Assembly (NCBI GenBank): GCA_022827885.1
Contig: JAJEIP010000096.1
Location: 1 to 62,648, forward strand
DNA from: Candidatus Poribacteria bacterium
GTDB lineage: Bacteria; Poribacteria; WGA-4E; WGA-3G
Length of the DNA stretch: 62,648 nt
Reading direction: 5' to 3'
Both the position numbers and the translations under genes were made by a program. Every line of letters begins with the position of its first letter. The first letter of the stretch is position 1. The notes under the pieces are model-generated. The model ran no database searches and was not told where the DNA came from. It saw nothing but the letters and a program-made list of their open reading frames with translations. Positions 1 through 62,648 of this stretch are shown piece after piece.

Positions 1-1140
1 GTCAAAGTAAAAGGACCGAGATTTGAGGATCTGACTGAACTCACTGGCGTTTTTAAGACAGCCCTATCTCAGATAGATGGCGTTTACGATATCCGAGAGG
101 ACTTCAGCATCGGAAAATCTGAACTGCACATCTACTTGAATCAGGAGAAAGCATATCAATATGGATTAACCACGTTTCAGGTTGCACAAACCATTCGGAC
201 AGCGATTGACGGGGCTAAAGCGACAACCTATCGTGAGGCAGACGAGGCGATTAATGTCATCGTCAAATATGAGGAGGACACACTTACAAATCTTGCTGAA
301 CTTAATAACCTCTTGATTGCAACACCCACCGGTGCTATTGTTCCACTCAGGGATGTTGCGGACATTGTGGAGGAAAAGGGGTACGCAGATGTCCATCGAT
401 TCGAGGGAGAACGGGCAATTACGGTTTATGCCTCGGTAAATAGTGAAAAGACGACTGCCTTTAAAGTGAATCAATCCCTCATCAGCGCATTTGCTGATAT
501 AGAATCTTTGTATCCAGGGTATCAACTCGATTTTCGAGGGGTTTTTGATGAAATTACAGAATCCTTTTCCGAGTTGTGGAAGTTGTTCATTGTTGGGCTG
601 TTGCTCATCTATGTCGTATTGGGTGCACAATTCAGATCGTTTATACAACCCATTATCATTATGTTTGCTGTTCCCTTCGGTATGATCGGTGCGATGATTG
701 GCCTCCTCCTTTCCAATGCGACACTTAGTATCGTCGCGATGTTTGGTATCGTCGCACTCGCGGGGATTGTAGTGAACGATTCAATTGTTCTTATCGACTT
801 CATTAACAAGTACCGAGAGAAGGGGTATAACAAGTGGTACGCTATTCTGAAAGGTAGTCGTCTCCGATTGCGTCCAATTGTTCTCACCACGGTGACGACG
901 ATTTTCGGACTCATTCCGATGGCAATCGGGTTAGGGGGTAAGTCGCCTATCTGGATGCCGATGGCCTATACGATCATTTTCGGACTCGCCGTTGCAACAT
1001 TGATGACGCTGTTCGTGATGCCGGGATTATATGCCATCACAACGGACCTTCGTAGACTCGTTTTGAAAGACCCAGAAGCACGCTTCCGTCCCGTCTCAGA
1101 CGCGGAACTACTGGACGCAGTAACTCCGCCTGATCATTAG
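1..1140 (+). CDS. RND efflux transporter permease, C-terminal fragment
   Basis: C-terminal 379 residues of an inner-membrane RND pump (AcrB/CzcA/HAE1 type), the proton-driven part of a tripartite efflux system. The frame is open from base 1, so the start lies outside the window; family members are about 1,000-1,050 residues. Seen: the end of the periplasmic porter region (fragment residues ~1-185), then a hydrophobic block of about six membrane segments (~190-360) including GIVVNDSIVLIDF, the family's late transmembrane motif, and a short charged cytoplasmic tail. Substrate cannot be told from this half. The outer-membrane and adaptor partners would lie upstream, outside the window. Confidence 0.93.
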   Translation, partial: VKVKGPRFEDLTELTGVFKTALSQIDGVYDIREDFSIGKSELHIYLNQEKAYQYGLTTFQVAQTIRTAIDGAKATTYREADEAINVIVKYEEDTLTNLAELNNLLIATPTGAIVPLRDVADIVEEKGYADVHRFEGERAITVYASVNSEKTTAFKVNQSLISAFADIESLYPGYQLDFRGVFDEITESFSELWKLFIVGLLLIYVVLGAQFRSFIQPIIIMFAVPFGMIGAMIGLLLSNATLSIVAMFGIVALAGIVVNDSIVLIDFINKYREKGYNKWYAILKGSRLRLRPIVLTTVTTIFGLIPMAIGLGGKSPIWMPMAYTIIFGLAVATLMTLFVMPGLYAITTDLRRLVLKDPEARFRPVSDAELLDAVTPPDH

Positions 1141-1170
1141 AACCCAGTCCACAGTTGAAAAATTTCCACT

Positions 1171-1198
1171 TTCAAAATGGTACAAGGGGTGCTATAAT
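1171..1198 (+). promoter_or_regulatory. Possible sigma70 promoter for the ATPase/TOPRIM pair
   Basis: TTCAAA, 16 bases, then a perfect TATAAT (1193-1198), about 50 bases before the likely ATG at 1249. The -10 is convincing and the -35 is weak. Confidence 0.35.
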
Positions 1199-1248
1199 AA
1201 GGGGTGAGTCGTTTTGATACTTGCAGAAATGAAAATGGAGATCGCAAA

Positions 1249-2538
1249 ATGGCAACATTAGAAGGCTTCAGAGTGCGAAATTTTGGGGTTCTCAAAGATG
1301 TGACACTGGGTCGCCTATGGAATAAAAGGAAAGAAGAAGCCCTCACGCCAATGACAGCAGTAATAGGAAAAAATGGAGTCGGCAAGAGTGCTTTATTTGA
1401 CGCATTTGGTTTCCTTGCAGATGCTCTTAAATTCAATAATGTTGAGGAAGCCTGCGATGCCCGCGGGCGCGGTGGTTTCGAGAAAATACAGACTCAGGGG
1501 GCGATAGGTCCAATTGAATTTGACGTGTACTATAGAGAACACGGAAATGCCAGACCTATTACATACCAGATTGCCATTACAGCAGATACGTTCGGACGTC
1601 CTTATGTCCTTCGGGAGCGTCTTGGACAAAGACGAAAGGGGCAGAAGCGTGGTTGGCCCTTCTCTTTTCTAATACTGAATAATGGCAGTGGTGTAGCATG
1701 GAAAGGAGATCAAGGAGGACACCAAATTGATGAACCCATTGCGGACTTACAATCATTTCAGGCATTTCTGGAATCCATAAAAGCAGAGGAATCTGGAGAA
1801 ACAGAGACTATTGACTTGAGTGACCCGCGTAAACTCGGTATCGCCACAATTGGAGCATTGAAACAACATCCCCGAATCTCCGCTTTTCGCCGATTCATTG
1901 AAGGATGGTATCTCAGTTACTTTACCCCAGATGCAGCACGTAGTCTGCCACTTGCTGGTCCTCAGGAACACCTTAATACCCGCGGCGACAACCTTGGCAA
2001 TGTTGTGCAATTTATGGAGCGTGAACACAAACAGCGTTTCAAAATAATTTTGAAAAAAATCGCTGATAAAATCCCGGGCATAGACCAAATTGATACAGAA
2101 AAAACCAGTGACGGCAGACTGCTACTCAGGTTCAACGATAAAAGCTTTAAAGCCCCCTTTTACGCGCAGCAGATGTCCGATGGAACACTCAAAGTGTTCG
2201 CCTATCTACTACTGCTCGAAGATCCAACCCCGCCTCCCTTTATTTGCATTGAGGAACCGGAAAACGGCTTATATCACAAACTTTTGGAGACTCTCGCTAC
2301 CGAATTTCGTGAATACGCTACTGGACACAAAGGCGGTTCACAGGTTTTTATTACAACACACCAACCATACTTTGTCGATGCGTTAGCCCCGAAAGAGGTA
2401 TGGATTCTGGAAAAGGGCGAAGATGGGTTCTCCAAAATTCGTCGAGCAAGCGAAGATCCACTCGTCAACAATTTAGTCGAAGAAGGTTTGCCTTTGGGCG
2501 GACTCTGGTACAGTGATTATCTTGATCCGAGGTCATGA
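1249..2538 (+). CDS. AAA (OLD/RecF-like) ATPase
   Basis: ABC/SMC-type ATPase of 429 residues. Walker A GKNGVGKS lies at residues 40-47, just after the FRVRNFGVLKDV strand typical of OLD/RecF-like ATPases. The signature-like MSDGTLKVFAYLLLLED, Walker B FICIEEPENGL (~residue 330) and the H-switch FITTHQPYFVDAL follow. ATG 1249 is chosen over GTG 1204 because GGAG sits about 8 bases upstream and the family usually starts close to this first strand. The stop is immediately followed by the ATG of the next gene, so translation is probably coupled. In OLD-like systems such an ATPase controls a TOPRIM nuclease, here apparently the separate downstream product. A defence role is inference. Confidence 0.85.
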   Translation: MATLEGFRVRNFGVLKDVTLGRLWNKRKEEALTPMTAVIGKNGVGKSALFDAFGFLADALKFNNVEEACDARGRGGFEKIQTQGAIGPIEFDVYYREHGNARPITYQIAITADTFGRPYVLRERLGQRRKGQKRGWPFSFLILNNGSGVAWKGDQGGHQIDEPIADLQSFQAFLESIKAEESGETETIDLSDPRKLGIATIGALKQHPRISAFRRFIEGWYLSYFTPDAARSLPLAGPQEHLNTRGDNLGNVVQFMEREHKQRFKIILKKIADKIPGIDQIDTEKTSDGRLLLRFNDKSFKAPFYAQQMSDGTLKVFAYLLLLEDPTPPPFICIEEPENGLYHKLLETLATEFREYATGHKGGSQVFITTHQPYFVDALAPKEVWILEKGEDGFSKIRRASEDPLVNNLVEEGLPLGGLWYSDYLDPRS

Positions 2539-3189
2539 ATGCATTTTGAGATACTCATCGAAGACCAATCGGGCAAGAAAGCACTTGACATTTTAATGCC
2601 CAAGATTATTGAAAAAAAACATACATATAGGGTTATTAGTTACCGAGGAATTGGTCGTATTCCCAAAAACCTCAAGAGTCACACCGATGCCCGTAACCGC
2701 ATTTTGCTTGATCGCTTGCCTGAGTTGCTCAAAGGGTACGGAGAGACATATACCAACTACCCAATCAACTATTCAGCGGTGGTGATTGTGGTCTGTGACT
2801 TGGATCGTAGATGTTTGAAAACATTTCGCCAAGAACTCTTGAGAGTCCTGAATTCTTGCACCCCCAAACCAAAAACACGGTTTTGTATCGCCATAGAAGA
2901 GGGTGAAGCGTGGCTACTTGGCGATATTCCGGCGATTAAGGCAGCTTATCCGAAAGCCAAGGTCAATATTCTGAATAATTATCAAAATGATTCAATTTGC
3001 GATACATGGGAACTTCTGGCTGATGCTATATTTGCAGGAGGGGCGAAAGCACTAAAAAATGAACCTTGGTATGTAATCGGCAAGGAAAAATCTACATGGG
3101 CAGAGAAAATTGCTCCAGAGATGAACGTAGAACAAAACGCGTCACCCAGTTTCTGTTATTTTCGGGATAAGATTCGAGAACTGATATGA
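2539..3189 (+). CDS. DUF4276-like protein with TOPRIM-type acidic motifs
   Basis: 216 residues, starting directly after the stop of the ATPase gene (zero spacing). The layout of acidic residues matches a TOPRIM fold: a glutamate in the first strand (FEILIEDQSGKKAL, E8), a DxD after a hydrophobic strand (VVIVVCDLDRR, about residues 88-90), then another acidic strand end (CIAIEEGEAWLLGD, about 117-128). DUF4276 proteins are commonly encoded beside AAA ATPases. The likely role is the nuclease half of a split OLD-like pair; this is inferred from motifs and context only. No signal peptide or membrane segment is seen. Confidence 0.75.
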   Translation: MHFEILIEDQSGKKALDILMPKIIEKKHTYRVISYRGIGRIPKNLKSHTDARNRILLDRLPELLKGYGETYTNYPINYSAVVIVVCDLDRRCLKTFRQELLRVLNSCTPKPKTRFCIAIEEGEAWLLGDIPAIKAAYPKAKVNILNNYQNDSICDTWELLADAIFAGGAKALKNEPWYVIGKEKSTWAEKIAPEMNVEQNASPSFCYFRDKIRELI

Positions 3190-3240
3190 GTATTCAGTAT
3201 TGATCTGTCAATTTATTGGAAACCAAGGAGAAAAAACCGC

Positions 3241-4215
3241 GTGAATCAACAAGATTTGAAAATCACTTTTATCGGCGTTGGTGGTATCACCAGAAGTTAT
3301 CGCCAAAGCCTCGGACAACTTGAACGTCCCATTGCGGCAGTCTGTGATATAAATGCTGAACGCGTCACATCTATCGCTGATGAAGAAAATGCGAGGGCAT
3401 ACACCGACCACAATGAGATGCTACAGACAGAGAAACCGGATGTCGTATTCATCTGCATCCCGCCCGGAGCACACACGACACAGGTTGCCGATGCAGCAGC
3501 ATCAGGTGCAGCGGTCTTTGTCGCCAAACCCGTCGCACAGGATCTGGAAACCGCGCAACACGCTCGCGATGCGATTGCCACCGCAGGCGTTATCAATCAA
3601 GTCGGTTATATGGCGCGCTATAGCGACATCACAGCGAAAGCAAAAGAGCTCGTTGGTGATCGGAAACTTACAATGGGGATCGGACGGTTTCTCACACGAA
3701 TGGGTGCCGGGCATCCGTGGTGGGGAAAATACGAGGTCTCGCGCGGACAGATGGTCGAACAGACGACCCACGTTTTTGACCTTATCCGTTACTTTCTCGG
3801 TGATGTCGCAAATGTCCACGCCTACGGGATCAAGGGGGTTTCTGAGGAGATCGCTGACTTTGAGGAGTGCACCGTTTGCAATATGCAGTTTGAGAGTGGC
3901 GCGGTAGGCAGTATCACCAGTACCTGTGTCGCCCGCGCACACGACCATTTCGCAACCGAATTGGTCGGTGATGATTTCTATCTCAAACTCACGCTTGACC
4001 TCGGATTGCGCGGACAGATCAGCGGTGAGGAGGTCGACTACACCGGCACGGAAGCGGGTTACTTCCGACAGATTGAGCAGTTCATCAAAGCAGTGGAAGC
4101 CAACGACCAAGGATTGGTCATTGCGCCCTACGCCGATGCCGTCAAGTCTCTCGCTGCCACACTCGCCGCGAATCGTTCGTTGGAAACGGGACAGGTTGAA
4201 CAGGTTGCTGTCTGA
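3241..4215 (+). CDS. Gfo/Idh/MocA family oxidoreductase
   Basis: 324-residue NAD(P)-dependent dehydrogenase. The Rossmann start is FIGVGGITRSYRQSL (glycine-rich, residues ~10-25). CIPPGAHTTQVADAAASGA and VFVAKPVAQDL (the family's EKP-like motif, here AKP) follow, then the C-terminal alpha/beta domain with GQMVEQTTHVFDLIRYF. Start is GTG 3241, preceded by AAGGAG. Members oxidise or reduce sugars, inositols and related polyols; the substrate is not determinable. It stands alone, converging on the GH88 gene, with a stem-loop between the two. Confidence 0.9.
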   Translation: MNQQDLKITFIGVGGITRSYRQSLGQLERPIAAVCDINAERVTSIADEENARAYTDHNEMLQTEKPDVVFICIPPGAHTTQVADAAASGAAVFVAKPVAQDLETAQHARDAIATAGVINQVGYMARYSDITAKAKELVGDRKLTMGIGRFLTRMGAGHPWWGKYEVSRGQMVEQTTHVFDLIRYFLGDVANVHAYGIKGVSEEIADFEECTVCNMQFESGAVGSITSTCVARAHDHFATELVGDDFYLKLTLDLGLRGQISGEEVDYTGTEAGYFRQIEQFIKAVEANDQGLVIAPYADAVKSLAATLAANRSLETGQVEQVAV

Positions 4216-4223
4216 CTGATCCG

Positions 4224-4252
4224 AGCAGGCGCATTTGCGAAGCGCGCCTGCT
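4224..4252. terminator. Stem-loop between convergent genes
   Basis: A perfect 9-bp stem AGCAGGCGC/GCGCCTGCT closes an 11-base loop, 8 bases after the stop of the plus-strand dehydrogenase and 9 bases before the end of the minus-strand GH88 gene. There is no T-run, so it is either a bidirectional transcription barrier or another copy of the REP-like palindromes seen elsewhere in the window. Confidence 0.45.
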
Positions 4253-4261
4253 ATATGGAAG

Positions 4262-5632
4262 TTAAAAAAACGTCAGATACGGCTTTCCAAGGATCTCTCG
4301 CCATAACAGGACTGCGAGTTCACGGGCATGGTAATCGCCCCACATGGAAGCCTCGCCACACGGAATCTTCCTGCCCTCTGGCACATGATCCCAGCCATTC
4401 GGACGGTGATACACCGAATGCAATAACAACCCCTGATGTGTATCGGATTCAGAGAGATACGGTTCAGCAAAGAGCGTCTTCGCCACCGTTAAACCTGCTT
4501 GATAATAGGAATCCCCAACCTCCGACTCGCTGTGCTTTCTGAGATAGTTACCGAGTCGAATCAAGCCTTGCGCCGCAATCGCCGCGGCGGAGCTATCCAC
4601 AGGTTCAAGATCGTTATACGGATCTGCAGGGACTGCCAAATAATCGCCGAGTTCAGCTAAACCAGGCGCACCGGTATCCCAATACGGAATCCCATCTTGT
4701 GCTGTGTTCTCAATATAGAAATCCGCAGTGGCTTCCGCGGCTTTGCGCATGTGTGCTGTCGTCAGTTCATATCCACCGTAAGGTTCAAGCATATCTGCGG
4801 GTAACGTGTCAAAAAACTCAAGTTGCTCAGCGTAACCCGTAATAATCCAAGCCAGCCCGCGGGTCCACGTCGTAAAGGGTGAATACCCCTGCTGAGTGCT
4901 TGGACAGCGATAGTTCCCATCGTTCGTATTAAAGATAGATTCATGCACCACCCGTCCACGCAGATCGAACGCATCACGTCCTTCGCTGTAGTAAACGTTA
5001 TAGGTCGCTGTCGTCTGCGAATGGTGAAGCAACCGTTCCAGCAGACTGATAGCGGCATCGCCTTCACCCATCAGCACGGCACCGAGGGTATGCCCAAGCC
5101 CTAAAGCGCGCAAAGACCGGATAGTGTCTGAGAAGAGTGAATGCGGTCCGTTGAAGGAAGCGATATATCCTGTCCCATCACTAATACGGGTCCAGCGAGC
5201 CGCCTGCACGGCAGCGGAGGCTTTCAGTGCGAGTTCATAGAAATCCATCTCGCTATCGTTCCACGGAATCACGTCCTCACGCATCAAACGCCGGAGGTTA
5301 CCATACGTAGAGACGTTATTGAACCCGTGATCGTGGACACCGATATGTGTCACGTGGGGTGCCATTTTCTCAACCGTGTTCCGTCTACCGATCTCAAGGA
5401 ACTGCGCATCCCCGGTGGCATCAAATTGAAGGATAGCGGAGCCGAATTGAAACCCTTGGGTCCACTCGGTCCAGCCGCGTGTTGTATAGGTCCCAGCGAC
5501 CGTAAACACAGGTGTTCCGTTTTCGGGGAGCCATGTGTCTTCTATGGCTAAAATCTTTTGACCGGAGCATTCAAGAAGCCTCTCAATCTGAGGCTTCAGA
5601 TCAATGGGACGCAATGAATCGTTTATCTGCAT
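4262..5632 (-). CDS. Glycoside hydrolase family 88-like (unsaturated glucuronyl hydrolase)
   Basis: 456 residues, helical-barrel type. GH88-like stretches: GVHDHGFNNVSTYGNL, GYSPFTTWTRGLAWIITGYA, VPADPYNDLEPVDSSAAAIA and QGLIRLGNYL. Family members remove unsaturated uronic acid from the non-reducing end of oligosaccharides made by polysaccharide lyases, which would suit use of marine or matrix glycans. No signal peptide is seen, so it is probably cytoplasmic. Start ATG 5632 has AAGGAAAA upstream. It follows the adenylyltransferase gene by 14 bases, so the two are likely co-transcribed. Confidence 0.82.
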   Translation of the reverse strand: MQINDSLRPIDLKPQIERLLECSGQKILAIEDTWLPENGTPVFTVAGTYTTRGWTEWTQGFQFGSAILQFDATGDAQFLEIGRRNTVEKMAPHVTHIGVHDHGFNNVSTYGNLRRLMREDVIPWNDSEMDFYELALKASAAVQAARWTRISDGTGYIASFNGPHSLFSDTIRSLRALGLGHTLGAVLMGEGDAAISLLERLLHHSQTTATYNVYYSEGRDAFDLRGRVVHESIFNTNDGNYRCPSTQQGYSPFTTWTRGLAWIITGYAEQLEFFDTLPADMLEPYGGYELTTAHMRKAAEATADFYIENTAQDGIPYWDTGAPGLAELGDYLAVPADPYNDLEPVDSSAAAIAAQGLIRLGNYLRKHSESEVGDSYYQAGLTVAKTLFAEPYLSESDTHQGLLLHSVYHRPNGWDHVPEGRKIPCGEASMWGDYHARELAVLLWREILGKPYLTFF

Positions 5633-5646
5633 ATTTTTAATTTTCC

Positions 5647-6153
5647 TTACGGTGTATTTGCGACATCAGCATCTATATACCGTTCACATATCACTTGGAT
5701 GAGATTGGTTGTGGATTTACCGGGCACGTTCAAACCAACGATAACCTCACCCCCGTTTGCCTCAACGACATCCCTTTCAATGAGTTGTTCCAGTTTATAG
5801 TCGCCGCCTTTAACGTGGATACTCGGTTTAAGTTCGGAGAGCAAGTCGATCGGCGTTAATTCTGGGAAGATGACAACGTAATCGACGCATTCCAACCCGG
5901 CGAGCATCTCTGCGCGTTCTTCTTCAGGGACGAGTGGACGATTTTCACCCTTGAGTTGACGGACGGAACTGTCGCTGTTGACCGCTACCACGAGCATATC
6001 CCCAAGCTGGCGCGCTGCCTGAAGGTAACGGAGATGCCCCAAATGTAGGACATCAAAACAACCGTTGGTCGTGACAACAACGTTTCCGTCTGTTTTCGCT
6101 TGCTTAAGGATAGAGGCAAGTTCGCTGCGATGATAGATTTTTGGGTTTAACAT
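5647..6153 (-). CDS. rfaE2: D-glycero-beta-D-manno-heptose 1-phosphate adenylyltransferase-type (RfaE2)
   Basis: Nucleotidyltransferase that makes an ADP-sugar for lipopolysaccharide heptose. The cytidylyltransferase-like signature is complete: TTNGCFDVLHLGHLRYL near the N-terminus, then VAVNSDSSVRQLKGENRPL and a C-terminal VPGKSTTNLIQVI. Length (168 residues from ATG 6153) fits the stand-alone RfaE2 domain; the RfaE1 kinase half is not adjacent. A TTG at 6180 would add nine residues. It directly abuts the stop of the small upstream frame and has AGGAG 10 bases before it, so that start is a real alternative. The family N-terminus fits ATG 6153 better. Confidence 0.88.
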   Translation of the reverse strand: MLNPKIYHRSELASILKQAKTDGNVVVTTNGCFDVLHLGHLRYLQAARQLGDMLVVAVNSDSSVRQLKGENRPLVPEEERAEMLAGLECVDYVVIFPELTPIDLLSELKPSIHVKGGDYKLEQLIERDVVEANGGEVIVGLNVPGKSTTNLIQVICERYIDADVANTP

Positions 6154-6180
6154 TTTTCTATTGAGTGGCAGTTTTCCCAA

Positions 6181-6318
6181 TTACCAACGTCTCCTGGTTC
6201 GGCGCTTCTCACTCGCTCTCCATTTGCGCTGCTCGGCCCCTGCTTCTCGAAACAGAAGACGGAGAAACTCTAATGCCAAACGTAGCGTGAATATTAATAC
6301 GCTTCTCACGAATTTCAC
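6181..6318 (-). CDS. Possible small basic membrane-associated ORF
   Basis: 45 codons from GTG 6318 with AGGA about 8 bases upstream. The first half is hydrophobic (VLIFTLRLALEFLRLLF) and the second very basic (EKRRTRRRW). Its TAA abuts the alternative TTG start of the adenylyltransferase gene. No homologue is recognised. It may simply be leader sequence. Confidence 0.28.
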   Translation of the reverse strand: MKFVRSVLIFTLRLALEFLRLLFREAGAEQRKWRASEKRRTRRRW

Positions 6319-6411
6319 ATGGATATCCTCTCTGTTTATTTGAATGAATGGGTAAGACCTAAACGTTAATAGTCTAACACGCATCAGAACGCTTGGCAAG
6401 TTTTTCCTGTA

Positions 6412-6440
6412 TTGCTGAATTCCTGACCTCGTGCTACAAT
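6412..6440 (+). promoter_or_regulatory. Sigma70-like promoter for the EF-Tu paralogue
   Basis: TTGCTG (6412-6417), 17 bases, TACAAT (6435-6440). It lies 47 bases before ATG 6488 and divergent to the small ORF and adenylyltransferase genes. Confidence 0.5.
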
Positions 6441-6487
6441 GCAGTGGAAATTGCAATAAAAAATTACACCAAATCAGGAGGAAAGAG

Positions 6488-7648
6488 ATGACAGATCAAA
6501 AAGAACAGACACATCGCGGATTACCTATTTGCACGCTCGGTGCCCCCGGACACGGCAAAACAACATTAACAGCAGCGGTAGCGAAAGTCGTTGCGAGAAT
6601 CGGCGCGATCCACACAAACGGAGATAACGATTTTGAATCACAAATCCCAATCAGTCACCCAATCCGAGAAGGGGTCGGCATTACCTACCGTGCGATCGCG
6701 TATGAAACCAGTGGTAAACTTTACACCCACATCGATTGCGAGACACACATTGATGTTGTCAAAATGCTCGTTAGCGGTTCTCCCGCAATCCATAGCGCTA
6801 TATGGATCGTAAACGCGGTTGAAGGGGTCACACCTGACTCCGAGGCACACCTACGTCTTGCCAATCATACACATCTCCCGATAGTGTTATCCTTTCTAAA
6901 TACAGACGGCATCCCAAATGACGATGAACTGATAGACATTTGCCAACAAGAGATGAGAGAACTTCTGAACGGGTGTGGTTGGGATGAGGATACGTCTCCA
7001 ATAATTGTTGGAGACGCGCGCAGGGCATTAGACTATAGGGGAGACAGCCTCACCTCTGCGCAGTGGCAACCGATTGTTGATCTTATCTTCGCCATGAATC
7101 GGGCAATGCCTGCCCCCGTGGACACAGCACGCTTACCGCTTATCATGCCAATCCATGAAATCGCTGCGGAAATGAAGGAGCGTGTATCCGTCCGCGGCGA
7201 TATTGTGCAGGGACAACTCGCTGTGGGACAAGCGATAGATATTGTGGGCAAAGGGGATAGAATTAAGACGCGGATTCTCAGCATAACGGAGGATGAAGTA
7301 TGCGTTGAATCCGAACCCGACTGGGTGTCTATTGGACAGGTGCTTTGTACACCGAAGACCGTCAAATCACATTCCGAATTTACCGCACTCATCTATCTGC
7401 TGACACATGAAGAGAGCGGCACCCACATCCCGCTCATAGAAAACGATAGACCTGACATCCATTTATGGGGTATTGACATGCCAGCGCATCTAAAACTTCC
7501 GCCAAGCCTCTCCCTTCTTACACCGGGGGCTTATGCACATGTCTCTCTTACGCTTGATCTGCCCTTGGTGATGGAGGTTGGCACGCGGTTTGAAGTGAAA
7601 AAGATGGGATCGCGCATAGGAATTGGGGTTGTGACGGGTGTTGTGTGA
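6488..7648 (+). CDS. Degenerate EF-Tu-like GTPase paralogue
   Basis: 386 residues aligning along most of EF-Tu but strongly diverged. The P-loop is intact (GAPGHGKT, residues 18-25) and the switch I threonine survives in EGVGIT. The G3 motif DCPGH has become DCETH (83-87), losing its glycine. The G4 motif NKAD has become NTDG (138-141), losing the lysine and aspartate that select guanine. The G5 SAL motif is also altered. The domain 2/3 region is shorter, yet the C-terminus keeps EF-Tu-like RFEVKKMGSRIGIGVVTGV. ATG 6488 follows AGGAGG by 6 bases. A canonical tuf lies at 50736-51935, so this is a paralogue, not the elongation factor. Its nucleotide and partner are unknown. Confidence 0.85.
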   Translation: MTDQKEQTHRGLPICTLGAPGHGKTTLTAAVAKVVARIGAIHTNGDNDFESQIPISHPIREGVGITYRAIAYETSGKLYTHIDCETHIDVVKMLVSGSPAIHSAIWIVNAVEGVTPDSEAHLRLANHTHLPIVLSFLNTDGIPNDDELIDICQQEMRELLNGCGWDEDTSPIIVGDARRALDYRGDSLTSAQWQPIVDLIFAMNRAMPAPVDTARLPLIMPIHEIAAEMKERVSVRGDIVQGQLAVGQAIDIVGKGDRIKTRILSITEDEVCVESEPDWVSIGQVLCTPKTVKSHSEFTALIYLLTHEESGTHIPLIENDRPDIHLWGIDMPAHLKLPPSLSLLTPGAYAHVSLTLDLPLVMEVGTRFEVKKMGSRIGIGVVTGVV

Positions 7649-7655
7649 TGTTTTT

Positions 7656-8363
7656 CTAACGTGCAGCAGCAATTGCATCTGGCAGCGCGAGATCACCGGT
7701 GTACAACGCACGTCCGATAATCGCACCGCTGGCACCGATCTGCTTCAAAGCCGCTACGTCCGCAAGCGACGTGACACCCCCCGAAGCGATGACATCCGCA
7801 GGGACGGCATTGATAATATCAGCCGTCGCGTCAACATTGGGACCTTTGAGCATTCCATCGCTTTTGATGTCGGTATAGATAAGCGTTTGGACCTCCGGCA
7901 TCTCTACAGCAAATTCGACGGCAGATTTTTGGGAGACCTCTAACCATCCGTCCGTGGCGACCCTGCCATCTCTGGCATCAATGCCGACAGCGACCCGCGC
8001 ACCGTATTCCGCACACGCCTGTTTCACGAGACTCGGTTGTTTGAGGGCAACCGTGCCTAAAATAGCGCGATCCACGCCTAACGCCAGAACCGCTTCTAAG
8101 TGCGCCATACTGCGGATACCCCCTCCAAGCTGGACAGGAATATCAAGCGCAGAAACGATTTCGCTGACGATGTGGAGATTCGCCGATTCACCCTGAAACG
8201 CGCCGTCCAGATCCACGAGATGCAAGTATTCCGCACCCTCGGCTTGCCACCGCAGTGCCATTTCTATAGGAGCATCCGAGAAGATCGTCTCCTGTGAGGC
8301 GATCCCCTGCACTAAATTCACACATTTTCCACCGCGAAGATCAATGGCGGGTAGTATATACAA
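7656..8363 (-). CDS. hisA: Phosphoribosylformimino-5-aminoimidazole carboxamide ribotide isomerase
   Basis: Fourth step of histidine synthesis (ProFAR to PRFAR), a half-barrel-duplicated TIM barrel of 235 residues. Family motifs: ILPAIDLRGGKCVNLVQG (catalytic Asp in PAIDL), HLVDLDGAF, VQLGGGIRS, VAVGIDARDG, YTDIKSDGM (second catalytic Asp) and VIASGGVTS. TTG 8363 is chosen: AAGGA lies 6-7 bases upstream and HisA proteins begin just before the IPAIDL strand. The longer frame from GTG 8390 would start inside a palindromic repeat. It stands alone, apart from other his genes, downstream of the sugar ABC permease. Confidence 0.95.
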   Translation of the reverse strand: MYILPAIDLRGGKCVNLVQGIASQETIFSDAPIEMALRWQAEGAEYLHLVDLDGAFQGESANLHIVSEIVSALDIPVQLGGGIRSMAHLEAVLALGVDRAILGTVALKQPSLVKQACAEYGARVAVGIDARDGRVATDGWLEVSQKSAVEFAVEMPEVQTLIYTDIKSDGMLKGPNVDATADIINAVPADVIASGGVTSLADVAALKQIGASGAIIGRALYTGDLALPDAIAAAR

Positions 8364-8384
8364 AGTCTTTCCTTCCGTAGTTGA

Positions 8385-8410
8385 CGGCACAACGGCGTGT
8401 GCCTACTACT
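8385..8410. repeat. Palindromic repeat family I, copy 1
   Basis: Core GGCACAACGGCGTGTGCC (8386-8403), an inverted repeat GGCACA/TGTGCC followed by TACTAC. It sits between the permease stop and the hisA start, just upstream of the hisA ribosome-binding site. Other copies are at 11735 and (two) at 13297-13360. Confidence 0.8.
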
Positions 8411-9308
8411 ATTCATCTCGGAAAATGCCGAGCAATTTCAATTGGACGATTGAGATAACCGCAATAATGAAAAATAGTACCCATCCGATCGTCGCCGCAT
8501 AGCCGAGACGCATGAACTGAAATCCATTTTTGTAGAGATACATGACGATCGTCGAGCCGGCATCCGCAGGTTCACCCCCGTTTGTCAAAATGAACGGAAG
8601 GTCGAAGAGTTGGAGCGAGCCTATCATCGAAACCACGAAAACGAAGGCTATCACGGGTCGTAAGGAGGGAAGCGTGACATGGATGAACGCCTGCCACCAG
8701 TTGGCACCATCAACGGCTGCCGCTTCATACAACTCCTGCCGAATCCCTTGTAATCCTGCTAAAAAATAGATCATATTGAATCCCGCCCACTGCCAAACGC
8801 CTGTCAGGATGACCGCTGGCATCACGTATTTCTCCTCGTTTAACCAACCGATCTCTTTGCCGAAGAGGACGAATTCCTGATTTACTAAACCCGCCCGTTG
8901 ATCGTAGACGAGGTTAAAGATAATCGCGACAAAAACGCCCGCAACAAGGACGGGTGCGAAAAAGGCGAGACGTAGGAAATTCTTGCCTTTGACGAATTTG
9001 GAGTTGAGTAGAATCGCTAACAGCAGCGCAATCGGTAGTTGGAGGGTAAGCGTGCCTGCTGCGAAATAGGCGGTGTTCCATAACGATTTCCAAAAGATTG
9101 GGTCGCGGAACAGGTCTGTGAAGTTACCGATGCCAACAAATATCCGACTTTGGAATCCACGCATTTCATAGAGGCTCATCACGAGCGACGAAATAAGCGG
9201 ATAGCCCATAAAAATGACGAAAAGCAGATAAAATGGAGCAATAAAAAGATAGGGAGCGATTTTCTGTTGTTGATTCCAAAAAACGTTCGTTGTGCGTTTC
9301 TGCTTCAT
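8409..9308 (-). CDS. ABC sugar transporter permease (MalF/UgpA type)
   Basis: 299-residue inner-membrane subunit of a carbohydrate ABC importer with six predicted membrane segments, the first at residues ~17-40. The EAA loop that docks on the ATPase is present as ELYEAAAVDGANWWQAFIHVTLPSL (~residues 195-219, EAA...G...P pattern). Start ATG 9308 follows AAGGA. It belongs with the solute-binding protein at 9791-11149, now separated by an inserted RNA-encoding element. The MalG-type partner and the ATPase are not in the window. Confidence 0.93.
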   Translation of the reverse strand: MKQKRTTNVFWNQQQKIAPYLFIAPFYLLFVIFMGYPLISSLVMSLYEMRGFQSRIFVGIGNFTDLFRDPIFWKSLWNTAYFAAGTLTLQLPIALLLAILLNSKFVKGKNFLRLAFFAPVLVAGVFVAIIFNLVYDQRAGLVNQEFVLFGKEIGWLNEEKYVMPAVILTGVWQWAGFNMIYFLAGLQGIRQELYEAAAVDGANWWQAFIHVTLPSLRPVIAFVFVVSMIGSLQLFDLPFILTNGGEPADAGSTIVMYLYKNGFQFMRLGYAATIGWVLFFIIAVISIVQLKLLGIFRDE

Positions 9309-9427
9309 ATTTTTTAATGATTCCTTCCACTGCGTTTCAGGCTACGTTCTAAATGTCTTTTGCGGAATTTACCAATTCCTTCGCGTGAAAGCCTCATCCT
9401 TTAGGGTGGGGATGAAACGCTTTTTTC

Positions 9428-9457
9428 TTGACTTTTTTCTCTAAAAAGTGGTATAAT
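9428..9457 (+). promoter_or_regulatory. Strong sigma70 promoter of the structured RNA
   Basis: TTGACT (9428-9433), 18 bases, perfect TATAAT (9452-9457). Predicted start near 9463-9465 coincides with the first base of the outer stem TAGCACT. No protein gene follows on this strand until 11360, so it appears to serve the RNA. Confidence 0.7.
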
Positions 9458-9462
9458 GCTAT

Positions 9463-9794
9463 TAGCACTTGGATAGGGATACCACCTCTCTCAATCTCTG
9501 AGAGAGTCCTATCCTCACCAGTGGTATGGTGTGTGAGTGCTAAGTGCGATACCACTCTAAACTAATCGGATAGCGTGCATATAAGCCGTATTGCGGATTT
9601 ATAACCCTCACGCCTTGTCTCGCTATCCATTTGTTCTTGCAGGCTGGGGTACCCTGGACTTAAACCAGATAAAACCGATCTGATTCGGAATAAGAGCCTG
9701 CGGGTGGAGCGACCCTAAGACGTTCAACCCTTTAGGGAAGAACGCAGTTGCTATGAAGCCGAAGCCCCACGCTTTAGCGTGTGGGTTGTATCAC
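9463..9794 (+). ncRNA. Large structured RNA, omega-RNA/HEARO-like
   Basis: About 330 nt with a chain of perfect stems. Domain 1: TAGCACT/AGTGCTA (9463-9469/9536-9542) encloses GGATAGGGA/TCCTATCC and CTCTCTCA/TGAGAGAG. TACCAC (9480-9485) can pair with GTGGTA (9521-9526) in the loop of a CACCA/TGGTG hairpin, a pseudoknot. Domain 2: GGATAGCG/CGCTATCC (9568-9575/9621-9628) over an inner hairpin with a CCG/CGG core. Domain 3: GCAGGCT/AGCCTGC (9639-9645/9695-9701) over two hairpins. Then GGGT/ACCC, GTTCAACCC/GGGAAGAAC (9722-9743) and the terminal right-end hairpin. In TnpB systems the guide lies 3' of such an end, in IscB (HEARO) systems 5'. Which applies here is unclear. No coding frame is visible. 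Confidence 0.7.
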
Positions 9795-11149
9795 AGGTCT
9801 CCCCATCTGCCTCTGTCCTTGGCAATCAGGGCTCGCACTTTTTCTGCCAAATCGGTTAACGCCTCTCTCGGGGTCTGTTTCTCGGTGACAGCGGCGAAAA
9901 TCGCATCGTTGAGGAGATCCGCCCCTTCCGACCAGTAGGGATTCTGATACCGCGCCGGCATATCGGGTGCCAATTTGATAAATAACTCTCCCAGCCGCTG
10001 TCCCCCCAAGTAAACATCAGGTTCCCTAAAGATGGGTGCGTCCCAGGCGGATTTGAGTGGCGGAATAATGCGTGTCGTCTCATAGCGATTGACGAGACCG
10101 GGTCTGTCAAAATAGGTAAACTTGAGCACTTCCCACGCCAGATCCGGATTTTCACACTGCTTCGTAATTCCGATCATGGTTCCCCCGCGCGTCGTGGTTC
10201 GCCGACCCCCGGGATGCCACGCAGGCATGCTGATCGCCTTCCATTTACCGGACATCTGCGGCACCTGACTCTTGAGAATGCCGACATACCAATCCGGTGC
10301 CAGGATAGAGAGAATCTTGCCATCCTGCATCGCTGCGAAATTACTCGGATCCCCGTGCCATGTACCGTATACGGGGGTCGCGATTTTATGTTCATTGAAC
10401 AACGCCGTGAAGAATTCCAGCGTCTCGATCGCGAGTTCACTGTCTATAATGACGTTGCCTGCTTCGTCGAAAAATCCGCCGCCCTGTTGGAGAAGTAGAC
10501 TGAAATAGTCGCTCTCCGTGCGTCGATCCAACACGATCGCGTATTGGTCAATCCTACCATCGCCATCAAGATCACGAGTCGCCTGCTTTCCAGCAGCGAT
10601 GAAGTCGTCCCATGTTTCAATTTCTGTCATCTCAACACCAGCGGCTTTAAAGAGGTCATCCCGGTAGAGCAGGATGACGGGATGTAAATCGTGCGGGATG
10701 CCGTAAATCCGACCGCGGTAGGACCAGGGGGTGAAGCGACTGACGACCAGTTTTTCCATCCATCCTTCGCTTTCTAAACGGGGACGGAGATCAACAAACC
10801 CGACCTCATCAATGGCGCCCTTAAGAAACCGACCGATGGAGGTGATCTCAACCTCAACGAGATCCGGGGCACCAAAGTTGGATAACATCGCAGCGAGGAG
10901 TTTATCGTGCATTGTGTTACCGAAATTGATGAGTTGGACGTTGACACCTGGATTCTGTGCCTCAAAGATGGGGACACGTGCTTGGTATTCTTCGTAGTGC
11001 GTGTTCGCGAAAATCCAGAATTCGAGATTCTCACCTTCCTCCTCCGTCCGTCCGAAGATGAAAAGTGTAGAAATCAGGAACAGCACCAGCATGACCATCG
11101 GTCCCTTGCCGAGCGGAAAACTTTCAGAATCAATAGGAAGGCGAAACAT
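9791..11149 (-). CDS. ABC sugar transporter substrate-binding protein, 3' end altered by insertion
   Basis: 452-residue family 1 extracellular solute-binding protein. An N-terminal hydrophobic segment (VMLVLFLISTLFIFG, residues ~19-33) is a signal/anchor. Family pattern follows: FEAQNPGVNVQLINFG, KLLAAMLSNFGAPDLVEVE, IPHDLHPVILLYRDDLFKAAG and a Ca-loop-like DLDGDGRIDQY. It feeds sugar or an oligosaccharide to the downstream permease. The stop codon lies inside the right end of the inserted RNA element. Removing the element keeps the frame open for 14-26 further codons on the far side (9309-9388), so the native C-terminus was probably longer. Confidence 0.92.
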   Translation of the reverse strand: MFRLPIDSESFPLGKGPMVMLVLFLISTLFIFGRTEEEGENLEFWIFANTHYEEYQARVPIFEAQNPGVNVQLINFGNTMHDKLLAAMLSNFGAPDLVEVEITSIGRFLKGAIDEVGFVDLRPRLESEGWMEKLVVSRFTPWSYRGRIYGIPHDLHPVILLYRDDLFKAAGVEMTEIETWDDFIAAGKQATRDLDGDGRIDQYAIVLDRRTESDYFSLLLQQGGGFFDEAGNVIIDSELAIETLEFFTALFNEHKIATPVYGTWHGDPSNFAAMQDGKILSILAPDWYVGILKSQVPQMSGKWKAISMPAWHPGGRRTTTRGGTMIGITKQCENPDLAWEVLKFTYFDRPGLVNRYETTRIIPPLKSAWDAPIFREPDVYLGGQRLGELFIKLAPDMPARYQNPYWSEGADLLNDAIFAAVTEKQTPREALTDLAEKVRALIAKDRGRWGDL

Positions 11150-11176
11150 AGATAACTCCGATCAGAAAAAAATCGC

Positions 11177-11205
11177 TTGACTTTTGCACGCGTAACGATT
11201 AAAAT
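11177..11205 (+). promoter_or_regulatory. Sigma70 promoter for the FmdB-type gene
   Basis: TTGACT (11177-11182), 17 bases, TAAAAT (11200-11205). It gives a leader of about 150 nt before ATG 11360, divergent from the binding-protein gene. Confidence 0.6.
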
Positions 11206-11359
11206 TTATCAGAATACAGTCTTTTTAGCAACAAACTTTTTGTTCCGAGAGGAAGCGGTCGCGAGTATGGGAAGTCCGCAGAAACCCCAAGCAAAAACAC
11301 TCGCTCCTATAAAAAGAAATGCTGTCTGCAAAATATATCAAAAAGGAGGATCACTCTAT

Positions 11360-11671
11360 ATGCCCACATACGAGTATAAGTGTCTCGCATGCGACAACCG
11401 ATTTGAGCGGTTTCAGGGCATTACCGCCCCCGCTATCGAGGAATGCCCGGAGTGCAATGGTAAAGTGAAGCGACTCATCGGAGCCGGTGCCGGATTGATT
11501 TTCAAAGGCTCCGGATTCTACATTACAGACTACCGCAGTGACGGCTACAAAGAATCAGCGAAGAAGGATAAAAACGAGTCGTCAGTTAAAAGCACTTCAT
11601 CGGACAAAAGCGAGAAAAAAGAAAAGAAAACCGATACAAGTAGCGAATCAAAGAGCACGTCCACCGATTAG
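11360..11671 (+). CDS. FmdB-type zinc-ribbon protein
   Basis: 103 residues beginning PTYEYKCLACDNRFERFQ, the FmdB/CxxC_CxxC_SSSS regulatory zinc-ribbon fold, with the second pair in CPECNGKVKRLIG. The family's FKGSGFYITDY follows. The last ~40 residues are a Lys/Ser/Glu-rich disordered tail. ATG 11360 follows AAGGAGG; the frame open upstream to 11177 is not coding, since it runs through the promoter and leader. Named after a protein near formamidase genes; a role in metal or transcription control is generally assumed but unproven. Confidence 0.9.
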   Translation: MPTYEYKCLACDNRFERFQGITAPAIEECPECNGKVKRLIGAGAGLIFKGSGFYITDYRSDGYKESAKKDKNESSVKSTSSDKSEKKEKKTDTSSESKSTSTD

Positions 11672-11734
11672 AAGCCAACGAACCTGCGTTATAGGGAGCG
11701 GCATCACGCCTCAGTTCCGTTACATTTGTAGTGT

Positions 11735-11760
11735 CGGCACAACGGCGTGTGCCTACTACT
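11735..11760. repeat. Palindromic repeat family I, copy 2
   Basis: Same core GGCACAACGGCGTGTGCC (11736-11753) plus TACTAC, in the same orientation as copy 1, directly upstream of the ribosome-binding site of the CDF exporter gene. Confidence 0.8.
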
Positions 11761-11776
11761 TTTAAAGGGAGACGCT

Positions 11777-12721
11777 GTGCACCATCACAGTCACGACCAT
11801 CACCACCATGGCGATGGACACGAACACAGCCACCAAATACATCTCCAGAAGAAATTCAAGTTTGCTGTTGTCGTCACATTTTGCGTTTTCCTCGGTGAAC
11901 TCATCGGTGGTATCTGGTCAGGCAGTCTGGCACTGTTAAGTGACGCGGCACACGTCATGTCGGATGTCGTCTCGCTACTGATCAGTTGGTTGGCGATTTA
12001 TCTCTCAACACGTCCCGCTACCTCCTCTCGGACTTACGGCTATCATCGTGCGGAAGTCTTCGCTGCTTTTGTCAATGGGGTGTCGCTCATCGGGATTTCG
12101 GGTTGGATTTTCTACGAAGCATACCAACGGTACATGTCGCCGACAGAAATAAAAGTCACGGGGATGTTTATCGTCGCGTGCCTCGGATTCGTTGGAAACC
12201 TGATCATCCTCTGGAAACTCCACGGTGAGAGTCACAATAATCTCAACGTCCGGAGTGCGATGCTCCACGTGATAGGAGACACCCTCTCCTCAGTTGCGGT
12301 GGTCGTCGGAGGCGCGATTATCTTTTGGACAGGATGGTACCCGATTGACGCCTTGCTGAGTTTCCTTATCGGTGGGATTATTCTTATCGGAGCAGTGAAT
12401 GTGACGAGAGAAGCGGTGCATATCTTGTTTGAAAACTCGCCGCGAAACGCAGACGCAGACACCGTCGCGACGCATCTCCGTGCTTTGGATACTGTCAAAG
12501 ATGTTCACGACATGCACATCTGGTCATTGTGTTCTAACTACGCTGCCCTGAGCGCGCATGTCGTGGTTGACGAAAACACAACCTTAGCCCCGGATCAGAT
12601 TCTTGAACAGATCAACGCAGAACTGAAAACCCGTTTCGGTATTAGTCATACTACGCTACAACTTGAACAGGTCGCGTGTGCGCAAGGGGGAAATCTCTTG
12701 TGCAACGCACAACACTCGTAA
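11777..12721 (+). CDS. Cation diffusion facilitator (CzcD/ZitB-type Zn export)
   Basis: 314-residue inner-membrane exporter of Zn2+ or similar cations by proton antiport. The N-terminus is histidine-rich (about ten His in the first 20 residues). Six membrane segments follow. The two intramembrane metal motifs are SDAAHVMSD (HxxxD) in segment II and HVIGDTLSS (HxxGD) in segment V. The C-terminal cytoplasmic domain carries VHDMHIWSLCSNYAALSAHV. GTG 11777 is chosen, with GGGAG upstream; the longer frame starts inside the repeat. It ends 14 bases from the convergent ferritin-like gene. Confidence 0.94.
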   Translation: MHHHSHDHHHHGDGHEHSHQIHLQKKFKFAVVVTFCVFLGELIGGIWSGSLALLSDAAHVMSDVVSLLISWLAIYLSTRPATSSRTYGYHRAEVFAAFVNGVSLIGISGWIFYEAYQRYMSPTEIKVTGMFIVACLGFVGNLIILWKLHGESHNNLNVRSAMLHVIGDTLSSVAVVVGGAIIFWTGWYPIDALLSFLIGGIILIGAVNVTREAVHILFENSPRNADADTVATHLRALDTVKDVHDMHIWSLCSNYAALSAHVVVDENTTLAPDQILEQINAELKTRFGISHTTLQLEQVACAQGGNLLCNAQHS

Positions 12722-12735
12722 TCTCAAGCGATGCC

Positions 12736-13278
12736 TTAACCGTGTTCTGCTTTTAGACGATGTGCCTTCCGAATGAGATCGTTATCCTTCGCAAACTTCT
12801 GTGTTGCCTTTACCAACCCATCTACATGTGATACCATGTCCTTCTCGACTTGCACAATCCGGTCAATCAAATACGGCTGATCGCCCTGTTCTATTGCCTT
12901 CCTCATGATAGAGAGGAGATACATATAGATGGCATCTGCCTCACTTCCTTCAATCGCGATTGCGATCGCGAAGGCTTCATCGAGCGAAATCTCTCCATTC
13001 TCGACCTTCTGTTCGTGGGCATTCAGAGCGTCCGTAATTTGCTGAACCGGGATGTTGGATAATTCCGTCACAGGCGCATCAATCCCGAAGGCATCCACGC
13101 ACACAGATCGCCCGAAATCCACGAGAATGTAGTGTTGCCATTCTTCTGTGCTCATCTGTTCCCAAAATCGCGCGATCCGTTCATCAACACTCCCTAAATG
13201 CAACGAGAGGGAGGCATAGAGCTTCGCTTGTCGCAGTTCAATGTCTTGACAAAGATCAAAAAGCTCTCCGAGTGTCAA
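12736..13278 (-). CDS. Ferritin-like (rubrerythrin-type helical bundle) protein
   Basis: About 180 residues, all helical. It has spaced ligands recalling a di-iron four-helix bundle: ELRQAKLY (ExxxxxxY), TEEWQHYIL (EExxH), AIEGSEADAIYMYLL and VEKDMVSHVDGL. Rubrerythrin/ferritin-like proteins bind iron and handle peroxide or metal stress. No rubredoxin CxxC tail is present. TTG 13278 with AGGAG 5 bases upstream is favoured over GTG 13308, which lies in the palindromic repeat. Family assignment is by pattern only. Confidence 0.65.
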   Translation of the reverse strand: MTLGELFDLCQDIELRQAKLYASLSLHLGSVDERIARFWEQMSTEEWQHYILVDFGRSVCVDAFGIDAPVTELSNIPVQQITDALNAHEQKVENGEISLDEAFAIAIAIEGSEADAIYMYLLSIMRKAIEQGDQPYLIDRIVQVEKDMVSHVDGLVKATQKFAKDNDLIRKAHRLKAEHG

Positions 13279-13296
13279 ACGTCTCTCCTTCCAAAA

Positions 13297-13360
13297 TAGC
13301 AGGCACACGCCGCTGTGCCGTAGTTTTTAAGGTAGCAGGCACACGCCGCTGTGCCGTAAC
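13297..13360. repeat. Palindromic repeat family I, two tandem copies
   Basis: GGCACACGCCGCTGTGCC occurs at 13302-13319 and again at 13338-13355, 36 bases apart, in the opposite orientation to copies 1 and 2. The first copy lies just upstream of the ferritin-like gene; the second is close to the end of the Gfo/Idh gene. Confidence 0.8.
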
Positions 13361-13365
13361 CCGTT

Positions 13366-14403
13366 CTAAATATGAAGAGGCAAAGTAATTGCCGTCCCCG
13401 ATTGCATACTCAGCGTGACCGCCTCCGTAAACTCCATATATTTCACACCCGTCTCAAAGTCAGTGTGCGTGATAACTTCCTCGCCACGGATAGCGTTCAC
13501 AAATTCTTCCTCGACTCGCCACGCGCCTGCCTCTGAATCAGGAATATCAATCTCGGTGAGTTCCGTATCCGCTTTTTGTCCACCGTAAAGCCGGTTTCCC
13601 GAAAAACGTAAAGTTCCGTTGCTACCGAAGACATAAACCTCCGGCGCGCCTGCTAACCCCGCGACAGTAGAAACCTGTATGTGCAGTTGCGCGCCACATT
13701 CAAGATCCCCAACGACATCGATATGTTCAGGAATCCGCACAGCGCGCATCACACCGTCGGTGTCCGGACGCATCTTGACGAAAGTTTTGCCCATCGCCAT
13801 AATCCGCGTCGCTTCTCCGACCCAACGGATCAACGCTTCGTACCAGATCCCCATACTCATGATGTTAAGACCGCTGAGATCAAAATCCTGTCGCCACTGG
13901 AGCGGTGCCTCGCTATCCAGGAACGCGCCGCCTGCGCGTGCTTCCACTGCAAGCACATCCCCGATGTATCCGTCAGCGATGAGGCGTTTTATGGTGTTAT
14001 CTGCCCGCAACGTCATCGGCGACGGAACGATCTGTGCGATGAGATGTGTTTTCTGACGCGCAACCTCTCGCATTTTATGCGCTTCTCTGGCGTTCATCGC
14101 CATCCGCGCCTCGCACATCACGTGTTTATCCGCCTCAAGTGCCGCGATGGTGGTCCGGCAGTGCATATAGGGCCACGTCCCGATAACAATTGCATTAGTA
14201 TCAGGATCGGCAATAGCCTCTTGCCAACCGCCATAGGTTTTCGGGATACCGAACTGATCCGCTACCCTCTGTGAGGATTCCAGACTCCGATTGCAAACCC
14301 CGACGATCTCAACGCCTTCGATGGCTTGGAGTCCGGGAATATGTCGTGATGTCGTGTTGCCACCTGCCCCGATAACCCCGACTTTAATTGTGTCTTGTGC
14401 CAC
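13366..14403 (-). CDS. Gfo/Idh/MocA family oxidoreductase
   Basis: 345 residues. The Rossmann start VGVIGAGGNTTSRHIPG is followed by AIVIGTWPYMHCRTTIAALEADKHVMCEARMAMN (the EKP motif region, here EAR). The C-terminal domain has VEARAGGAFLDSEAPLQWRQ. NAD(P)-dependent oxidoreductase of unknown sugar substrate. The replacement of the usual EKP lysine by an alanine/arginine context is notable. Second member of the family here (other at 3241-4215). Confidence 0.9.
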   Translation of the reverse strand: MAQDTIKVGVIGAGGNTTSRHIPGLQAIEGVEIVGVCNRSLESSQRVADQFGIPKTYGGWQEAIADPDTNAIVIGTWPYMHCRTTIAALEADKHVMCEARMAMNAREAHKMREVARQKTHLIAQIVPSPMTLRADNTIKRLIADGYIGDVLAVEARAGGAFLDSEAPLQWRQDFDLSGLNIMSMGIWYEALIRWVGEATRIMAMGKTFVKMRPDTDGVMRAVRIPEHIDVVGDLECGAQLHIQVSTVAGLAGAPEVYVFGSNGTLRFSGNRLYGGQKADTELTEIDIPDSEAGAWRVEEEFVNAIRGEEVITHTDFETGVKYMEFTEAVTLSMQSGTAITLPLHI

Positions 14404-14550
14404 TTATATTGCTCCTTCCATTTTTTTGAATAACATTTTCTACTCTATCAGCAATTGGGAAGGATGTCAAGGGATAATTTTGAGGTGGGGTCTGTCAATA
14501 TTTTGTCGAAAAGTAAGAGGCGGGGTGATATTTGAGTGGCGTTACTTTTT

Positions 14551-14600
14551 GTCTGAATCGCGGATTGTCGCGGATGACACGGATTACGCGGGTTTTCGGT
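14551..14600. repeat. Imperfect short tandem repeat (CGCGGATT-like)
   Basis: GTCTGAATCGCGGATT, TCGCGGATGACACGGATT and ACGCGGGTTTT form three to four degenerate ~11-base units. It lies in the 245-base gap between the Gfo/Idh start and the VOC gene end. This type of sequence is a dispersed intergenic repeat in several uncultivated phyla. No gene is seen in the rest of the gap. Confidence 0.5.
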
Positions 14601-14649
14601 CCGCAAACGAGCGATTTGCGCTACAAAAATGCTGCGAATAATGAACCCC

Positions 14650-15048
14650 TCACTCAATTTCTACGATCTGAATATTGTTTCCGCAAGTATCATTGAAAAT
14701 AGCAAAAATTGTTGTTCCTATCTTAGTAGGCTCTACACTGAATTCGACGCCAAGGTTGATTAATCGCTCATATTCTTCCTGAACGTTTTCCACACTGAAT
14801 TGGGTATATGGAAGCCCTACATCAAATACAGCTTTTTGATACGTTTTGGCGGGTCCAAAATGGTTACCAGATAATGGTTCTAACAAAAGTTCAGGCCCGT
14901 CTTGTTCTTCTTTTGCTACTACGGTAAGCCATCTGTCACCATTTTCTAAGGGAATGTCCCTCTTCTTAACGAATCCCAATTTTTCAGTATAAAATTTTAA
15001 CGCACTTTCCTGATTTTGAACAAAAATGGCGGTTACTCTAATTTGCAT
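14650..15048 (-). CDS. VOC superfamily (glyoxalase/bleomycin-resistance-like) protein
   Basis: 132 residues with the VOC beta-alpha-beta-beta-beta pattern: TAIFVQNQESALKFYTEKLGF at the N-terminus and FNDTCGNNIQIVEIE at the C-terminus, where the last Glu is a typical metal ligand. Such small proteins are metal-dependent lyases, isomerases, dioxygenases or drug-binding proteins; the substrate is not known. Confidence 0.88.
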   Translation of the reverse strand: MQIRVTAIFVQNQESALKFYTEKLGFVKKRDIPLENGDRWLTVVAKEEQDGPELLLEPLSGNHFGPAKTYQKAVFDVGLPYTQFSVENVQEEYERLINLGVEFSVEPTKIGTTIFAIFNDTCGNNIQIVEIE

Positions 15049-15115
15049 AATGTAATTTACCTCGAATTCGCCCGATGAAGCGAATACTTTTTACAATTTT
15101 GCTGAAAGTGTAATT

Positions 15116-15173
15116 TGGCGGAGAGAGGTGGATTTGAACCCACGGTGTAGTTCCCCGTACAACGGTTTTCACG
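15116..15173 (-). pseudogene. tRNA-Ser 3' fragment (probable attachment-site remnant)
   Basis: On the minus strand the bases read as the 3' half of a tRNA-Ser: long variable arm TGTA/TACA, a T-arm with GGTTCAAATC, acceptor strand TCTCTCC, G discriminator and an encoded CCA (15116-15118). The D arm, anticodon arm and 5' acceptor strand are missing. The T-arm has lost one base, spoiling its 5-bp stem. Integrases commonly duplicate exactly this part of a tRNA. The orientation places the inserted DNA to the right. Confidence 0.7.
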
Positions 15174-15478
15174 CATTTTTTTTCTCGAAAAAATAATTTG
15201 GAAGAAAGTGTAACATTTTTTCACCGGCAACAGATCGCTTTCCTGACATCCCCGTTTTTCGTAGTTGACGCAGGACGTTCCTTTTTGGAAAAGTCATAAT
15301 ATATTATACTATATTTATTAACCAGTGTAAAGTTAAATTGTTAAAAGACATAAGAAACCATTTATAGTGGATTTTAGAATTAACGATACACTCTGGAGGG
15401 GTCCCAGTTGGAAATGCCACACACCATGAATCGAGGAACGGCGCGGTTAGGAAACTTCACTTGTGAGGTGAAAAAGTA
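15174..15478. other. Non-coding gap at island edge
   Basis: About 300 AT-rich bases with no convincing frame. It contains a second GAAAGTGTAA (also near 15104), flanking the tRNA remnant, and a small stem CTTCAC/GTGAGG-like near the methylase stop. Nothing else is recognised. Confidence 0.5.
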
Positions 15479-17446
15479 CTACACATCCAGCTTAACCTTC
15501 GACTTTTTACCTCCATGGATACTCGGTTCTTGGCATAGCATTTTCCGAAGCAACGCAAGTCCTTCGTGCACATCGGAACGTTCCAATTCTGTAATACCAA
15601 GCACCTCCGACAATAGCAGCCGATCGAGTTCATGACGCACCGGATCTGCATCCATCTGATTAAACGGTAGCATCTGCTGATGCTTTAGTGAGTCGAAAAT
15701 ACGTTCTGCATTAGTGAGTGCCTTCGCGGAAAGTTGACGAACATCCAGCGTGGACATTAAGTCCAAGGCAGCTTTTGAACTTCTACCTCGTCCCGCTTGT
15801 TGCTTCCCACAGATCAACCAATAGCATAATAAACCCAATGTAGAATTGCTCCATAAGGTCCAGACATAATCATAAATCTGTTTCTCTTTAAAAACGACGT
15901 TTGGCATTGAATCAACGCCGATAGCCTCCTGTTCTGTGAAAGCTACTAACAAAGAGTGTGAATTGAATCGCAAATCTATGTTGAAATGCCCTCGACTATT
16001 ACGCGCCAGTATTTCTCGCGCCTTTGCTTCTGCATGCGGACGAATAAAGGCGTGGGCATTGGGTGATACAATCACCGACCGCTGCGCCTTGCTATTGAGA
16101 TGCCACAAGCACGGATATTCAGCTGTATCAGGACATCCGTCCTCAATATCAAACGCGCCGCGCCTTCCCGGATCATGGATATCCCGATGATCTGCTCCAA
16201 ATTGAGCAACGTCTGAGAGAAAACAGATTGGTAAGTCGATAGCGGCTTTCTGTCGGGGGAATTGTAACTTTCCATTCGCGAGTTGGTATGCCGATTGAAC
16301 CGCTGTTATGTCGCTAACGCGGGATATAGGCCATCCTACAGCACCAGAGGTTAAGGGAGCGGAAATGGCAAATCCGATTACATCATCACCAATGTGAATA
16401 GGGTTTCCTCTATTAATACCATCCTCAAGTTGGCGAACATCGTTGATCCCATAAATAACCTTTGCGATTTCTTGAGCTTCCAGTTCGCCATTGGGACACC
16501 GTTCAAGGCATACAAAAGTCGCCCGTCCAGTGTTCTTCGATTTTCCTTTCGTTGCGATGACGAGGCACTCTGCCATATTGGTATCCGCTGAGAATGCGCA
16601 ATTCTCAGTAGCTGCATCGGCAATCGTGATGACAAAAATATCGTGATATTCCTCCCCCCACATTTTCCGAACCTTTTGCCAACTACTGCCTGTGATTGCT
16701 GTGACGGGCAGCACGAATGCCATTGTGCCGTTGCGTTTTAGCATTCTATCCGCGAGATCGACAAAGTCGGGACCCGCTCCAGGATTATTGCCGCCAAGCC
16801 GACGTCCCTGTGCCCTCCGTGATGCTTGCATTGCCACTGCGTCCTTTTTGTCGGCGAATATGCTCTTAGGCAAATTAGAGTTGCTATCAGCACCACTTCG
16901 TGTATACGGCGGATTCTGGATAACGATGTCGAATTCGTCATGCTTGAAAGCATCTCGGAGTTCGATAGTTTCCGTGCCTTGTCCGGTAGCCGTCCCTGTT
17001 GTGCCAAGATCCAACGGTAAAGTCCTGGCTGGATCGCTGAGGAGGTTGAGAGCCCCGATAGCGTAAAGTCCATCAGCGCGCTGCGTGCCGTAAGGCATCG
17101 TATAAATACGTGTGCCACCGATACGAATGTCAGGATAGGTGCTGGCAATAATAGAGGCAGTCAGGTGTGCGGCGTTGGGTAGAATGTCACACCCAACGAG
17201 ATTATTCTCCATCATGTACTGATGGATGGCTTTTCCTTTACTGCCTGCTTGTTCATAGAGCATGAGAAGGCGTTGATAGACACCATTGAGAAGTGAACCG
17301 GTCCCACAGGCGAAATCTGCGATTTTTAGTTTTTTCGGATCTTTCGTGAGTTCCGGCAGCACAAGCGCGCAGAGGAGTGCTGCGGATTCAGGACGGGTAT
17401 AGTTTGCCTTGAGAATTTTTCGATTATCAATGAGTTTCTGGAACAC
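15479..17446 (-). CDS. N6-adenine DNA methylase, 5'-truncated
   Basis: 655 residues with the gamma-class adenine methyltransferase motifs: FACGTGSLL (motif I, SAM binding) and IVIQNPPYTRSG (motif IV, catalytic NPPY). YTRPESAALLCALVLPEL lies at the N-terminus. The frame stays open upstream of GTG 17446 only to about 17488, reading EHELAG before a TGA. Full-length relatives continue further N-terminally through this same sequence. The gene therefore appears to have lost its 5' part, and no start or ribosome-binding site is convincing. Likely a relic of a restriction/modification or BREX/DISARM-like cassette. Whether the remnant is made is unknown. Confidence 0.85.
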   Translation of the reverse strand: MFQKLIDNRKILKANYTRPESAALLCALVLPELTKDPKKLKIADFACGTGSLLNGVYQRLLMLYEQAGSKGKAIHQYMMENNLVGCDILPNAAHLTASIIASTYPDIRIGGTRIYTMPYGTQRADGLYAIGALNLLSDPARTLPLDLGTTGTATGQGTETIELRDAFKHDEFDIVIQNPPYTRSGADSNSNLPKSIFADKKDAVAMQASRRAQGRRLGGNNPGAGPDFVDLADRMLKRNGTMAFVLPVTAITGSSWQKVRKMWGEEYHDIFVITIADAATENCAFSADTNMAECLVIATKGKSKNTGRATFVCLERCPNGELEAQEIAKVIYGINDVRQLEDGINRGNPIHIGDDVIGFAISAPLTSGAVGWPISRVSDITAVQSAYQLANGKLQFPRQKAAIDLPICFLSDVAQFGADHRDIHDPGRRGAFDIEDGCPDTAEYPCLWHLNSKAQRSVIVSPNAHAFIRPHAEAKAREILARNSRGHFNIDLRFNSHSLLVAFTEQEAIGVDSMPNVVFKEKQIYDYVWTLWSNSTLGLLCYWLICGKQQAGRGRSSKAALDLMSTLDVRQLSAKALTNAERIFDSLKHQQMLPFNQMDADPVRHELDRLLLSEVLGITELERSDVHEGLALLRKMLCQEPSIHGGKKSKVKLDV

Positions 17447-17575
17447 AATCCCGGCGAGTTCATGCTCTGCTGTTAGTGTGTTGGCGGTTCATAAAATTTT
17501 CTTGACTTCGGGTAACTTAACTTTCCTGCTCAATTTTCTTAAACATAGATTTGTCTAAATACTAAGGTTAGGTAA

Positions 17576-17857
17576 TTAGTAATGTTCACTTCCTTCAAGT
17601 TCATCCAACATATCATATTCTTCATACCAACCGTAGGACGGATAAAATCCAGCCTGTTCCGATTTTAAGGGTTCCAAAAGCGCGTGAACAGGCGCATAAT
17701 CTGGATTAATCTCTAAAGCGTCCATGGATGCTTGCGCGGCTAATTCAAGTTGACCTATCTTTAGATAACCTACAGCGCGGTTGTAATGGGCTTCGGTTAG
17801 TTTCTCGTCAAGATCGGTGAAATCGAACAGATCTCCCGTTTCTGCGTTGTGTTCCAT
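17576..17857 (-). CDS. Small TPR-type protein
   Basis: 93 residues from ATG 17857, which has GGGGA upstream; an ATG at 17878 would add seven. It contains one clear tetratricopeptide unit: AHYNRAVGYLKIGQLELAAQ followed by SMDALEINPDYAPVHALLEP. The C-terminus is acidic and aromatic (YGWYEEYDMLDELEG). TPRs mediate protein contacts; no partner is evident. Confidence 0.65.
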   Translation of the reverse strand: MEHNAETGDLFDFTDLDEKLTEAHYNRAVGYLKIGQLELAAQASMDALEINPDYAPVHALLEPLKSEQAGFYPSYGWYEEYDMLDELEGSEHY

Positions 17858-17958
17858 GGGAATTCCCCATATCTTCATAGTAAAACTAAACTTTGGACGA
17901 TTTTAAGAACTTCCGTGTGATCTATTAGGGGCAAGGGGACATCTGGCAATTATTGAAT

Positions 17959-19548
17959 TCAAGCGGAAGGGGTTTCTTGCATCACAGGAATAACATAACT
18001 CCGAATCTCTACACCGTCCACAACTTCCGTCTGGACGCGCGGTTCCGGATGCCTGCGATGACCAAAAACGACGTAGTACCCCTCACCGACCTCTTTCGTT
18101 TTGAGATAAGCCGCGAGCTGTTTCTTTCCTGCCTCATAGCGGATGTTACCTCTCCAAATTTTTGTTTCGACAATGTATTTGCGCTGATTGTGGAGGATAA
18201 GGAGATCCATCTTGCCCGCGCCTGTTGCGACCTCAAAAGACATGACACCGCCCACCGCCTTGACAAACGAATCGAGGTAGGTAAGGAGGAGGTGCCTACC
18301 CACATATTCCTGCGGCGTTTCTGGGACCTGTAGAATCTTGAACCCGACACGTGTGATGAAATCTCGAAAGTTATCAAGAAGGGATGCCATCTCAAGCTGC
18401 CCTGTGGGGGTGAGATAATTGCGGAATCCATTGCTATTGTCTTCTGTAAAGTAGTTTCGTTCCAATCCGTTCACAGTTGGTGTGAACGCCTCTATGATGC
18501 AATGCAGATAAATCGGGTTAATAATCTCACACGTTCCATCTGGTCCTCTGACGATAACCCCATAAGTGGCGAGTTCGCTGATGAGTGGATCGCGTGGATT
18601 GAAGCGCACGCCTTCCTCATACGAGAGGATGTCCATAAGGAGCGTTTCAAAGCGGCAATCCCTGCGGATATTTGTCACCAGATGTGTCAGGTTGGTATTA
18701 TCTTCGCCAAGCAGTTGTTCATAAGCCTTGGCAAAGTGTGCCATCCTAATTGTCTCAATTTTGGGAATGTTCAGTTCCTCGGTGAGAATTTGCGCGGTGC
18801 GGTTGACAAGAAAGGGTTGTCCGGCGGTCTGTTTGTGTATAGCCTTCACGACTTCGGGTGTGAAGGGCTGCCCGACCTCTTCCGTATACTGTCCAAAGAG
18901 TTCGCTGACCTGCTCAAGTGTGAAATTGGGTAAGTGCAGCTCATCTTGGATGTTAAAAGGCGAGATGGATCGGTCATAGTCAAGCTGTGTTATGCTTTTG
19001 ACCCCGACGATACCGACACTATGCGGACATAGCAGCATATCAGACAGGTAGATGTGGCGAAGCGCATACAGAAAATCGCTCACAAGGGTTTGCGGGATAC
19101 CATCAAACTCATCAATGAGGAGGACGATCCGCTGGGCACCCAGTAAATTCCCCAGGCGTTCGAAGAACGTCACCATTGAAAAAGCGTCCGTCAGTTGTGT
19201 ACTCTCTAAAAGTTGCGCTAACGCCGGAGAAGGCACCTCGCCGCGTTCTTGGAAAACGAACTGGATCTGCCAACGCATCATTTGGTAGAGTCTCGCGTAA
19301 AAAGTGGCAGCAGAAGTGTTACGCTGTATTTGGAAATCCAGTTGGATCGGAAAATAGGTTGGATCCTCGGCTGTGAGAGTAGCGAGTGCCCATCGAAAGA
19401 AGGTTGTCTTTCCAGTTTGGCGTGGCGCGAAAAGAACGATGTAACGTCCCTCTTTGATGCGATTGATGAAATCTTTAACCTCTGCTGTGCGCGCGACAAC
19501 ATAGTGCTGGTCGGGTCGCACAGTGCCTCGGGTTCCAAATGTTCTCAT
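17959..19548 (-). CDS. AAA-like ATPase with C-terminal PD-(D/E)XK nuclease domain
   Basis: 529 residues. The N-terminal P-loop ATPase has Walker A FAPRQTGKTTFFRWAL (~residues 40-55) and Walker B IVLLIDEFDGIPQ (~165-177). The middle is helical, with the VKAIHKQTAGQPFLVNRTAQ lid typical of AAA_14/AAA-like STAND ATPases. The C-terminal domain (~400-510) carries GKMDLLI (Asp), KYIVETKIW (ExK) and GKKQLAAYL, a PD-(D/E)XK nuclease pattern. Such proteins occur in many copies in some uncultivated bacteria, with proposed roles in mobility or defence. It lies beside the truncated methylase in the presumed island. Confidence 0.85.
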   Translation of the reverse strand: MRTFGTRGTVRPDQHYVVARTAEVKDFINRIKEGRYIVLFAPRQTGKTTFFRWALATLTAEDPTYFPIQLDFQIQRNTSAATFYARLYQMMRWQIQFVFQERGEVPSPALAQLLESTQLTDAFSMVTFFERLGNLLGAQRIVLLIDEFDGIPQTLVSDFLYALRHIYLSDMLLCPHSVGIVGVKSITQLDYDRSISPFNIQDELHLPNFTLEQVSELFGQYTEEVGQPFTPEVVKAIHKQTAGQPFLVNRTAQILTEELNIPKIETIRMAHFAKAYEQLLGEDNTNLTHLVTNIRRDCRFETLLMDILSYEEGVRFNPRDPLISELATYGVIVRGPDGTCEIINPIYLHCIIEAFTPTVNGLERNYFTEDNSNGFRNYLTPTGQLEMASLLDNFRDFITRVGFKILQVPETPQEYVGRHLLLTYLDSFVKAVGGVMSFEVATGAGKMDLLILHNQRKYIVETKIWRGNIRYEAGKKQLAAYLKTKEVGEGYYVVFGHRRHPEPRVQTEVVDGVEIRSYVIPVMQETPSA

Positions 19549-19590
19549 CTCTTTTTTCTTCCAGTTAAGTCCCTGCCTGTTTATCCACGT

Positions 19591-20421
19591 CTACCACATC
19601 ACCGTGCCGCCGGTGTTGATGTCTTGACCCGTCATGTTCGCGGAATCCTCTGATGCCAGGAAGACCGCTAACGCAGCAGCATCCTCCGAGCCTGAGCCTT
19701 TATCGCTATACCCCTCATCCGAACACCATCTTCCGGCGATAACGCTTTTCGGATTCGTGCGTCCGTATCGCTCCCGTAAGGCGTCTTCATCAAAGGGTTT
19801 ATTCATGTATTCGGCTCTGCCTCTGGCGAGTTCAAGACTTCGCTCCATGTGCCAGCCCGGACAGATGGCGTTGACGGTGATATTGTAACGCCCGACATCC
19901 GCAGCGAGTGTGCGTGTGAAACCGATGACCCCCATCTTCGAGGTCGCATACGGTGCCCTGTGCGAAAGCGGTTGTTTGCCGGTGCCTGAACTGAAGTTTA
20001 TGATTTTCCCGTATTGCTTGCGGATCATCTCCGGGAGGACGGCTTTAGAACAGATAAACAGCGAGTCGAGGTTGACCTCAAGCGTGTGTCTCCATTCCTC
20101 CAAAGTCATGTCCCAGACATCCTTCGTGGGTCCTGCGATACCGACGACATTGGCGAGTATATCGACAGTGCCGAATTTCTCGATGGTTGCGGCGACCATC
20201 TCAGCGACGGGTGCCTCTTGTGAAACATCGGTCTCAAAACAGATGACGTCCCCACCCGCGGCTCTAATTTCTGAACCGACCTTCGCTTCTAATTCCTGCA
20301 CTGGTATCACATCAGAGATGGAGACCGCTGCACCTTCTTTCGCGAAGCGTCTTGCGACTGCCTCGGCATGTCCTCTACCGGCACCCGTTACGATTGCGAC
20401 TTTACCCTCTAATCTTCCCAT
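19591..20421 (-). CDS. Short-chain dehydrogenase/reductase
   Basis: 276 residues. Rossmann motif VAIVTGAGRGHAEAVARRFA (a TGxGxG variant with GRGHA), DILANVVGIAG (NNAG-like), the catalytic serine in INFSSGTGK and the YxxxK pair in APYATSKMG. The C-terminal MTGQDINTGGTVMW is classical. ATG 20421 follows AGGGAAG; the frame upstream to 20520 lacks support. An insert around WCSDEGYSDKGSGSED is larger than usual. NAD(P) oxidoreductase of unknown substrate. Confidence 0.92.
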   Translation of the reverse strand: MGRLEGKVAIVTGAGRGHAEAVARRFAKEGAAVSISDVIPVQELEAKVGSEIRAAGGDVICFETDVSQEAPVAEMVAATIEKFGTVDILANVVGIAGPTKDVWDMTLEEWRHTLEVNLDSLFICSKAVLPEMIRKQYGKIINFSSGTGKQPLSHRAPYATSKMGVIGFTRTLAADVGRYNITVNAICPGWHMERSLELARGRAEYMNKPFDEDALRERYGRTNPKSVIAGRWCSDEGYSDKGSGSEDAAALAVFLASEDSANMTGQDINTGGTVMW

Positions 20422-20560
20422 GAGATCTTCCCTTTCCGTGCGAAAATAGATGTAGTGGGTTAACAGCATAGCAGAAGCGGGTATGGATGTCAATCGAAAT
20501 TGGCGTTTATCCAGAGACATTCAATTCTCCGGTAGGCGGAAAGAAACATTTTCTTCGCAA

Positions 20561-22690
20561 TTACTGTTTTTTCAGATCCGCCCATGTTCCAACCATATTC
20601 TTTTTCACGAGAGAAGGTGCAGCAGGCGCAGGCGTCGGAACCGTCCACTCGCTTCTCAGGTAGTGCGTATTCCAGTCGAAACTCTCAAGATGAACATTCC
20701 GTAAGACTCGCGGATCCTCCGCATCTTTCAACACCTGAAAAATGTCGAATCGCTTATAGCACGAGATACCAAAGTCCACACGACGACCCTGATCATCATA
20801 CAGACGATAATCGAAACCCGGCGCAGGAGACCCCGGAAACCCCATACCCGTCATCGGGAAGAGGTCCTCTTCGGGGGGGACGATGAACGCAAAACCACCT
20901 TCCACAAATCCGGCATCCACAATGACGGAATTCTCGGCTGTCAGGGGATACTCTCTATGCCGATTATAGGGGAGTGCGACCTGGAGTTTCCAGCCATCTA
21001 AGGTCTCAAGTGCTTCGTCAGGATGCACATAGATAGCGACCCAGGCAGGTTTATAGATAGAGACGGGGTCGCGTATATCCATCTCTACCTTGACTTCATA
21101 GAGGAGTGCGCGCCGGTTGCGTCCGGCAAAGCCATCGGATCGCACCCATCCAACCGGGCATTCAAAGATACGGCGTTTTCTGCGTTGAAGTGCTATCGCG
21201 GCTGAGGTAGAGGACGTACTTGGCGATGAGGTATAGATATAGCGTGCATTTCCTCCCGCTCTGACGTAAAACGCTCGAATCTGGAAAGTATATTCTGTCC
21301 CAATTTGGAGTCCTGTTACGGTATACCTTGTGTCGGAACTCCCTGTAGATTTCCAAGGCGTCCACGGATTAGACCTATATCTATACTCATATCCAAGAGT
21401 CTCCCCTTCCGTGTTTCCCGCGTTGCTTGGGGGGTTCCATGTTAAAATAGCTTTCGCCGTTTTCTTATCTTCAGCCGGAACCATTTCTACCTGAAGATTT
21501 ACAGGGTCCCTTGGTGCGTCTCGCAAAGGTGTTGCTCTGTCTGACGTTGAAACCGCTCCGTTTCCAGCACTATTGACACCGCGGACTCTGAATGTATAGA
21601 TCGTTCCGTTTGTCAGATTCGTTATAGTATGGGTCGTATTGCTGCTCCCTGTAGAGGTCCAAGCGCCATCGTCTTGACGATACTCATAGTGGGTAACAAA
21701 AATTGTGGGGGCAGTCCAGCTCAACGAAACTTGAGCATTCCCAGGGGTGGCTGCCAGTCCTGTCGGCGCATCTGGCGGATTTGGCAGTTGAGGTCGTGCT
21801 GTGACGGACGCTGAAGCCGCTCCGTTTCCACCAGTATTCACGGCTCTGACTTCGAAAGAATATGTTTGTCCATTTGTCAGTCCTGTTACAGTATGGGGCA
21901 AACTGGTGCCAGCAGATTTCCAAGTGCCACCATTTTGACGATACTCATAGTGGGTAATCGGACCCACTGGAGCCATCCAACTCAGTCTCACGGCACCATT
22001 GCCTGCAAGGGCTGTGAGTCCTGTCGGGGCAGCCGGGAGAGATGGCCGAGGTGTTGCTGATGCTGACGCTGAAGCCGTTCCGCCTCCACCCGTACCGACT
22101 GCCCTAACTTTGAAGGTATAGGCAGTGTCATTTGTCAGTCCTGTTACAGTATAGGGCGAACTGGTGCCAGCAGATGCCCAAGCATCAGTGTCTTTCTGAT
22201 ATTGGTAACCCGTGATCGTCGTATATCCAGATGGTGCTGTCCAGCTTAACGTCACTTGACCATCACCGGCTGTTACTGTAAGGTTTGTAGGGGGATCTAT
22301 GTTAGGGGTTGCTGTTATTGTTGTAAACGGTCCCGGTCCTTGATTGCTATTTGCCCTAACCTTAAGAGTATATAAAACTCCATTTGTTAATCCAGTTATC
22401 GTAAGGGTCGTGTCGGTAGTGGATCCCGCGGACGAACTCCCCATTGAAATCGAGTAAGAATACGCATAGTTAGTAGGGGTAGCACCTGTAGCGGGAGCAT
22501 CCCAGTTCAAAACGATCTGACCATCACCAGTTGTTGCTGTAAAGTTTTGAACGGCTGATGGTGCCTGGGCAAAGCCTTCAATTGTAAACAGACTTGTGAG
22601 GAGAAGTAAGACACCCACAAACATCACCGACGCCGAGACCCGCCGGTCAAGACGCAGACGGCGCGGGCGCGAAGCCGCCAGCACAGCCAT
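20561..22690 (-). CDS. Secreted protein with five fibronectin type III domains
   Basis: 709 residues. A long basic n-region precedes a hydrophobic signal segment (VMFVGVLLLLTSLFTIEGFAQ, ~residues 22-42). Five Fn3 modules of about 88 residues follow (~45-490), each with L(S/N)W, YxYR and YTF(K/R)VRA-type strands. Modules 3 and 4 share HYEYRQ and SAG/STG stretches, suggesting recent duplication. The C-terminal ~210 residues form a separate beta-rich domain of no known family. Probably exported and involved in adhesion or glycan binding. A shorter start at the inner ATG near the hydrophobic segment is possible. Confidence 0.85.
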   Translation of the reverse strand: MAVLAASRPRRLRLDRRVSASVMFVGVLLLLTSLFTIEGFAQAPSAVQNFTATTGDGQIVLNWDAPATGATPTNYAYSYSISMGSSSAGSTTDTTLTITGLTNGVLYTLKVRANSNQGPGPFTTITATPNIDPPTNLTVTAGDGQVTLSWTAPSGYTTITGYQYQKDTDAWASAGTSSPYTVTGLTNDTAYTFKVRAVGTGGGGTASASASATPRPSLPAAPTGLTALAGNGAVRLSWMAPVGPITHYEYRQNGGTWKSAGTSLPHTVTGLTNGQTYSFEVRAVNTGGNGAASASVTARPQLPNPPDAPTGLAATPGNAQVSLSWTAPTIFVTHYEYRQDDGAWTSTGSSNTTHTITNLTNGTIYTFRVRGVNSAGNGAVSTSDRATPLRDAPRDPVNLQVEMVPAEDKKTAKAILTWNPPSNAGNTEGETLGYEYRYRSNPWTPWKSTGSSDTRYTVTGLQIGTEYTFQIRAFYVRAGGNARYIYTSSPSTSSTSAAIALQRRKRRIFECPVGWVRSDGFAGRNRRALLYEVKVEMDIRDPVSIYKPAWVAIYVHPDEALETLDGWKLQVALPYNRHREYPLTAENSVIVDAGFVEGGFAFIVPPEEDLFPMTGMGFPGSPAPGFDYRLYDDQGRRVDFGISCYKRFDIFQVLKDAEDPRVLRNVHLESFDWNTHYLRSEWTVPTPAPAAPSLVKKNMVGTWADLKKQ

Positions 22691-22730
22691 CACTGCGGAT
22701 ACTATCCTGTGAAGGATGCCGATTAATAAC

Positions 22731-22889
22731 TTAATACATATAAAGTGGGGAGGGGCTACCTAACGACTTGTTCGCAGTCTGACAGAACGACGCCACGGCG
22801 CGACGCGTAGATAGATCTTGGGAGATACCTAATCCTATCAAGGCGAAAATTGCTTTGTGGATGTTGGTATCAATGTGCTTCTTTTTCAT
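22731..22889 (-). CDS. Possible 52-residue hypothetical protein
   Basis: ATG 22889 is preceded by GAGGAAA at good spacing and the frame runs 52 codons to TAA. It starts KKKHIDTNIHKAIFALIGLG, basic then hydrophobic. No family is recognised and it may be chance. Confidence 0.3.
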   Translation of the reverse strand: MKKKHIDTNIHKAIFALIGLGISQDLSTRRAVASFCQTANKSLGSPSPLYMY

Positions 22890-23250
22890 GGGTGTTTCCT
22901 CTGTGAAGTTTTGTGTAAGCGTTGTCGGTGAAGGATGCTATCGGTCAGGATAACGCACGTTGCTACCTATAAGATTTTAGGCAGACGGACGGCAGTCCTC
23001 ATCGAGAACGGTTTACACACGCTATCTTTTCACACACGTTAATAGTATATATTACCAAAGATTCCATGTTATGTCAAGTTTTAAATCGTTATAAAGCCAA
23101 TATTTATAAGGGGTAATGCGAAAGTTATATTAGGACATATATTTCTAATGAAAAATAACAAAACAGTAATGTCCTGATACATCTATCCTACAAATACCAG
23201 GGCTATTTAATTTTCCGAAATTTTGGATTTTCGGTTCCCAAGAATTCCCT
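22890..23250. other. Non-coding gap before the Rpn gene
   Basis: About 360 AT-rich bases between the small ORF and the palindromic repeat at 23251. No frame, tRNA or clear promoter is seen. Confidence 0.5.
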
Positions 23251-23303
23251 GTAGGAGCGAGCTTTGCTCGCGATGTCTTGGCGAAAACGCCGAAAAAACC
23301 TAC
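23251..23303. repeat. Palindromic repeat family K (REP-like), copy 1
   Basis: Outer arms GTAGG/CCTAC enclose two hairpins: GCGAGC TTT GCTCGC and TGGCG AAAA CGCC. It lies 45 bases before the Rpn-type gene. A related unit is at 29220-29276. Confidence 0.6.
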
Positions 23304-23347
23304 AATTGAATGACCCTATTCAAAAGTATAAAAAAGGTTGATCTCCA

Positions 23348-24565
23348 ATGGGAAATCACGGTATAATAGTTCCAAACAGCTACAAAATCTTTATTTTTCG
23401 TAGCGCACAGGTATTATTCTTTTCAGGGAAGCCTTTAGGGAGACCGGTCCCAGGGCGTGATGAGGACCGTGGTGTGTTGGAAACAGATGTTGAGGAAATC
23501 CTAACTTTCTTAAGAGAACCGTTGCGAACGTTCCCAGACCGGAGTGCGAAATGGTTATTGGCAAATAGCGACAACCTCCGGGAGTTGCTTCAAATCATCG
23601 GCAGCGATATCGTGAACGCCTTGGATTTTAGTAGGGTTCAACGCGTTAATACCACTTTTATCGCTGATAATCTCCGAGAACAAGAATCGGACTTGGTATT
23701 TCTGGTGCCTTTCCAGGGCGTTGATCAAACAGAGGTGATGATTTACATTCTCCTTGAACATCAATCCACACCAGACCCTTCAATGGGATTTCGGTTGCTG
23801 TTTTATATGTGTCAGATTTGGGATCAACAGCGGCAAAAGTGGCTTGCTGAGAAGATTCCTAAGAGCAAGTGGCGTTTCCGTCCCATCATTCCAGTGGTAT
23901 TTTACACAGGGAAACAAGAATGGCAATCGCTCCCGGTCTCCTTGGAAACATTGATGGATGTTCCGCAGGCACTAATGCGGTTTATCCCGAAGTTTGATAC
24001 GCTTTTTCTCAGTATCGGTGCCGAACCTGATGCGACTTTTCTCAAGACCGGGCATCCCTTCGGTTGGCTCCTGACGCTCCTGAAGCGTCAGGACGCTGGG
24101 ACTTCCGTTTTCATAGAGGCGTTAGAGCGATTCGGTGAACAGCTCGGCACCCTCAGGGCTCAGGACAGCGCAGCATGGAAACAGGCGATTTACTTTCTTC
24201 ATCTTCTCATCTTCCACAAGCGTTCAAGCGAAGAACGCGAGGTATTAGAGCGAATTCTCTCTGAACACCAAGACACTTTCGGACTTACAAAGCAGGAGGT
24301 AGATATCATGCAGACTTTGGCAGAACATTACCTACAGCAAGGTATTGAGCGCGGTGCGCGCGAAACGACGATTGAGAACACCGTAGCAACCCTGACAACG
24401 CGGTTCACAGATGTGGATGTCAACCGCCTCAAACCGTCCCTTGAAGCGATTGTGGACCTCGACCGCCTGAAGCAGTTGAGCCTAAACGCTTCATTGGTGT
24501 CGAGTTTTCGTGATTTCCAAGAGGCGTTGGACAGGACATCAACCCGACAACAGACGAACACATAA
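23348..24565 (+). CDS. Rpn family nuclease/putative transposase (YhgA-like)
   Basis: 405 residues of the RpnA/YhgA PD-(D/E)XK family, linked in E. coli to recombination-promoting DNA cleavage. Visible: DNLREQESDLVFLVPF (catalytic Asp), IYILLEHQSTPDPSMGFRLLFYM (E-x-Q catalytic pair), RPIIPVVFYTG, then a helical tail ending LEAIVDLDRLKQLSLNASLVSSFRDFQEAL, as in many multicopy Rpn genes. The first ~40 residues are unusual and the start is uncertain; ATG 23348 has only a weak AAGG upstream. Likely chromosomal mobile-element relative rather than an active IS: no terminal repeats are seen. Confidence 0.88.
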   Translation: MGNHGIIVPNSYKIFIFRSAQVLFFSGKPLGRPVPGRDEDRGVLETDVEEILTFLREPLRTFPDRSAKWLLANSDNLRELLQIIGSDIVNALDFSRVQRVNTTFIADNLREQESDLVFLVPFQGVDQTEVMIYILLEHQSTPDPSMGFRLLFYMCQIWDQQRQKWLAEKIPKSKWRFRPIIPVVFYTGKQEWQSLPVSLETLMDVPQALMRFIPKFDTLFLSIGAEPDATFLKTGHPFGWLLTLLKRQDAGTSVFIEALERFGEQLGTLRAQDSAAWKQAIYFLHLLIFHKRSSEEREVLERILSEHQDTFGLTKQEVDIMQTLAEHYLQQGIERGARETTIENTVATLTTRFTDVDVNRLKPSLEAIVDLDRLKQLSLNASLVSSFRDFQEALDRTSTRQQTNT

Positions 24566-24707
24566 CCCACCCCACAAACTTTTACAAGACGACTGAACGC
24601 CTCCTCAAAAAAGTGATGGTGTGCCTGCCATTGCTTTTTTTGGTATGGCTCTGATCCTACACGGGAGGACCTTAACAAATTTTGGGGCGTGGTATACACT
24701 CGAAACT

Positions 24708-25370
24708 ATGGAAACAGAAACAACACACCGCGCACGCGGCATCATCGTGGGTATCACAGGCGGGATTGCTTGTGGAAAAACAACCGTCTCGGATCTGCTC
24801 GCGGAAAAAGGGGCAATCCCGATCAATGCGGATGAAATCGGACACCAACTCCTCAAGGCAGACAGTCCGGTTATCGGGGAACTCACGGAGGCGTTTGGGC
24901 AGGACATTCTCGACGCATCCGGGGATGTGAGTCGAAAAAAACTCGGCGCCATCGTCTTTAACGATAAAGCTGCCCGGGAACGATTGAACGGTATCCTGCA
25001 TCCGTTAATTATCGAACGCTCACGCGGACAGGCACGCCACTTCGTCAGGGAAGACCCGACGTGCGTCGTGCTACTGGACGCTCCACTCCTCATTGAAGCC
25101 GGTGCGTATGATACTGTCGATCTGATCGTTGTTGTGACGGCATCATCGGAGACGCAGCTGCGGCGCACATTGGAACGCAGCGTGGCACAGGGGAGACCGC
25201 TTACGGAACCCGAAGTCCAAGCGCGGATTGATGCACAGATGCCGATCACGGAGAAGGTCAAGTATGCGGATGTTGTTATAGAGAACGAAGGGACGCTTGA
25301 AGAACTCCACAGACAGGTGGATGCGCTTTGGGAACAACTTCAGAGCAGAACTAATTCCAGAGAATATTGA
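24708..25370 (+). CDS. coaE: Dephospho-CoA kinase
   Basis: Last step of coenzyme A synthesis (ATP + dephospho-CoA). 220 residues from ATG 24708. P-loop GITGGIACGKTTVSDLL, then INADEIGHQLL (substrate-binding Asp), HPLIIERSRGQ, VVLLDAPLLIEAG and IVVVTASSETQLRRTLERS, all characteristic. ATG 24708 fits the family N-terminus though its ribosome-binding site is weak. The 3' end overlaps the convergent modC gene by 20 bases. Confidence 0.93.
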   Translation: METETTHRARGIIVGITGGIACGKTTVSDLLAEKGAIPINADEIGHQLLKADSPVIGELTEAFGQDILDASGDVSRKKLGAIVFNDKAARERLNGILHPLIIERSRGQARHFVREDPTCVVLLDAPLLIEAGAYDTVDLIVVVTASSETQLRRTLERSVAQGRPLTEPEVQARIDAQMPITEKVKYADVVIENEGTLEELHRQVDALWEQLQSRTNSREY

Positions 25371-26424
25371 CCGCACTCGCCTTCATAACACAGTAAACCT
25401 CTGATCCTTCCTTCAATTGCAACTGCTCTCGCGCTTCGTGCGTGATCTTCACGGCAAGGTGATGCCATTCAACGAGAATCGATAACCACGTGCGTTCACT
25501 CTTGACATCGAGATACTGAATCTGTCCGAGTAATATGTTGCGTGCACTTACCGGGATATCGGGTTCAAGTGAGATAATAATATCCTCAGCACGGATAGCG
25601 ACCGGAACAACCTCCCCCACTTCAACATCAATATAAGGGATGCTAAGAGACTGGTTTCCGATTTCTAACACAGTCACACCACGTGCTTTGTTTGAAGCCG
25701 TCACTGGAAGGAATAGAATGTTTTCGACACCTGTCATCTGTGCAATGCGCATGGCGGAAGGGGCGGTTAACAATCGGTGGGGTTCACCCCTCGCCATAAC
25801 TTCGCCATCAGCGATGAGGAAGGCTTCGTCAGCGAGTGTCATCGCCTCGGAAAAGGCATGGGTAATATAAAGGATGGGTATCTCAAAAACTTCCTTAACG
25901 TGGTGCAAATAGGGTATAATTCGATCTTTTAGCGCGCTATCCAGTGCCGCAAGCGGCTCATCCATCAGGAGCATGCGTGGCTCCATGGCGAGGGCGCGTG
26001 CGATCGCAACCCGTTGACGTTGACCGCCAGAAAGCTCCTTCGGATACCGCTGAAGCAGTTCGGAAATTTCGAGAACGTCTATCGCATCTGAAGATTTTCG
26101 GGGATTCGGTTGTCCATATCGGATGTTCTGTGCAACCGTGAGATGCGGAAACAGGTGTCCTTCCTGAAAAACATAGCCGAACCTCCGTTTTTCAGGCGGT
26201 AGATTAATGCCAGAAGCAGAGGCGTAAAGGATCTCGTCTCCAAAAGCGATTTCCCCCGCATCGGGTGTAAGCGTGCCGCCCACGCAATTGAGAAGTGTGC
26301 TTTTACCACTGCCAGAAACGCCTAAAAACGCTGAAACTTTTGTTTCCAGCGTGCAATCAACTTTTAGGGTGAAACTCCCCAGGCTTTTATGAAAATTGAG
26401 TCTGATTTTGGGACTATCTGCCAT
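25351..26424 (-). CDS. modC: Molybdate ABC transporter ATP-binding protein
   Basis: 357-residue ATPase of the molybdate importer. Walker A GVSGSGKST, Q-loop YVFQEGHLFPHLTV, signature LSGGQRQRVAIARAL, Walker B MLLMDEPLAALD, H-loop YITHAFSEAM and a C-terminal TOBE/Mop-like domain (about 285-357), where molybdate may bind for regulation. It is the distal gene of modA-modB-orf-modC. Its ribosome-binding site lies in a family J repeat that ends at the ATG. Confidence 0.93.
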   Translation of the reverse strand: MADSPKIRLNFHKSLGSFTLKVDCTLETKVSAFLGVSGSGKSTLLNCVGGTLTPDAGEIAFGDEILYASASGINLPPEKRRFGYVFQEGHLFPHLTVAQNIRYGQPNPRKSSDAIDVLEISELLQRYPKELSGGQRQRVAIARALAMEPRMLLMDEPLAALDSALKDRIIPYLHHVKEVFEIPILYITHAFSEAMTLADEAFLIADGEVMARGEPHRLLTAPSAMRIAQMTGVENILFLPVTASNKARGVTVLEIGNQSLSIPYIDVEVGEVVPVAIRAEDIIISLEPDIPVSARNILLGQIQYLDVKSERTWLSILVEWHHLAVKITHEAREQLQLKEGSEVYCVMKASAVNILWN

Positions 26425-26460
26425 TCTTTAATTGTTCCTTGCGGTTCGGTGAGGTGGATT
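26425..26460 (-). repeat. Dispersed repeat family J, copy 1 (at modC start)
   Basis: Core CGAACCGCAAGG followed by an AT-rich AACAATTAAAG tail that runs straight into the modC ATG, so the repeat carries the Shine-Dalgarno (AAGGA). Related copies: 30220, 30324 and 34064. Confidence 0.75.
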
Positions 26461-26463
26461 AGG

Positions 26464-26724
26464 TTACTCGAATCCACTACTATCGTCATAACCACCCTCG
26501 AATCCATCAGCATATCCGTCAGAGTCCATATCATCAGATGAAGTCTGATCCTCATCATAGATTTCTTCGAGCATTAGACCTGTTAAAAGCAGGTCCTCAT
26601 AGCCGTCATCCGTCGGTACCTCTTCAGTCTCATCGGCATCATTTTCGGAACGCCGACACAGATACCAGACCAGCAGAACACAGCCAACAACAGTAATAAA
26701 AATTAAGCCTATTTCCCAATTCAT
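26464..26724 (-). CDS. Small acidic single-pass membrane protein in the mod operon
   Basis: 86 residues from ATG 26724 (GGAG upstream). One N-terminal membrane segment, IGLIFITVVGCVLLVWYLC (~residues 4-22), then a strongly acidic tail rich in Asp, Glu, Ser and Gly (for example DSDGYADGFEGGYDD). No family is recognised. It sits between modB and modC, 32 bases after modB and 39 before modC, so it is co-transcribed with the molybdate importer. Any link to transport is inference. Confidence 0.7.
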   Translation of the reverse strand: MNWEIGLIFITVVGCVLLVWYLCRRSENDADETEEVPTDDGYEDLLLTGLMLEEIYDEDQTSSDDMDSDGYADGFEGGYDDSSGFE

Positions 26725-26756
26725 TATTATTCTCCATAAATACACGAAAAACGCGC

Positions 26757-27422
26757 CTATCGGAGCGTGAACCGTTCCGTGAACCAGAGCGCTATGAATG
26801 CAACAACGGTTGAAATAAATACCAAGCGATAGACAGAGGCGTCCTCTCCGAGATGGACGGCACTGAAGATCGCTAACGCCATTGTTTGGGTTTTGCCGGG
26901 GATGTTCCCTGCCACCATAATTGTCGCACCAAATTCACCAAGACTTTTGGAGAAACCGAGGATCGTTCCACCGATAATTCCGCGATACGCAAGCGGGAAT
27001 GTTATCGTCCAAAACACCTTTAGGGGTGATGCGCCAAGCGTCCGTGCTGTGTTCTCAAGTTCCAGCGGTACAGACGCTATCCCTGTCACAATGCCTCGCA
27101 CTAACAACGGAAATGAGATAACTGAGACCGCAATGATAACAGCCACCTGCGAAAAAACGATCTCTATCCCGAAAGTTCGATAGATAAATCCACCGATGAC
27201 CCCATGTTTGCCCAATAAGATAAGGAGTAGATATCCAGTGACGATAGGCGGCAGCACCAACGGACACATCACAAGCGTATTGAGGAAAGATTTTCCTGGG
27301 AATGTGCGTTTTGCGAGGAGCCAACCGATCAATAACCCTGGCGGGAACATTATAACGAGACTGAGCAAGGCAACTTTTATAGATAAAGAGAGAGCGGTAA
27401 CTTCGGCGGGGGTAATCTTCAT
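26757..27422 (-). CDS. modB: Molybdate ABC transporter permease
   Basis: 221-residue inner-membrane channel subunit with about five membrane segments. Family features: MFPPGLLIGWLLAKRTFPGK, CPLVLPPIVTGYLLL and the ATPase-docking loop NTARTLGASPLKVFWTITFP ending in the conserved GFSKSLGEFGA. Its ATG overlaps the modA stop as ATGA, indicating coupled translation. Confidence 0.94.
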   Translation of the reverse strand: MKITPAEVTALSLSIKVALLSLVIMFPPGLLIGWLLAKRTFPGKSFLNTLVMCPLVLPPIVTGYLLLILLGKHGVIGGFIYRTFGIEIVFSQVAVIIAVSVISFPLLVRGIVTGIASVPLELENTARTLGASPLKVFWTITFPLAYRGIIGGTILGFSKSLGEFGATIMVAGNIPGKTQTMALAIFSAVHLGEDASVYRLVFISTVVAFIALWFTERFTLR

Positions 27423-28204
27423 TTTAGTACCAAGAACGTGAATCCGTGCCTTTCAAAAACTTCACCACTCTCCATGGAGTGTAGATAAGTCATAAATTTA
27501 CGCGCCAATTGCTTGCGCGGGCTACCCTTCATAACGACAGCTGGATAAATGATCGGTGTATATGCTTCAGTGGGTAACTGATAAAGCACTTTTATGCGTT
27601 GGGTCAGCGTTGTGTCCGTTTGATAGACAATCGCTACATCGGCGTTTCCGGCGGTTACATACGCCAGCGTGGCGCGGACATCCGTACCGAAGACGAATTT
27701 CGACTGTAGCGTCTCCCATAATCCAAAGTGAACCAAGGCTTCTTTGGCGTAATCGCCAGCGGGCACAATACTTGGATGCCCAATAGCGATTCTCGAAATT
27801 TCAGGGATCGCAAGGTTCGTTAGGGTCTCCATAGAAACGCCAGCACTCTGATCAGAGACAAGCACTAACCGATTGGTTAGCAAATCCTTGCGACTTTCAG
27901 TTTCAAGGAGCCCATTGGTTTCTAAGGCAACGACTTGGCGAGGGCTCGCTGAGATGAAGACATCGGCTGTCGCTCCCTTTTCGAGTTGACGTTGTAACGT
28001 CGTAGAGGCGGCGAAATTGTAAAAGATTTTAACGCCATTTTCGGTTGTGAACGCCGTCCCAATTTCTTCAAGGGCATCCGTCAAACTGATTGCGGCGAAC
28101 ACGTTCAATTCCGTCTGTTTCTGCTCCCGTTGTGTGCATCCGATAAGCATCATTAATAGCATCAGCAAACCGGTCGCAACACAACTTCTGATGATTCTGA
28201 CCAT
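27419..28204 (-). CDS. modA: Molybdate-binding lipoprotein
   Basis: 261-residue periplasmic binding component. Lipoprotein signal with lipobox LIGC at about residues 22-25 (hydrophobic ATGLLMLLMM before it). Mature start LNVFAAISLTDALEEIG, then YNFAASTTLQRQLEKGATADVFISA (oxyanion loop), GDYAKEAL and VTAGNADVAIVYQTD, all ModA-typical. ATG 28204 follows AAAGGA; the frame is open to 28225. Confidence 0.93.
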   Translation of the reverse strand: MVRIIRSCVATGLLMLLMMLIGCTQREQKQTELNVFAAISLTDALEEIGTAFTTENGVKIFYNFAASTTLQRQLEKGATADVFISASPRQVVALETNGLLETESRKDLLTNRLVLVSDQSAGVSMETLTNLAIPEISRIAIGHPSIVPAGDYAKEALVHFGLWETLQSKFVFGTDVRATLAYVTAGNADVAIVYQTDTTLTQRIKVLYQLPTEAYTPIIYPAVVMKGSPRKQLARKFMTYLHSMESGEVFERHGFTFLVLK

Positions 28205-28232
28205 CACATATCCTTTCATTGACAAAAAACTC

Positions 28233-28260
28233 TTGACAAGGATAACACATTTGTTAAACT
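28233..28260 (+). promoter_or_regulatory. Sigma70-like promoter for the PhyH gene
   Basis: TTGACA (28233-28238), 16 bases, TAAACT (28255-28260), 66 bases before ATG 28327. Confidence 0.45.
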
Positions 28261-28326
28261 ATGTCAAGCAATCGGGATTCAAATAGGGCTATTTTGGTAA
28301 ACTCCACAATAAGGAAAATTAGAAAA

Positions 28327-29178
28327 ATGAATCAGCACGATTTCAGCATCACCGAGTCGGAGCTTAATTTTTTTAAGACGTTCGGTTATCTCAGTTTTCC
28401 GCAATTGATGGCGGACCGGGTTACGGCAATTCAGGATGCTTTTGAGGCTGTCTGGGAAGAGCGCGGCGGTGGACATAACGGTAAACCGCACGAAGGCACT
28501 GCCCGTTCCTGCATTGTGCCGTTCATTGATCAGAGTGAAGAATTATCATCACTCTTAGACGATCCACGGATTTTAGCGATCGCGAAGGCGTTGCTGGGGG
28601 ATGATTTCAACTACATGGGCAGCGACGGAAACTTCTATGTCGGGGATACGGGGTGGCATTCGGATGGTGGGCATAAGTTGGAAGATCCGATGCACATCAA
28701 GATCGCGTTCTATCTCGACCCACTGACTCGCCATACGGGCGCACTTCGCGTGATTCCGGGAAGTCATCTCTTTGGTGATAACTATGCGGATGCACTCTCT
28801 AAACAGGCTGGAAAGAGTCAAGACTTTTGGGAAATACACGGTAAAGATGTCCCCGCAACGGTCTTTGAGACAACCCCCGGGGATCTGGTTCTGTTTAACC
28901 ATAACACCAAACATGCCGCGTTCGGGGGCGGCGAGCGGCGACGGATGTTTACGATGAATCTCTGTCAACGCTATCCTGATGATAAACTGGATGCGCTGCA
29001 AGCCTATATCTCTGGATCTTCACGTTTCTGGATCGATCGGAAGTATGGCGAGAAAATGATACGCACAGCGACTCCTGAACGGTGGATACACCTTGAACAG
29101 GTCCGGGCAAACGATGGGCATCTCGCTGAACTCTCGCGCCAGGCACGCGAACGAATGAATGAACCGTCACGCGGGTAA
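28327..29178 (+). CDS. Phytanoyl-CoA dioxygenase (PhyH) family protein
   Basis: 283-residue Fe(II)/2-oxoglutarate oxygenase fold. Iron facial triad: HxD in GWHSDGGHKL and a distal His in FNHNTKHAAFGGGERRRMF, where the Arg that binds 2-oxoglutarate also lies. Double-stranded beta-helix strands flank ALRVIPGSHLFGDNY. ATG 28327 follows AAGGAAAA; the frame upstream overlaps the promoter. This family is greatly expanded in some sponge-associated and marine bacteria. Substrate unknown. Confidence 0.92.
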   Translation: MNQHDFSITESELNFFKTFGYLSFPQLMADRVTAIQDAFEAVWEERGGGHNGKPHEGTARSCIVPFIDQSEELSSLLDDPRILAIAKALLGDDFNYMGSDGNFYVGDTGWHSDGGHKLEDPMHIKIAFYLDPLTRHTGALRVIPGSHLFGDNYADALSKQAGKSQDFWEIHGKDVPATVFETTPGDLVLFNHNTKHAAFGGGERRRMFTMNLCQRYPDDKLDALQAYISGSSRFWIDRKYGEKMIRTATPERWIHLEQVRANDGHLAELSRQARERMNEPSRG

Positions 29179-29219
29179 TCGATTTCAGTGGTCGGTAAGA
29201 AACATCCGCATTTCTGTTT

Positions 29220-29276
29220 GTAGTAGCGCAATTCATTGCGCGTTTGTGCTTTACAACGGATGGTGAATCGCCCTAC
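29220..29276. repeat. Palindromic repeat family K (REP-like), copy 2
   Basis: Outer GTAG/CTAC arms enclose the perfect hairpin GCGCAA TTCA TTGCGC and a second imperfect arm. It lies between the convergent PhyH and TIM-barrel genes, where it may also stop transcription. Confidence 0.5.
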
Positions 29277-29277
29277 A

Positions 29278-30105
29278 TTAGTGCGATGCCTGTTCCCAAG
29301 CATTTTGGACGTAGGCGATTGACGCTTCAAACCCTTGTCGTCCGGAACGGCTGGCTTCTTCAATGCTGAACCAACCCTCGTAACCCGCTTGTTTCAAGCG
29401 CGCGAAAATTGGTTGGATGGGTGAGGCACCCGTACCGACGCGGACGGGTTCAAATATCCTAACTGCCCGCAGGTCGAAAATATGCAGCACAACGATGCGT
29501 TGAATGACTTTCTCCAGAAGTGCGAGGACATCTTCACCGAGGACGAGCGGATTCGCAGTGTCGAAGCAGACACCGAGGGGTGTATCGGAAAGCGCATCTA
29601 AGATTTCTAAAAAAATCTCTGTGGGTTGTGAGAAATCCCAGTAATCCCAAGGCGCGCCTTTGGTATGATTCTCGTAGGCGAGGGTGATATCCTGCTTTTC
29701 CGCTTCGTCAAGGGCACGCCGAAATCCGTCTGTCACCCAACGCACACCCGCTTCACGTTCGGTGTCGGGATGGTTTTGCCCTGCTGTCACTCGAATAAAT
29801 TTTACCCCCAATGCTTTTGCCAACCCGATGTCCGCCTTCAGGTCGTTTAGTTCCTGTGTGCGTTGCGCTGCATCGGGATGTGTGAAGTCGCAATAACAGG
29901 CGATCATACACGCCTCTATGTTGAACTTTTCGAGGGCGGCGCGTGTGTTATTTATCGTTTCTGTGTCGCGCTTTGGGAAGAATTTGATACTGAAATCCAC
30001 GGCATCCAACCCTAATTCCGCACCGAGCTGAATCCAATCAGCGACGGTGCTTTTTCCTGTAAAGATATCATCGTAAAGAGAAACGGGGAGACAACTTAAT
30101 TTCAT
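29278..30105 (-). CDS. Sugar phosphate isomerase/epimerase (xylose isomerase-like TIM barrel)
   Basis: 275 residues of the AP_endonuc_2/xylose-isomerase-like barrel. Divalent-metal ligands appear at strand ends as AYENH (Glu), GVCFDTANPL (Asp), VVLHIFDLR (His) and FSIEEASR (Glu). Start ATG 30105 with AAGGAAAA upstream. These enzymes work with Gfo/Idh/MocA dehydrogenases in inositol and sugar breakdown; the substrate is not known. Confidence 0.9.
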   Translation of the reverse strand: MKLSCLPVSLYDDIFTGKSTVADWIQLGAELGLDAVDFSIKFFPKRDTETINNTRAALEKFNIEACMIACYCDFTHPDAAQRTQELNDLKADIGLAKALGVKFIRVTAGQNHPDTEREAGVRWVTDGFRRALDEAEKQDITLAYENHTKGAPWDYWDFSQPTEIFLEILDALSDTPLGVCFDTANPLVLGEDVLALLEKVIQRIVVLHIFDLRAVRIFEPVRVGTGASPIQPIFARLKQAGYEGWFSIEEASRSGRQGFEASIAYVQNAWEQASH

Positions 30106-30136
30106 TGTGTATTTTCCTTTGGTGGTCTAAAACATT

Positions 30137-30174
30137 CTATAGACATATTGCTCCGCTGGAGCAAAGAGATATAG
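30137..30174. repeat. Palindromic repeat family H, copy 1
   Basis: CTATAGACATATTGCTCC GCTG GGAGCAAAGAGATATAG-like inverted repeat: outer CTATA/TATAG and inner TTGCTCC/GGAGCAA. A longer relative starting CTATAGACATGACGCTCC lies at 45258-45332. Confidence 0.55.
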
Positions 30175-30219
30175 TTTTCAGAAACATGGATTTCACTCCG
30201 CTTCAACGTGCCCAACTGA

Positions 30220-30256
30220 TCCACCTCACCGAACCGCAAGGTAAAATTAAAAGATT
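30220..30256 (+). repeat. Dispersed repeat family J, copy 2
   Basis: CCACCTCACCGAACCGCAAG followed by GTAAAATTAAAAGATT, nearly identical to copy 3 about 104 bases further on. It lies in the 254-base gap between the TIM-barrel gene and the end of the DUF6785-like gene. Confidence 0.75.
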
Positions 30257-30323
30257 GTCCAAAGCGCGTAGCTCGTAATGAAATGGAGAGCGGATCTACG
30301 GAGAAGAACACTAAGGTCCGCAA

Positions 30324-30361
30324 CCCACCTCATCGAACCGCAAGGTAAAATTAAAAGATTA
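30324..30361 (+). repeat. Dispersed repeat family J, copy 3
   Basis: Core CGAACCGCAAGG with the same GTAAAATTAAAAGATT tail as copy 2. It abuts the stop of the minus-strand DUF6785-like gene. Confidence 0.75.
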
Positions 30362-32320
30362 AAACATGAAGCGGTACATGGGGCGTTCTAAGGTAATACC
30401 GATGAGGGTCCAGATGGCACCGAGCAGAAACTCGCCAATCACCAAACCGATAAAGAACGGCATCGCGCGCCGATAGGTACGAAGTCCCCCCGTTTGAAAG
30501 AGAATCGCTTTTATCCCCCACGACAAGAAGATCGAGAACCAATACCAACTCGTATTCCAAAAACTGAGTGACAAGGCATAGCCTGCCGGGTGGAAGGGCC
30601 ACCAGATAAAGCGGCGGCGTAGCACCATCAGGAGCGTTGTTAAGGCAATCGCGCCACTGGAAGCGGAAACCGCACCGACATCTATGGATTGTGGGTTAAT
30701 AAGCCACTGCTTCAGCTGCTCATAGGTCCAGCGGCATTGTGCTTGCTCACCATAGACTGCTGCGCCGTAATGATACCCTTGTGCATAATATGCCCACGCC
30801 GATGAAATCGTTCCAACGATGGTCACCAAGATGATCGCAACGATAAAGCGATTGTGCGATAACCCGCGGACCTGTGCTACCTTAAACCCCTCCAACATAA
30901 TCGGCATCGGATGCGAACGATAGGACCGGTTGAAACCGTGAAACATACTAAACGTGGTTAATCCCTCTGCGCCAATGCGACGGGTACCGAGAAAGGAGAC
31001 GAGGACTTTGTCCGGTCGCCACGGCACATCGTGTGCCGGCGGTCCAACTTCAGCACGAATACGCGTAATAGCAATCGCTAACGCGAAGAAGAGCGTAAAA
31101 TAGCCGAGAATACTGAAGATCGGTGTGCCTGTGCTTTTGAAAAACACAAGGATGAAGATACCGCCGAGTATTAACCCGATAATCGCGTATCGGGTGTGTG
31201 TTGGAGGAGTATCCATTGTGTTGGGTTTTCCGTTACCGACTTGAAAGGCGTGTTTCACCTGTCGCGCGATGAACTTTCGGGTGAGCCATATTGCGGAGAT
31301 CCCTAAGCAGAACCATGCCCCAAACGATTGGGCATCGAGAAATGGGAATCCCGGAAGGTGTCCGATGCCTGCCATGGTGCCCCAGACACGCGTCATTTTG
31401 TGGAAGAGATAGAAGAACCAGATAGAGAACGAGAGCTCCAACGGGATGAAGAAGCTCATTCCGATAGCGAACGGATAGACGGCAATAGGGAGCCTACCGA
31501 TGGCGTTCAGTGGTTTTGTCTGAAAATACTGCCCTAAATTGTAGAGACTCCCGCCTAATCCCGGCACGACTGGAAATAGAAAATGGAGACCGTTCAGGAG
31601 GTTTATCCCGCCTGCGAGCACAGCCCCTAACAGAAATAACCGATTGCTCAGGAGGACGCGTCCCCCATTTTCCGTCAAATGCAGGGGAATCTGGATGACG
31701 GGGTAGCTGAGTTTTTCGTGGTTCACCCATTGGTGCCGAATGAGGATCGTGATACAGAGCATCATACAGGTTAGCACGATAATGAGAGCCGACCACCAGA
31801 GCACAGGGGGCATCCAGAGTTGTAAGTGTTGGACGGTATGAAGTGAGTCGTCCCCTTGATAGAAGGTTGCCAGCACGTCCCGTTCTTTGATGGTCAACCA
31901 ATCGGGCATGTGCCGAAGAAACAGTTCACCCCATTCATTCTCAGGACTCGCGAACCAGATGGGATACGTGAGCAGGGGCCATAGTATCTGGAGGGTATCG
32001 TGTCCAGCGAGGGAGGAAGCGATGGATACGAGGAGGTAGACCACCATTAACTCGGCATCGGTGAGGCTCGCATTTTTCCCGATAACTCGGAGCAACGGGT
32101 TTACCGCCATCAAGATGAGCACAACAAAAATGACGTTGAAGTAAACGGTGGAGACAGTTGGGAAACTCTGACCGGTGCCATAACCGCTGGGCCCCCAGTT
32201 GATCATGAGCCAGTAGGAGTTCGGGATAGTGATGAGGAGTGCGAGCAACACCGCGCGGAGGCTAACTTTTGGCGAAGTTTGCGGGTTTCCAAAACTCGCT
32301 CTACGAAAGTTGTTTGACAT
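30359..32320 (-). CDS. DUF6785/DUF6784-like polytopic membrane protein
   Basis: 653 residues with about twelve or more membrane segments. Characteristic stretches include YFNVIFVVLILMAVNPLL, GHDTLQILWPLLTYPIWF, TRIRAEVGPPAHDVPW and SWGIKAILFQTGGLRTYRRA, recalling a transporter-like family abundant in Poribacteria and Planctomycetes. ATG 32320 begins 2 bases after the stop of the cytochrome gene, so the two are translationally coupled and probably act together. Function unknown. Confidence 0.75.
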   Translation of the reverse strand: MSNNFRRASFGNPQTSPKVSLRAVLLALLITIPNSYWLMINWGPSGYGTGQSFPTVSTVYFNVIFVVLILMAVNPLLRVIGKNASLTDAELMVVYLLVSIASSLAGHDTLQILWPLLTYPIWFASPENEWGELFLRHMPDWLTIKERDVLATFYQGDDSLHTVQHLQLWMPPVLWWSALIIVLTCMMLCITILIRHQWVNHEKLSYPVIQIPLHLTENGGRVLLSNRLFLLGAVLAGGINLLNGLHFLFPVVPGLGGSLYNLGQYFQTKPLNAIGRLPIAVYPFAIGMSFFIPLELSFSIWFFYLFHKMTRVWGTMAGIGHLPGFPFLDAQSFGAWFCLGISAIWLTRKFIARQVKHAFQVGNGKPNTMDTPPTHTRYAIIGLILGGIFILVFFKSTGTPIFSILGYFTLFFALAIAITRIRAEVGPPAHDVPWRPDKVLVSFLGTRRIGAEGLTTFSMFHGFNRSYRSHPMPIMLEGFKVAQVRGLSHNRFIVAIILVTIVGTISSAWAYYAQGYHYGAAVYGEQAQCRWTYEQLKQWLINPQSIDVGAVSASSGAIALTTLLMVLRRRFIWWPFHPAGYALSLSFWNTSWYWFSIFLSWGIKAILFQTGGLRTYRRAMPFFIGLVIGEFLLGAIWTLIGITLERPMYRFMF

Positions 32321-32322
32321 TT

Positions 32323-33234
32323 TTAATTTGACCGATGCGGTGCGTATTCCCAATCGAAGCGTTGGCGTCCATAACGCGTGCCGTCAATTTCGGTCTGGTG
32401 GCAGACGAAGCACCGATGGGCTTCTGTGACACCGTGCAGTTCATGCACTAACTGAATTTCTTCTGTGTTATGCACGTGGCATTTGATACAGGTGTAACTC
32501 CCGTAATCGGAATCGGCGTAGATGGCGATGCTATCTGTGACCCGCCGGATGTGGTAGGTGCGTTTATTTTTCGGATCGGTGACTGTCCAAGCAGTGCCGG
32601 GGTCCTTGACCGAGATAGGAGCAGTTGTGGGTACCCTGTTTTCATTTTGTAAGAACCACCAGTGCAAGTCTTCAGGGATCGTGTCTGATGTGTCCAGATC
32701 TTCGGGAAAAGTTGTACTGACATGGAATAGAAGGCGTTCGGGTGTATGGCATCTTGCGCAAGGCACATCGTGCGCTTGCGTGAGCGGGAGGAACTCGTCA
32801 TGTTCCAGCTTCTTTTGTCCGTGGAACACGATACCGACGAGCAATATTGGAGCAAGGATGAGATGGCATCGGAGCAGAATGCGGCGCGCACCGCGAGAGG
32901 TCAGACTCACGGCGATGCCCGTGCCTAAGTTCGACAAAGCGAGCAAAAAGGTAAGCCAGGAGTGCCACACCAGTGGTTGGAAGGCAGAATGAAATAGCAC
33001 CAAGCACAAGCCTAACGAGGCGAGCCGTTGATGGTATTTGAGCCATGTCTGACGATTGCCCCAACGAATCCAACGGCTCCGCAGGAGGTAGAGACTCGCA
33101 ATGACGATGGCGATCGCACCGATGATGCTGATGGTATGTCTCGCTTCACCGAAACTGCCTGCTTGCCATATACATAAACCTGAGATGACGGCGGCACCGA
33201 CGATGCCGTGTCCGATTTGAATGAAAACTCTCAT
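32323..33234 (-). CDS. Membrane b-type/triheme c-type cytochrome
   Basis: 303 residues. The N-terminal half (1-145) has four to five membrane segments with histidines placed for heme b ligation (H9, H33, H68, H82, H91, H124, H138). The C-terminal half has three heme c sites: CARCH (159-163), CIKCH (249-253) and CFVCH (275-279). Further His near them (for example in HELHGVTEAH) could be distal ligands. It is probably an electron-transfer subunit facing the periplasm. The partner is the membrane protein encoded 2 bases downstream. Assignment is by heme motifs, not by a named family. Confidence 0.8.
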   Translation of the reverse strand: MRVFIQIGHGIVGAAVISGLCIWQAGSFGEARHTISIIGAIAIVIASLYLLRSRWIRWGNRQTWLKYHQRLASLGLCLVLFHSAFQPLVWHSWLTFLLALSNLGTGIAVSLTSRGARRILLRCHLILAPILLVGIVFHGQKKLEHDEFLPLTQAHDVPCARCHTPERLLFHVSTTFPEDLDTSDTIPEDLHWWFLQNENRVPTTAPISVKDPGTAWTVTDPKNKRTYHIRRVTDSIAIYADSDYGSYTCIKCHVHNTEEIQLVHELHGVTEAHRCFVCHQTEIDGTRYGRQRFDWEYAPHRSN

Positions 33235-33401
33235 GCTCTCAGTTTAGCATGAAATCAGAAAGGAGTCAACGGAAAGAGTTTGGTGTGCAGACAACTGACA
33301 AAATATTTATACAACGCCAAATGTAAACTTTTTTCAGAGGTCTCTCGTATAATATGTTATAATAGTCGGCACTGCCGGATAAATCCAAAGGAGGAAGGGA
33401 T

Positions 33402-34022
33402 ATGAAGTTGCAGGTAACTTTCACACTATCGCTGCTTTTGGCAATGGTGACGTTTGCCGGGTGTTATACGCAACTCGGCTATCAAGGGTACGGCTTGCAA
33501 ACCCATGTTGGAAGCGCGTCTTCGGATTTTGATCGGGAATACGATACGGTTTTGAAGGAAGAGGAAACGGAACATCACGCTGAAGCGGAATCGGAAGAAT
33601 TGGAATCAGAGCCGACCGATGCTGAGGCGTCAGAAGGCTATTACGGACGACGGAAGTATACGCATCGTGAAACCTACGTTTACCCACGTGGATACCACGG
33701 CAGCTACTGGGGACCTTACCCACTATATCCATACCGCTCTTACATACCCGTTATGCCGTATTACTCACACCCTTGGTTTTACGGATATGGGTATTACGGT
33801 TACACGCCTTACTACCGCTATTACAGGGGATATTACCCTTACACGAACGTCTATCGACGGTATTACGGTCGGAGCCGGTATACACCGCTCTCACGGCGGG
33901 CATACAACAAAAGGGATTTGCGACTTGAAAACCGGCGTTCTCGGAGTTCACGCAGCGTGACATCGCCAAAGTCAAGATCGGAACGACCCCAGCGACGCAT
34001 AAGAAATCGGAACTCGAATTAG
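33402..34022 (+). CDS. Tyrosine-rich lipoprotein of unknown function
   Basis: 206 residues. Signal peptide with lipobox TFAGC (Cys ~21). An acidic Glu-rich stretch (~50-80) is followed by an aromatic block (~85-155) rich in Tyr, Gly, Arg and Pro, with repeated YYRYYRGYYPY-like units. The tail is basic Arg/Ser-rich and may bind nucleic acid, peptidoglycan or polyanions. ATG follows AAAGGAGG by 8 bases, an excellent site. Probably an outer-membrane surface lipoprotein; no family recognised. Confidence 0.75.
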   Translation: MKLQVTFTLSLLLAMVTFAGCYTQLGYQGYGLQTHVGSASSDFDREYDTVLKEEETEHHAEAESEELESEPTDAEASEGYYGRRKYTHRETYVYPRGYHGSYWGPYPLYPYRSYIPVMPYYSHPWFYGYGYYGYTPYYRYYRGYYPYTNVYRRYYGRSRYTPLSRRAYNKRDLRLENRRSRSSRSVTSPKSRSERPQRRIRNRNSN

Positions 34023-34063
34023 CCAAGTGGTGGGTCTACGGAAAAGTGCTTCAAAATTCCAAA

Positions 34064-34100
34064 CCCACCTAAACGAACCGCAAGGAAAAATTAAAAAATG
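34064..34100 (+). repeat. Dispersed repeat family J, copy 4
   Basis: CCACCTAAACGAACCGCAAG then GAAAAATTAAAAAATG, placed 15 bases before the ATG of the outer-membrane protein gene. As at modC, its AAGGAAAA end is close to a translation start. Confidence 0.7.
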
Positions 34101-34114
34101 GAGGAATCAGAACG

Positions 34115-35395
34115 ATGAAACGAACGATCTATACTGCCTTGATTTTCTTATGTGTGGCAACGTTCTGGACAACTGTCAGTATCGCGCAGATAGAAGAGAT
34201 GGCAATCGGAAAAATGTTTGGTGTCGGAGCACGAACAATGGGGATGGGGGGTGCCTCACTGGCACTCTCGGATGATTTCACCGCGCTCTATTGGAATCCG
34301 GCAGGGATGGCACAGATCCAAAAATTCGAGATGTTCAGCAGCCTGTCCCACAACACAGCAATTGCTGATACCTATTTTACAGGTGATACAGCGAAAACAG
34401 CAACGAGTCGCTCACAGATGCGTCTGAATTCCATCGGTTTTGTTTATCCGTTTTATGCGAGGCGTGGCGGTTGGGCGATCGCGTTCGGTTACAACCGTTC
34501 ACAGAATTTCGATGATCAGACCGCAATTCAAGGTATTGATCCCAGCACTGGCACCGAATTCAGCGGACTTGCCATAGATGAAATCAACGCGAACAGTGGA
34601 GGCATCGGAATTTGGAGTTTTGGAACGAGCGTATACATCTCAAAGCGGATTCTGATTGGAGGTTCCCTCGATTTCTGGCAAGGAAACAGTCTCAATGAAT
34701 TGGATACGACCGCTACTGATATCGCAGGCATAGACCGGGAATTGGCACGTTTCAGATACCAAGACGAAATTGATCGCGAGTATTCGGGCATAGGCGCCAG
34801 GGTTGGGCTTCTTGCACACCTAACCGATGCGGTTAGTGTTGGTCTAACTGTAGTGTCTCCCGTGGAATTAGGGGTAGATGAACAGTGGTATCAATCAACG
34901 GTGGCAGTTTACGATGACGGAGAAGAAACGAACGATACAGTGACCGGTGTCCAAGCGTTTGACATTAAGCGTCCCTTTGAAATAGGAGCCGGTGCTGCTG
35001 TGAAATTATTCAACAAGCAGTTGATTTTGGCGGGGGATGTTCAATTCACGGACTGGACGCAGACGCGCTACGATCCGAGTCCGGCGGAGGATATTTCAGA
35101 AGATAATTTTGAGGAATTCTACGCCACAACCCTTCAGGTAAGACTCGGCGCAGAATATCAGATACCCATCATTGCAACACATATCCGCCTCGGTTATCTT
35201 CGCGACCCTATCCCGTTCAGATCTACCCAGGTAGATACGCATGATTTCTTGACAGCAGGCGTCGGTAAAATTTTCGAGGATTCCTTGAAACTCGATGTTA
35301 CATATGTGCTCGGCGGTTGGGCACAACAACGCAATGATGTCAAGACCGAACACTTGACACATCGGGTGTTTGCATCCGCAGCCTATCGGTTTTAA
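34115..35395 (+). CDS. PorV/FadL-like outer-membrane protein
   Basis: 426 residues. Signal peptide (IYTALIFLCVATFWTTVSIAQ), then FGVGARTMGMGGASLALSDD and ALYWNPAGMAQIQ. These are the N-terminal signature of the PorV/PorQ/UPF0164 branch of FadL-type beta barrels. The rest is alternating beta-strand sequence ending in an aromatic strand VFASAAYRF with terminal Phe, typical for BAM-mediated insertion. Likely a hydrophobic-compound porin or secretion-associated barrel. GGAGG upstream supports ATG 34115. Confidence 0.85.
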   Translation: MKRTIYTALIFLCVATFWTTVSIAQIEEMAIGKMFGVGARTMGMGGASLALSDDFTALYWNPAGMAQIQKFEMFSSLSHNTAIADTYFTGDTAKTATSRSQMRLNSIGFVYPFYARRGGWAIAFGYNRSQNFDDQTAIQGIDPSTGTEFSGLAIDEINANSGGIGIWSFGTSVYISKRILIGGSLDFWQGNSLNELDTTATDIAGIDRELARFRYQDEIDREYSGIGARVGLLAHLTDAVSVGLTVVSPVELGVDEQWYQSTVAVYDDGEETNDTVTGVQAFDIKRPFEIGAGAAVKLFNKQLILAGDVQFTDWTQTRYDPSPAEDISEDNFEEFYATTLQVRLGAEYQIPIIATHIRLGYLRDPIPFRSTQVDTHDFLTAGVGKIFEDSLKLDVTYVLGGWAQQRNDVKTEHLTHRVFASAAYRF

Positions 35396-35398
35396 TAG

Positions 35399-35481
35399 GT
35401 GTCAGCAGTCGATTATCAGTTAAAGAGGGGTCTGGTGAACCCAAAATTCTCTTGTAACTGACAACTGAAAACTGAAAACTA
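35399..35481. repeat. ACTGATAAC palindrome family, copy A
   Basis: Imperfect inverted repeat: GATTATCAGTTAAAGAGG in the left arm against CTCTTGTAACTGACAACTG in the right. It fills the gap between the outer-membrane gene and rplQ, and may act as a convergent terminator. Confidence 0.65.
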
Positions 35482-35886
35482 TTAAACCAGTTGAATGTAA
35501 CCCATCTGTGCGCCGTCGCCTTTTCGGAGTTCACCTCGTATAATACGTGTATATCCACCGCTTCGGTCTTGATACCGGGGTCCGATGTCATCGAACAGTT
35601 TGCGTAGGATCGCGTGCTTGTCGAGGTCTCTCGCTTCTTCGCCTCTTCTGGGTGTATAATGCAGATTGGTCCCATAGAGCATTTTTGCGGCTTGTCGGCG
35701 TGCGGGCAAGTCGCCGCGTTTGGCGAGCGTAATCAACTTTTCGGCGACACGCCGAAGTTCTTTACACTTTGGGAGTGTCGTCCGAATTTGTTCGTGTTCA
35801 AATAGCGCCGTGGCTTGATTGCGGAAAAGGGCTTTTCGATGGCTTGTCGTTCGTCCCAATTTCCGCCCGCGTTTTCTGTGACGCAT
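35482..35886 (-). CDS. rplQ: 50S ribosomal protein L17
   Basis: 134 residues starting [20 protein letters not shown], the invariant L17 N-terminus. [32 protein letters not shown]-type sequence follows. It is the last gene of the alpha segment, 33 bases after rpoA. Large-subunit protein near the exit tunnel. A palindromic repeat follows its stop. Confidence 0.97.
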
Positions 35887-35919
35887 CGTCTTCCTCCATT
35901 TACGCGTTGTCGTGAAGAA

Positions 35920-36939
35920 TTACACAGGCGGTTGCAAAGGTGCTTGGATCATATTTTCTTCGTCGATGTCCGCGTCGTCTAAGTCGTCCAATTTCATTCC
36001 GAGGGCGAGTCCCATGTTGGCGAGCTGCTCTTTGATTTCATTTAGCGATGTCCGCCCAAAGTTCTTGTATTCCAACATGTCCTTTTCCTCTTTTGTGACG
36101 AGTTCTCGTATAGTTTTGATATTTGCCGTTTCGAGGCAGTTACTGGCTCGGACAGAGAGCTCAAGTTCGGAGACGGGCTTGGCAAGGTATCGATCGCGCC
36201 GGAGTTTTGCCTCGTCAATCTCAGGTTCCGGTTCAACGTAGGTCTCATCGAATTCTGTGAAGATTTCGAGCTGTTGCAGCAGAATGTTAGCAGCGCGTGT
36301 GACCGCTTCCTTTGCCGTGATGGTCGCATCCGTCCAGACTTCGAGATTGAGTTTATCGAAATTTGTCATATCGCCAACGCGGGTTTCTTCTACCCAGAAG
36401 TTCACTTTCTCAACGGGTGAGAACTTCGCATCGACTGGAATCAATCCGATTTCGTGCCCTGTAGGTCTATGCTCTTCGGCGAGTGAGTATCCTCTTCCTG
36501 TTTGTGCGTGAATCTCGATGTCCAATGCTTCGCATTCGTCGAGGGTTGCGATATGCTGGTCAGGGTTTATGATCTCAATCAGAGCGTTAGAACGAATATC
36601 AGCCGCTGTAACCTCACCGGATCCTTCCGCTTTCAATGTAAGTTTCATTGGGTCGTCAGTTGCGATATTTAACCGGATCTCTTTGAGGTTAAGTATGATC
36701 TGGACGACATCTTCCACGACTCCGGGAATCGTAGCGTATTCATGCTTTACTTGCTCAATTTGAACGGCTGTAATCGCCGCGCCTTTAATTGAGGAAAGGA
36801 GGACTCGGCGTAACGAATTGCCGAGGGTTGTTCCGAACCCGCGTTCAAACGGTTCGGCGGTATATTTTGCGTAATTAGGGCGTAAGGAATCTGTATCCGT
36901 TTTTAGCCGATCGGGCATTTCCAGCTCGGACCTTATCAT
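35920..36939 (-). CDS. rpoA: DNA-directed RNA polymerase subunit alpha
   Basis: 339 residues. The N-terminal dimerisation domain (1-230) has EPFERGFGTTLGNSLRRVLL. The C-terminal domain (~260-325) has LELSVRASNCLETANIKTIREL and MLEYKNFGRTSLNEIKEQL, which contact UP elements and activators. It forms the assembly scaffold of RNA polymerase. A palindromic pair of repeats separates it from rpsD. Confidence 0.97.
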   Translation of the reverse strand: MIRSELEMPDRLKTDTDSLRPNYAKYTAEPFERGFGTTLGNSLRRVLLSSIKGAAITAVQIEQVKHEYATIPGVVEDVVQIILNLKEIRLNIATDDPMKLTLKAEGSGEVTAADIRSNALIEIINPDQHIATLDECEALDIEIHAQTGRGYSLAEEHRPTGHEIGLIPVDAKFSPVEKVNFWVEETRVGDMTNFDKLNLEVWTDATITAKEAVTRAANILLQQLEIFTEFDETYVEPEPEIDEAKLRRDRYLAKPVSELELSVRASNCLETANIKTIRELVTKEEKDMLEYKNFGRTSLNEIKEQLANMGLALGMKLDDLDDADIDEENMIQAPLQPPV

Positions 36940-36974
36940 CGATTTCCTCCTATAAGCTTAAAAGAGTTGTCGGT

Positions 36975-37150
36975 TTTAACCATCAACTCGGGTGTCCTTA
37001 ACACTTTTATCAACGCGCAGGTTGATGGTTAAAGATGTCGGTCATCGATTTTCAGTTAAGAGGTTTGCATTTAACGCAGGGAAATCCGCAGAAACCCCCA
37101 AGCAAAACCCCGCTTGTAACTGATAACCGTCAACCGATAACCAATATGGG
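36975..37150. repeat. Two inverted repeats upstream of rpoA (copy B)
   Basis: First, perfect arms TTTAACCATCAAC (36975-36987) and GTTGATGGTTAAA (37021-37033). Then a member of the ACTGATAAC family: ATCGATTTTCAGTTAAGAGG against TAACTGATAACCGTCAACCG-like sequence to about 37145. The middle contains ATCCGCAGAAACCCCCAAGC, which also occurs as a near copy at 11275-11300. Confidence 0.65.
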
Positions 37151-37157
37151 GATATGT

Positions 37158-37793
37158 CTATCGGGAGTAAAGTTCAATGATGAGTTGCGTTTCAAGGTCG
37201 ATAGCGATTTGCTCTACTATAGGTGCCCCTTGAACACGCCCTTCTGCTTTGTCCGTGTCAATTTCCAGCCATTCAGGCGCACCGCGATGCTGGGCGTATT
37301 CTAATGCCTCTTGAATGGTTGCAAGGTTCCGGCTCCGTTCGCGCGGTGTGATGACATCGCCAACTTTCACGATATAAGACGGGATATTCACCCGTTTGCC
37401 GTTGACTGTGAAGTGATTGTGCTTCACGAGTTGACGTGCTTGGTTGCGGGAGGTTGCGAACCCGAGTCGGTAAACGACATTGTCTAATCTGCGTTCAAGG
37501 AAACTAATTAAATTCTCACCAGCAATACCCGTTTGGCGCGCTGCTTTGAAGTAGTAGTTCCGGAATTGTTTTTCAAAAACACCGTAAGTGCGTTTGACTT
37601 TCTGTTTGGCACGCAACTGTCGGCGGAAATTGTCTGCACGACTTCTGCGTGGTGGGGTCTGTCCGTGTTCGCCGGGCGGGTAGCTGCGGCGTTCAAAAGA
37701 ACATTTCGGTCCGTTGCAGCGCCGCCCTTTCAGAAAGAGTTTTTCACCTTCCCGTCGGCATAATTTACAGACTGAATCTAAATATCTACTCAT
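37158..37793 (-). CDS. rpsD: 30S ribosomal protein S4
   Basis: 211 residues. N-terminal zinc-finger cysteines C9, C12, C26 and C31 show it is the metal-binding (C+) form. NVVYRLGFATSRNQARQLV and VNGKRVNIPSYIVKVGDVI mark the S4 RNA-binding domain. It nucleates 16S assembly and often represses its own operon. Confidence 0.97.
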   Translation of the reverse strand: MSRYLDSVCKLCRREGEKLFLKGRRCNGPKCSFERRSYPPGEHGQTPPRRSRADNFRRQLRAKQKVKRTYGVFEKQFRNYYFKAARQTGIAGENLISFLERRLDNVVYRLGFATSRNQARQLVKHNHFTVNGKRVNIPSYIVKVGDVITPRERSRNLATIQEALEYAQHRGAPEWLEIDTDKAEGRVQGAPIVEQIAIDLETQLIIELYSR

Positions 37794-37869
37794 TCCCTCT
37801 CCTTGTGTATGAAGGTGGCCCTCAACTCGTGCTTTTCAGTCTTGTATTGGAGTCGAGGTGCGGGTCAAC

Positions 37870-38241
37870 TTAAACCCGTCGTCTTTTAGGCGGACGACAT
37901 CCATTGTGTGGGATAGGAGTCACATCCTTCATTAGGGTAATTTCGAGTCCGGCTGCAGCGAGTGCTCGTATAGAGGACTCTCTTCCGGATCCGGGACCCT
38001 TGACTCTCACCTCTACGCGTTTCATGCCGTGATCCATTGCTCTCCGCGCGCATGCTTCCGCCGTCTGTTGTGCCGCAAAAGGCGTTGACTTCCGTGAACC
38101 TGTGAAAGTCATCCCAGCGTTCGCCCAGGCAACAGTGTTTCCGCTTAAGTCTGTGATTGTAATAATTGTGTTGTTGAAGGTCGCTTGTATATGCGCGACC
38201 CCTTCAGGAACGTTCTTGCGTTCTCGTCTTCTTCCACGCAC
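37870..38241 (-). CDS. rpsK: 30S ribosomal protein S11
   Basis: 123 residues: [40 protein letters not shown] and [17 protein letters not shown], ending in the basic [11 protein letters not shown]. Platform protein near the 3' end of 16S rRNA. 38 bases after rpsM. Confidence 0.97.
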
Positions 38242-38279
38242 AACGGTTCTCCTTTCTTATGAGGGGTGGTCAGTTAACA

Positions 38280-38672
38280 CTAACCGCCCTTGCGTGCTGC
38301 CTCTTTCGCTTTTCTACCGACGGAGATCGTTCGTGCCTTGCCTTTACGGGTGCGTGCGTTCGTATTGGTGCGCTGCCCACGAACAGGTAACTGCCGACGA
38401 TGCCGTAGTCCCCGATAACTGTTAATGTCCATCAGCCGTTTAATATTCTGGTCGATTTCACGCCGCAAATCACCTTCAATTTTATACTCTTGGACCTTAT
38501 CTCGGAGTTGACCGATCTCGTTTTCAGCGAGGGTGTCAACTTTTTTTCCGGGATCGATCTCCAAATCGGTGACAATTTGCACTGCGGTGTAGCGACCGAT
38601 ACCATAAATTGCCGTCAAGGCAATATCCACCCGTTTATTTCGGGGTAAATCAACCCCTGCGATCCTTGCCAT
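38280..38672 (-). CDS. rpsM: 30S ribosomal protein S13
   Basis: 130 residues: [29 protein letters not shown] and the tail [20 protein letters not shown]. Head protein that contacts L5 and the P-site tRNA. It lies directly downstream of rpmJ. Confidence 0.97.
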
Positions 38673-38687
38673 GCGTTTGCTCCTCTT

Positions 38688-38804
38688 TTAGCCTTGGCGT
38701 TGTTTGTGCTTCGGGTTTGAAGGACAAATGACGCGGACTATCCCTTTGCGTTTGATAATTTTACACTGGTTACACATCTTTTTAACAGAAGGTCTGACTT
38801 TCAT
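38688..38804 (-). CDS. rpmJ: 50S ribosomal protein L36
   Basis: 38 residues. [20 protein letters not shown], then [14 protein letters not shown]. Ligands C11, C14, C27 and H33 form the zinc ribbon of the C+ form. ATG 38804 has GAGGACAT upstream. It directly follows secY; infA, map and adk, which usually lie between them, are not here. Confidence 0.96.
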
Positions 38805-38829
38805 AATGTCCTCTTTCAGGTAAAAGTGC

Positions 38830-40161
38830 TTAACGCCGTCTGCCTTTGAGCTTTCGATCTTTTAAGAATCCTTCGTAATGACGGACCGTTAGATAGGATT
38901 CGATTTGTGACATTGTATCTAACACGACACCGACAACGATCAGGATAGAAGCACCTTCGACCATGTTTCCAACCTGAAGCTGGCTCGTGATAATAATCGG
39001 AATCACAGCAATAGCAGCGAGAAATACTGCACCTGGCAGTGTGATGCGTGTAAGCGTGGTGTTGATGTAATCTGCGGTCTGTTTACCTGCGCGTATACCC
39101 GGAATAAAACCCCCGTATTTCTGTAAATCCTCTGCCATTTGGATCGGATTGATTTGCACCGCCGTGTAGAAGTAGGTGAAACCAATAATTAATAAGGCGT
39201 AAACGGTGAGATACAACGGTGTTCCCGGAGCGATGAGTGTTTCTACACCCGTTACCCATCCCCAGTCGCGCGGTAGAAAACCGAGCACGGTCGGCGGGAA
39301 CTGGATCAGTGTCACAGCGAAGATGATTGGAATCATACCAGCGGCATTCACACGGAGTGGGAGATGTGTTGATTGCCCACCAATGACTCTGCGTCCGCGA
39401 ATCTGCCTGCCGTATTGCACGGGAATCTTCCGCACAGAAAGTGTGATAAACACAGTTCCCATAACAGCTACAACCACAAGTGCTACTAAAAGCGCTAGTT
39501 GCAGAATTCCGAATTCTGGTCTTGTCACGAGGTTGTTGAAAACAGTCGTGACACCCCCGGGCAATCCCGCAATGATACCCACTGTAATAATTAATGAAAT
39601 ACCTTGTCCAATACCGCGCTCCGTGATCTGTTCACCCAACCACATAACGAAGGAGGTTCCGGCAGTGAGCGTTATCACGACGAGGAAATGCCACCAGAGG
39701 TCCGGGTTCCTTACGATTTCGCCTGCCTGTCCAGTTATGTTTTCCGGGTTCCGCAGGACGATGCTAATTGTGATCCCCTGAACAATACTCAGTACAACCG
39801 TTCCGTATCGGGTATACTGCGTAATTTTCTTCCGACCGTCAGGTTCTTTAGAAAGCTTCTCCAAAGAAGGAACGATGACGGCGAGGAGCTGCATAATGAT
39901 TGAGGCACTGATATACGGTTGTATGCCGAGCGCGAAAATAGTCATCTGGCTAAACGCGCCACCAGAGAACAGGTCGATGAATCCGATGACATTCCCACCC
40001 CGCTCCATGAGTTGCTGGAAAAAAGCTTCGAGGGCTTGGTCGTCTATACCCGGAAGCGTGATGTGTGCGCCAAGGCGGTAAACAATCAAGAGCAACGCTG
40101 TAAAAATGATGCGCTTCCGCAATTCCGGTATTTTAAAAGCGTTTTGAACTGCCTTAATCAC
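38830..40161 (-). CDS. secY: Preprotein translocase subunit SecY
   Basis: 443-residue channel of the Sec translocon with ten membrane segments. [20 protein letters not shown] lies near the N-terminus, then [20 protein letters not shown] and the plug-region/TM2 sequence, [20 protein letters not shown], and the C-terminal [15 protein letters not shown]. It sits in the spc segment after rplO. Confidence 0.97.
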
Positions 40162-40179
40162 TTATTTTTTTTCCTCCTG

Positions 40180-40206
40180 TACGGGCTGGGTTACCCAACC
40201 CCTACG
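40180..40206. repeat. GGCTGGG palindrome family, copy 1
   Basis: GGGCTGGGTTACCCAACCCC TAC, an inverted repeat in the 49-base gap between rplO and secY. Confidence 0.65.
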
Positions 40207-40210
40207 ATGC

Positions 40211-40687
40211 TTAAGCAGGGTCGTTAGTGTTCGCATGCATCCCGAGGACCTCGGTTGTGCCGCCTTTGGATTCAATTTTCTGGATCGCAGATTTTGAGAA
40301 ACGATGGGCTTGAACTTTCAACTGTTTTTCGAGGTCGCCGTCGCCGAGTATCTTGATCAGAGCGTTTTTCCGCTTGATGATTCCTGCGTCTCGAAGGACT
40401 TCAGGAGTGATGACTGTGGCATCTTCAAAAGTGTTGAGGGTTTCGACGTTAATGACATCATACGCCAATCGTTTATGTCCGGTGCGTCGCGGGCCTCGCT
40501 TGGGGAGCCGGCGCACGAGTGGCATTTGTCCGCCTTCAAACCATGCGGGGATCGAAGCACCAGATCGGGATTTTTGACCCTTGTGTCCACGGCCGCAGGT
40601 GCCGCCCCAGCCTGAACCGTTACCTCTACCAACCCGCTTTCTTGAGCGGGTCGCGCCCGGTGCCGGTTTAAGTTCGTTCAATTTCAT
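40211..40687 (-). CDS. rplO: 50S ribosomal protein L15
   Basis: 158 residues starting MKLNELKPAPGATRSRKRVG with the Gly/Arg/Lys-rich N-terminal extension (GRGNGSGWGGTCGRGHKGQ) of L15. It normally follows rpmD (L30); here it follows rpsE with only a 119-base palindromic gap. Confidence 0.97.
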   Translation of the reverse strand: MKLNELKPAPGATRSRKRVGRGNGSGWGGTCGRGHKGQKSRSGASIPAWFEGGQMPLVRRLPKRGPRRTGHKRLAYDVINVETLNTFEDATVITPEVLRDAGIIKRKNALIKILGDGDLEKQLKVQAHRFSKSAIQKIESKGGTTEVLGMHANTNDPA

Positions 40688-40714
40688 CAGGATTTACTCC
40701 ATTGTTTATGGAAT

Positions 40715-40806
40715 CGTTTTCAGCTTTCAGTTATCGGTTATGCATTAAAGAGGACCTGATTTAACCAGGGTGCCTCTTAACTGACAACTGATGACTGACG
40801 ACTAAT
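40715..40806. repeat. ACTGATAAC palindrome family, copy C
   Basis: TTTCAGTTATCGGTTATGCA TTAAAGAGG against CCTCTTAACTGACAACTGAT: a long imperfect hairpin filling the rpsE-rplO gap where rpmD would be expected. Confidence 0.7.
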
Positions 40807-41319
40807 TTAGCGTTTCTTGAGCAGTTCTTCGACAGGTATATCTCGTAACCGAGCGACTTCATTAACATCTTTGAGGTTTTTTAATCCAAGCATGGTCGCT
40901 TCAGCGATATTTTTCACATTCCGAGAGGAGAGGCATTTTGTGAGCGCGTCTCGAACGCCTGCGAATTCAAGAATAGCACGCGTTGCATGGCCTGCGATAA
41001 TGCCTGTTCCGGGGCTTGCGGGTTTTAGCAAGACTTTGGCGGATTTGAATTCGCTGATGATTTCATGTGGCAGCGTTCCGTTGATAATTGGAACCCGAAT
41101 CAGATTTTTTCGAGCGTCTGCAAAACTTTTTCGAAGCGCGCCGGCGACTTCACTCGCGCTACCGAATCCAATACCAACAATCCCATCACGATTTCCGACG
41201 ACGGTGAGTGAGTTAAAACTGGGCGTTCGCCGCCCTTTACCAACTCGCATTACACGGTTGATGGTAATCATGCGTTCCTCAAATTCATGGTCATCAAGGT
41301 TGATTTTATCTTTCAGCAT
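40807..41319 (-). CDS. rpsE: 30S ribosomal protein S5
   Basis: 170 residues from ATG 41319, which has AGGAGG a long 13 bases upstream; ATG 41358 is an alternative. S5 double-stranded RNA-binding domain: ITINRVMRVGKGRRTPSFNS, VVGNRDGIVGIGFG and ASPGTGIIAGHATRAILEFA. The loop usually read as VKGGRRFSF is VGKGRRTPSF, a change in the spectinomycin-contact loop. Accuracy protein of the small subunit. Confidence 0.95.
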   Translation of the reverse strand: MLKDKINLDDHEFEERMITINRVMRVGKGRRTPSFNSLTVVGNRDGIVGIGFGSASEVAGALRKSFADARKNLIRVPIINGTLPHEIISEFKSAKVLLKPASPGTGIIAGHATRAILEFAGVRDALTKCLSSRNVKNIAEATMLGLKNLKDVNEVARLRDIPVEELLKKR

Positions 41320-41483
41320 GCTTAAGTTATGGCCTCCTGGGGCCTCGCTCCACTTCATTTCGCACGGGTTCTCGCGAAGTTCCGATTCATCTGTAAAAAA
41401 CGATACCGGACGCACAGAAAACCTACCCGAAATTTAATGGAAGGGTTTTTGCTTGGGTCTTTCCCTGAGCAGAAACTTGGTAG

Positions 41484-41506
41484 AGGCTGGGTTCCCCAGC
41501 CCTTAC
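41484..41506. repeat. GGCTGGG palindrome family, copy 2
   Basis: AGGCTGGGTTCCCCAGCCCT TAC, an inverted repeat in the gap between rplR and rpsE, close to copy 1 in sequence and placement. Confidence 0.65.
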
Positions 41507-41512
41507 AAGAGA

Positions 41513-41881
41513 TTAGAACTTTAATCCTTCCGCCTTCGCAGCTTCAGCCAGGGCTTTGATCCGCCCGTGGTAGAGGTGTCCACCCCGGTCAAAAACAACT
41601 ACCTCAATCTCCTGCTGCTTAGCTTTTTGTGCGATAAGTGTGCCGACGCTCTCTGCTGCCTTAACGTTTCCACCGTTTGAGAGGTTCTCTCGCAGTTCGG
41701 GCGATAAAGTCGAAGCTTCGGCAACCGTCACGCCACGTTCATCATTAATAAGCTGCGCATAGATATGTTTTGAACTTCGAAAAACGGAGAGTCTCGGTCT
41801 GCCCTCGGTGCCGCTGATTTTTTGGCGGACTCGTTTGCGGCGTCGTAAATGACCCATCCGTTTCTTTTTTGTAAGTACCAA
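41513..41881 (-). CDS. rplR: 50S ribosomal protein L18
   Basis: 122 residues: [33 protein letters not shown] and [20 protein letters not shown], with the basic N-terminus of bacterial L18. It binds 5S rRNA with L5. 17 bases after rplF. Confidence 0.97.
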
Positions 41882-41898
41882 AGGATCTGTCCTCCTCG

Positions 41899-42468
41899 TT
41901 AGCCAGCAGCCGCTTTTCCTTCTTTATCGCGAACGCGCTCGCCATCGTACCGGATGCCTTTACAAGGCTTATAAATCTCCGGTTTCTTAATTTGACGAAT
42001 AGACGCTGCAACTTGTCCGACCAGCTGTTTGTCGATACCGCTGATAATCACAGGTGTATGTGTCTGGCCATCTATGGATTCAGTGGCTTCAACGCTCAAC
42101 GTTATTCCGTCAGGTGGGGAGTAGGTAACGGAATGCGAATAGCCAACATCAAGCACTAAATTGCTCTCACGATTGACCTCAGCACGATAGCCCGTACCGA
42201 CGACTCGTAGTTTTTTTTCAAAGCCCTCTGAAACACCAGTAACCATATTAGCGATAAGGCTGCGCGCCAATCCGTGCAGGGCTTTGTGGTGTTTTAATTC
42301 ACTTTTCCTTTCGACGATTAGGACATTTTCCTCAAGTGTTACATTGATGCCTTCTGGCAGTTGCCAATTAAGGCTTCCTTTTGGTCCATCTACCTGCACG
42401 TCACTGTTGTTTAAAGCGATTTGCACCTTGTCTGGCACTGGAATCGGTTTTAGTCCAATACGTGACAT
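41899..42468 (-). CDS. rplF: 50S ribosomal protein L6
   Basis: 189 residues from ATG 42468 (GGGAG upstream; family start [12 protein letters not shown]). [34 protein letters not shown] and the C-terminal [20 protein letters not shown] are diagnostic. The frame open to 42516 is not coding. Confidence 0.97.
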
Positions 42469-42551
42469 TCTGTATCTCCCGTCAGGAGACAAAAATGAAA
42501 ATGTAAACATTTTCATCTTTTCTGCCTGCAGTGCGGGTCATCATCAAGATG

Positions 42552-42953
42552 TTACCAGACGTAACAGAGAACTTCGCCACCGATTTTCTCCTGTCGGCAC
42601 TGTGGGGTCGTTTTGAGTCCATAGGATGTTGACAAAATAGCGACTCCGAGTCCGCCGTAAACCTGTGGCAAATTGTCGGATTTGGCGTAAACCCGCCTGC
42701 CGGGTTTGCTGATACGTCTTAGGTTGGTGATAACCTTCTCTTTTTTCGTATTTCCGTATTTCAAGTAAATTCTTAAAATCCCCTGTTTCCCATCTTCGAG
42801 GAGACGATAATTTCTGACGAAACCTTCTTCTGCGAGGATACGGGCAATCTCAGATTTAACTTTTGAAGCGGGGATTTCGACGCGTTCATGTCCTGCCATA
42901 TTGGCATTGCGGATACGCGTGAGCATATCAGCAATCGGATCGGTCATTGACAT
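42552..42953 (-). CDS. rpsH: 30S ribosomal protein S8
   Basis: 133 residues: [40 protein letters not shown] and the C-terminal [12 protein letters not shown], with an unusual ending ([18 protein letters not shown]) that keeps the GGEVLCYVW core. Central 16S-binding protein and classical regulator of the spc segment. Confidence 0.97.
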
Positions 42954-42976
42954 GAAAGATTCTCCTTATTTTTTTT

Positions 42977-43162
42977 TTACCAACTCGCCTTTCGGACACC
43001 GGGGATTTTACCGGCGCGGGCAAAGAGTCGGAAACAGATACGACACAACTCAAACTTGCGAAGATACCCACGCGATCTGCCGCAACTTTTACAACGACTG
43101 TATTCTCGGGTTCGGAACCGCGGGGTTCTTTTCTGTTTGGCAATCCATGATTTACTTGCCAA
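42977..43162 (-). CDS. rpsN: 30S ribosomal protein S14, zinc-binding form
   Basis: 61 residues from TTG 43162 with AGGAG upstream. Cysteines C24, C27, C40 and C43 (CKSC...CRIC) mark the short type Z S14, which needs zinc. [14 protein letters not shown] is the conserved C-terminus. Confidence 0.96.
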
Positions 43163-43192
43163 CCTGAATACTCCTTTTTTTGTTTACCTCTC

Positions 43193-43215
43193 GGGACTGG
43201 GGTACCCAGCCCTAC
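43193..43215. repeat. GGCTGGG palindrome family, copy 3
   Basis: GGGACTGGGGTACCCAGCCC TAC in the 139-base rplE-rpsN gap. The rest of the gap holds no gene. Confidence 0.6.
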
Positions 43216-43301
43216 GGGTGTTGCCTCCGGCTGTTAAACAGGAGTTGCTCCTAAAGAGTGCCTGCGAAGTCTTTTTACTAAAGTTTAGCGAAAGACCGCA
43301 T

Positions 43302-43865
43302 CTATTTTCGGAAAGGCATGCCTAAAAGCCTTAGCAACTCGCGACCCTCTTCGTCAGTTGGGGCAGTCGTGACAATGGTTACATTCAGTCCGCGAATATC
43401 GTTAACCTTGTCGTAGTCAATCTCGGGAAAGATTAACTGTTCCGTGAGCCCCAGGGAATAGTTGCCCCGCCCGTCGAAAGCATCCGGCGATATACCGCGG
43501 AAATCCCGAATTTGCGGTAACACGATGTTGATTAAGCGGTTCAGAAATTCATACATTCTTTCCTGCCGCAATGTAACCTTACATCCGATCGCCATGCCGG
43601 GGGTGCGTCCTAACTTTGATGGACCTCTAATTTTGAACGCGGAGATAGACTTTTTGGCACGCGTAATCACTGCGCGTTGCCCCGCAATAAGGGTCAGTTC
43701 TTCTACGGCATCTTCCAATGCACTCGGATTCTGAACTGCTATCCCCACTCCGATATTCAGCGTAACTTTGTCCACTTTCGGAATCTGCATCACATTTTGA
43801 TAATTAAAATGCTGTTGCAGTGCGGACATGACTTCCGTTTGGTAAAATTCTTTAAATGGGCTCAT
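43302..43865 (-). CDS. rplE: 50S ribosomal protein L5
   Basis: 187 residues: [47 protein letters not shown] and the C-terminal [20 protein letters not shown]-like end (read here as [19 protein letters not shown]). It binds 5S rRNA and contacts S13. Confidence 0.97.
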
Positions 43866-43876
43866 AAGCCTTTATC

Positions 43877-44107
43877 CTATTCGATCTTTCTGAGATTAGA
43901 AACGTGGATGGTGCCTTCGCGTTCAACAACCCCGCCTTGTCCTGCCTGGTTTGGACGGAGGTGCCGGACAACTATATGAACACCTTCAACGATCGCTCGC
44001 TGTTTCTTTGGGAACACCTCTAAAACGACACCTTCTTTACCGCGATCTTGTCCACTGAGGACGACGACTGTGTCGTTCTTTTTGATATGTAGTTTTTGCT
44101 GTGCCAC
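43877..44107 (-). CDS. rplX: 50S ribosomal protein L24
   Basis: 76 residues from GTG 44107 (TAGGAGGACAATT before it). KOW motif LHIKKNDTVVVLSGQDRGKE, then GVHIVVRHLRPNQ. Assembly initiator of the 50S subunit. The longer upstream frame overlaps rplN and is rejected. Confidence 0.95.
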   Translation of the reverse strand: MAQQKLHIKKNDTVVVLSGQDRGKEGVVLEVFPKKQRAIVEGVHIVVRHLRPNQAGQGGVVEREGTIHVSNLRKIE

Positions 44108-44117
44108 AATTGTCCTC

Positions 44118-44486
44118 CTAAATAACTTCAGGCGCGAGCGAGACAATTCGGGCGAACGCCTTTTCCCTGAGTTCACGTGCAACGGGTCCAAAGATGCGAG
44201 TGCCACGCGGTTGATTCTGCGGATCGATGAGGACGGCAGCGTTCTGATCGAATTTGATATAGGAACCATCTGCGCGTCGATATTCTTTCGTCGTGCGGAC
44301 GACAACTGCCCGAACGACTTCACCGGCTTTTACCTGCGTATTGGGTACTGCTTCCTTGATGCTTGCTACAATCACGTCGCCCACGCGTGCGTAGCGTCGA
44401 CGGGTGCCGCCAAGCACACTAATGCACATTAATTTCCTTGCGCCAGTATTATCAGCACAGGTTAATCGAGTATATGATTGAACCAT
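44118..44486 (-). CDS. rplN: 50S ribosomal protein L14
   Basis: 122 residues from ATG 44486 (GAGGAGAC upstream). [20 protein letters not shown] and [16 protein letters not shown] are signature L14 sequences. A 158-base gap before it, rich in small hairpins, holds no gene. Confidence 0.97.
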
Positions 44487-44644
44487 TTTTGTAGTCTCCT
44501 CTACCGTTTTCAAAACGGGAACCTGTTTGGAAACGTCAGAGTGGAGATGAAGCCCTTTCTTCTCAAGTGCCGTGCGAACCACATTGCTCTGTTTCTCACC
44601 CTCTCATACGGGCGGCACAAACCACGCGCTGTTGGTGGCACTGC

Positions 44645-44920
44645 TTAATCGGTTGCGGTCTGCCCTGCGCTTACTATCGCTTGGACCCGCCACCGTTTAT
44701 GACGACTCAGCGGGCGGGTTTCGACAACCTGCACCACGTCACCGACGTTACAACTGTTCTGTTCATCGTGAGCCAGAATCTTTTTCGTTTTCCGGACGAC
44801 CTTTTTGTAAAGCGGATGTTGAAAGCGTCGAACAATCGACACTGTGACAGTTTTATCCATACCGTTACTGGTAACAAGACCTGTCCGAAATTTGCGATGT
44901 CTTCGTTTTTCCTCGCTCAA
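44645..44920 (-). CDS. rpsQ: 30S ribosomal protein S17
   Basis: 91 residues with RTGLVTSNGMDKTVTVSIVR, VRKTKKILAHDEQNSCNVGD and VVQVVETRPLSRHKRWRV. OB-fold protein binding the 5' domain of 16S rRNA. Confidence 0.97.
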   Translation of the reverse strand: MSEEKRRHRKFRTGLVTSNGMDKTVTVSIVRRFQHPLYKKVVRKTKKILAHDEQNSCNVGDVVQVVETRPLSRHKRWRVQAIVSAGQTATD

Positions 44921-45032
44921 CTTTATCCTCCAAACCAGTCAAAACTTATTAAGTACGTTTTTTCGGCACACCGTACAAATGTGATCAGTCGGCATCGGGC
45001 GGTAATCGCTCACCGATTCCTGTAGATCCCGT

Positions 45033-45221
45033 CTACTCGGCTCGGAGCCGTAGGACGGTTTTCACGCGTGCGATGTCCTTCCGAATCTTACCGATAGTTG
45101 TTGTATCCTCTTGTTGTCCTAAAATACTTCGGAATTTCTGGTTAAACAGATTCTCTTTCAGAGTTTGCAGTTCACCTTCTAATTCTTCGGTGGTTTTTCC
45201 GCGTAGTTCATCCGCTTTCAT
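45033..45221 (-). CDS. rpmC: 50S ribosomal protein L29
   Basis: 62 residues, two helices: MKADELRGKTTEELEGELQT and IRKDIARVKTVLRLRAE. Exit-tunnel protein near the SRP and trigger-factor docking site. A 123-base gap with a family H palindrome separates it from rplP. Confidence 0.96.
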   Translation of the reverse strand: MKADELRGKTTEELEGELQTLKENLFNQKFRSILGQQEDTTTIGKIRKDIARVKTVLRLRAE

Positions 45222-45257
45222 TTTTCCGAACCTCCATGTATGTTGTCAAAACCGGAT

Positions 45258-45332
45258 ACTATAGACATGACGCTCCGCTGACGGCTTCAAAGGAACCCCT
45301 TTGAAGCACCCCAGCGGGGGCAATGTCTGTAG
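45258..45332. repeat. Palindromic repeat family H, copy 2
   Basis: Nested inverted repeat: outer ACTATAGACAT/ATGTCTGTAG, middle GCTCCGCTG/CAGCGGGG-like, inner perfect GGCTTCAAAGG/CCTTTGAAGC. It fills the rplP-rpmC gap. Confidence 0.7.
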
Positions 45333-45344
45333 AAGCAGACGAAA

Positions 45345-45758
45345 TTACGCATTCCGTGCAACGAACTTAGTTTTGATTGGCAATTTGTGGGCGGCTCGTT
45401 CCATCGCCCCTTTCGCGTCTTCAAGCGAAACACCGCTGAGTTCATAGAGAATTCTGCCGGGTTTAACGACGGCGACCCAGTGTTCAGGGGGCCCCTTCTT
45501 TCCCTTACCCATACGCGTTTCTGCAGGTTGTTTACTGAGTGGTTTATGTGGAAAAATTTTGATCCAAAGTTTTCCACCCCGGCGGACATATCGGGTGATA
45601 GCGATACGTGCCGATTCAATCTGATTGCTGGTAATCCAGCCTGCTTCCATTGCTTGCAAGCCGTATTCGCCGAAGTTAATCTGTGAACCTCGAAGTGGCT
45701 TTCCACGGCGTTTGCCACGATGCACGTAGCGGCGCATCACGCGTTTCGGCATTAACAT
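45345..45758 (-). CDS. rplP: 50S ribosomal protein L16
   Basis: 137 residues from ATG 45758, directly after [55 protein letters not shown] and the [12 protein letters not shown] end are diagnostic. It helps position A-site tRNA. Confidence 0.97.
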
Positions 45759-45802
45759 CTTAAATGCCTCCTTAAGCATCTGCCCGATGTTCTCTTGGGC
45801 GG

Positions 45803-46660
45803 TTATGAATTGCCTCCGCTTCGACGCTGCTGTCGGCGCCGGCCTCTTCCTCTGCCTTGGTCGCCAGATTGACGGGAGCCAGATTGACGGGAGCCAGATT
45901 GGCGGGAACCGGATTGACGCGAGCCAGCTTGACGCGGGCCAGAACGCCTGTCGCCACCCCGGCGGCGGGCAGGACGTTGTGAACCTGTGTCTTCCCGGCG
46001 TCCAGATTGACGACGATCAGCGGGATCAGCCTTCAAGTTGATAATTTCGCCTTTGAAGATCCACGTCTTGACCCCGATTTTACCATAAGTTGTATTTGCT
46101 TCTGTAAATCCGTAGTCGACGTTCGCTCTGAGAGTGTGAAGAGGGACACGTCCCTCAATACTCGATTCAGCACGGGCGATTTCCTTACCGTCGAGTCTCC
46201 CACTCACCATGATCTTGACACCCAAGGCTCCGGCTTGTATTGAACCAGAGATTTTCCGGCGCATTGCTTGTTTAAAGCCTGCACGCCGCTCTATTTGTGT
46301 CGCAACATCTTCTGATACGAGTTGGGCATCGAGTTCGGGTTCTCTGATCTCCGAAACATTAATCCGTACAGGACATCCGACCTCTTTTTCGAGCATCGCT
46401 TGTAGTTTTTCAGCTTCCGCACCGCGACGCCCTATCACAATACCTGGACGGGCTGTATGGATGTTGATGCTGCACCGGTCTGCTACGCGTTCAACTTCAA
46501 CACGCGAAATACCAGCGCGTGCGAGTTGTTCTTTGACGAACTTCTGAATTTTAAAATCTTCATGGAGCCATTTGGCATAATTCTGCTCGCTATACCACTT
46601 TGAATCCCACGTCTCAATGATGCCTAAGCGTAATCCACGCGGATGAGTTTTTTGTCCCAC
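45803..46660 (-). CDS. rpsC: 30S ribosomal protein S3 with a repetitive C-terminal tail
   Basis: 285 residues against about 210-240 usual. Normal body: [20 protein letters not shown], the KH loop [15 protein letters not shown] and [20 protein letters not shown]. From about residue 212 an Arg/Gln/Gly/Ser-rich tail follows. It contains five tandem (S/P)RQ(S/A)G pentapeptides encoded by 15-base tandem repeats (about 45876-45950) and then a polybasic stretch. The tail is probably disordered and could touch mRNA at the entry site, where S3 sits. Confidence 0.96.
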
Positions 46661-46739
46661 GCAAACCTCCTATTGAGTGCTTCCCCGTTCGCGATGTAGA
46701 AGATAAGCGGGGCTGCTGGTGTTTTGTAAGTACACGGCG

Positions 46740-47093
46740 TTACTCACCATTCTCGCCACTCTCCTCATCAACGACGACTGTGATATGGCTGCTCCGTTTT
46801 AGGATCCTGTTCGCCATACCTCGTGCCCGGGGACGTATCCATTTCCGCGTAATCCCTTCATCAACCCGAATCTCTTTAACATATAGGTTTGTGAGATCGA
46901 TGTTCGGATCTTGATATTGTGCGTTCGCAGCTGCTGACTGAATGAGTTTGTAAATTATAGGGGACGCGGCTTTATGCGTAAAGCGCAGCTGACTTAACGC
47001 ATCCTCAACATACTGATTACGGACGAGATCGGCTACTAAACGGGCTTTCCGGGGCGCAACCGACGCGTTCCTAATCTTAGATCTGGCTTCCAT
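46740..47093 (-). CDS. rplV: 50S ribosomal protein L22
   Basis: 117 residues: IRNASVAPRKARLVADLVRN, ALSQLRFTHKAASPIIYKLI and KWIRPRARGMANRILKRSSH. The tunnel-lining loop residues are present. Confidence 0.97.
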   Translation of the reverse strand: MEARSKIRNASVAPRKARLVADLVRNQYVEDALSQLRFTHKAASPIIYKLIQSAAANAQYQDPNIDLTNLYVKEIRVDEGITRKWIRPRARGMANRILKRSSHITVVVDEESGENGE

Positions 47094-47219
47094 CAGTATC
47101 TCCTAATAAAAGCGATTTTCGGGTTTCGTTGTGATTCGCGACCAAGCCTCCACGGGCATCATCTCATAAAAAAATGAAGTTACGGAGAACCGCGATGGAC
47201 GATGAAAGCGATCACAAAG

Positions 47220-47492
47220 TTATCTTCTACCGCCACCACCTGAGTGGGCACGGAAGGTACGAGTCGGTGAAAATTCTCCGAGTTTGTGGCCTACCATATT
47301 CTCGGTTATATACACTGGGAAAAATTTTTTCCCGTTGTATATTGCCAAAGTGTGTCCTACCAATTCAGGGGTAATCATTGAACGGCGGGACCAGGTCCGC
47401 ACCACCCGTTTACTGCCAGAACGTTCCATGGCGGCTATCTTCTTAGCGAGTTTCGGGTCTATGTACGGTCCCTTTTTGAGAGAACGCGCCAT
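47220..47492 (-). CDS. rpsS: 30S ribosomal protein S19
   Basis: 90 residues: [40 protein letters not shown] and [17 protein letters not shown]. Head protein next to S13. The 126-base gap to rplV holds no gene. Confidence 0.97.
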
Positions 47493-47525
47493 TGTGTTTC
47501 TCCTTTTTATGCTGTTCCTTGCCGA

Positions 47526-48341
47526 CTATTTCCGTTTCCCGACGATGTAACGATTGGATTTCTTCTTCGGGTTTCGGGTCTTATACCCTTTGGTCGGGAC
47601 TCCCCAAGGCGTAACCGGATGTCTACCCCCGGAACTTTTACCTTCGCCACCACCATGTGGATGGTCGATCGGATTCATAGCGACGCCTCTAACTTTCGGG
47701 CGTTTTCCGAGCCACCTCGAACGTCCGGCTTTACCGATAACAATCTGGCTGACGTTGCCGATCTGTCCGAGCGTCGCCATTCCTTGGACAGGGACGAGGC
47801 GAATCTCACCAGAAGGGAGTCGGATACGTGCGTACTTTCCTTCTCTGTCGACCAACTGCGCTGCACCGCCTGCACTCCGGACGAGTTGCCCACCTTTCCC
47901 GGGACGCATTTCTATGTTATGGATTGACGATCCGAGTGGGATTCTCTCAAGCGGTAAAGCGTTGCCAGGCCGAATTTCTACATCTTCACCTGACTGTAGC
48001 ATATCGCCAACCTGAACACCGACGGGTGCAAGGATATAACGCTTTTCACCGTCGACATAGTGTAATAAGGCGATGTGCGCTGACCGATTTGGATCATACT
48101 CAATTGCGGCAACTTTAGCGGGAATGCCAAACTTGTCTCGTTTGAAGTCGATGACCCGGTATCTGCGCTTATGTCCCCCACCGCGGCGTCTCACAGTCAA
48201 ACGCCCATTGGCGTTCCGGCCGGCTTTCTGTTTCGTCCCTTTGACGAGAGATTTTTCCGGTTTGCTCCGCGTAATCTCTTCAAAGGTGTACCCAGTCATG
48301 AACCGGCGACTTGGAGTTATGGGTGAATAAGTTTTAGGCAC
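47526..48341 (-). CDS. rplB: 50S ribosomal protein L2
   Basis: 271 residues: [40 protein letters not shown] and the catalytic-region motif [20 protein letters not shown] with its conserved His. It supports subunit joining and peptidyl transfer. Confidence 0.97.
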
Positions 48342-48356
48342 TCTGATTTCCTTTTT

Positions 48357-48410
48357 TTAGTCGTCAATTGTCGGTACCCCCACAAGGATAACCGACAACT
48401 ATTCCTATAT
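48357..48410. repeat. ACTGATAAC palindrome family, copy D
   Basis: AGTCGTCAATTGTCGGTACC against GGATAACCGACAACTATTCC: a short member in the rplW-rplB gap. Confidence 0.55.
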
Positions 48411-48704
48411 GGTGTCAAACGCTTGGATTGTCGCGCCTTCTTTCAGGGTAATAATCGCTTTCTTCCAATGTGGTTTTCTGCCCCGTTGATAACGCAACAT
48501 TTTACCTTTGGGTTTACCTCGAACGCGCATTGTGCGAATTTTCAGAATATCGCCTTCAATGTCAAACAATTCTTCCGCAGCTCGACGAATCTGGGGTTTC
48601 GTTGCGTTGCGATCCACAACGAAGGCGTACTTGTTAGATTCACGGAGGATCGTGCTCTTCTCCGTTATCAGCGGTTGTAATATGATCTGATATACATCTT
48701 TCAT
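48405..48704 (-). CDS. rplW: 50S ribosomal protein L23
   Basis: 99 residues from ATG 48704 (AAGGATAAAACTG upstream). DVYQIILQPLITEKSTILRE and NKYAFVVDRNATKPQIRRAA are diagnostic. Docking site for trigger factor and SRP. Confidence 0.96.
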   Translation of the reverse strand: MKDVYQIILQPLITEKSTILRESNKYAFVVDRNATKPQIRRAAEELFDIEGDILKIRTMRVRGKPKGKMLRYQRGRKPHWKKAIITLKEGATIQAFDTI

Positions 48705-48764
48705 CAGTTTTATCCTTCTGCTTCTGAACTGATGCCTTAACCATCTGCTCGTCTTCAATAGCCT

Positions 48765-49394
48765 TTAGATGGCTAAAAATTTGGATTCCAGTTGCTCGGC
48801 GGCGTTCTCAGTAATGATGAGGGTGTCATGCCACATAACCTGATAAACGTTGAGATGGTTCCATGTGCAGCTGTTAACCTGTGGAATATTCCGGACAGAG
48901 AGGTTGATATTCGGGCAGTGCTCATTCAGCACAAGCAGCACTTTCCCCGCCGCGTTTACCGCCTTTAGCATGTTAACGATGTCTTTGGTCCGGGGTTTTT
49001 CAAGTGTAAAATCTTCAACGAGAATGCACTGCTGGTTCTGGAACCTGTCTGCGAGTGCACTGTGAAGTCCAAGGTGGCGAACCCGTTTTGGCGTGGCCTG
49101 TCGGTAACTGCGCGGTTTCGGACCGAACGCGACACCGCCGTGTACTCGATTGGGTGCCTTGGCGTGTCCGACCCGTGCTCTACCTGTTCCTTTTTGGCGG
49201 TAGAGTTTTCTCCCACTGCCTTTCACTTCACTCCGGGTTTTAGTGGATGCGGTGCCCTGCCTCTGATTCGCGAGGTAAGCAACGACACACTGGTGAATGA
49301 CAGGACCATTCACTTCAGCTTCGGTGAACGCATCGGCTAATTCCTTTTCTCGGAGGACTCCCCCAGATATGTTGTGTACGTCTAAGGTTGACAT
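48765..49394 (-). CDS. rplD: 50S ribosomal protein L4
   Basis: 209 residues: [40 protein letters not shown] and [11 protein letters not shown], the tunnel loop of L4. In many bacteria L4 represses the S10 segment. Confidence 0.97.
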
Positions 49395-49404
49395 ATTTTC
49401 CTCT

Positions 49405-49544
49405 TTTAATGGTTGTCAGTCGTCAGTCGTAGGTTAAGAGGTTTTCTGTGGCAATCTTTGCTGCTGTTAGCGTATTCCAGGGTTGTGAAGATTGTTACCA
49501 GTGGCCTCTTTAACTGAAAACCGATAACTGATAACTGATAACTA
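49405..49544. repeat. ACTGATAAC palindrome family, copy E
   Basis: GTCAGTCGTAGGTTAAGAGG on the left and CCTCTTTAACTGAAAACCGA plus tandem TAACTGATAACTGATAACT on the right, in the rplC-rplD gap. Longest tandem of the TAACTGA unit seen. Confidence 0.7.
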
Positions 49545-50183
49545 TTAAATCGGTGATTTAGATGCTTTTCTTACCAATAGTAACCCATTCGGCGGTCCCG
49601 GGACAGCCCCTTTAACCACCAATAAATTGCGCTCAGGATCGGCTTGGATCACAGACAAGTTTTGAACGGTATGCCGTTTGGCACCGTGACGTCCCGCCAT
49701 CCGTTTTCCTTTAAAGACTCGGGAAGGGGTCGCACTTGCACCTATGGAGCCAGGTCTGCGTAAATCTTGCTCGCCACCGTGGCTTTTCCTACCACCGGCG
49801 AAATTCCAACGTCTCACCACTCCAGAGAAACCACGTCCCTTTGAAGTGCCTGTCACGTCAACAAGTTCACCCTCTGAAAAAACGCTTGCATCGACAACGC
49901 TGCCTACAGACACGTCCTCAAGGCTCTGGACTCGAAATTCCCGAAGCACAAATGCTGGATCAACGCTGGCTTTGGCGAAGTGTCCTCGTTTAGGACGATT
50001 TACGCGGCTTTCTTTTTGCGTCCCGAAACCCAATTGAACTGCCTGATATCCATCTTTTTCTTGCGTTTTGAGTTGGACAATGGGGCAGGGACCTGCTTGG
50101 ATGACGGTAACAGGGACCGCTTTACCTGAGTCCTCAAAGACTTGTGTCATGCCGATTTTGCGGCCGATAATTCCATTAACCAT
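49545..50183 (-). CDS. rplC: 50S ribosomal protein L3
   Basis: 212 residues from ATG 50183. [20 protein letters not shown], the loop [19 protein letters not shown] and [18 protein letters not shown] fit L3, which binds near the 3' end of 23S rRNA. The frame open to 50258 is not needed. Confidence 0.97.
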
Positions 50184-50317
50184 TTTCTTTCGCCTTTTGT
50201 GAATGATTGAATCTGTGTGTTGTTCCCCTATAAGCATACCACGCTTAGCGGGTTTCAAGAAGAAATGCCTCTTAACACCTCGCAGGCTGTAAGATCTATA
50301 GGTCCAGATTCCCAGAG

Positions 50318-50629
50318 TTAGAGAAGCGTAATTTTAACATCGACCCCTGCGGGCAGGTCCAAACCCATCAAGGCATGAACAGTTTTAGGTGTCGTCTCTA
50401 AGATATCCAGCAGACGTTTATGAATCCGCATCTCAAATTGTTCACGCGACTTTTTGTCTTTAAACGTTGAACGTTGAACGGTATAGATATGCTTTTTCGT
50501 CGGCAATGGAATTGGACCGGAGACAGCTGCCCCTGTGCGCTTCGCAGTTTCTGCTATCTGCTTTGACGACAGGTCTAACAACCGATAGTCAAATGCCTTG
50601 AGCCGGATGCGAATTTTTTGATTGTCCAT
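50318..50629 (-). CDS. rpsJ: 30S ribosomal protein S10
   Basis: 103 residues: [40 protein letters not shown] and [20 protein letters not shown]. Also the transcription-antitermination partner NusE. It lies 106 bases after tuf. Confidence 0.97.
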
Positions 50630-50735
50630 CTTTTCATATCGCCTTCATCAAACACGGAAGTCTTGTTAACTGACATAAGGACTTCTCTGTGTTGATTACT
50701 TAAAAAGGGCGGCGCGTCAGCACCGCCCAATCAGT

Positions 50736-51935
50736 TTATTCAATAATTTTGGAGACAACACCGGCACCCACAGTCTGTCCACCTTCACGGATTGCGAATC
50801 GGAGTTGTTCTTCCATCGCAATCGGTTTAGAAAGTTTTACAGTGATCTGTGCGTTGTCGCCAGGCATAATCATTTCGATGCCTTCCGGGAGGTTCATCTC
50901 TCCGGTTACGTCGGTTGTACGGAAATAGAACTGCGGTCTGTATCCGCTAAAGAACGGATTCCAGCGTCCCCCTTCATCTTTTGTGAGAATGTAGGCTTCC
51001 GCTTCAAATTGGGTATGGGGCGTAACCGTCCCAGGGATTGCCAAAACTTGTCCGCGTTCGACGTCATCGCGTTCAACACCACGTAAGAGGGCACCGAGGT
51101 TATCGCCGGCTTGACCTTCGTTGAGGCTCTTGTTAAACATCTCAACCCCTGTAACGACAGTGTTTTGTGTTTCACGTAACCCCACGATTTCAACAGTGTT
51201 CCCGATTTCAACCGTGCCACGTTCAACCCTACCCGTAACAACCGTTCCACGCCCGCTGATGGTGAAGATATCTTCAATCGGCATCAGGAAGGGGCGATCG
51301 GTATCACGCATGGGTTCTGGGATGTATTCATCAACAGCTGCCATGAGTTCAAGAATCGGTTGGCATGCTTCGTGTTCGGGATCACCACCAGATTCCATTG
51401 CTTCAAGCGCGGAACCTGCGATGATAGGAATATCGTCACCGGGGAAGTCATAATCGCTGAGCAATTCGCGAACTTCCAATTCGACGAGTTCCAGCAGTTC
51501 TTCGTCATCCACCATGTCAGCTTTGTTCAGGAAGACGACGAGCGAAGGCACGTTCACCTGTCGCGCCAGTAGCACGTGCTCACGCGTCTGAGGCATCGGA
51601 CCGTCAGCGGCGGATACCACCAGAATCGCACCGTCCATCTGTGCCGCACCCGTAATCATATTCTTGATATAGTCGGCGTGTCCGGGGCAATCTACGTGTG
51701 CGTAATGCCGGTTCTCGGTTTCATACTCAACGTGTGCTGTATTAATGGTAATACCACGTTCTTTTTCTTCGGGTGCCTTATCAATTTCATCATACTCCAT
51801 GACGTAGTCCGCGTCAGCGAGTTTCGAGAGCACCATCGTAATTGCTGCTGTCAGCGTTGTCTTACCGTGGTCAACGTGACCAATTGTGCCAACATTGACG
51901 TGGGGTTTAGTCCTTTCAAACGTTTCCTTAGCCAT
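50736..51935 (-). CDS. tuf: Elongation factor Tu
   Basis: 399 residues, canonical. G1 GHVDHGKT, switch [15 protein letters not shown]3 DCPGH, G4 NKAD, G5 GSALEAM, domain 2 [12 protein letters not shown] and C-terminal [15 protein letters not shown]. It delivers aminoacyl-tRNA. It sits between fusA and rpsJ and is the true EF-Tu; a degenerate paralogue is at 6488-7648. Confidence 0.98.
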
Positions 51936-51971
51936 TTTTGTCCGAGCTCCACTAAAAGTTTATTGTTATAT

Positions 51972-52105
51972 TGGTTATCAGTTCGCCTGCTGGGCAGGCT
52001 TCCCGTTATCGGTTTTCAGTAAACGGTTTTTTGTTTAATGAAAACCTCTTGTAACCGATAACTGGAAGGGTTGCGTAGCAACCCGCACTGAAAACTATTA
52101 AAATC
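51972..52105. repeat. ACTGATAAC palindrome family, copy F
   Basis: GTTATCGGTTTTCAGTAAAC on the left and GAAAACCTCTTGTAACCGATAACTGG on the right (split arms), with embedded smaller palindromes CGCCTGCTGGGCAGGC and GGGTTGCGTAGCAACCC. It lies in the 228-base fusA-tuf gap, where no gene is seen. Confidence 0.65.
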
Positions 52106-52163
52106 TTGTGTCCGCTTGTGGGAAATGTGAACACTCCGACAGTTCGGACACCTTGAAAACTAC

Positions 52164-54281
52164 TTAACGATTCGCTGATGAAATTAAATCTTCCATCACG
52201 CTTGTTGGGACTTCGTTATAATGGGCAAACTCCATAGAGTAATTGGCTCTACCCTGTGTGAGTGACCTAAGTGTTTTGACGTACCCAAACATTTCTGAAA
52301 GCGGGACATCAACACGAATAACTTGAATACGAGATTTCGCTTGCGTTTCAGTTTCACGTATCTGCGAACGCCGTGAATTCAGGTCGCCTATGACCTTACC
52401 GAGGTATTCATCCGGAACAATAACTTCAACGTCCATAATCGGTTCGAGAAGGGTCGGTGTAGCACGCTTGATCGCGTCTTTAAATGCCATGGAACCTGCT
52501 ATGGAGAACGCCATTTCTGATGAATCTACGGCGTGATGTGAACCGTCTACGAGTCTGACCAACACATCAACGACCGGGTAGCCGGCTAAGACGCCTGTGT
52601 TCATCGCGTTCTCAATGCCTTTCTGCACTGCGGGGATGTATTCTTGCGGAATAACGCCACCTTTGGTTTCATCAATGAATTCAAAGCCTGACCCTTTTTC
52701 AAGGGGTTCGACCTCGATCGTAACGTCCCCAAATTGACCTCTACCCCCGGATTGACGCACGAAACGTTTCCTGGATTTAACGGCTTTGCGGATCGTTTCC
52801 CGATAGGCGACTTGCGGGTTGCCAACATTCGCCGAGACGTTAAACTCGCGCACGAGTCTATCAACGATGATTTCGAGATGAAGTTCACCCATACCCGACA
52901 ATAATGTTTGTCCTGTTTCACTGTCTTGATGCACTTTAAAGGTCGGGTCTTCTTCAGCGAGTTTCGAGAGAGCGAGATTCAGTTTGTCGATATCGGATTG
53001 CGTTCGAGGCTCAATGGCAATAGCCATTACCGGCAGCGGGAACACCATCGTTTCTAAGGTGACATGTGCCTTCGGATCGCAGAGCGTATCCCCCGTTGAG
53101 AGGTCTTTTAACCCGATGACCGCGGCGATGTCGCCGGAGTGAACGGCTTGATGTTCTTCCCGCTTGTTGGCGTGCATCTGCATTAACCGCCCAATCCGCT
53201 CGTGTTTGCCAGTTGTGCTGTTGTAGACGGTATCGCCTTTCTTGAGGATACCGGAATACACCCGTAAGTAGGTGAGTTTGCCAACGTGAGGATCTGTCAT
53301 GATTTTGAACGCCAAGGCACAGAAGGGTTCATTATCCTTGGGAGCACGTATTTCCTCTGCTTCGGTCTTCGGATTAAAGCCTACCACAGGCGGCACGTCG
53401 GTGGGTGCCGGTAGATAGGAGACAATCGCGTCTAAGAGCGGTTGGACCCCTTTATTTTTCAGAGCGGTGCCGCAGAGAATAGGGACGACCTTTCCATCGA
53501 GGACAGCGTTTCGTATGCCTGCTTTAATCTCTTCCGGTGAAATTTCGACACCATCCAAGTATTTGAGCATAAGTGTGTCGTCGTGATCCGCGATAGCCTC
53601 TAACAGCTGCTCGCGATATTCCGTCACCATGTCCTCCATTTCTCTGGGGATGTCTGTTTCTTGGATGACAGTGCCATCACTGCCGGCGTCTGTTCCGACA
53701 TTCCAGATCTGCCCCTTCATGGAGATGAGGTCGACAATGCCTGTGAATTGTTCCGCTGACCCGATAGGAAGTTGTACGGGTATCGCTGGGGCACCGAGGC
53801 GTTCTTCCATCATTTCAACGGTTCGGAAGAAATCGGCACCGGTTCGATCCATTTTGTTGACGAATGCGATCCGGGGTATATCGTATTTATCTGCTTGTCG
53901 CCAAACAGTTTCAGATTGGTGTTCAACGCCACCAACTGCGCAAAAAACTGCGACTGCGCCGTCGAGGACGCGGAGGGAGCGTTCGACTTCAACGGTAAAG
54001 TCGATATGCCCCGGTGTATCAATGATATTGATTTGGTGTTTTTTCCACTGACAGGTCGTTGCAGCGGCAGTAATCGTAATACCGCGTTCCTGTTCTTGCA
54101 CCATCCAATCCATGGCAGTGGTGCCATCGTCCACATCTCCGATCCGATAGAGTTTACCGGTATAATAGAGAATGCGTTCGGTGACAGTGGTCTTCCCGGC
54201 ATCAATGTGTGCCATGACCCCGATATTTCGCATGTGGGGCAATTCTAAGCGTTGGGGGTTGCTATTTTTTTTCTCCGCCAC
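52164..54281 (-). CDS. fusA: Elongation factor G
   Basis: 705 residues, full length. G1 [23 protein letters not shown]3 DTPGH, G4 NKMDRTG, then domains II-V, including GGRGQFGDV (domain IV) and DLNSRRSQI with the tip loop. Ribosome translocase. 56 bases after rpsG. Confidence 0.98.
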
Positions 54282-54337
54282 GATTGGACGACTCCTTTTA
54301 TGTGTTCACGCTTCGGTGCTCAGCCGTAACGCGTTTT

Positions 54338-54808
54338 TTACCATCTATAGTGTGCGAAAGCTCGGTTGGCTTCTGCCATTCGATGCTGATCCATTTTTCT
54401 GCGAATCGCGCCACCTTCGTTCTGAGATGCTTCAAGTATTTCGCCTGCGAGACGTTCTGCCATCCGTCTTTCGCCACGCGAACGAGCGGATTGAATAATC
54501 CAACTAAAAGCCAATCGCTGTTTCCGTTCTGCTTTTACATCAACAGGCACTTGATAGGTCTGACTGCCTACGCGCCGAGGTCTAATTTCCAACACGGGTT
54601 TGACATTGTTGATGGCTTGACGGAACACGGCGAAACCATCTTCCTTCGCACGGGATTCAATAATATCAAAACTCTCATATAAAATTGATTGCGCAGTGCT
54701 TTTCTTGCCATCTAACATGAGGCTATTGATGAATTTTGACACCAGCTTGCTGTTATATTTCGCGTCAGGACTGACATCCCGTTTGCTGATGTTTCCACGT
54801 CTCGGCAT
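54338..54808 (-). CDS. rpsG: 30S ribosomal protein S7
   Basis: 156 residues: MPRRGNISKRDVSPDAKYNS, VRPRRVGS-type sequence (here IRPRRVGSQTYQVPVDV) and RKMDQHRMAEANRAFAHYRW. Nucleates the head of the 30S subunit; classical repressor of the str segment. Confidence 0.97.
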   Translation of the reverse strand: MPRRGNISKRDVSPDAKYNSKLVSKFINSLMLDGKKSTAQSILYESFDIIESRAKEDGFAVFRQAINNVKPVLEIRPRRVGSQTYQVPVDVKAERKQRLAFSWIIQSARSRGERRMAERLAGEILEASQNEGGAIRRKMDQHRMAEANRAFAHYRW

Positions 54809-54826
54809 CTACTCTTCCTCCGTTTT

Positions 54827-55198
54827 TTAAGCCGGTTTCCGTGCACCGTATTTTGAACGACCTTGACGACGGTTATCAACACCTGCCGTATCCAATTTGC
54901 CGCGGACGATGTGATAGCGGACATTAGAAAGGTCTTTGACTCTCCCGCCTCGGACTAAAACGACTGAGTGCTCTTGCAGATTGTGATCAATCCCCGGAAT
55001 GTAACAGGTCGCTTCGTAGCCAGAGGTGAACCGCACTCGAGCGACTTTACGTAAGGCCGAATTCGGTTTGTTCGGCGTTACTGTTTTTACTTGTAAACAG
55101 ATACCGCGCCGCTGAGGACACTGCTCGAGTACCGGAGATTTAGTCTTTTTCCGGGACTTTTTGCGCGGTTTTTTGATTAACTGATTAATTGTTGGCAT
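54827..55198 (-). CDS. rpsL: 30S ribosomal protein S12
   Basis: 123 residues from ATG 55198 (GGAGGTCCGAA before it). [46 protein letters not shown] and [20 protein letters not shown]. Position 43 is Asn where E. coli has the Lys that gives streptomycin sensitivity, and position 91 is Ser instead of Pro. First gene of the merged cluster. Confidence 0.97.
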
Positions 55199-55236
55199 TT
55201 CGGACCTCCGCGATGATATATCTATGGGTTTCTGAT

Positions 55237-55262
55237 AAAAAGAAAAAAGCCCCGCGCGGGGC
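55237..55262 (-). terminator. Intrinsic terminator/attenuator in the rpsL leader
   Basis: GCCCCGCGCGGGGC (55249-55262) followed on the minus strand by a T-rich run (TTTTTTCTTTTT, 55248-55237). It lies about 100 bases after the predicted start and 38 bases before the rpsL ATG, so it can stop the whole ribosomal cluster before its first gene. Confidence 0.75.
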
Positions 55263-55369
55263 ATTGTAACTTCAACACATTAACGCTGAATTTTAGGTAC
55301 GACGTTAGAATGTTTCCGTAGTTGCCCCCTCGTTTCTAAAAAAGATTGATTAGGGTTTCCAAAACTAAT

Positions 55370-55398
55370 ATTATACACAATAAATTGGGCTGTGTCAA
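55370..55398 (-). promoter_or_regulatory. Consensus sigma70 promoter of the ribosomal cluster
   Basis: Minus strand: perfect TTGACA (55398-55393), 17 bases, perfect TATAAT (55375-55370). Transcription should begin near 55363, giving a leader of about 165 nt to rpsL. Confidence 0.85.
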
Positions 55399-55445
55399 AT
55401 TTATTTTGAAAAAAAAGCGAAAAAGATTGGAATTCTACGAATTTT

Positions 55446-56705
55446 CTACTTTTTTATCACTTTTCCGCCTAAAATAACGGTTTGAACGCTCAAATTTTCG
55501 TCAACAATAACGATATCTGCCGTTTTACCGGTTGCAATGGAACCCACCGAATCTGCAACGCCTAAATTTTGCGCCGGCGTTAAAGTCGCCATCGTTAAGG
55601 CATCTTCTATGGAATGTCCCCAGTTGATGACGTTACGGACCCCTTCCAGCAATGTAATTGTTGCGCCCGCGAGGCGTTCTGTGGGTTTTCCTACATCCAA
55701 CCACATCGCTCCGTTACGGATGTATTTCTCGGTCCTATGCCTCTCGAAGGTTGTGTCGTGTTCGGAGATCGCATCTTCATGGAGGCGATAGGCATCCAAC
55801 TCGGGGAGGTATGTTGCCGAGGTTTGCCATTCTTCTTCAGGGACACCGGCAAGTTCTGTGCAGTCTGTAATTAACCCAACGGCGTGAATGCCTTTTTGTT
55901 GAATGAGGGTATTTCCCCAAAAAGGATGGACATGGTGTTCATCGACGATGAGCTCTGCGTGGATGTCTGGATGGGAGAGGACTGCTTCAAGTGCGCCGAG
56001 GGTGCGGTGGTGCATTCCGCTCATACCGTTGTAAGTATGGGTGGCGCGTGTCACGCCTGCGTCAATCGCATCGGTTGCCTGTTGATATGTGGCGTTTGTG
56101 TGTCCCATCGCGATAACGATGTTGTTATAAGCATCTGCTTTAAAGGCCGCCAGATGCTTGATAAACTGCAGATTTTCATCGTTTTCTGGTGCGACAGAGA
56201 TCACCTTTAAAGTCCCATCGGAAGCTGCCCACATTGCATGGAATTCTTCGAAGTTCGGAGGCGTAATGTATTTTGCGTTCTGTGCCCCGTTTTTGGCGAG
56301 ACTCCCGAATTTTCCTTCCACGTAGGACCCTAAAATCCGAGACCCGTCCGCTACGGGTTCGTCAACGACGTGTGCAATAGCGGTTAAGGCATTGTTGATT
56401 TGTGTCATGCTCCCCGAAGATATTCCCAGTACCAAAGAGGTAACACCGCTGCGCGCATGTGCGCGTGTGAGGGTCGCAACGTCTTCAACGTGCCCCGTCA
56501 TGCTATCATAGCCGCCGCCGCCGTGCACCAATCCATCGATTAATCCGGGAATGACGAGGCATCCAGCGGCATCAAGGGTCTCTCCCGATGGCTGCAGCGC
56601 TTCTGCGGTTATCGCTGAAATTTTGTCGTTTTGAATGACAATGCTCCCCTGTCCATGATGCGTCGGGGTGTAGATATCGCCATTCAGAATTGTAAGGGTT
56701 TCCAT
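55446..56705 (-). CDS. nagA: N-acetylglucosamine-6-phosphate deacetylase
   Basis: 419-residue amidohydrolase converting GlcNAc-6-P to GlcN-6-P in amino-sugar use. Motifs: VIPGLIDGLVHGGGGYDSM (metal site, with the usual HxH replaced by LVHGG context), GSYVEGKFGSLAKNGAQ, AMGHTNATYQ, THTYNGMSGMHHRTLGAL and the C-terminal TGKTADIVIVDENL. ATG 56705 is 26 bases after the ThuA-like stop. The usual EGPF is EGKF. Last gene of the dut-thyA-folA run. Confidence 0.9.
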   Translation of the reverse strand: METLTILNGDIYTPTHHGQGSIVIQNDKISAITAEALQPSGETLDAAGCLVIPGLIDGLVHGGGGYDSMTGHVEDVATLTRAHARSGVTSLVLGISSGSMTQINNALTAIAHVVDEPVADGSRILGSYVEGKFGSLAKNGAQNAKYITPPNFEEFHAMWAASDGTLKVISVAPENDENLQFIKHLAAFKADAYNNIVIAMGHTNATYQQATDAIDAGVTRATHTYNGMSGMHHRTLGALEAVLSHPDIHAELIVDEHHVHPFWGNTLIQQKGIHAVGLITDCTELAGVPEEEWQTSATYLPELDAYRLHEDAISEHDTTFERHRTEKYIRNGAMWLDVGKPTERLAGATITLLEGVRNVINWGHSIEDALTMATLTPAQNLGVADSVGSIATGKTADIVIVDENLSVQTVILGGKVIKK

Positions 56706-56731
56706 GTCTCCAAAATGCCTTGATTTTTTTC

Positions 56732-57364
56732 CTATATCTGTTCCGTTACCCACAAGATACTTTGCGCGAGGACTCGTAAAAAGGGTTCTACTTCAAAATC
56801 TTTCTGGTGTCCTAATGAAGTATAACAGATACGTCCGCCATTATGCAAACGCGTCCATGCGACAGGCTCTGAATGTTCGTCCGTGTGTCCAATCAAGAGT
56901 AGGGAGGTATCGTCGCGAAGGGATGGGTTTTTATAGAGGCTGCCATAACAGTCAAACGCTGGAATGCCGTTCAGGATGGGATGTTCCGTATCAATCAATT
57001 CCACCTGCGTGGGAGGCCCTTCACCGTAATGCCCTTGATAGTCGCCCCCGAGCACGGTTTTATCGAATTCCAACCAGTTCTGATAGGCGTGGCTGGCTGT
57101 CCTGACCCCAACGAGCGGTCTACCTTGTTCGCAATAGGCTTGAAATTGTTTCAGTGAGGCACCCGCTGTGTTCAGACGGCGTGTGAAAACCAATAGCGCA
57201 TCTGCATCATCTAACGCCCCTAAAGCGGGATCGTGATCCTCTGAATTGTAGACGACTAAATTCGCGTGGATCGGATAGTGTTTTTCTGCGAACGTTTTGA
57301 AAATTGTCAAAGATGCCTCGGAGTCGTACTCAAAGGAACCGGAAAGCATACACACATTAAGCAC
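56732..57364 (-). CDS. ThuA domain protein (trehalose-utilisation type)
   Basis: 210-residue class I glutamine amidotransferase-like fold: VCMLSGSFEYDSEASL, LDDADALLVFTRRL, YCEQGRPLVGVRTASHAYQNW, EHPILNGIPAF, PVAWTRLHNGGRICYTSLGH. This ThuA type is common beside sugar dehydrogenases and hydrolases in marine bacteria. Start ATG 57364, 10 bases after folA. Precise reaction unknown. Confidence 0.88.
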   Translation of the reverse strand: MLNVCMLSGSFEYDSEASLTIFKTFAEKHYPIHANLVVYNSEDHDPALGALDDADALLVFTRRLNTAGASLKQFQAYCEQGRPLVGVRTASHAYQNWLEFDKTVLGGDYQGHYGEGPPTQVELIDTEHPILNGIPAFDCYGSLYKNPSLRDDTSLLLIGHTDEHSEPVAWTRLHNGGRICYTSLGHQKDFEVEPFLRVLAQSILWVTEQI

Positions 57365-57374
57365 GGGATTCCTC

Positions 57375-57863
57375 CTATTTTCTTTCTAAAAACAAAAAAC
57401 TGTAAGGATAAGGATTTTTCTCGTCAGGTTCGCCATTGATGCGGTTTACTTCTTGCCAGGCTTCCATATCAAAGTCCGGAAAATAGACATCACCTTTGAA
57501 CGTCGCATGGATCTGTGTGAGATAGAGTCGGTTTGCGTGCGGTAAGAAGGCTTCGTAGATAGGTGCCCCGCCGCATATCATGAGTTCCTCTGTCCCTGCA
57601 CAAAGTTTCAGGATCTCTTTTACTGAATGTGCCACGATGCACCCTTTCGGTGCCGCGTAGGTCGTGTTTCGGGTGAGAATAATATTCCGCCGCTTACCGA
57701 GAGGACGTTTCAGGGTTTCAAAGGTCTTACGTCCCATAACGACGGGCTTCCCAAGCGTCATATCGCGAAAATGCCGTCGATCCACCGGCATCTGCCAAGG
57801 GATATCCGGTCCGTTACCGATAAGTCTATTTTGATCCATTGCGGCAATCATTGAAACTACCAT
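57375..57863 (-). CDS. folA: Dihydrofolate reductase
   Basis: 162 residues from ATG 57863, 2 bases after the preceding stop. SMIAAMDQNRLIGNGPDIPW (Met20 loop, with GNGPDIPW for GxxxxLPW), FRDMTLGKPVVMGRKTFETL, RNIILTRN and MICGGAPIYEAFLP. It regenerates tetrahydrofolate consumed by ThyA, whose gene is two positions upstream. The catalytic acidic residue is present in PDIPW. Confidence 0.95.
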   Translation of the reverse strand: MVVSMIAAMDQNRLIGNGPDIPWQMPVDRRHFRDMTLGKPVVMGRKTFETLKRPLGKRRNIILTRNTTYAAPKGCIVAHSVKEILKLCAGTEELMICGGAPIYEAFLPHANRLYLTQIHATFKGDVYFPDFDMEAWQEVNRINGEPDEKNPYPYSFLFLERK

Positions 57864-57865
57864 TT

Positions 57866-58369
57866 TTAAGATTCCGCTCCTTCTTCCTCTTGTCCTGCCC
57901 GTATCCCACTCAAGACGCGTTCGGCAAAATGGATGACTGTCTCTTTCGCCATACGCGGGACGAGTTTGACCTGTTTTTCCTGTTCCCATTCGATCTTAAA
58001 TTCTTCGGCAGTTACAAGCTCGTTAATCCCTGTTTCGATGGTCTCCATATCGACTTCAAACTGTTCGACGAATTCCAGGAGGTCCAGCGGTTCTTCGGTT
58101 TGAAAAGCAAGGACTTCTATCCAGAGCCACATACCCAACTGTCGTGTGAAGTGTGACAGGTCCTCGGTTGTATCCGCCAGACGCGTAATGGAGGCGAAGC
58201 AGTAGGCGGCGTGATGTGGGTAATTGATGATAATCTCTTCAAACTCCTCAAAAGCAATATGAATGAGGTATCTGGCTTCTTCTGCGAGCGTCAGTTCGTC
58301 TGAGACTGCGGAATTGCCGTTCTGTTGAGAAGGATCGGAATTGCCTTGATTTTGCTTTTTCTTTGTCAT
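57866..58369 (-). CDS. Hypothetical acidic helical protein between thyA and folA
   Basis: 167 residues, no signal peptide. A polar Gln/Asn/Ser-rich N-terminus (1-25) is followed by helices: EARYLIHIAFEEFEEIIINY, SHFTRQLGMWLWIEVLAFQT, LLEFVEQFEVDMETIETGIN. Ends strongly acidic (AGQEEEGAES). No family recognised. Its stop lies 2 bases before folA and its start 51 bases after thyA, so it is part of the dTMP operon. Confidence 0.8.
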   Translation of the reverse strand: MTKKKQNQGNSDPSQQNGNSAVSDELTLAEEARYLIHIAFEEFEEIIINYPHHAAYCFASITRLADTTEDLSHFTRQLGMWLWIEVLAFQTEEPLDLLEFVEQFEVDMETIETGINELVTAEEFKIEWEQEKQVKLVPRMAKETVIHFAERVLSGIRAGQEEEGAES

Positions 58370-58420
58370 TCTTTCCTATAAATACTGCCTCTTTTTCTGT
58401 AGCGTTATGCCTCGAGCAGG

Positions 58421-59218
58421 CTACACGATCATAGGCGCGTAAATAGCCTCGTGGTGTTGGTAGTCTACCAGTTGAATGTGTTGCATCTTGAAAGCATCAA
58501 TCGACTTGATTTTCGGATTGAGTTCGAGACGTGGGAGCGGATAAGGTTTCCGCTGTAATTGGGTCTCGACGGCTTTAAGGTGTTCGTGATAGATGTGCGC
58601 ATCGCCTAAGGTGTGGATGAATTCATGAGGCGTAAAGCCTGTTACCTGCGCAACCATGTGTAGGAGGAGCGCATACGAGGCGATGTTAAACGGGACACCT
58701 AAGAACATATCACAACTCGGTTGATACATCTGCAGCGACAATTTTCCGTCTGCCACGACGAATTGGAAACACATGTGGCAAGGGGTCAATGCCATTTCGT
58801 CTAATTCCGCGGGGTTCCAGGCTGTAACGATATGTTTGCGGCTATGCGGGTTGGTCTGAAGTTGTTCGATGACGCGACCTAACTGATCAATCGCGCCATT
58901 TTCTGTTTTCCACCGCCGCCATTGGACACCATATATGCGTCCGAGGTAGCCGTCCCGTCCCCATGCCTCAGCGTTGGCATCCCAGATTTGTGTGCCGAGT
59001 TTTTGAAACTGATCGACGTGGTTGTAGCCGCGCAGGAAACCCAGAAGTTCTGCTTTTACCGACCGGAACGCAAGTTTTTTTGTGGTTACGGCGGGAAACC
59101 CGTCTGCCATGTTGTAGCGCATTTGCATACCGAAGAGCGCGCGGGTTACCCCGTTTCTACCCTCGCGGTTGATGCCGGTATCGAATACTTGTCGAAGTCC
59201 GTCTATGTACTGTTCCAT
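58421..59218 (-). CDS. thyA: Thymidylate synthase
   Basis: 265 residues: methylates dUMP with methylene-tetrahydrofolate. Catalytic Cys147 in MALTPCHMCFQF; FLGVPFNIASYALL carries the dUMP-selecting Asn178; GDAHIYHEH is the usual His/Tyr pair; GVQWRRW is present. The phosphate-binding arginine of the motif QRSCD (E. coli R166) is proline here (YQPSCD, P167). Fourteen bases after dut and in the same operon as folA. Confidence 0.95.
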   Translation of the reverse strand: MEQYIDGLRQVFDTGINREGRNGVTRALFGMQMRYNMADGFPAVTTKKLAFRSVKAELLGFLRGYNHVDQFQKLGTQIWDANAEAWGRDGYLGRIYGVQWRRWKTENGAIDQLGRVIEQLQTNPHSRKHIVTAWNPAELDEMALTPCHMCFQFVVADGKLSLQMYQPSCDMFLGVPFNIASYALLLHMVAQVTGFTPHEFIHTLGDAHIYHEHLKAVETQLQRKPYPLPRLELNPKIKSIDAFKMQHIQLVDYQHHEAIYAPMIV

Positions 59219-59232
59219 GGCTACACCTATAT

Positions 59233-59664
59233 CTACCGGTCTGTGCTACCGAAGCCGCCTCTGGAGGCTGCGGACATCTCTTCGACCTCGTTCCATTCTG
59301 CCGTATCTACGCGCACGAAAATGGCTTGTGCGATGCGACTCCCTCTTTCAACCTTAACGACGCTATCTGTGAAATTATAAACCTGACTTTGCAATTCGTC
59401 CTCTTCACCACAATAATCGTTGTCGACGATCCCTACACCTTGCGGCACCATCAAGCCGAATTTACGCGGTGTGCTGCTTCGTGAACATACCATCAGCATA
59501 TAACCGGGGGGTGTTTCAACGATGACGTTCGCGGGGATCAAGACGATGGTGTGTGGGGCAATCTCTGCGGATTCTCGACAAATCAGATCGAAGCCGACGG
59601 AACCGGCGGTTTCGTATTTCGGCAACGGAAGCGTCTTGTCAATGCGTTTGATGTTAATTTTCAT
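59233..59664 (-). CDS. dut: dUTP diphosphatase
   Basis: 143 residues from ATG 59664, five bases after the previous stop. Five motifs of trimeric dUTPases: AGSVGFDL (1), CSRSSTPRKFGL (2), GVGIVDNDYCGEEDEL (3), RGSRIAQAIF (4) and the C-terminal RGGFGSTDR (5). Makes dUMP for ThyA and keeps uracil out of DNA. Confidence 0.94.
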   Translation of the reverse strand: MKINIKRIDKTLPLPKYETAGSVGFDLICRESAEIAPHTIVLIPANVIVETPPGYMLMVCSRSSTPRKFGLMVPQGVGIVDNDYCGEEDELQSQVYNFTDSVVKVERGSRIAQAIFVRVDTAEWNEVEEMSAASRGGFGSTDR

Positions 59665-59669
59665 GGGCG

Positions 59670-60554
59670 TTACGGGACTGCGACTCCTACCGTCTGGCAT
59701 GCTACACGATAAACAGAGGTACTCGCCGTGATGAAAAGGGTTGTCCAGTCATCTCCACCCCATGCGAGGTTCGCGGCGCGCTCAGGGATGAGAATAATTC
59801 CGAGATGTGTTCCGTCAGGTGCGAAGACCCAAATACCGTCGGGACCTGTTAAATAAACGTTTCCCTGTGTATCGGCTTTCATTCCGTCCGGTTTCCCGGT
59901 ATCCCCTTCCTCTTCACCGAAGATGCGATCGTTGGTGAGGGTGCCGTCGGGTTGCACATCGAACGCGCGCACGTGCATCCGTTCGGTGTCGTTGATGTAA
60001 AGGATAGATTCGTCCGGTGAAAAGCAGATACCGTTGGGTCTATCAAAGTCATCGACGAGCAGGGTCAGTGTCGCACCGTTTGGAGACAGACGGTAGACGC
60101 CTTGAAAGTCGAGTTCTTTCTCTGATTCAACCCCGTACGCTGCGCTGAGTCCGTAGGGAGGATCGGTGAAATAGATACTTCCGTCGGATTTCACGACGAC
60201 ATCGTTCGGACTGTTCAAACGTTTTCCCTCATAGTGTGATGCGATTGTGATGACGTGTCCGTCGGCTGTCGTTCTGGAGACCCGTCGGTTGCCGTGTTCA
60301 CAGGCGATGAGGTGTCCGCCTTTATCGTAAGTCAAGCCGTTTGACTTACCGGAGGGTTCGCGGAAAACAGTCATTCCGGCGTTCGCATCCCATCTCCGCA
60401 TCGTATTTGCGGGGATATCGCTGAAAAGCAGGAACTGCTCTGTGGCGTGCCAGAGGGGTCCCTCGGTGAATTGGCAGCCTGTTGCTATCTGTTCGACGGC
60501 TGCTTCTGGGTCAATCAGATCCGTTAATCGTGCATCTCTGACATCAAGTGCCAT
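59670..60554 (-). CDS. SMP-30/gluconolactonase/LRE family protein
   Basis: 294-residue six-bladed beta propeller: QFTEGPLWHATEQFLLFSDI (metal Glu), SKSNGLTYDKGGHLIACEHG, LNSPNDVVVKSDGSIYFTDP (metal Asn/Asp), DRPNGICFSPDESILYINDT and GKPDGMKADTQGNVYLTGPD. Calcium- or zinc-dependent lactonase of sugar acids is the usual activity. ATG 60554 follows AAGGAAAA. First gene of the seven-gene run. Confidence 0.92.
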   Translation of the reverse strand: MALDVRDARLTDLIDPEAAVEQIATGCQFTEGPLWHATEQFLLFSDIPANTMRRWDANAGMTVFREPSGKSNGLTYDKGGHLIACEHGNRRVSRTTADGHVITIASHYEGKRLNSPNDVVVKSDGSIYFTDPPYGLSAAYGVESEKELDFQGVYRLSPNGATLTLLVDDFDRPNGICFSPDESILYINDTERMHVRAFDVQPDGTLTNDRIFGEEEGDTGKPDGMKADTQGNVYLTGPDGIWVFAPDGTHLGIILIPERAANLAWGGDDWTTLFITASTSVYRVACQTVGVAVP

Positions 60555-60676
60555 ATTTTTCCTTTCGAATATCCTTGACAACGCTCTTAATTAATGTTAG
60601 CATAGTTTTTAAAATGGTGGATATACGGTTTCGCGCAGTGAGAATGTGACGTGCGCGTCCATTAGAAAAAAAAGAA

Positions 60677-60750
<74 letters not shown>

Positions 60751-60812
60751 ATAAATCTTCAAAGTCAGGGAGGTTCACGAATAAAACCGCTCCTGATTTA
60801 CATGTATTCTTA

Positions 60813-60841
60813 ATTTTAACAAATTCGGTATCTTTTGTCAA
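60813..60841 (-). promoter_or_regulatory. Promoter of tRNA-Arg
   Basis: Minus strand TTGACA (60841-60836), 17 bases, TAAAAT (60818-60813), about 55 bases before the tRNA 5' end. Confidence 0.65.
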
Positions 60842-60879
60842 GTTTTTCCAGTGAAAAAAATCTAAGGAGGAAAATCAGG

Positions 60880-61998
60880 GTGAAACGTAAATTCCAGAAG
60901 TTCTCAATCCTTGCGGTTCTGGTTGTCTTTTTATTCAGTTTTGCACCCGATATCGTAGAGAGCCGCCGCGGCGGTGGTTTTAGAGGGGGGCGGAGTTTCA
61001 GTCGCAGCCGAAGTTATAGCCGCAGCACGACTCGGCGGAGTACCACTCCCAGGCGGACCTATAGTAGCACGCGCAGCCGGAGTAGCACGAGTCGTTCTTA
61101 CACAACCCCACGGACTTCGACGCGGACGACCCGTAGCACGGGCAGCACCTATAGCAGAAGTAGCGCGTCAAGAAGCACCGGCACACGTGCCAGCACGGTC
61201 GCACGCCAGCGGCAGACGGCAACGAGCCGCGCAAAAGCCACGACTGCAACCAATCGAAGCACGACTGCGACCCGGAGCGCAACGCGCAACCAGCAACGGC
61301 AGGTGACAGCGCAAAATCGGAAACAGGTTCGACAACTCAAGGCGGAAAACCGGACGCTGAAACGCCAAAACAGAAGAGCGAATCGCGAGACGGCACGCGC
61401 ACGTCGAGACGCACGCCAAACGATTAACGTCAATAATTTCGGAGGTTACTACCCGATGATGGGGTATTCAATGTACCCGTTGGCGGCATCTATGGCGTTT
61501 AACAACCTCATGTTCGGTATCTATTTCCATGATTATTATAACCATTCGATTCGCCATAGTTACCTGTGGCACTATCACCATCGAGACTATGACCGCTCGC
61601 ATTGGAGTGCAGAAAAACAGGCGGAGTATGAGTACTACAAAGACTATTACGAGAGTCAAGGCGTTGAACCGAACGCGAATTACGTAGATCCCGGCACAAA
61701 CCGAGATGAGGATTATGTCGCAAGTTACGTCGAGGAAAATCCTGATGCGTTTTATGGGGAGGGGGCCGAGGCTTTCACAGTTGATGAACTTCCCGATGAA
61801 GCGGCATTGAAGTCGGAACTTATTGCCGCTGCCGAGACGACACCTACGGTAACAAACACAACGCGCGCCCCGCCTGCTACACGCACTGTTGTTGTTGAGA
61901 AGAAGACATCGGGGGCAACTTGGTTCCTGCTTATCTTCGGAAGTGTCCTCGTTGTTGGTGTGATTGTGGTTGTGATGTATAACAAGGGTTATTTTTAG
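60880..61998 (+). CDS. Exported Arg/Ser/Thr-rich protein with C-terminal membrane anchor
   Basis: 372 residues from GTG 60880 (AAGGAGG nine bases upstream). Signal peptide ILAVLVVFLFSFAPDIVES, then ~130 residues of low-complexity SRS/RST/TTR repeats, a basic Gln/Arg helix (about 130-175), a Tyr/His-rich block (YHHRDYDRSHW), an acidic part and a C-terminal membrane segment WFLLIFGSVLVVGVIVVVMY. Cationic surface or periplasmic protein of unknown role. The next gene starts 8 bases later, so they form a pair. Confidence 0.8.
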   Translation: MKRKFQKFSILAVLVVFLFSFAPDIVESRRGGGFRGGRSFSRSRSYSRSTTRRSTTPRRTYSSTRSRSSTSRSYTTPRTSTRTTRSTGSTYSRSSASRSTGTRASTVARQRQTATSRAKATTATNRSTTATRSATRNQQRQVTAQNRKQVRQLKAENRTLKRQNRRANRETARARRDARQTINVNNFGGYYPMMGYSMYPLAASMAFNNLMFGIYFHDYYNHSIRHSYLWHYHHRDYDRSHWSAEKQAEYEYYKDYYESQGVEPNANYVDPGTNRDEDYVASYVEENPDAFYGEGAEAFTVDELPDEAALKSELIAAAETTPTVTNTTRAPPATRTVVVEKKTSGATWFLLIFGSVLVVGVIVVVMYNKGYF

Positions 61999-62006
61999 GT
62001 GGGAAT

Positions 62007-62630
62007 ATGGCACTGTTTGGCAGAAAAGACGGCAAATCCCTGTTTGGTAGACGCAAAGACGCTGAACCGAAGAAACCGGAACGGCATGAGTTGGTCGATA
62101 TTCCGCTCGATAGCATGATTGAACTCTCCGACATCCTCACGTATGAGGAGACCGGAGATACTTCGCACGCTTTTAAACTCGTCATACGGAAGAAGTATGA
62201 AGGGCACAGCCTCCGCCGCTATATGTATCACGTCCGGGACGCGGAGGAGGAAGTCGTTATCGGGGTCGATCATATCGCTGGAACGAAGGACGATTACGAG
62301 ATCTCCCGATGGATTGTTGACGATGAATGTGAACTCGGTGATCCGTTGCCGGATACCATGACCCTCTATTTTCCGGACCCGGAGGATGAGAATGCGGATA
62401 TTGCTGTTGAATATAACCGACAGGACGTTGTTCCCGCAACACTCACCCTTACCAATGCCGAAGGGGAAGATAAGTTCGATGTTGAACTTCACGAATATGC
62501 CAGTGATAACGATGAGTATATGTCTATTGAGTGCTGCGGCGACTGGTTGACGTTCTACGTCGGCGTTCTCATCACACGAGCGGATATAGAAATCTATCCA
62601 GCGATGGAAGCATCCTCTAAACGCAAGTAA
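62007..62630 (+). CDS. Hypothetical cytoplasmic protein paired with the membrane-anchored protein
   Basis: 207 residues, ATG 62007 with AGGTGGGA upstream. Basic start (ALFGRKDGKSLFGRRKDAEP), then mixed alpha/beta sequence with many Asp/Glu; no signal peptide or membrane segment. Stretches such as MTLYFPDPEDENADIAVEYN and GDWLTFYVGVLITRADIEIY suggest a beta-rich domain. No family recognised. Operon partner of the preceding gene. Confidence 0.75.
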   Translation: MALFGRKDGKSLFGRRKDAEPKKPERHELVDIPLDSMIELSDILTYEETGDTSHAFKLVIRKKYEGHSLRRYMYHVRDAEEEVVIGVDHIAGTKDDYEISRWIVDDECELGDPLPDTMTLYFPDPEDENADIAVEYNRQDVVPATLTLTNAEGEDKFDVELHEYASDNDEYMSIECCGDWLTFYVGVLITRADIEIYPAMEASSKRK

Positions 62631-62648
62631 ATTTTATCCCTGATATAT

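Follow-up and report, generated by a model that had tools for sequence, protein, structure and literature searches.

The window, the whole 62,648-nucleotide stretch of DNA analysed here, comes from a genome of 5.13 Mb in 148 contigs, of the same genus as the Poribacteria relatives used for comparison; we take the host bacterium to be one of the sponge-associated Poribacteria. An insertion of 422 bp (9373-9794, plus strand) lies between the minus-strand genes for an ABC permease (8409-9308) and a solute-binding protein (9791-11149). Its edges are defined by two relatives (loci L096 and L097) that hold a clean empty site, in which TTTAC is followed directly by AGGTCTCC; the uninterrupted sequence reads GGAATTTAC joined to AGGTCTCC or, in a longer form, GGAATTTAC joined to AGGTCTCCCC. 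The element therefore inserted 3' of TTTAC (9368-9372, plus strand), the predicted TAM, which is retained at the empty site, and the target was not duplicated, as is also the case for IS200/IS605 elements. The stop codon of the solute-binding protein gene is preserved, being TAA at the empty site and a TGA supplied by the right end of the element in the window. An earlier note on this DNA had the unit span 9389-9794 and insert after GTGA; the empty site corrects both points, and the GTGA (9385-9388) is internal to the element, adjoining a left-end subterminal hairpin (9392-9411, plus strand) that was found by folding and is like those upstream of resident tnpB genes.

The same note described an IS200/IS605-type hairpin at the right end, which we find at 9763-9787, and a non-coding RNA made almost wholly of perfect stems. 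The stems are indeed near-perfect, no ORF within the element reaches 80 aa, and 9389-9794 folds with -151.8 kcal/mol (z -6.2), none of 100 shuffles being equally stable; chance structure is rejected by these folding tests and by the covariation controls given below. We regard the element as mobile because of the empty sites and because near-identical copies occur at different sites. In another genome, two gene-less copies at separate sites (L214 and L231, the same places as L080 and L081) are likewise preceded by TTAC; from there on their left parts agree, but their flanks differ, as do a few bases close to the right end. L206 and L207 carry the same element body and part directly after it, at CATCAC. 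The only match in the window at the Rfam gathering level was a tRNA gene (60677-60750, minus strand).

The 3' part of the element (9637-9794, plus strand, 158 nt) is a TnpB omega-RNA scaffold with its right end, subterminal hairpin included, and its homology to the right ends of resident tnpB elements had been missed in the earlier reading. It is 85% identical to the DNA directly 3' of the TNB domain in tnpB loci C47, C29 and C141, and, at a contig end, C125 is 93% identical over 75 nt. An alignment of 20 tnpB omega-RNAs of the same type has 88 invariant columns, every one of them conserved in the window copy, whose overall identity to the nearest of these RNAs is 87%; the tnpB omega-RNA consensus structure has 39 pairs, 16 of which show changes on both sides. 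The scaffold of a TnpB system has its 3' boundary at the right end of the element, and the DNA flanking that end provides the guide (PMC10278001). The element shares its 3'-terminal scaffold, right-end hairpin and flanking guide with the TnpB omega-RNA (reRNA) loci of IS200/IS605 elements (PMC8612924, PMC10278001), as the TnpB-like 3'-guide layout suspected in the note would have it, but it lacks tnpB in cis and adds a promoter-proximal leader and a middle domain. The predicted guide segment (9795-9814, plus strand) is flanking DNA that matches the relatives' empty site next to TTTAC, and in an intact empty allele TTTAC and these 20 nt would stand side by side as TAM and target; the predicted empty-allele targets are TTTAC-AGGTCTCCCCATCTGC and TTTAC-AGGTCTCCCCATCTGCCTCT. 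For the commonest scaffold type of gene-less elements there was no near-identical tnpB cognate among the loci fetched, the best full-length match being about 75%.

The promoter TTGACT-18-TATAAT reported in the note (9428-9457, plus strand) holds up, with 11 of 12 consensus bases and a TG extension, and has equivalents upstream of tnpB genes. Between it and the position where tnpB would begin lies a pseudoknotted leader RNA of about 90 nt (9463-9549). On the plus strand it comprises P1, whose 5' strand (9463-9469) has tandem partners at 9536-9542 (P1') and 9543-9549 (P1''), P2 (9471-9477/9508-9514), the P3 hairpin (9486-9492/9500-9506), P4 (9516-9519/9528-9531) and a 7-bp pseudoknot (9479-9485/9521-9527). 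It is followed by TACCACTCTAA (9550-9560, plus strand), at the position equivalent to ATACCATGAAA of tnpB leaders and with the start codon absent. We recognised the leader because it precedes the resident tnpB genes: its 30 matches in the own genome cover 25 of the 26, the sole exception being an IS607-type locus (L037). That the promoter-proximal half is a leader common to almost all tnpB genes of the genome had escaped the earlier reading.

In an alignment of 25 tnpB leaders and two gene-less ones, 91% of cells pair and 25 of 34 pairs are changed on both sides; the covariation score is 0.476, against 0.174 in shuffled alignments (0 of 500 reaching it) and at most 0.094 in slid ones. The 23 gene-less leaders taken alone have both-side changes in 23 of 32 pairs, again with a covariation score that none of 500 shuffles matched, and in this alignment the pseudoknot is 95% and P4 98% paired. 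MAFFT misplaces P1 in part of it (60% paired), and P1 was checked on hand-delimited strands. Since 23 of 32 base pairs are compensatory in leaders that lack tnpB, these RNAs are selected without a protein: the leader structure is under selection in RNAs unable to encode TnpB, which is our main result. The covariation that the note had proposed as a check is thus present, homologous gene-less copies included. A sequence-specific DNA operator was also considered and rejected, as helix sequences vary between elements while the pairing persists. Neither the leader nor the middle domain matched any of 4227 Rfam families, and a hit of the element to an unrelated structured RNA class, which the note had contemplated, did not occur.

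The leader looks bistable: two tandem partners on the 3' side are equally good matches for its first strand. Across 59 tnpB leaders, the 5' strand of P1 forms a mean of 7.61 of 8 pairs with P1' and 7.58 of 8 with P1'', a second tandem copy lying 7 nt further on in nearly all of them, compared with at most 6.5 pairs when P1 strands were swapped between elements. Nearest-neighbour energies, computed with the pseudoknot left out, differ between the two pairings by 0.17 kcal/mol on average and by no more than 2 in 37 of the 59. P1'' ends about 4 nt upstream of the tnpB start codon (in L024 and L025 the second copy overlaps it), and both partners are retained in most gene-less copies. From these sequences we infer a bistable device with two competing P1 pairings, which would govern start-codon access in tnpB elements and folding or processing in gene-less ones; the leader may act on translation in the former and have another role in the latter. 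Its occurrence upstream of a few unrelated genes favours a role in expression control. Riboswitches and thermosensors are bistable 5'-UTR switches, and the tnpB copies of the leader resemble them in having mutually exclusive helices beside a start codon; unlike them, the leader has no Rfam match or known ligand and is retained in RNAs lacking a start codon.

The middle domain (9568-9628, plus strand) takes the place of tnpB, and among all loci fetched it is confined to gene-less elements. Its outer stem (9568-9575/9621-9628) covaries, with 24 double-change cells against 7.7 in shuffled alignments; RNAalifold gave little signal over the whole middle-domain alignment, and our claim is limited to this stem. 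An 80-nt query of the commonest middle-domain type had 46 matches, in 17 of the 38 genomes of the genus. Those inspected had a constant geometry of promoter, leader, CCACT replacing CCATG, middle domain, scaffold and right end.

Further gene-less copies, which the note had suggested looking for, do exist: the own genome has a second tnpB-less copy (L006, C34:4758-5155, minus strand), with an apparently duplicated middle region, and dozens with the same layout occur across the genus. Three near-complete genomes contain 148 leaders, at least 115 of which are followed by a TNB domain at a distance of 0.35-1.5 kb, mostly 0.94-1.25 kb; at most 33 of the 148 lack one, counted on the best 150 of 161 TNB matches. 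By reading, about 16 of these 33 are complete gene-less elements, and the remainder are truncated tnpB copies, tnpB copies missed among the matches listed, and leaders before other genes. Gene-less copies are more numerous than the leader model counts; searching by middle domain yielded additional ones. We also observed a second gene-less body type, in three copies (L206, L207 and L208, genome G018, including its 288-kb contig C2), whose scaffold had no match among the tnpB loci fetched.

The element is probably a protein-free, non-autonomous member of the IS200/IS605 type that provides the guide RNA itself but depends on TnpB in trans. Its boundaries and mobility, the origin of its 3' part, RNA-level selection where there is no ORF, and tnpB genes with matching scaffolds are all observed, and from here on we infer transcription, TnpB loading in trans and cleavage. 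Transcription from the element's own promoter would give an RNA of about 330 nt plus the downstream guide, ordered as 5' pseudoknotted leader, domain specific to gene-less elements, and intact TnpB omega-RNA scaffold running into the flanking guide. TnpB from resident elements with matching scaffolds (C47, C29, C141 and C125) would bind this scaffold, and, so loaded, could cut alleles that lack the element (TTTAC plus guide) and so help it to persist or spread. A Y1 TnpA would work in trans on the end hairpins. None of the four Y1 genes of the own genome has the element's end hairpins nearby; one of them looks IS200-type by eye. The independent guide-RNA transposon proposed in the earlier note, shorn of its HEARO/IscB assignment, would thus be the best-fitting reading of a protein-less mobile element.

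Protein-less IS605 derivatives are known as PATEs (PMC3119063, PMC7290912), and the element shares with them IS605-type ends with subterminal palindromes, the lack of a transposase and the lack of target duplication. It could thus be a tnpB element that passively lost its core, has no RNA function and is moved by TnpA through its remaining ends. PATEs of such origin have been described in Haloquadratum and Halanaerobium, including a 271-nt PATE-like element of Halanaerobium in which the final 58 nt of tnpB and the complete right end survive (PMC7290912), and the own genome has comparable derivatives: a short element reduced to its ends, with a hairpin on either side and no leader, a classical PATE/MITE (L007, C135:16614-16665), and a tnpB lacking its C-terminal part and fused to a right end (L008, C142:37287-37320). 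However, PATEs are described mainly as core deletions, whereas this element is more than the fused termini of a parent: it has a promoter, a leader and a domain specific to gene-less elements, under RNA-level selection. Passive decay is weakened by the covariation among gene-less copies alone, and it fits poorly with a body domain not seen in the tnpB elements fetched, a retained promoter, 88 of 88 intact invariant scaffold positions and a layout constant across the genus; we consider it unlikely.

The scaffold evidence that points to a guide would serve equally for a competitor or regulator, an RNA that occupies the TnpB of other elements and limits cutting rather than directing useful cuts. 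The 2 to about 11 gene-less copies per genome, beside 26-58 tnpB genes, are compatible with such a role, and for one orthologue there is a report that the tnpB mRNA inhibits cleavage by TnpB in vitro (PMC10278001). Yet the junction and right end are preserved and a normal guide follows the scaffold, making competition about as improbable as decay.

IS200/IS605 elements transpose as single strands and use hairpins, and the conserved stems might therefore act in single-stranded DNA during transposition rather than in RNA. This is very unlikely, as the leader starts where transcription is predicted to begin and abuts the start codons of tnpB elements, is missing from two tnpB elements (L171 and L172) that do have the left-end hairpin, and is also found upstream of unrelated genes.

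Stand-alone HEARO/IscB omega-RNA loci consist of a guide RNA without a nuclease gene in cis, a concept that the protein-free mobile RNA element described here shares with them. The HEARO/IscB identity given in the earlier note is nevertheless almost certainly wrong: HEARO (RF02033) had no match in the window at the gathering score, in 9300-9900 at E up to 10 or in seven gene-less or leader loci (one tnpB locus, L015, reached a weak 28 bits against a gathering score of 83), insertion is 3' of TTTAC rather than after ATGA/GTGA, and the homology of the 3' end is with the right ends of tnpB elements. HEARO RNA is the 5'-UTR guide of IscB (PMC9755519). Besides being unrelated in RNA, the two have their guides on opposite sides and differ in the nuclease family.

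Returning to a guide RNA for TnpB in trans, a further and more tentative possibility is an RNA-only transposon lineage, parasitic on the nucleases of others, with a three-domain RNA as its sole product: a new bistable pseudoknotted class that tnpB genes share as their leader, the gene-less domain and a TnpB scaffold, with leader and middle domain acting in the TnpB RNP or its regulation. To our knowledge, stand-alone guide RNAs are known for IscB. We found no tnpB-less family with its own leader and an extra RNA domain in the literature covered, which excluded most subscription journals and preprints. If our reading is true, transposons can lose all proteins and persist as a promoter and a guide RNA via TnpB in trans, and RNA-level selection for guide-RNA-only transposons is documented genus-wide. 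The leader is an RNA structure absent from Rfam that stands before most IS605-type tnpB genes here, which opens the regulation of TnpB expression to direct test, and compact natural guide RNAs with extra domains could be of use in TnpB tool design.

The leader model was positive in 55 of 85 genomes from the phylum. These belong to two families within a single order and comprise all 38 of the genus, some others of the family and four of another family. Exact-pattern searches of viral contigs gave no leader match, phage and plasmid records held no DNA similar to it, and members of the same TnpB subfamily from Anaerotruncus, Pseudomonadota, Bacillota and Chloroflexi did not carry it. When the search was widened to 387 genomes, a single further one proved leader-positive; it comes from another phylum and has five leaders, which are best read as horizontal transfer or as a binning error or MAG contamination; the three that we read are each followed by tnpB-type DNA (L244 and L245 among the loci of this 1.7-Mb genome, G154).

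Other loci deserve mention. L038 (C133:6623-6665) has a similar TTGACT/TATAAT-type promoter, followed by no obvious gene but by another strong RNA hairpin, rich in GC, which the leader model did not pick up. At L190 and L135 (own genome, C73:330 and C34:74239) and L143 (G005:C1:3817257) the leader precedes a small non-tnpB ORF (KRENQQILLKDNRES...), and a GTG lies close to the second copy of P1. Finally, leader-like structures stand before apparent host genes with signal-peptide-like starts at L203 (G018:C1:1733836) and L202 (G010:C1:1375436), where the leader was possibly exapted as a 5' UTR.
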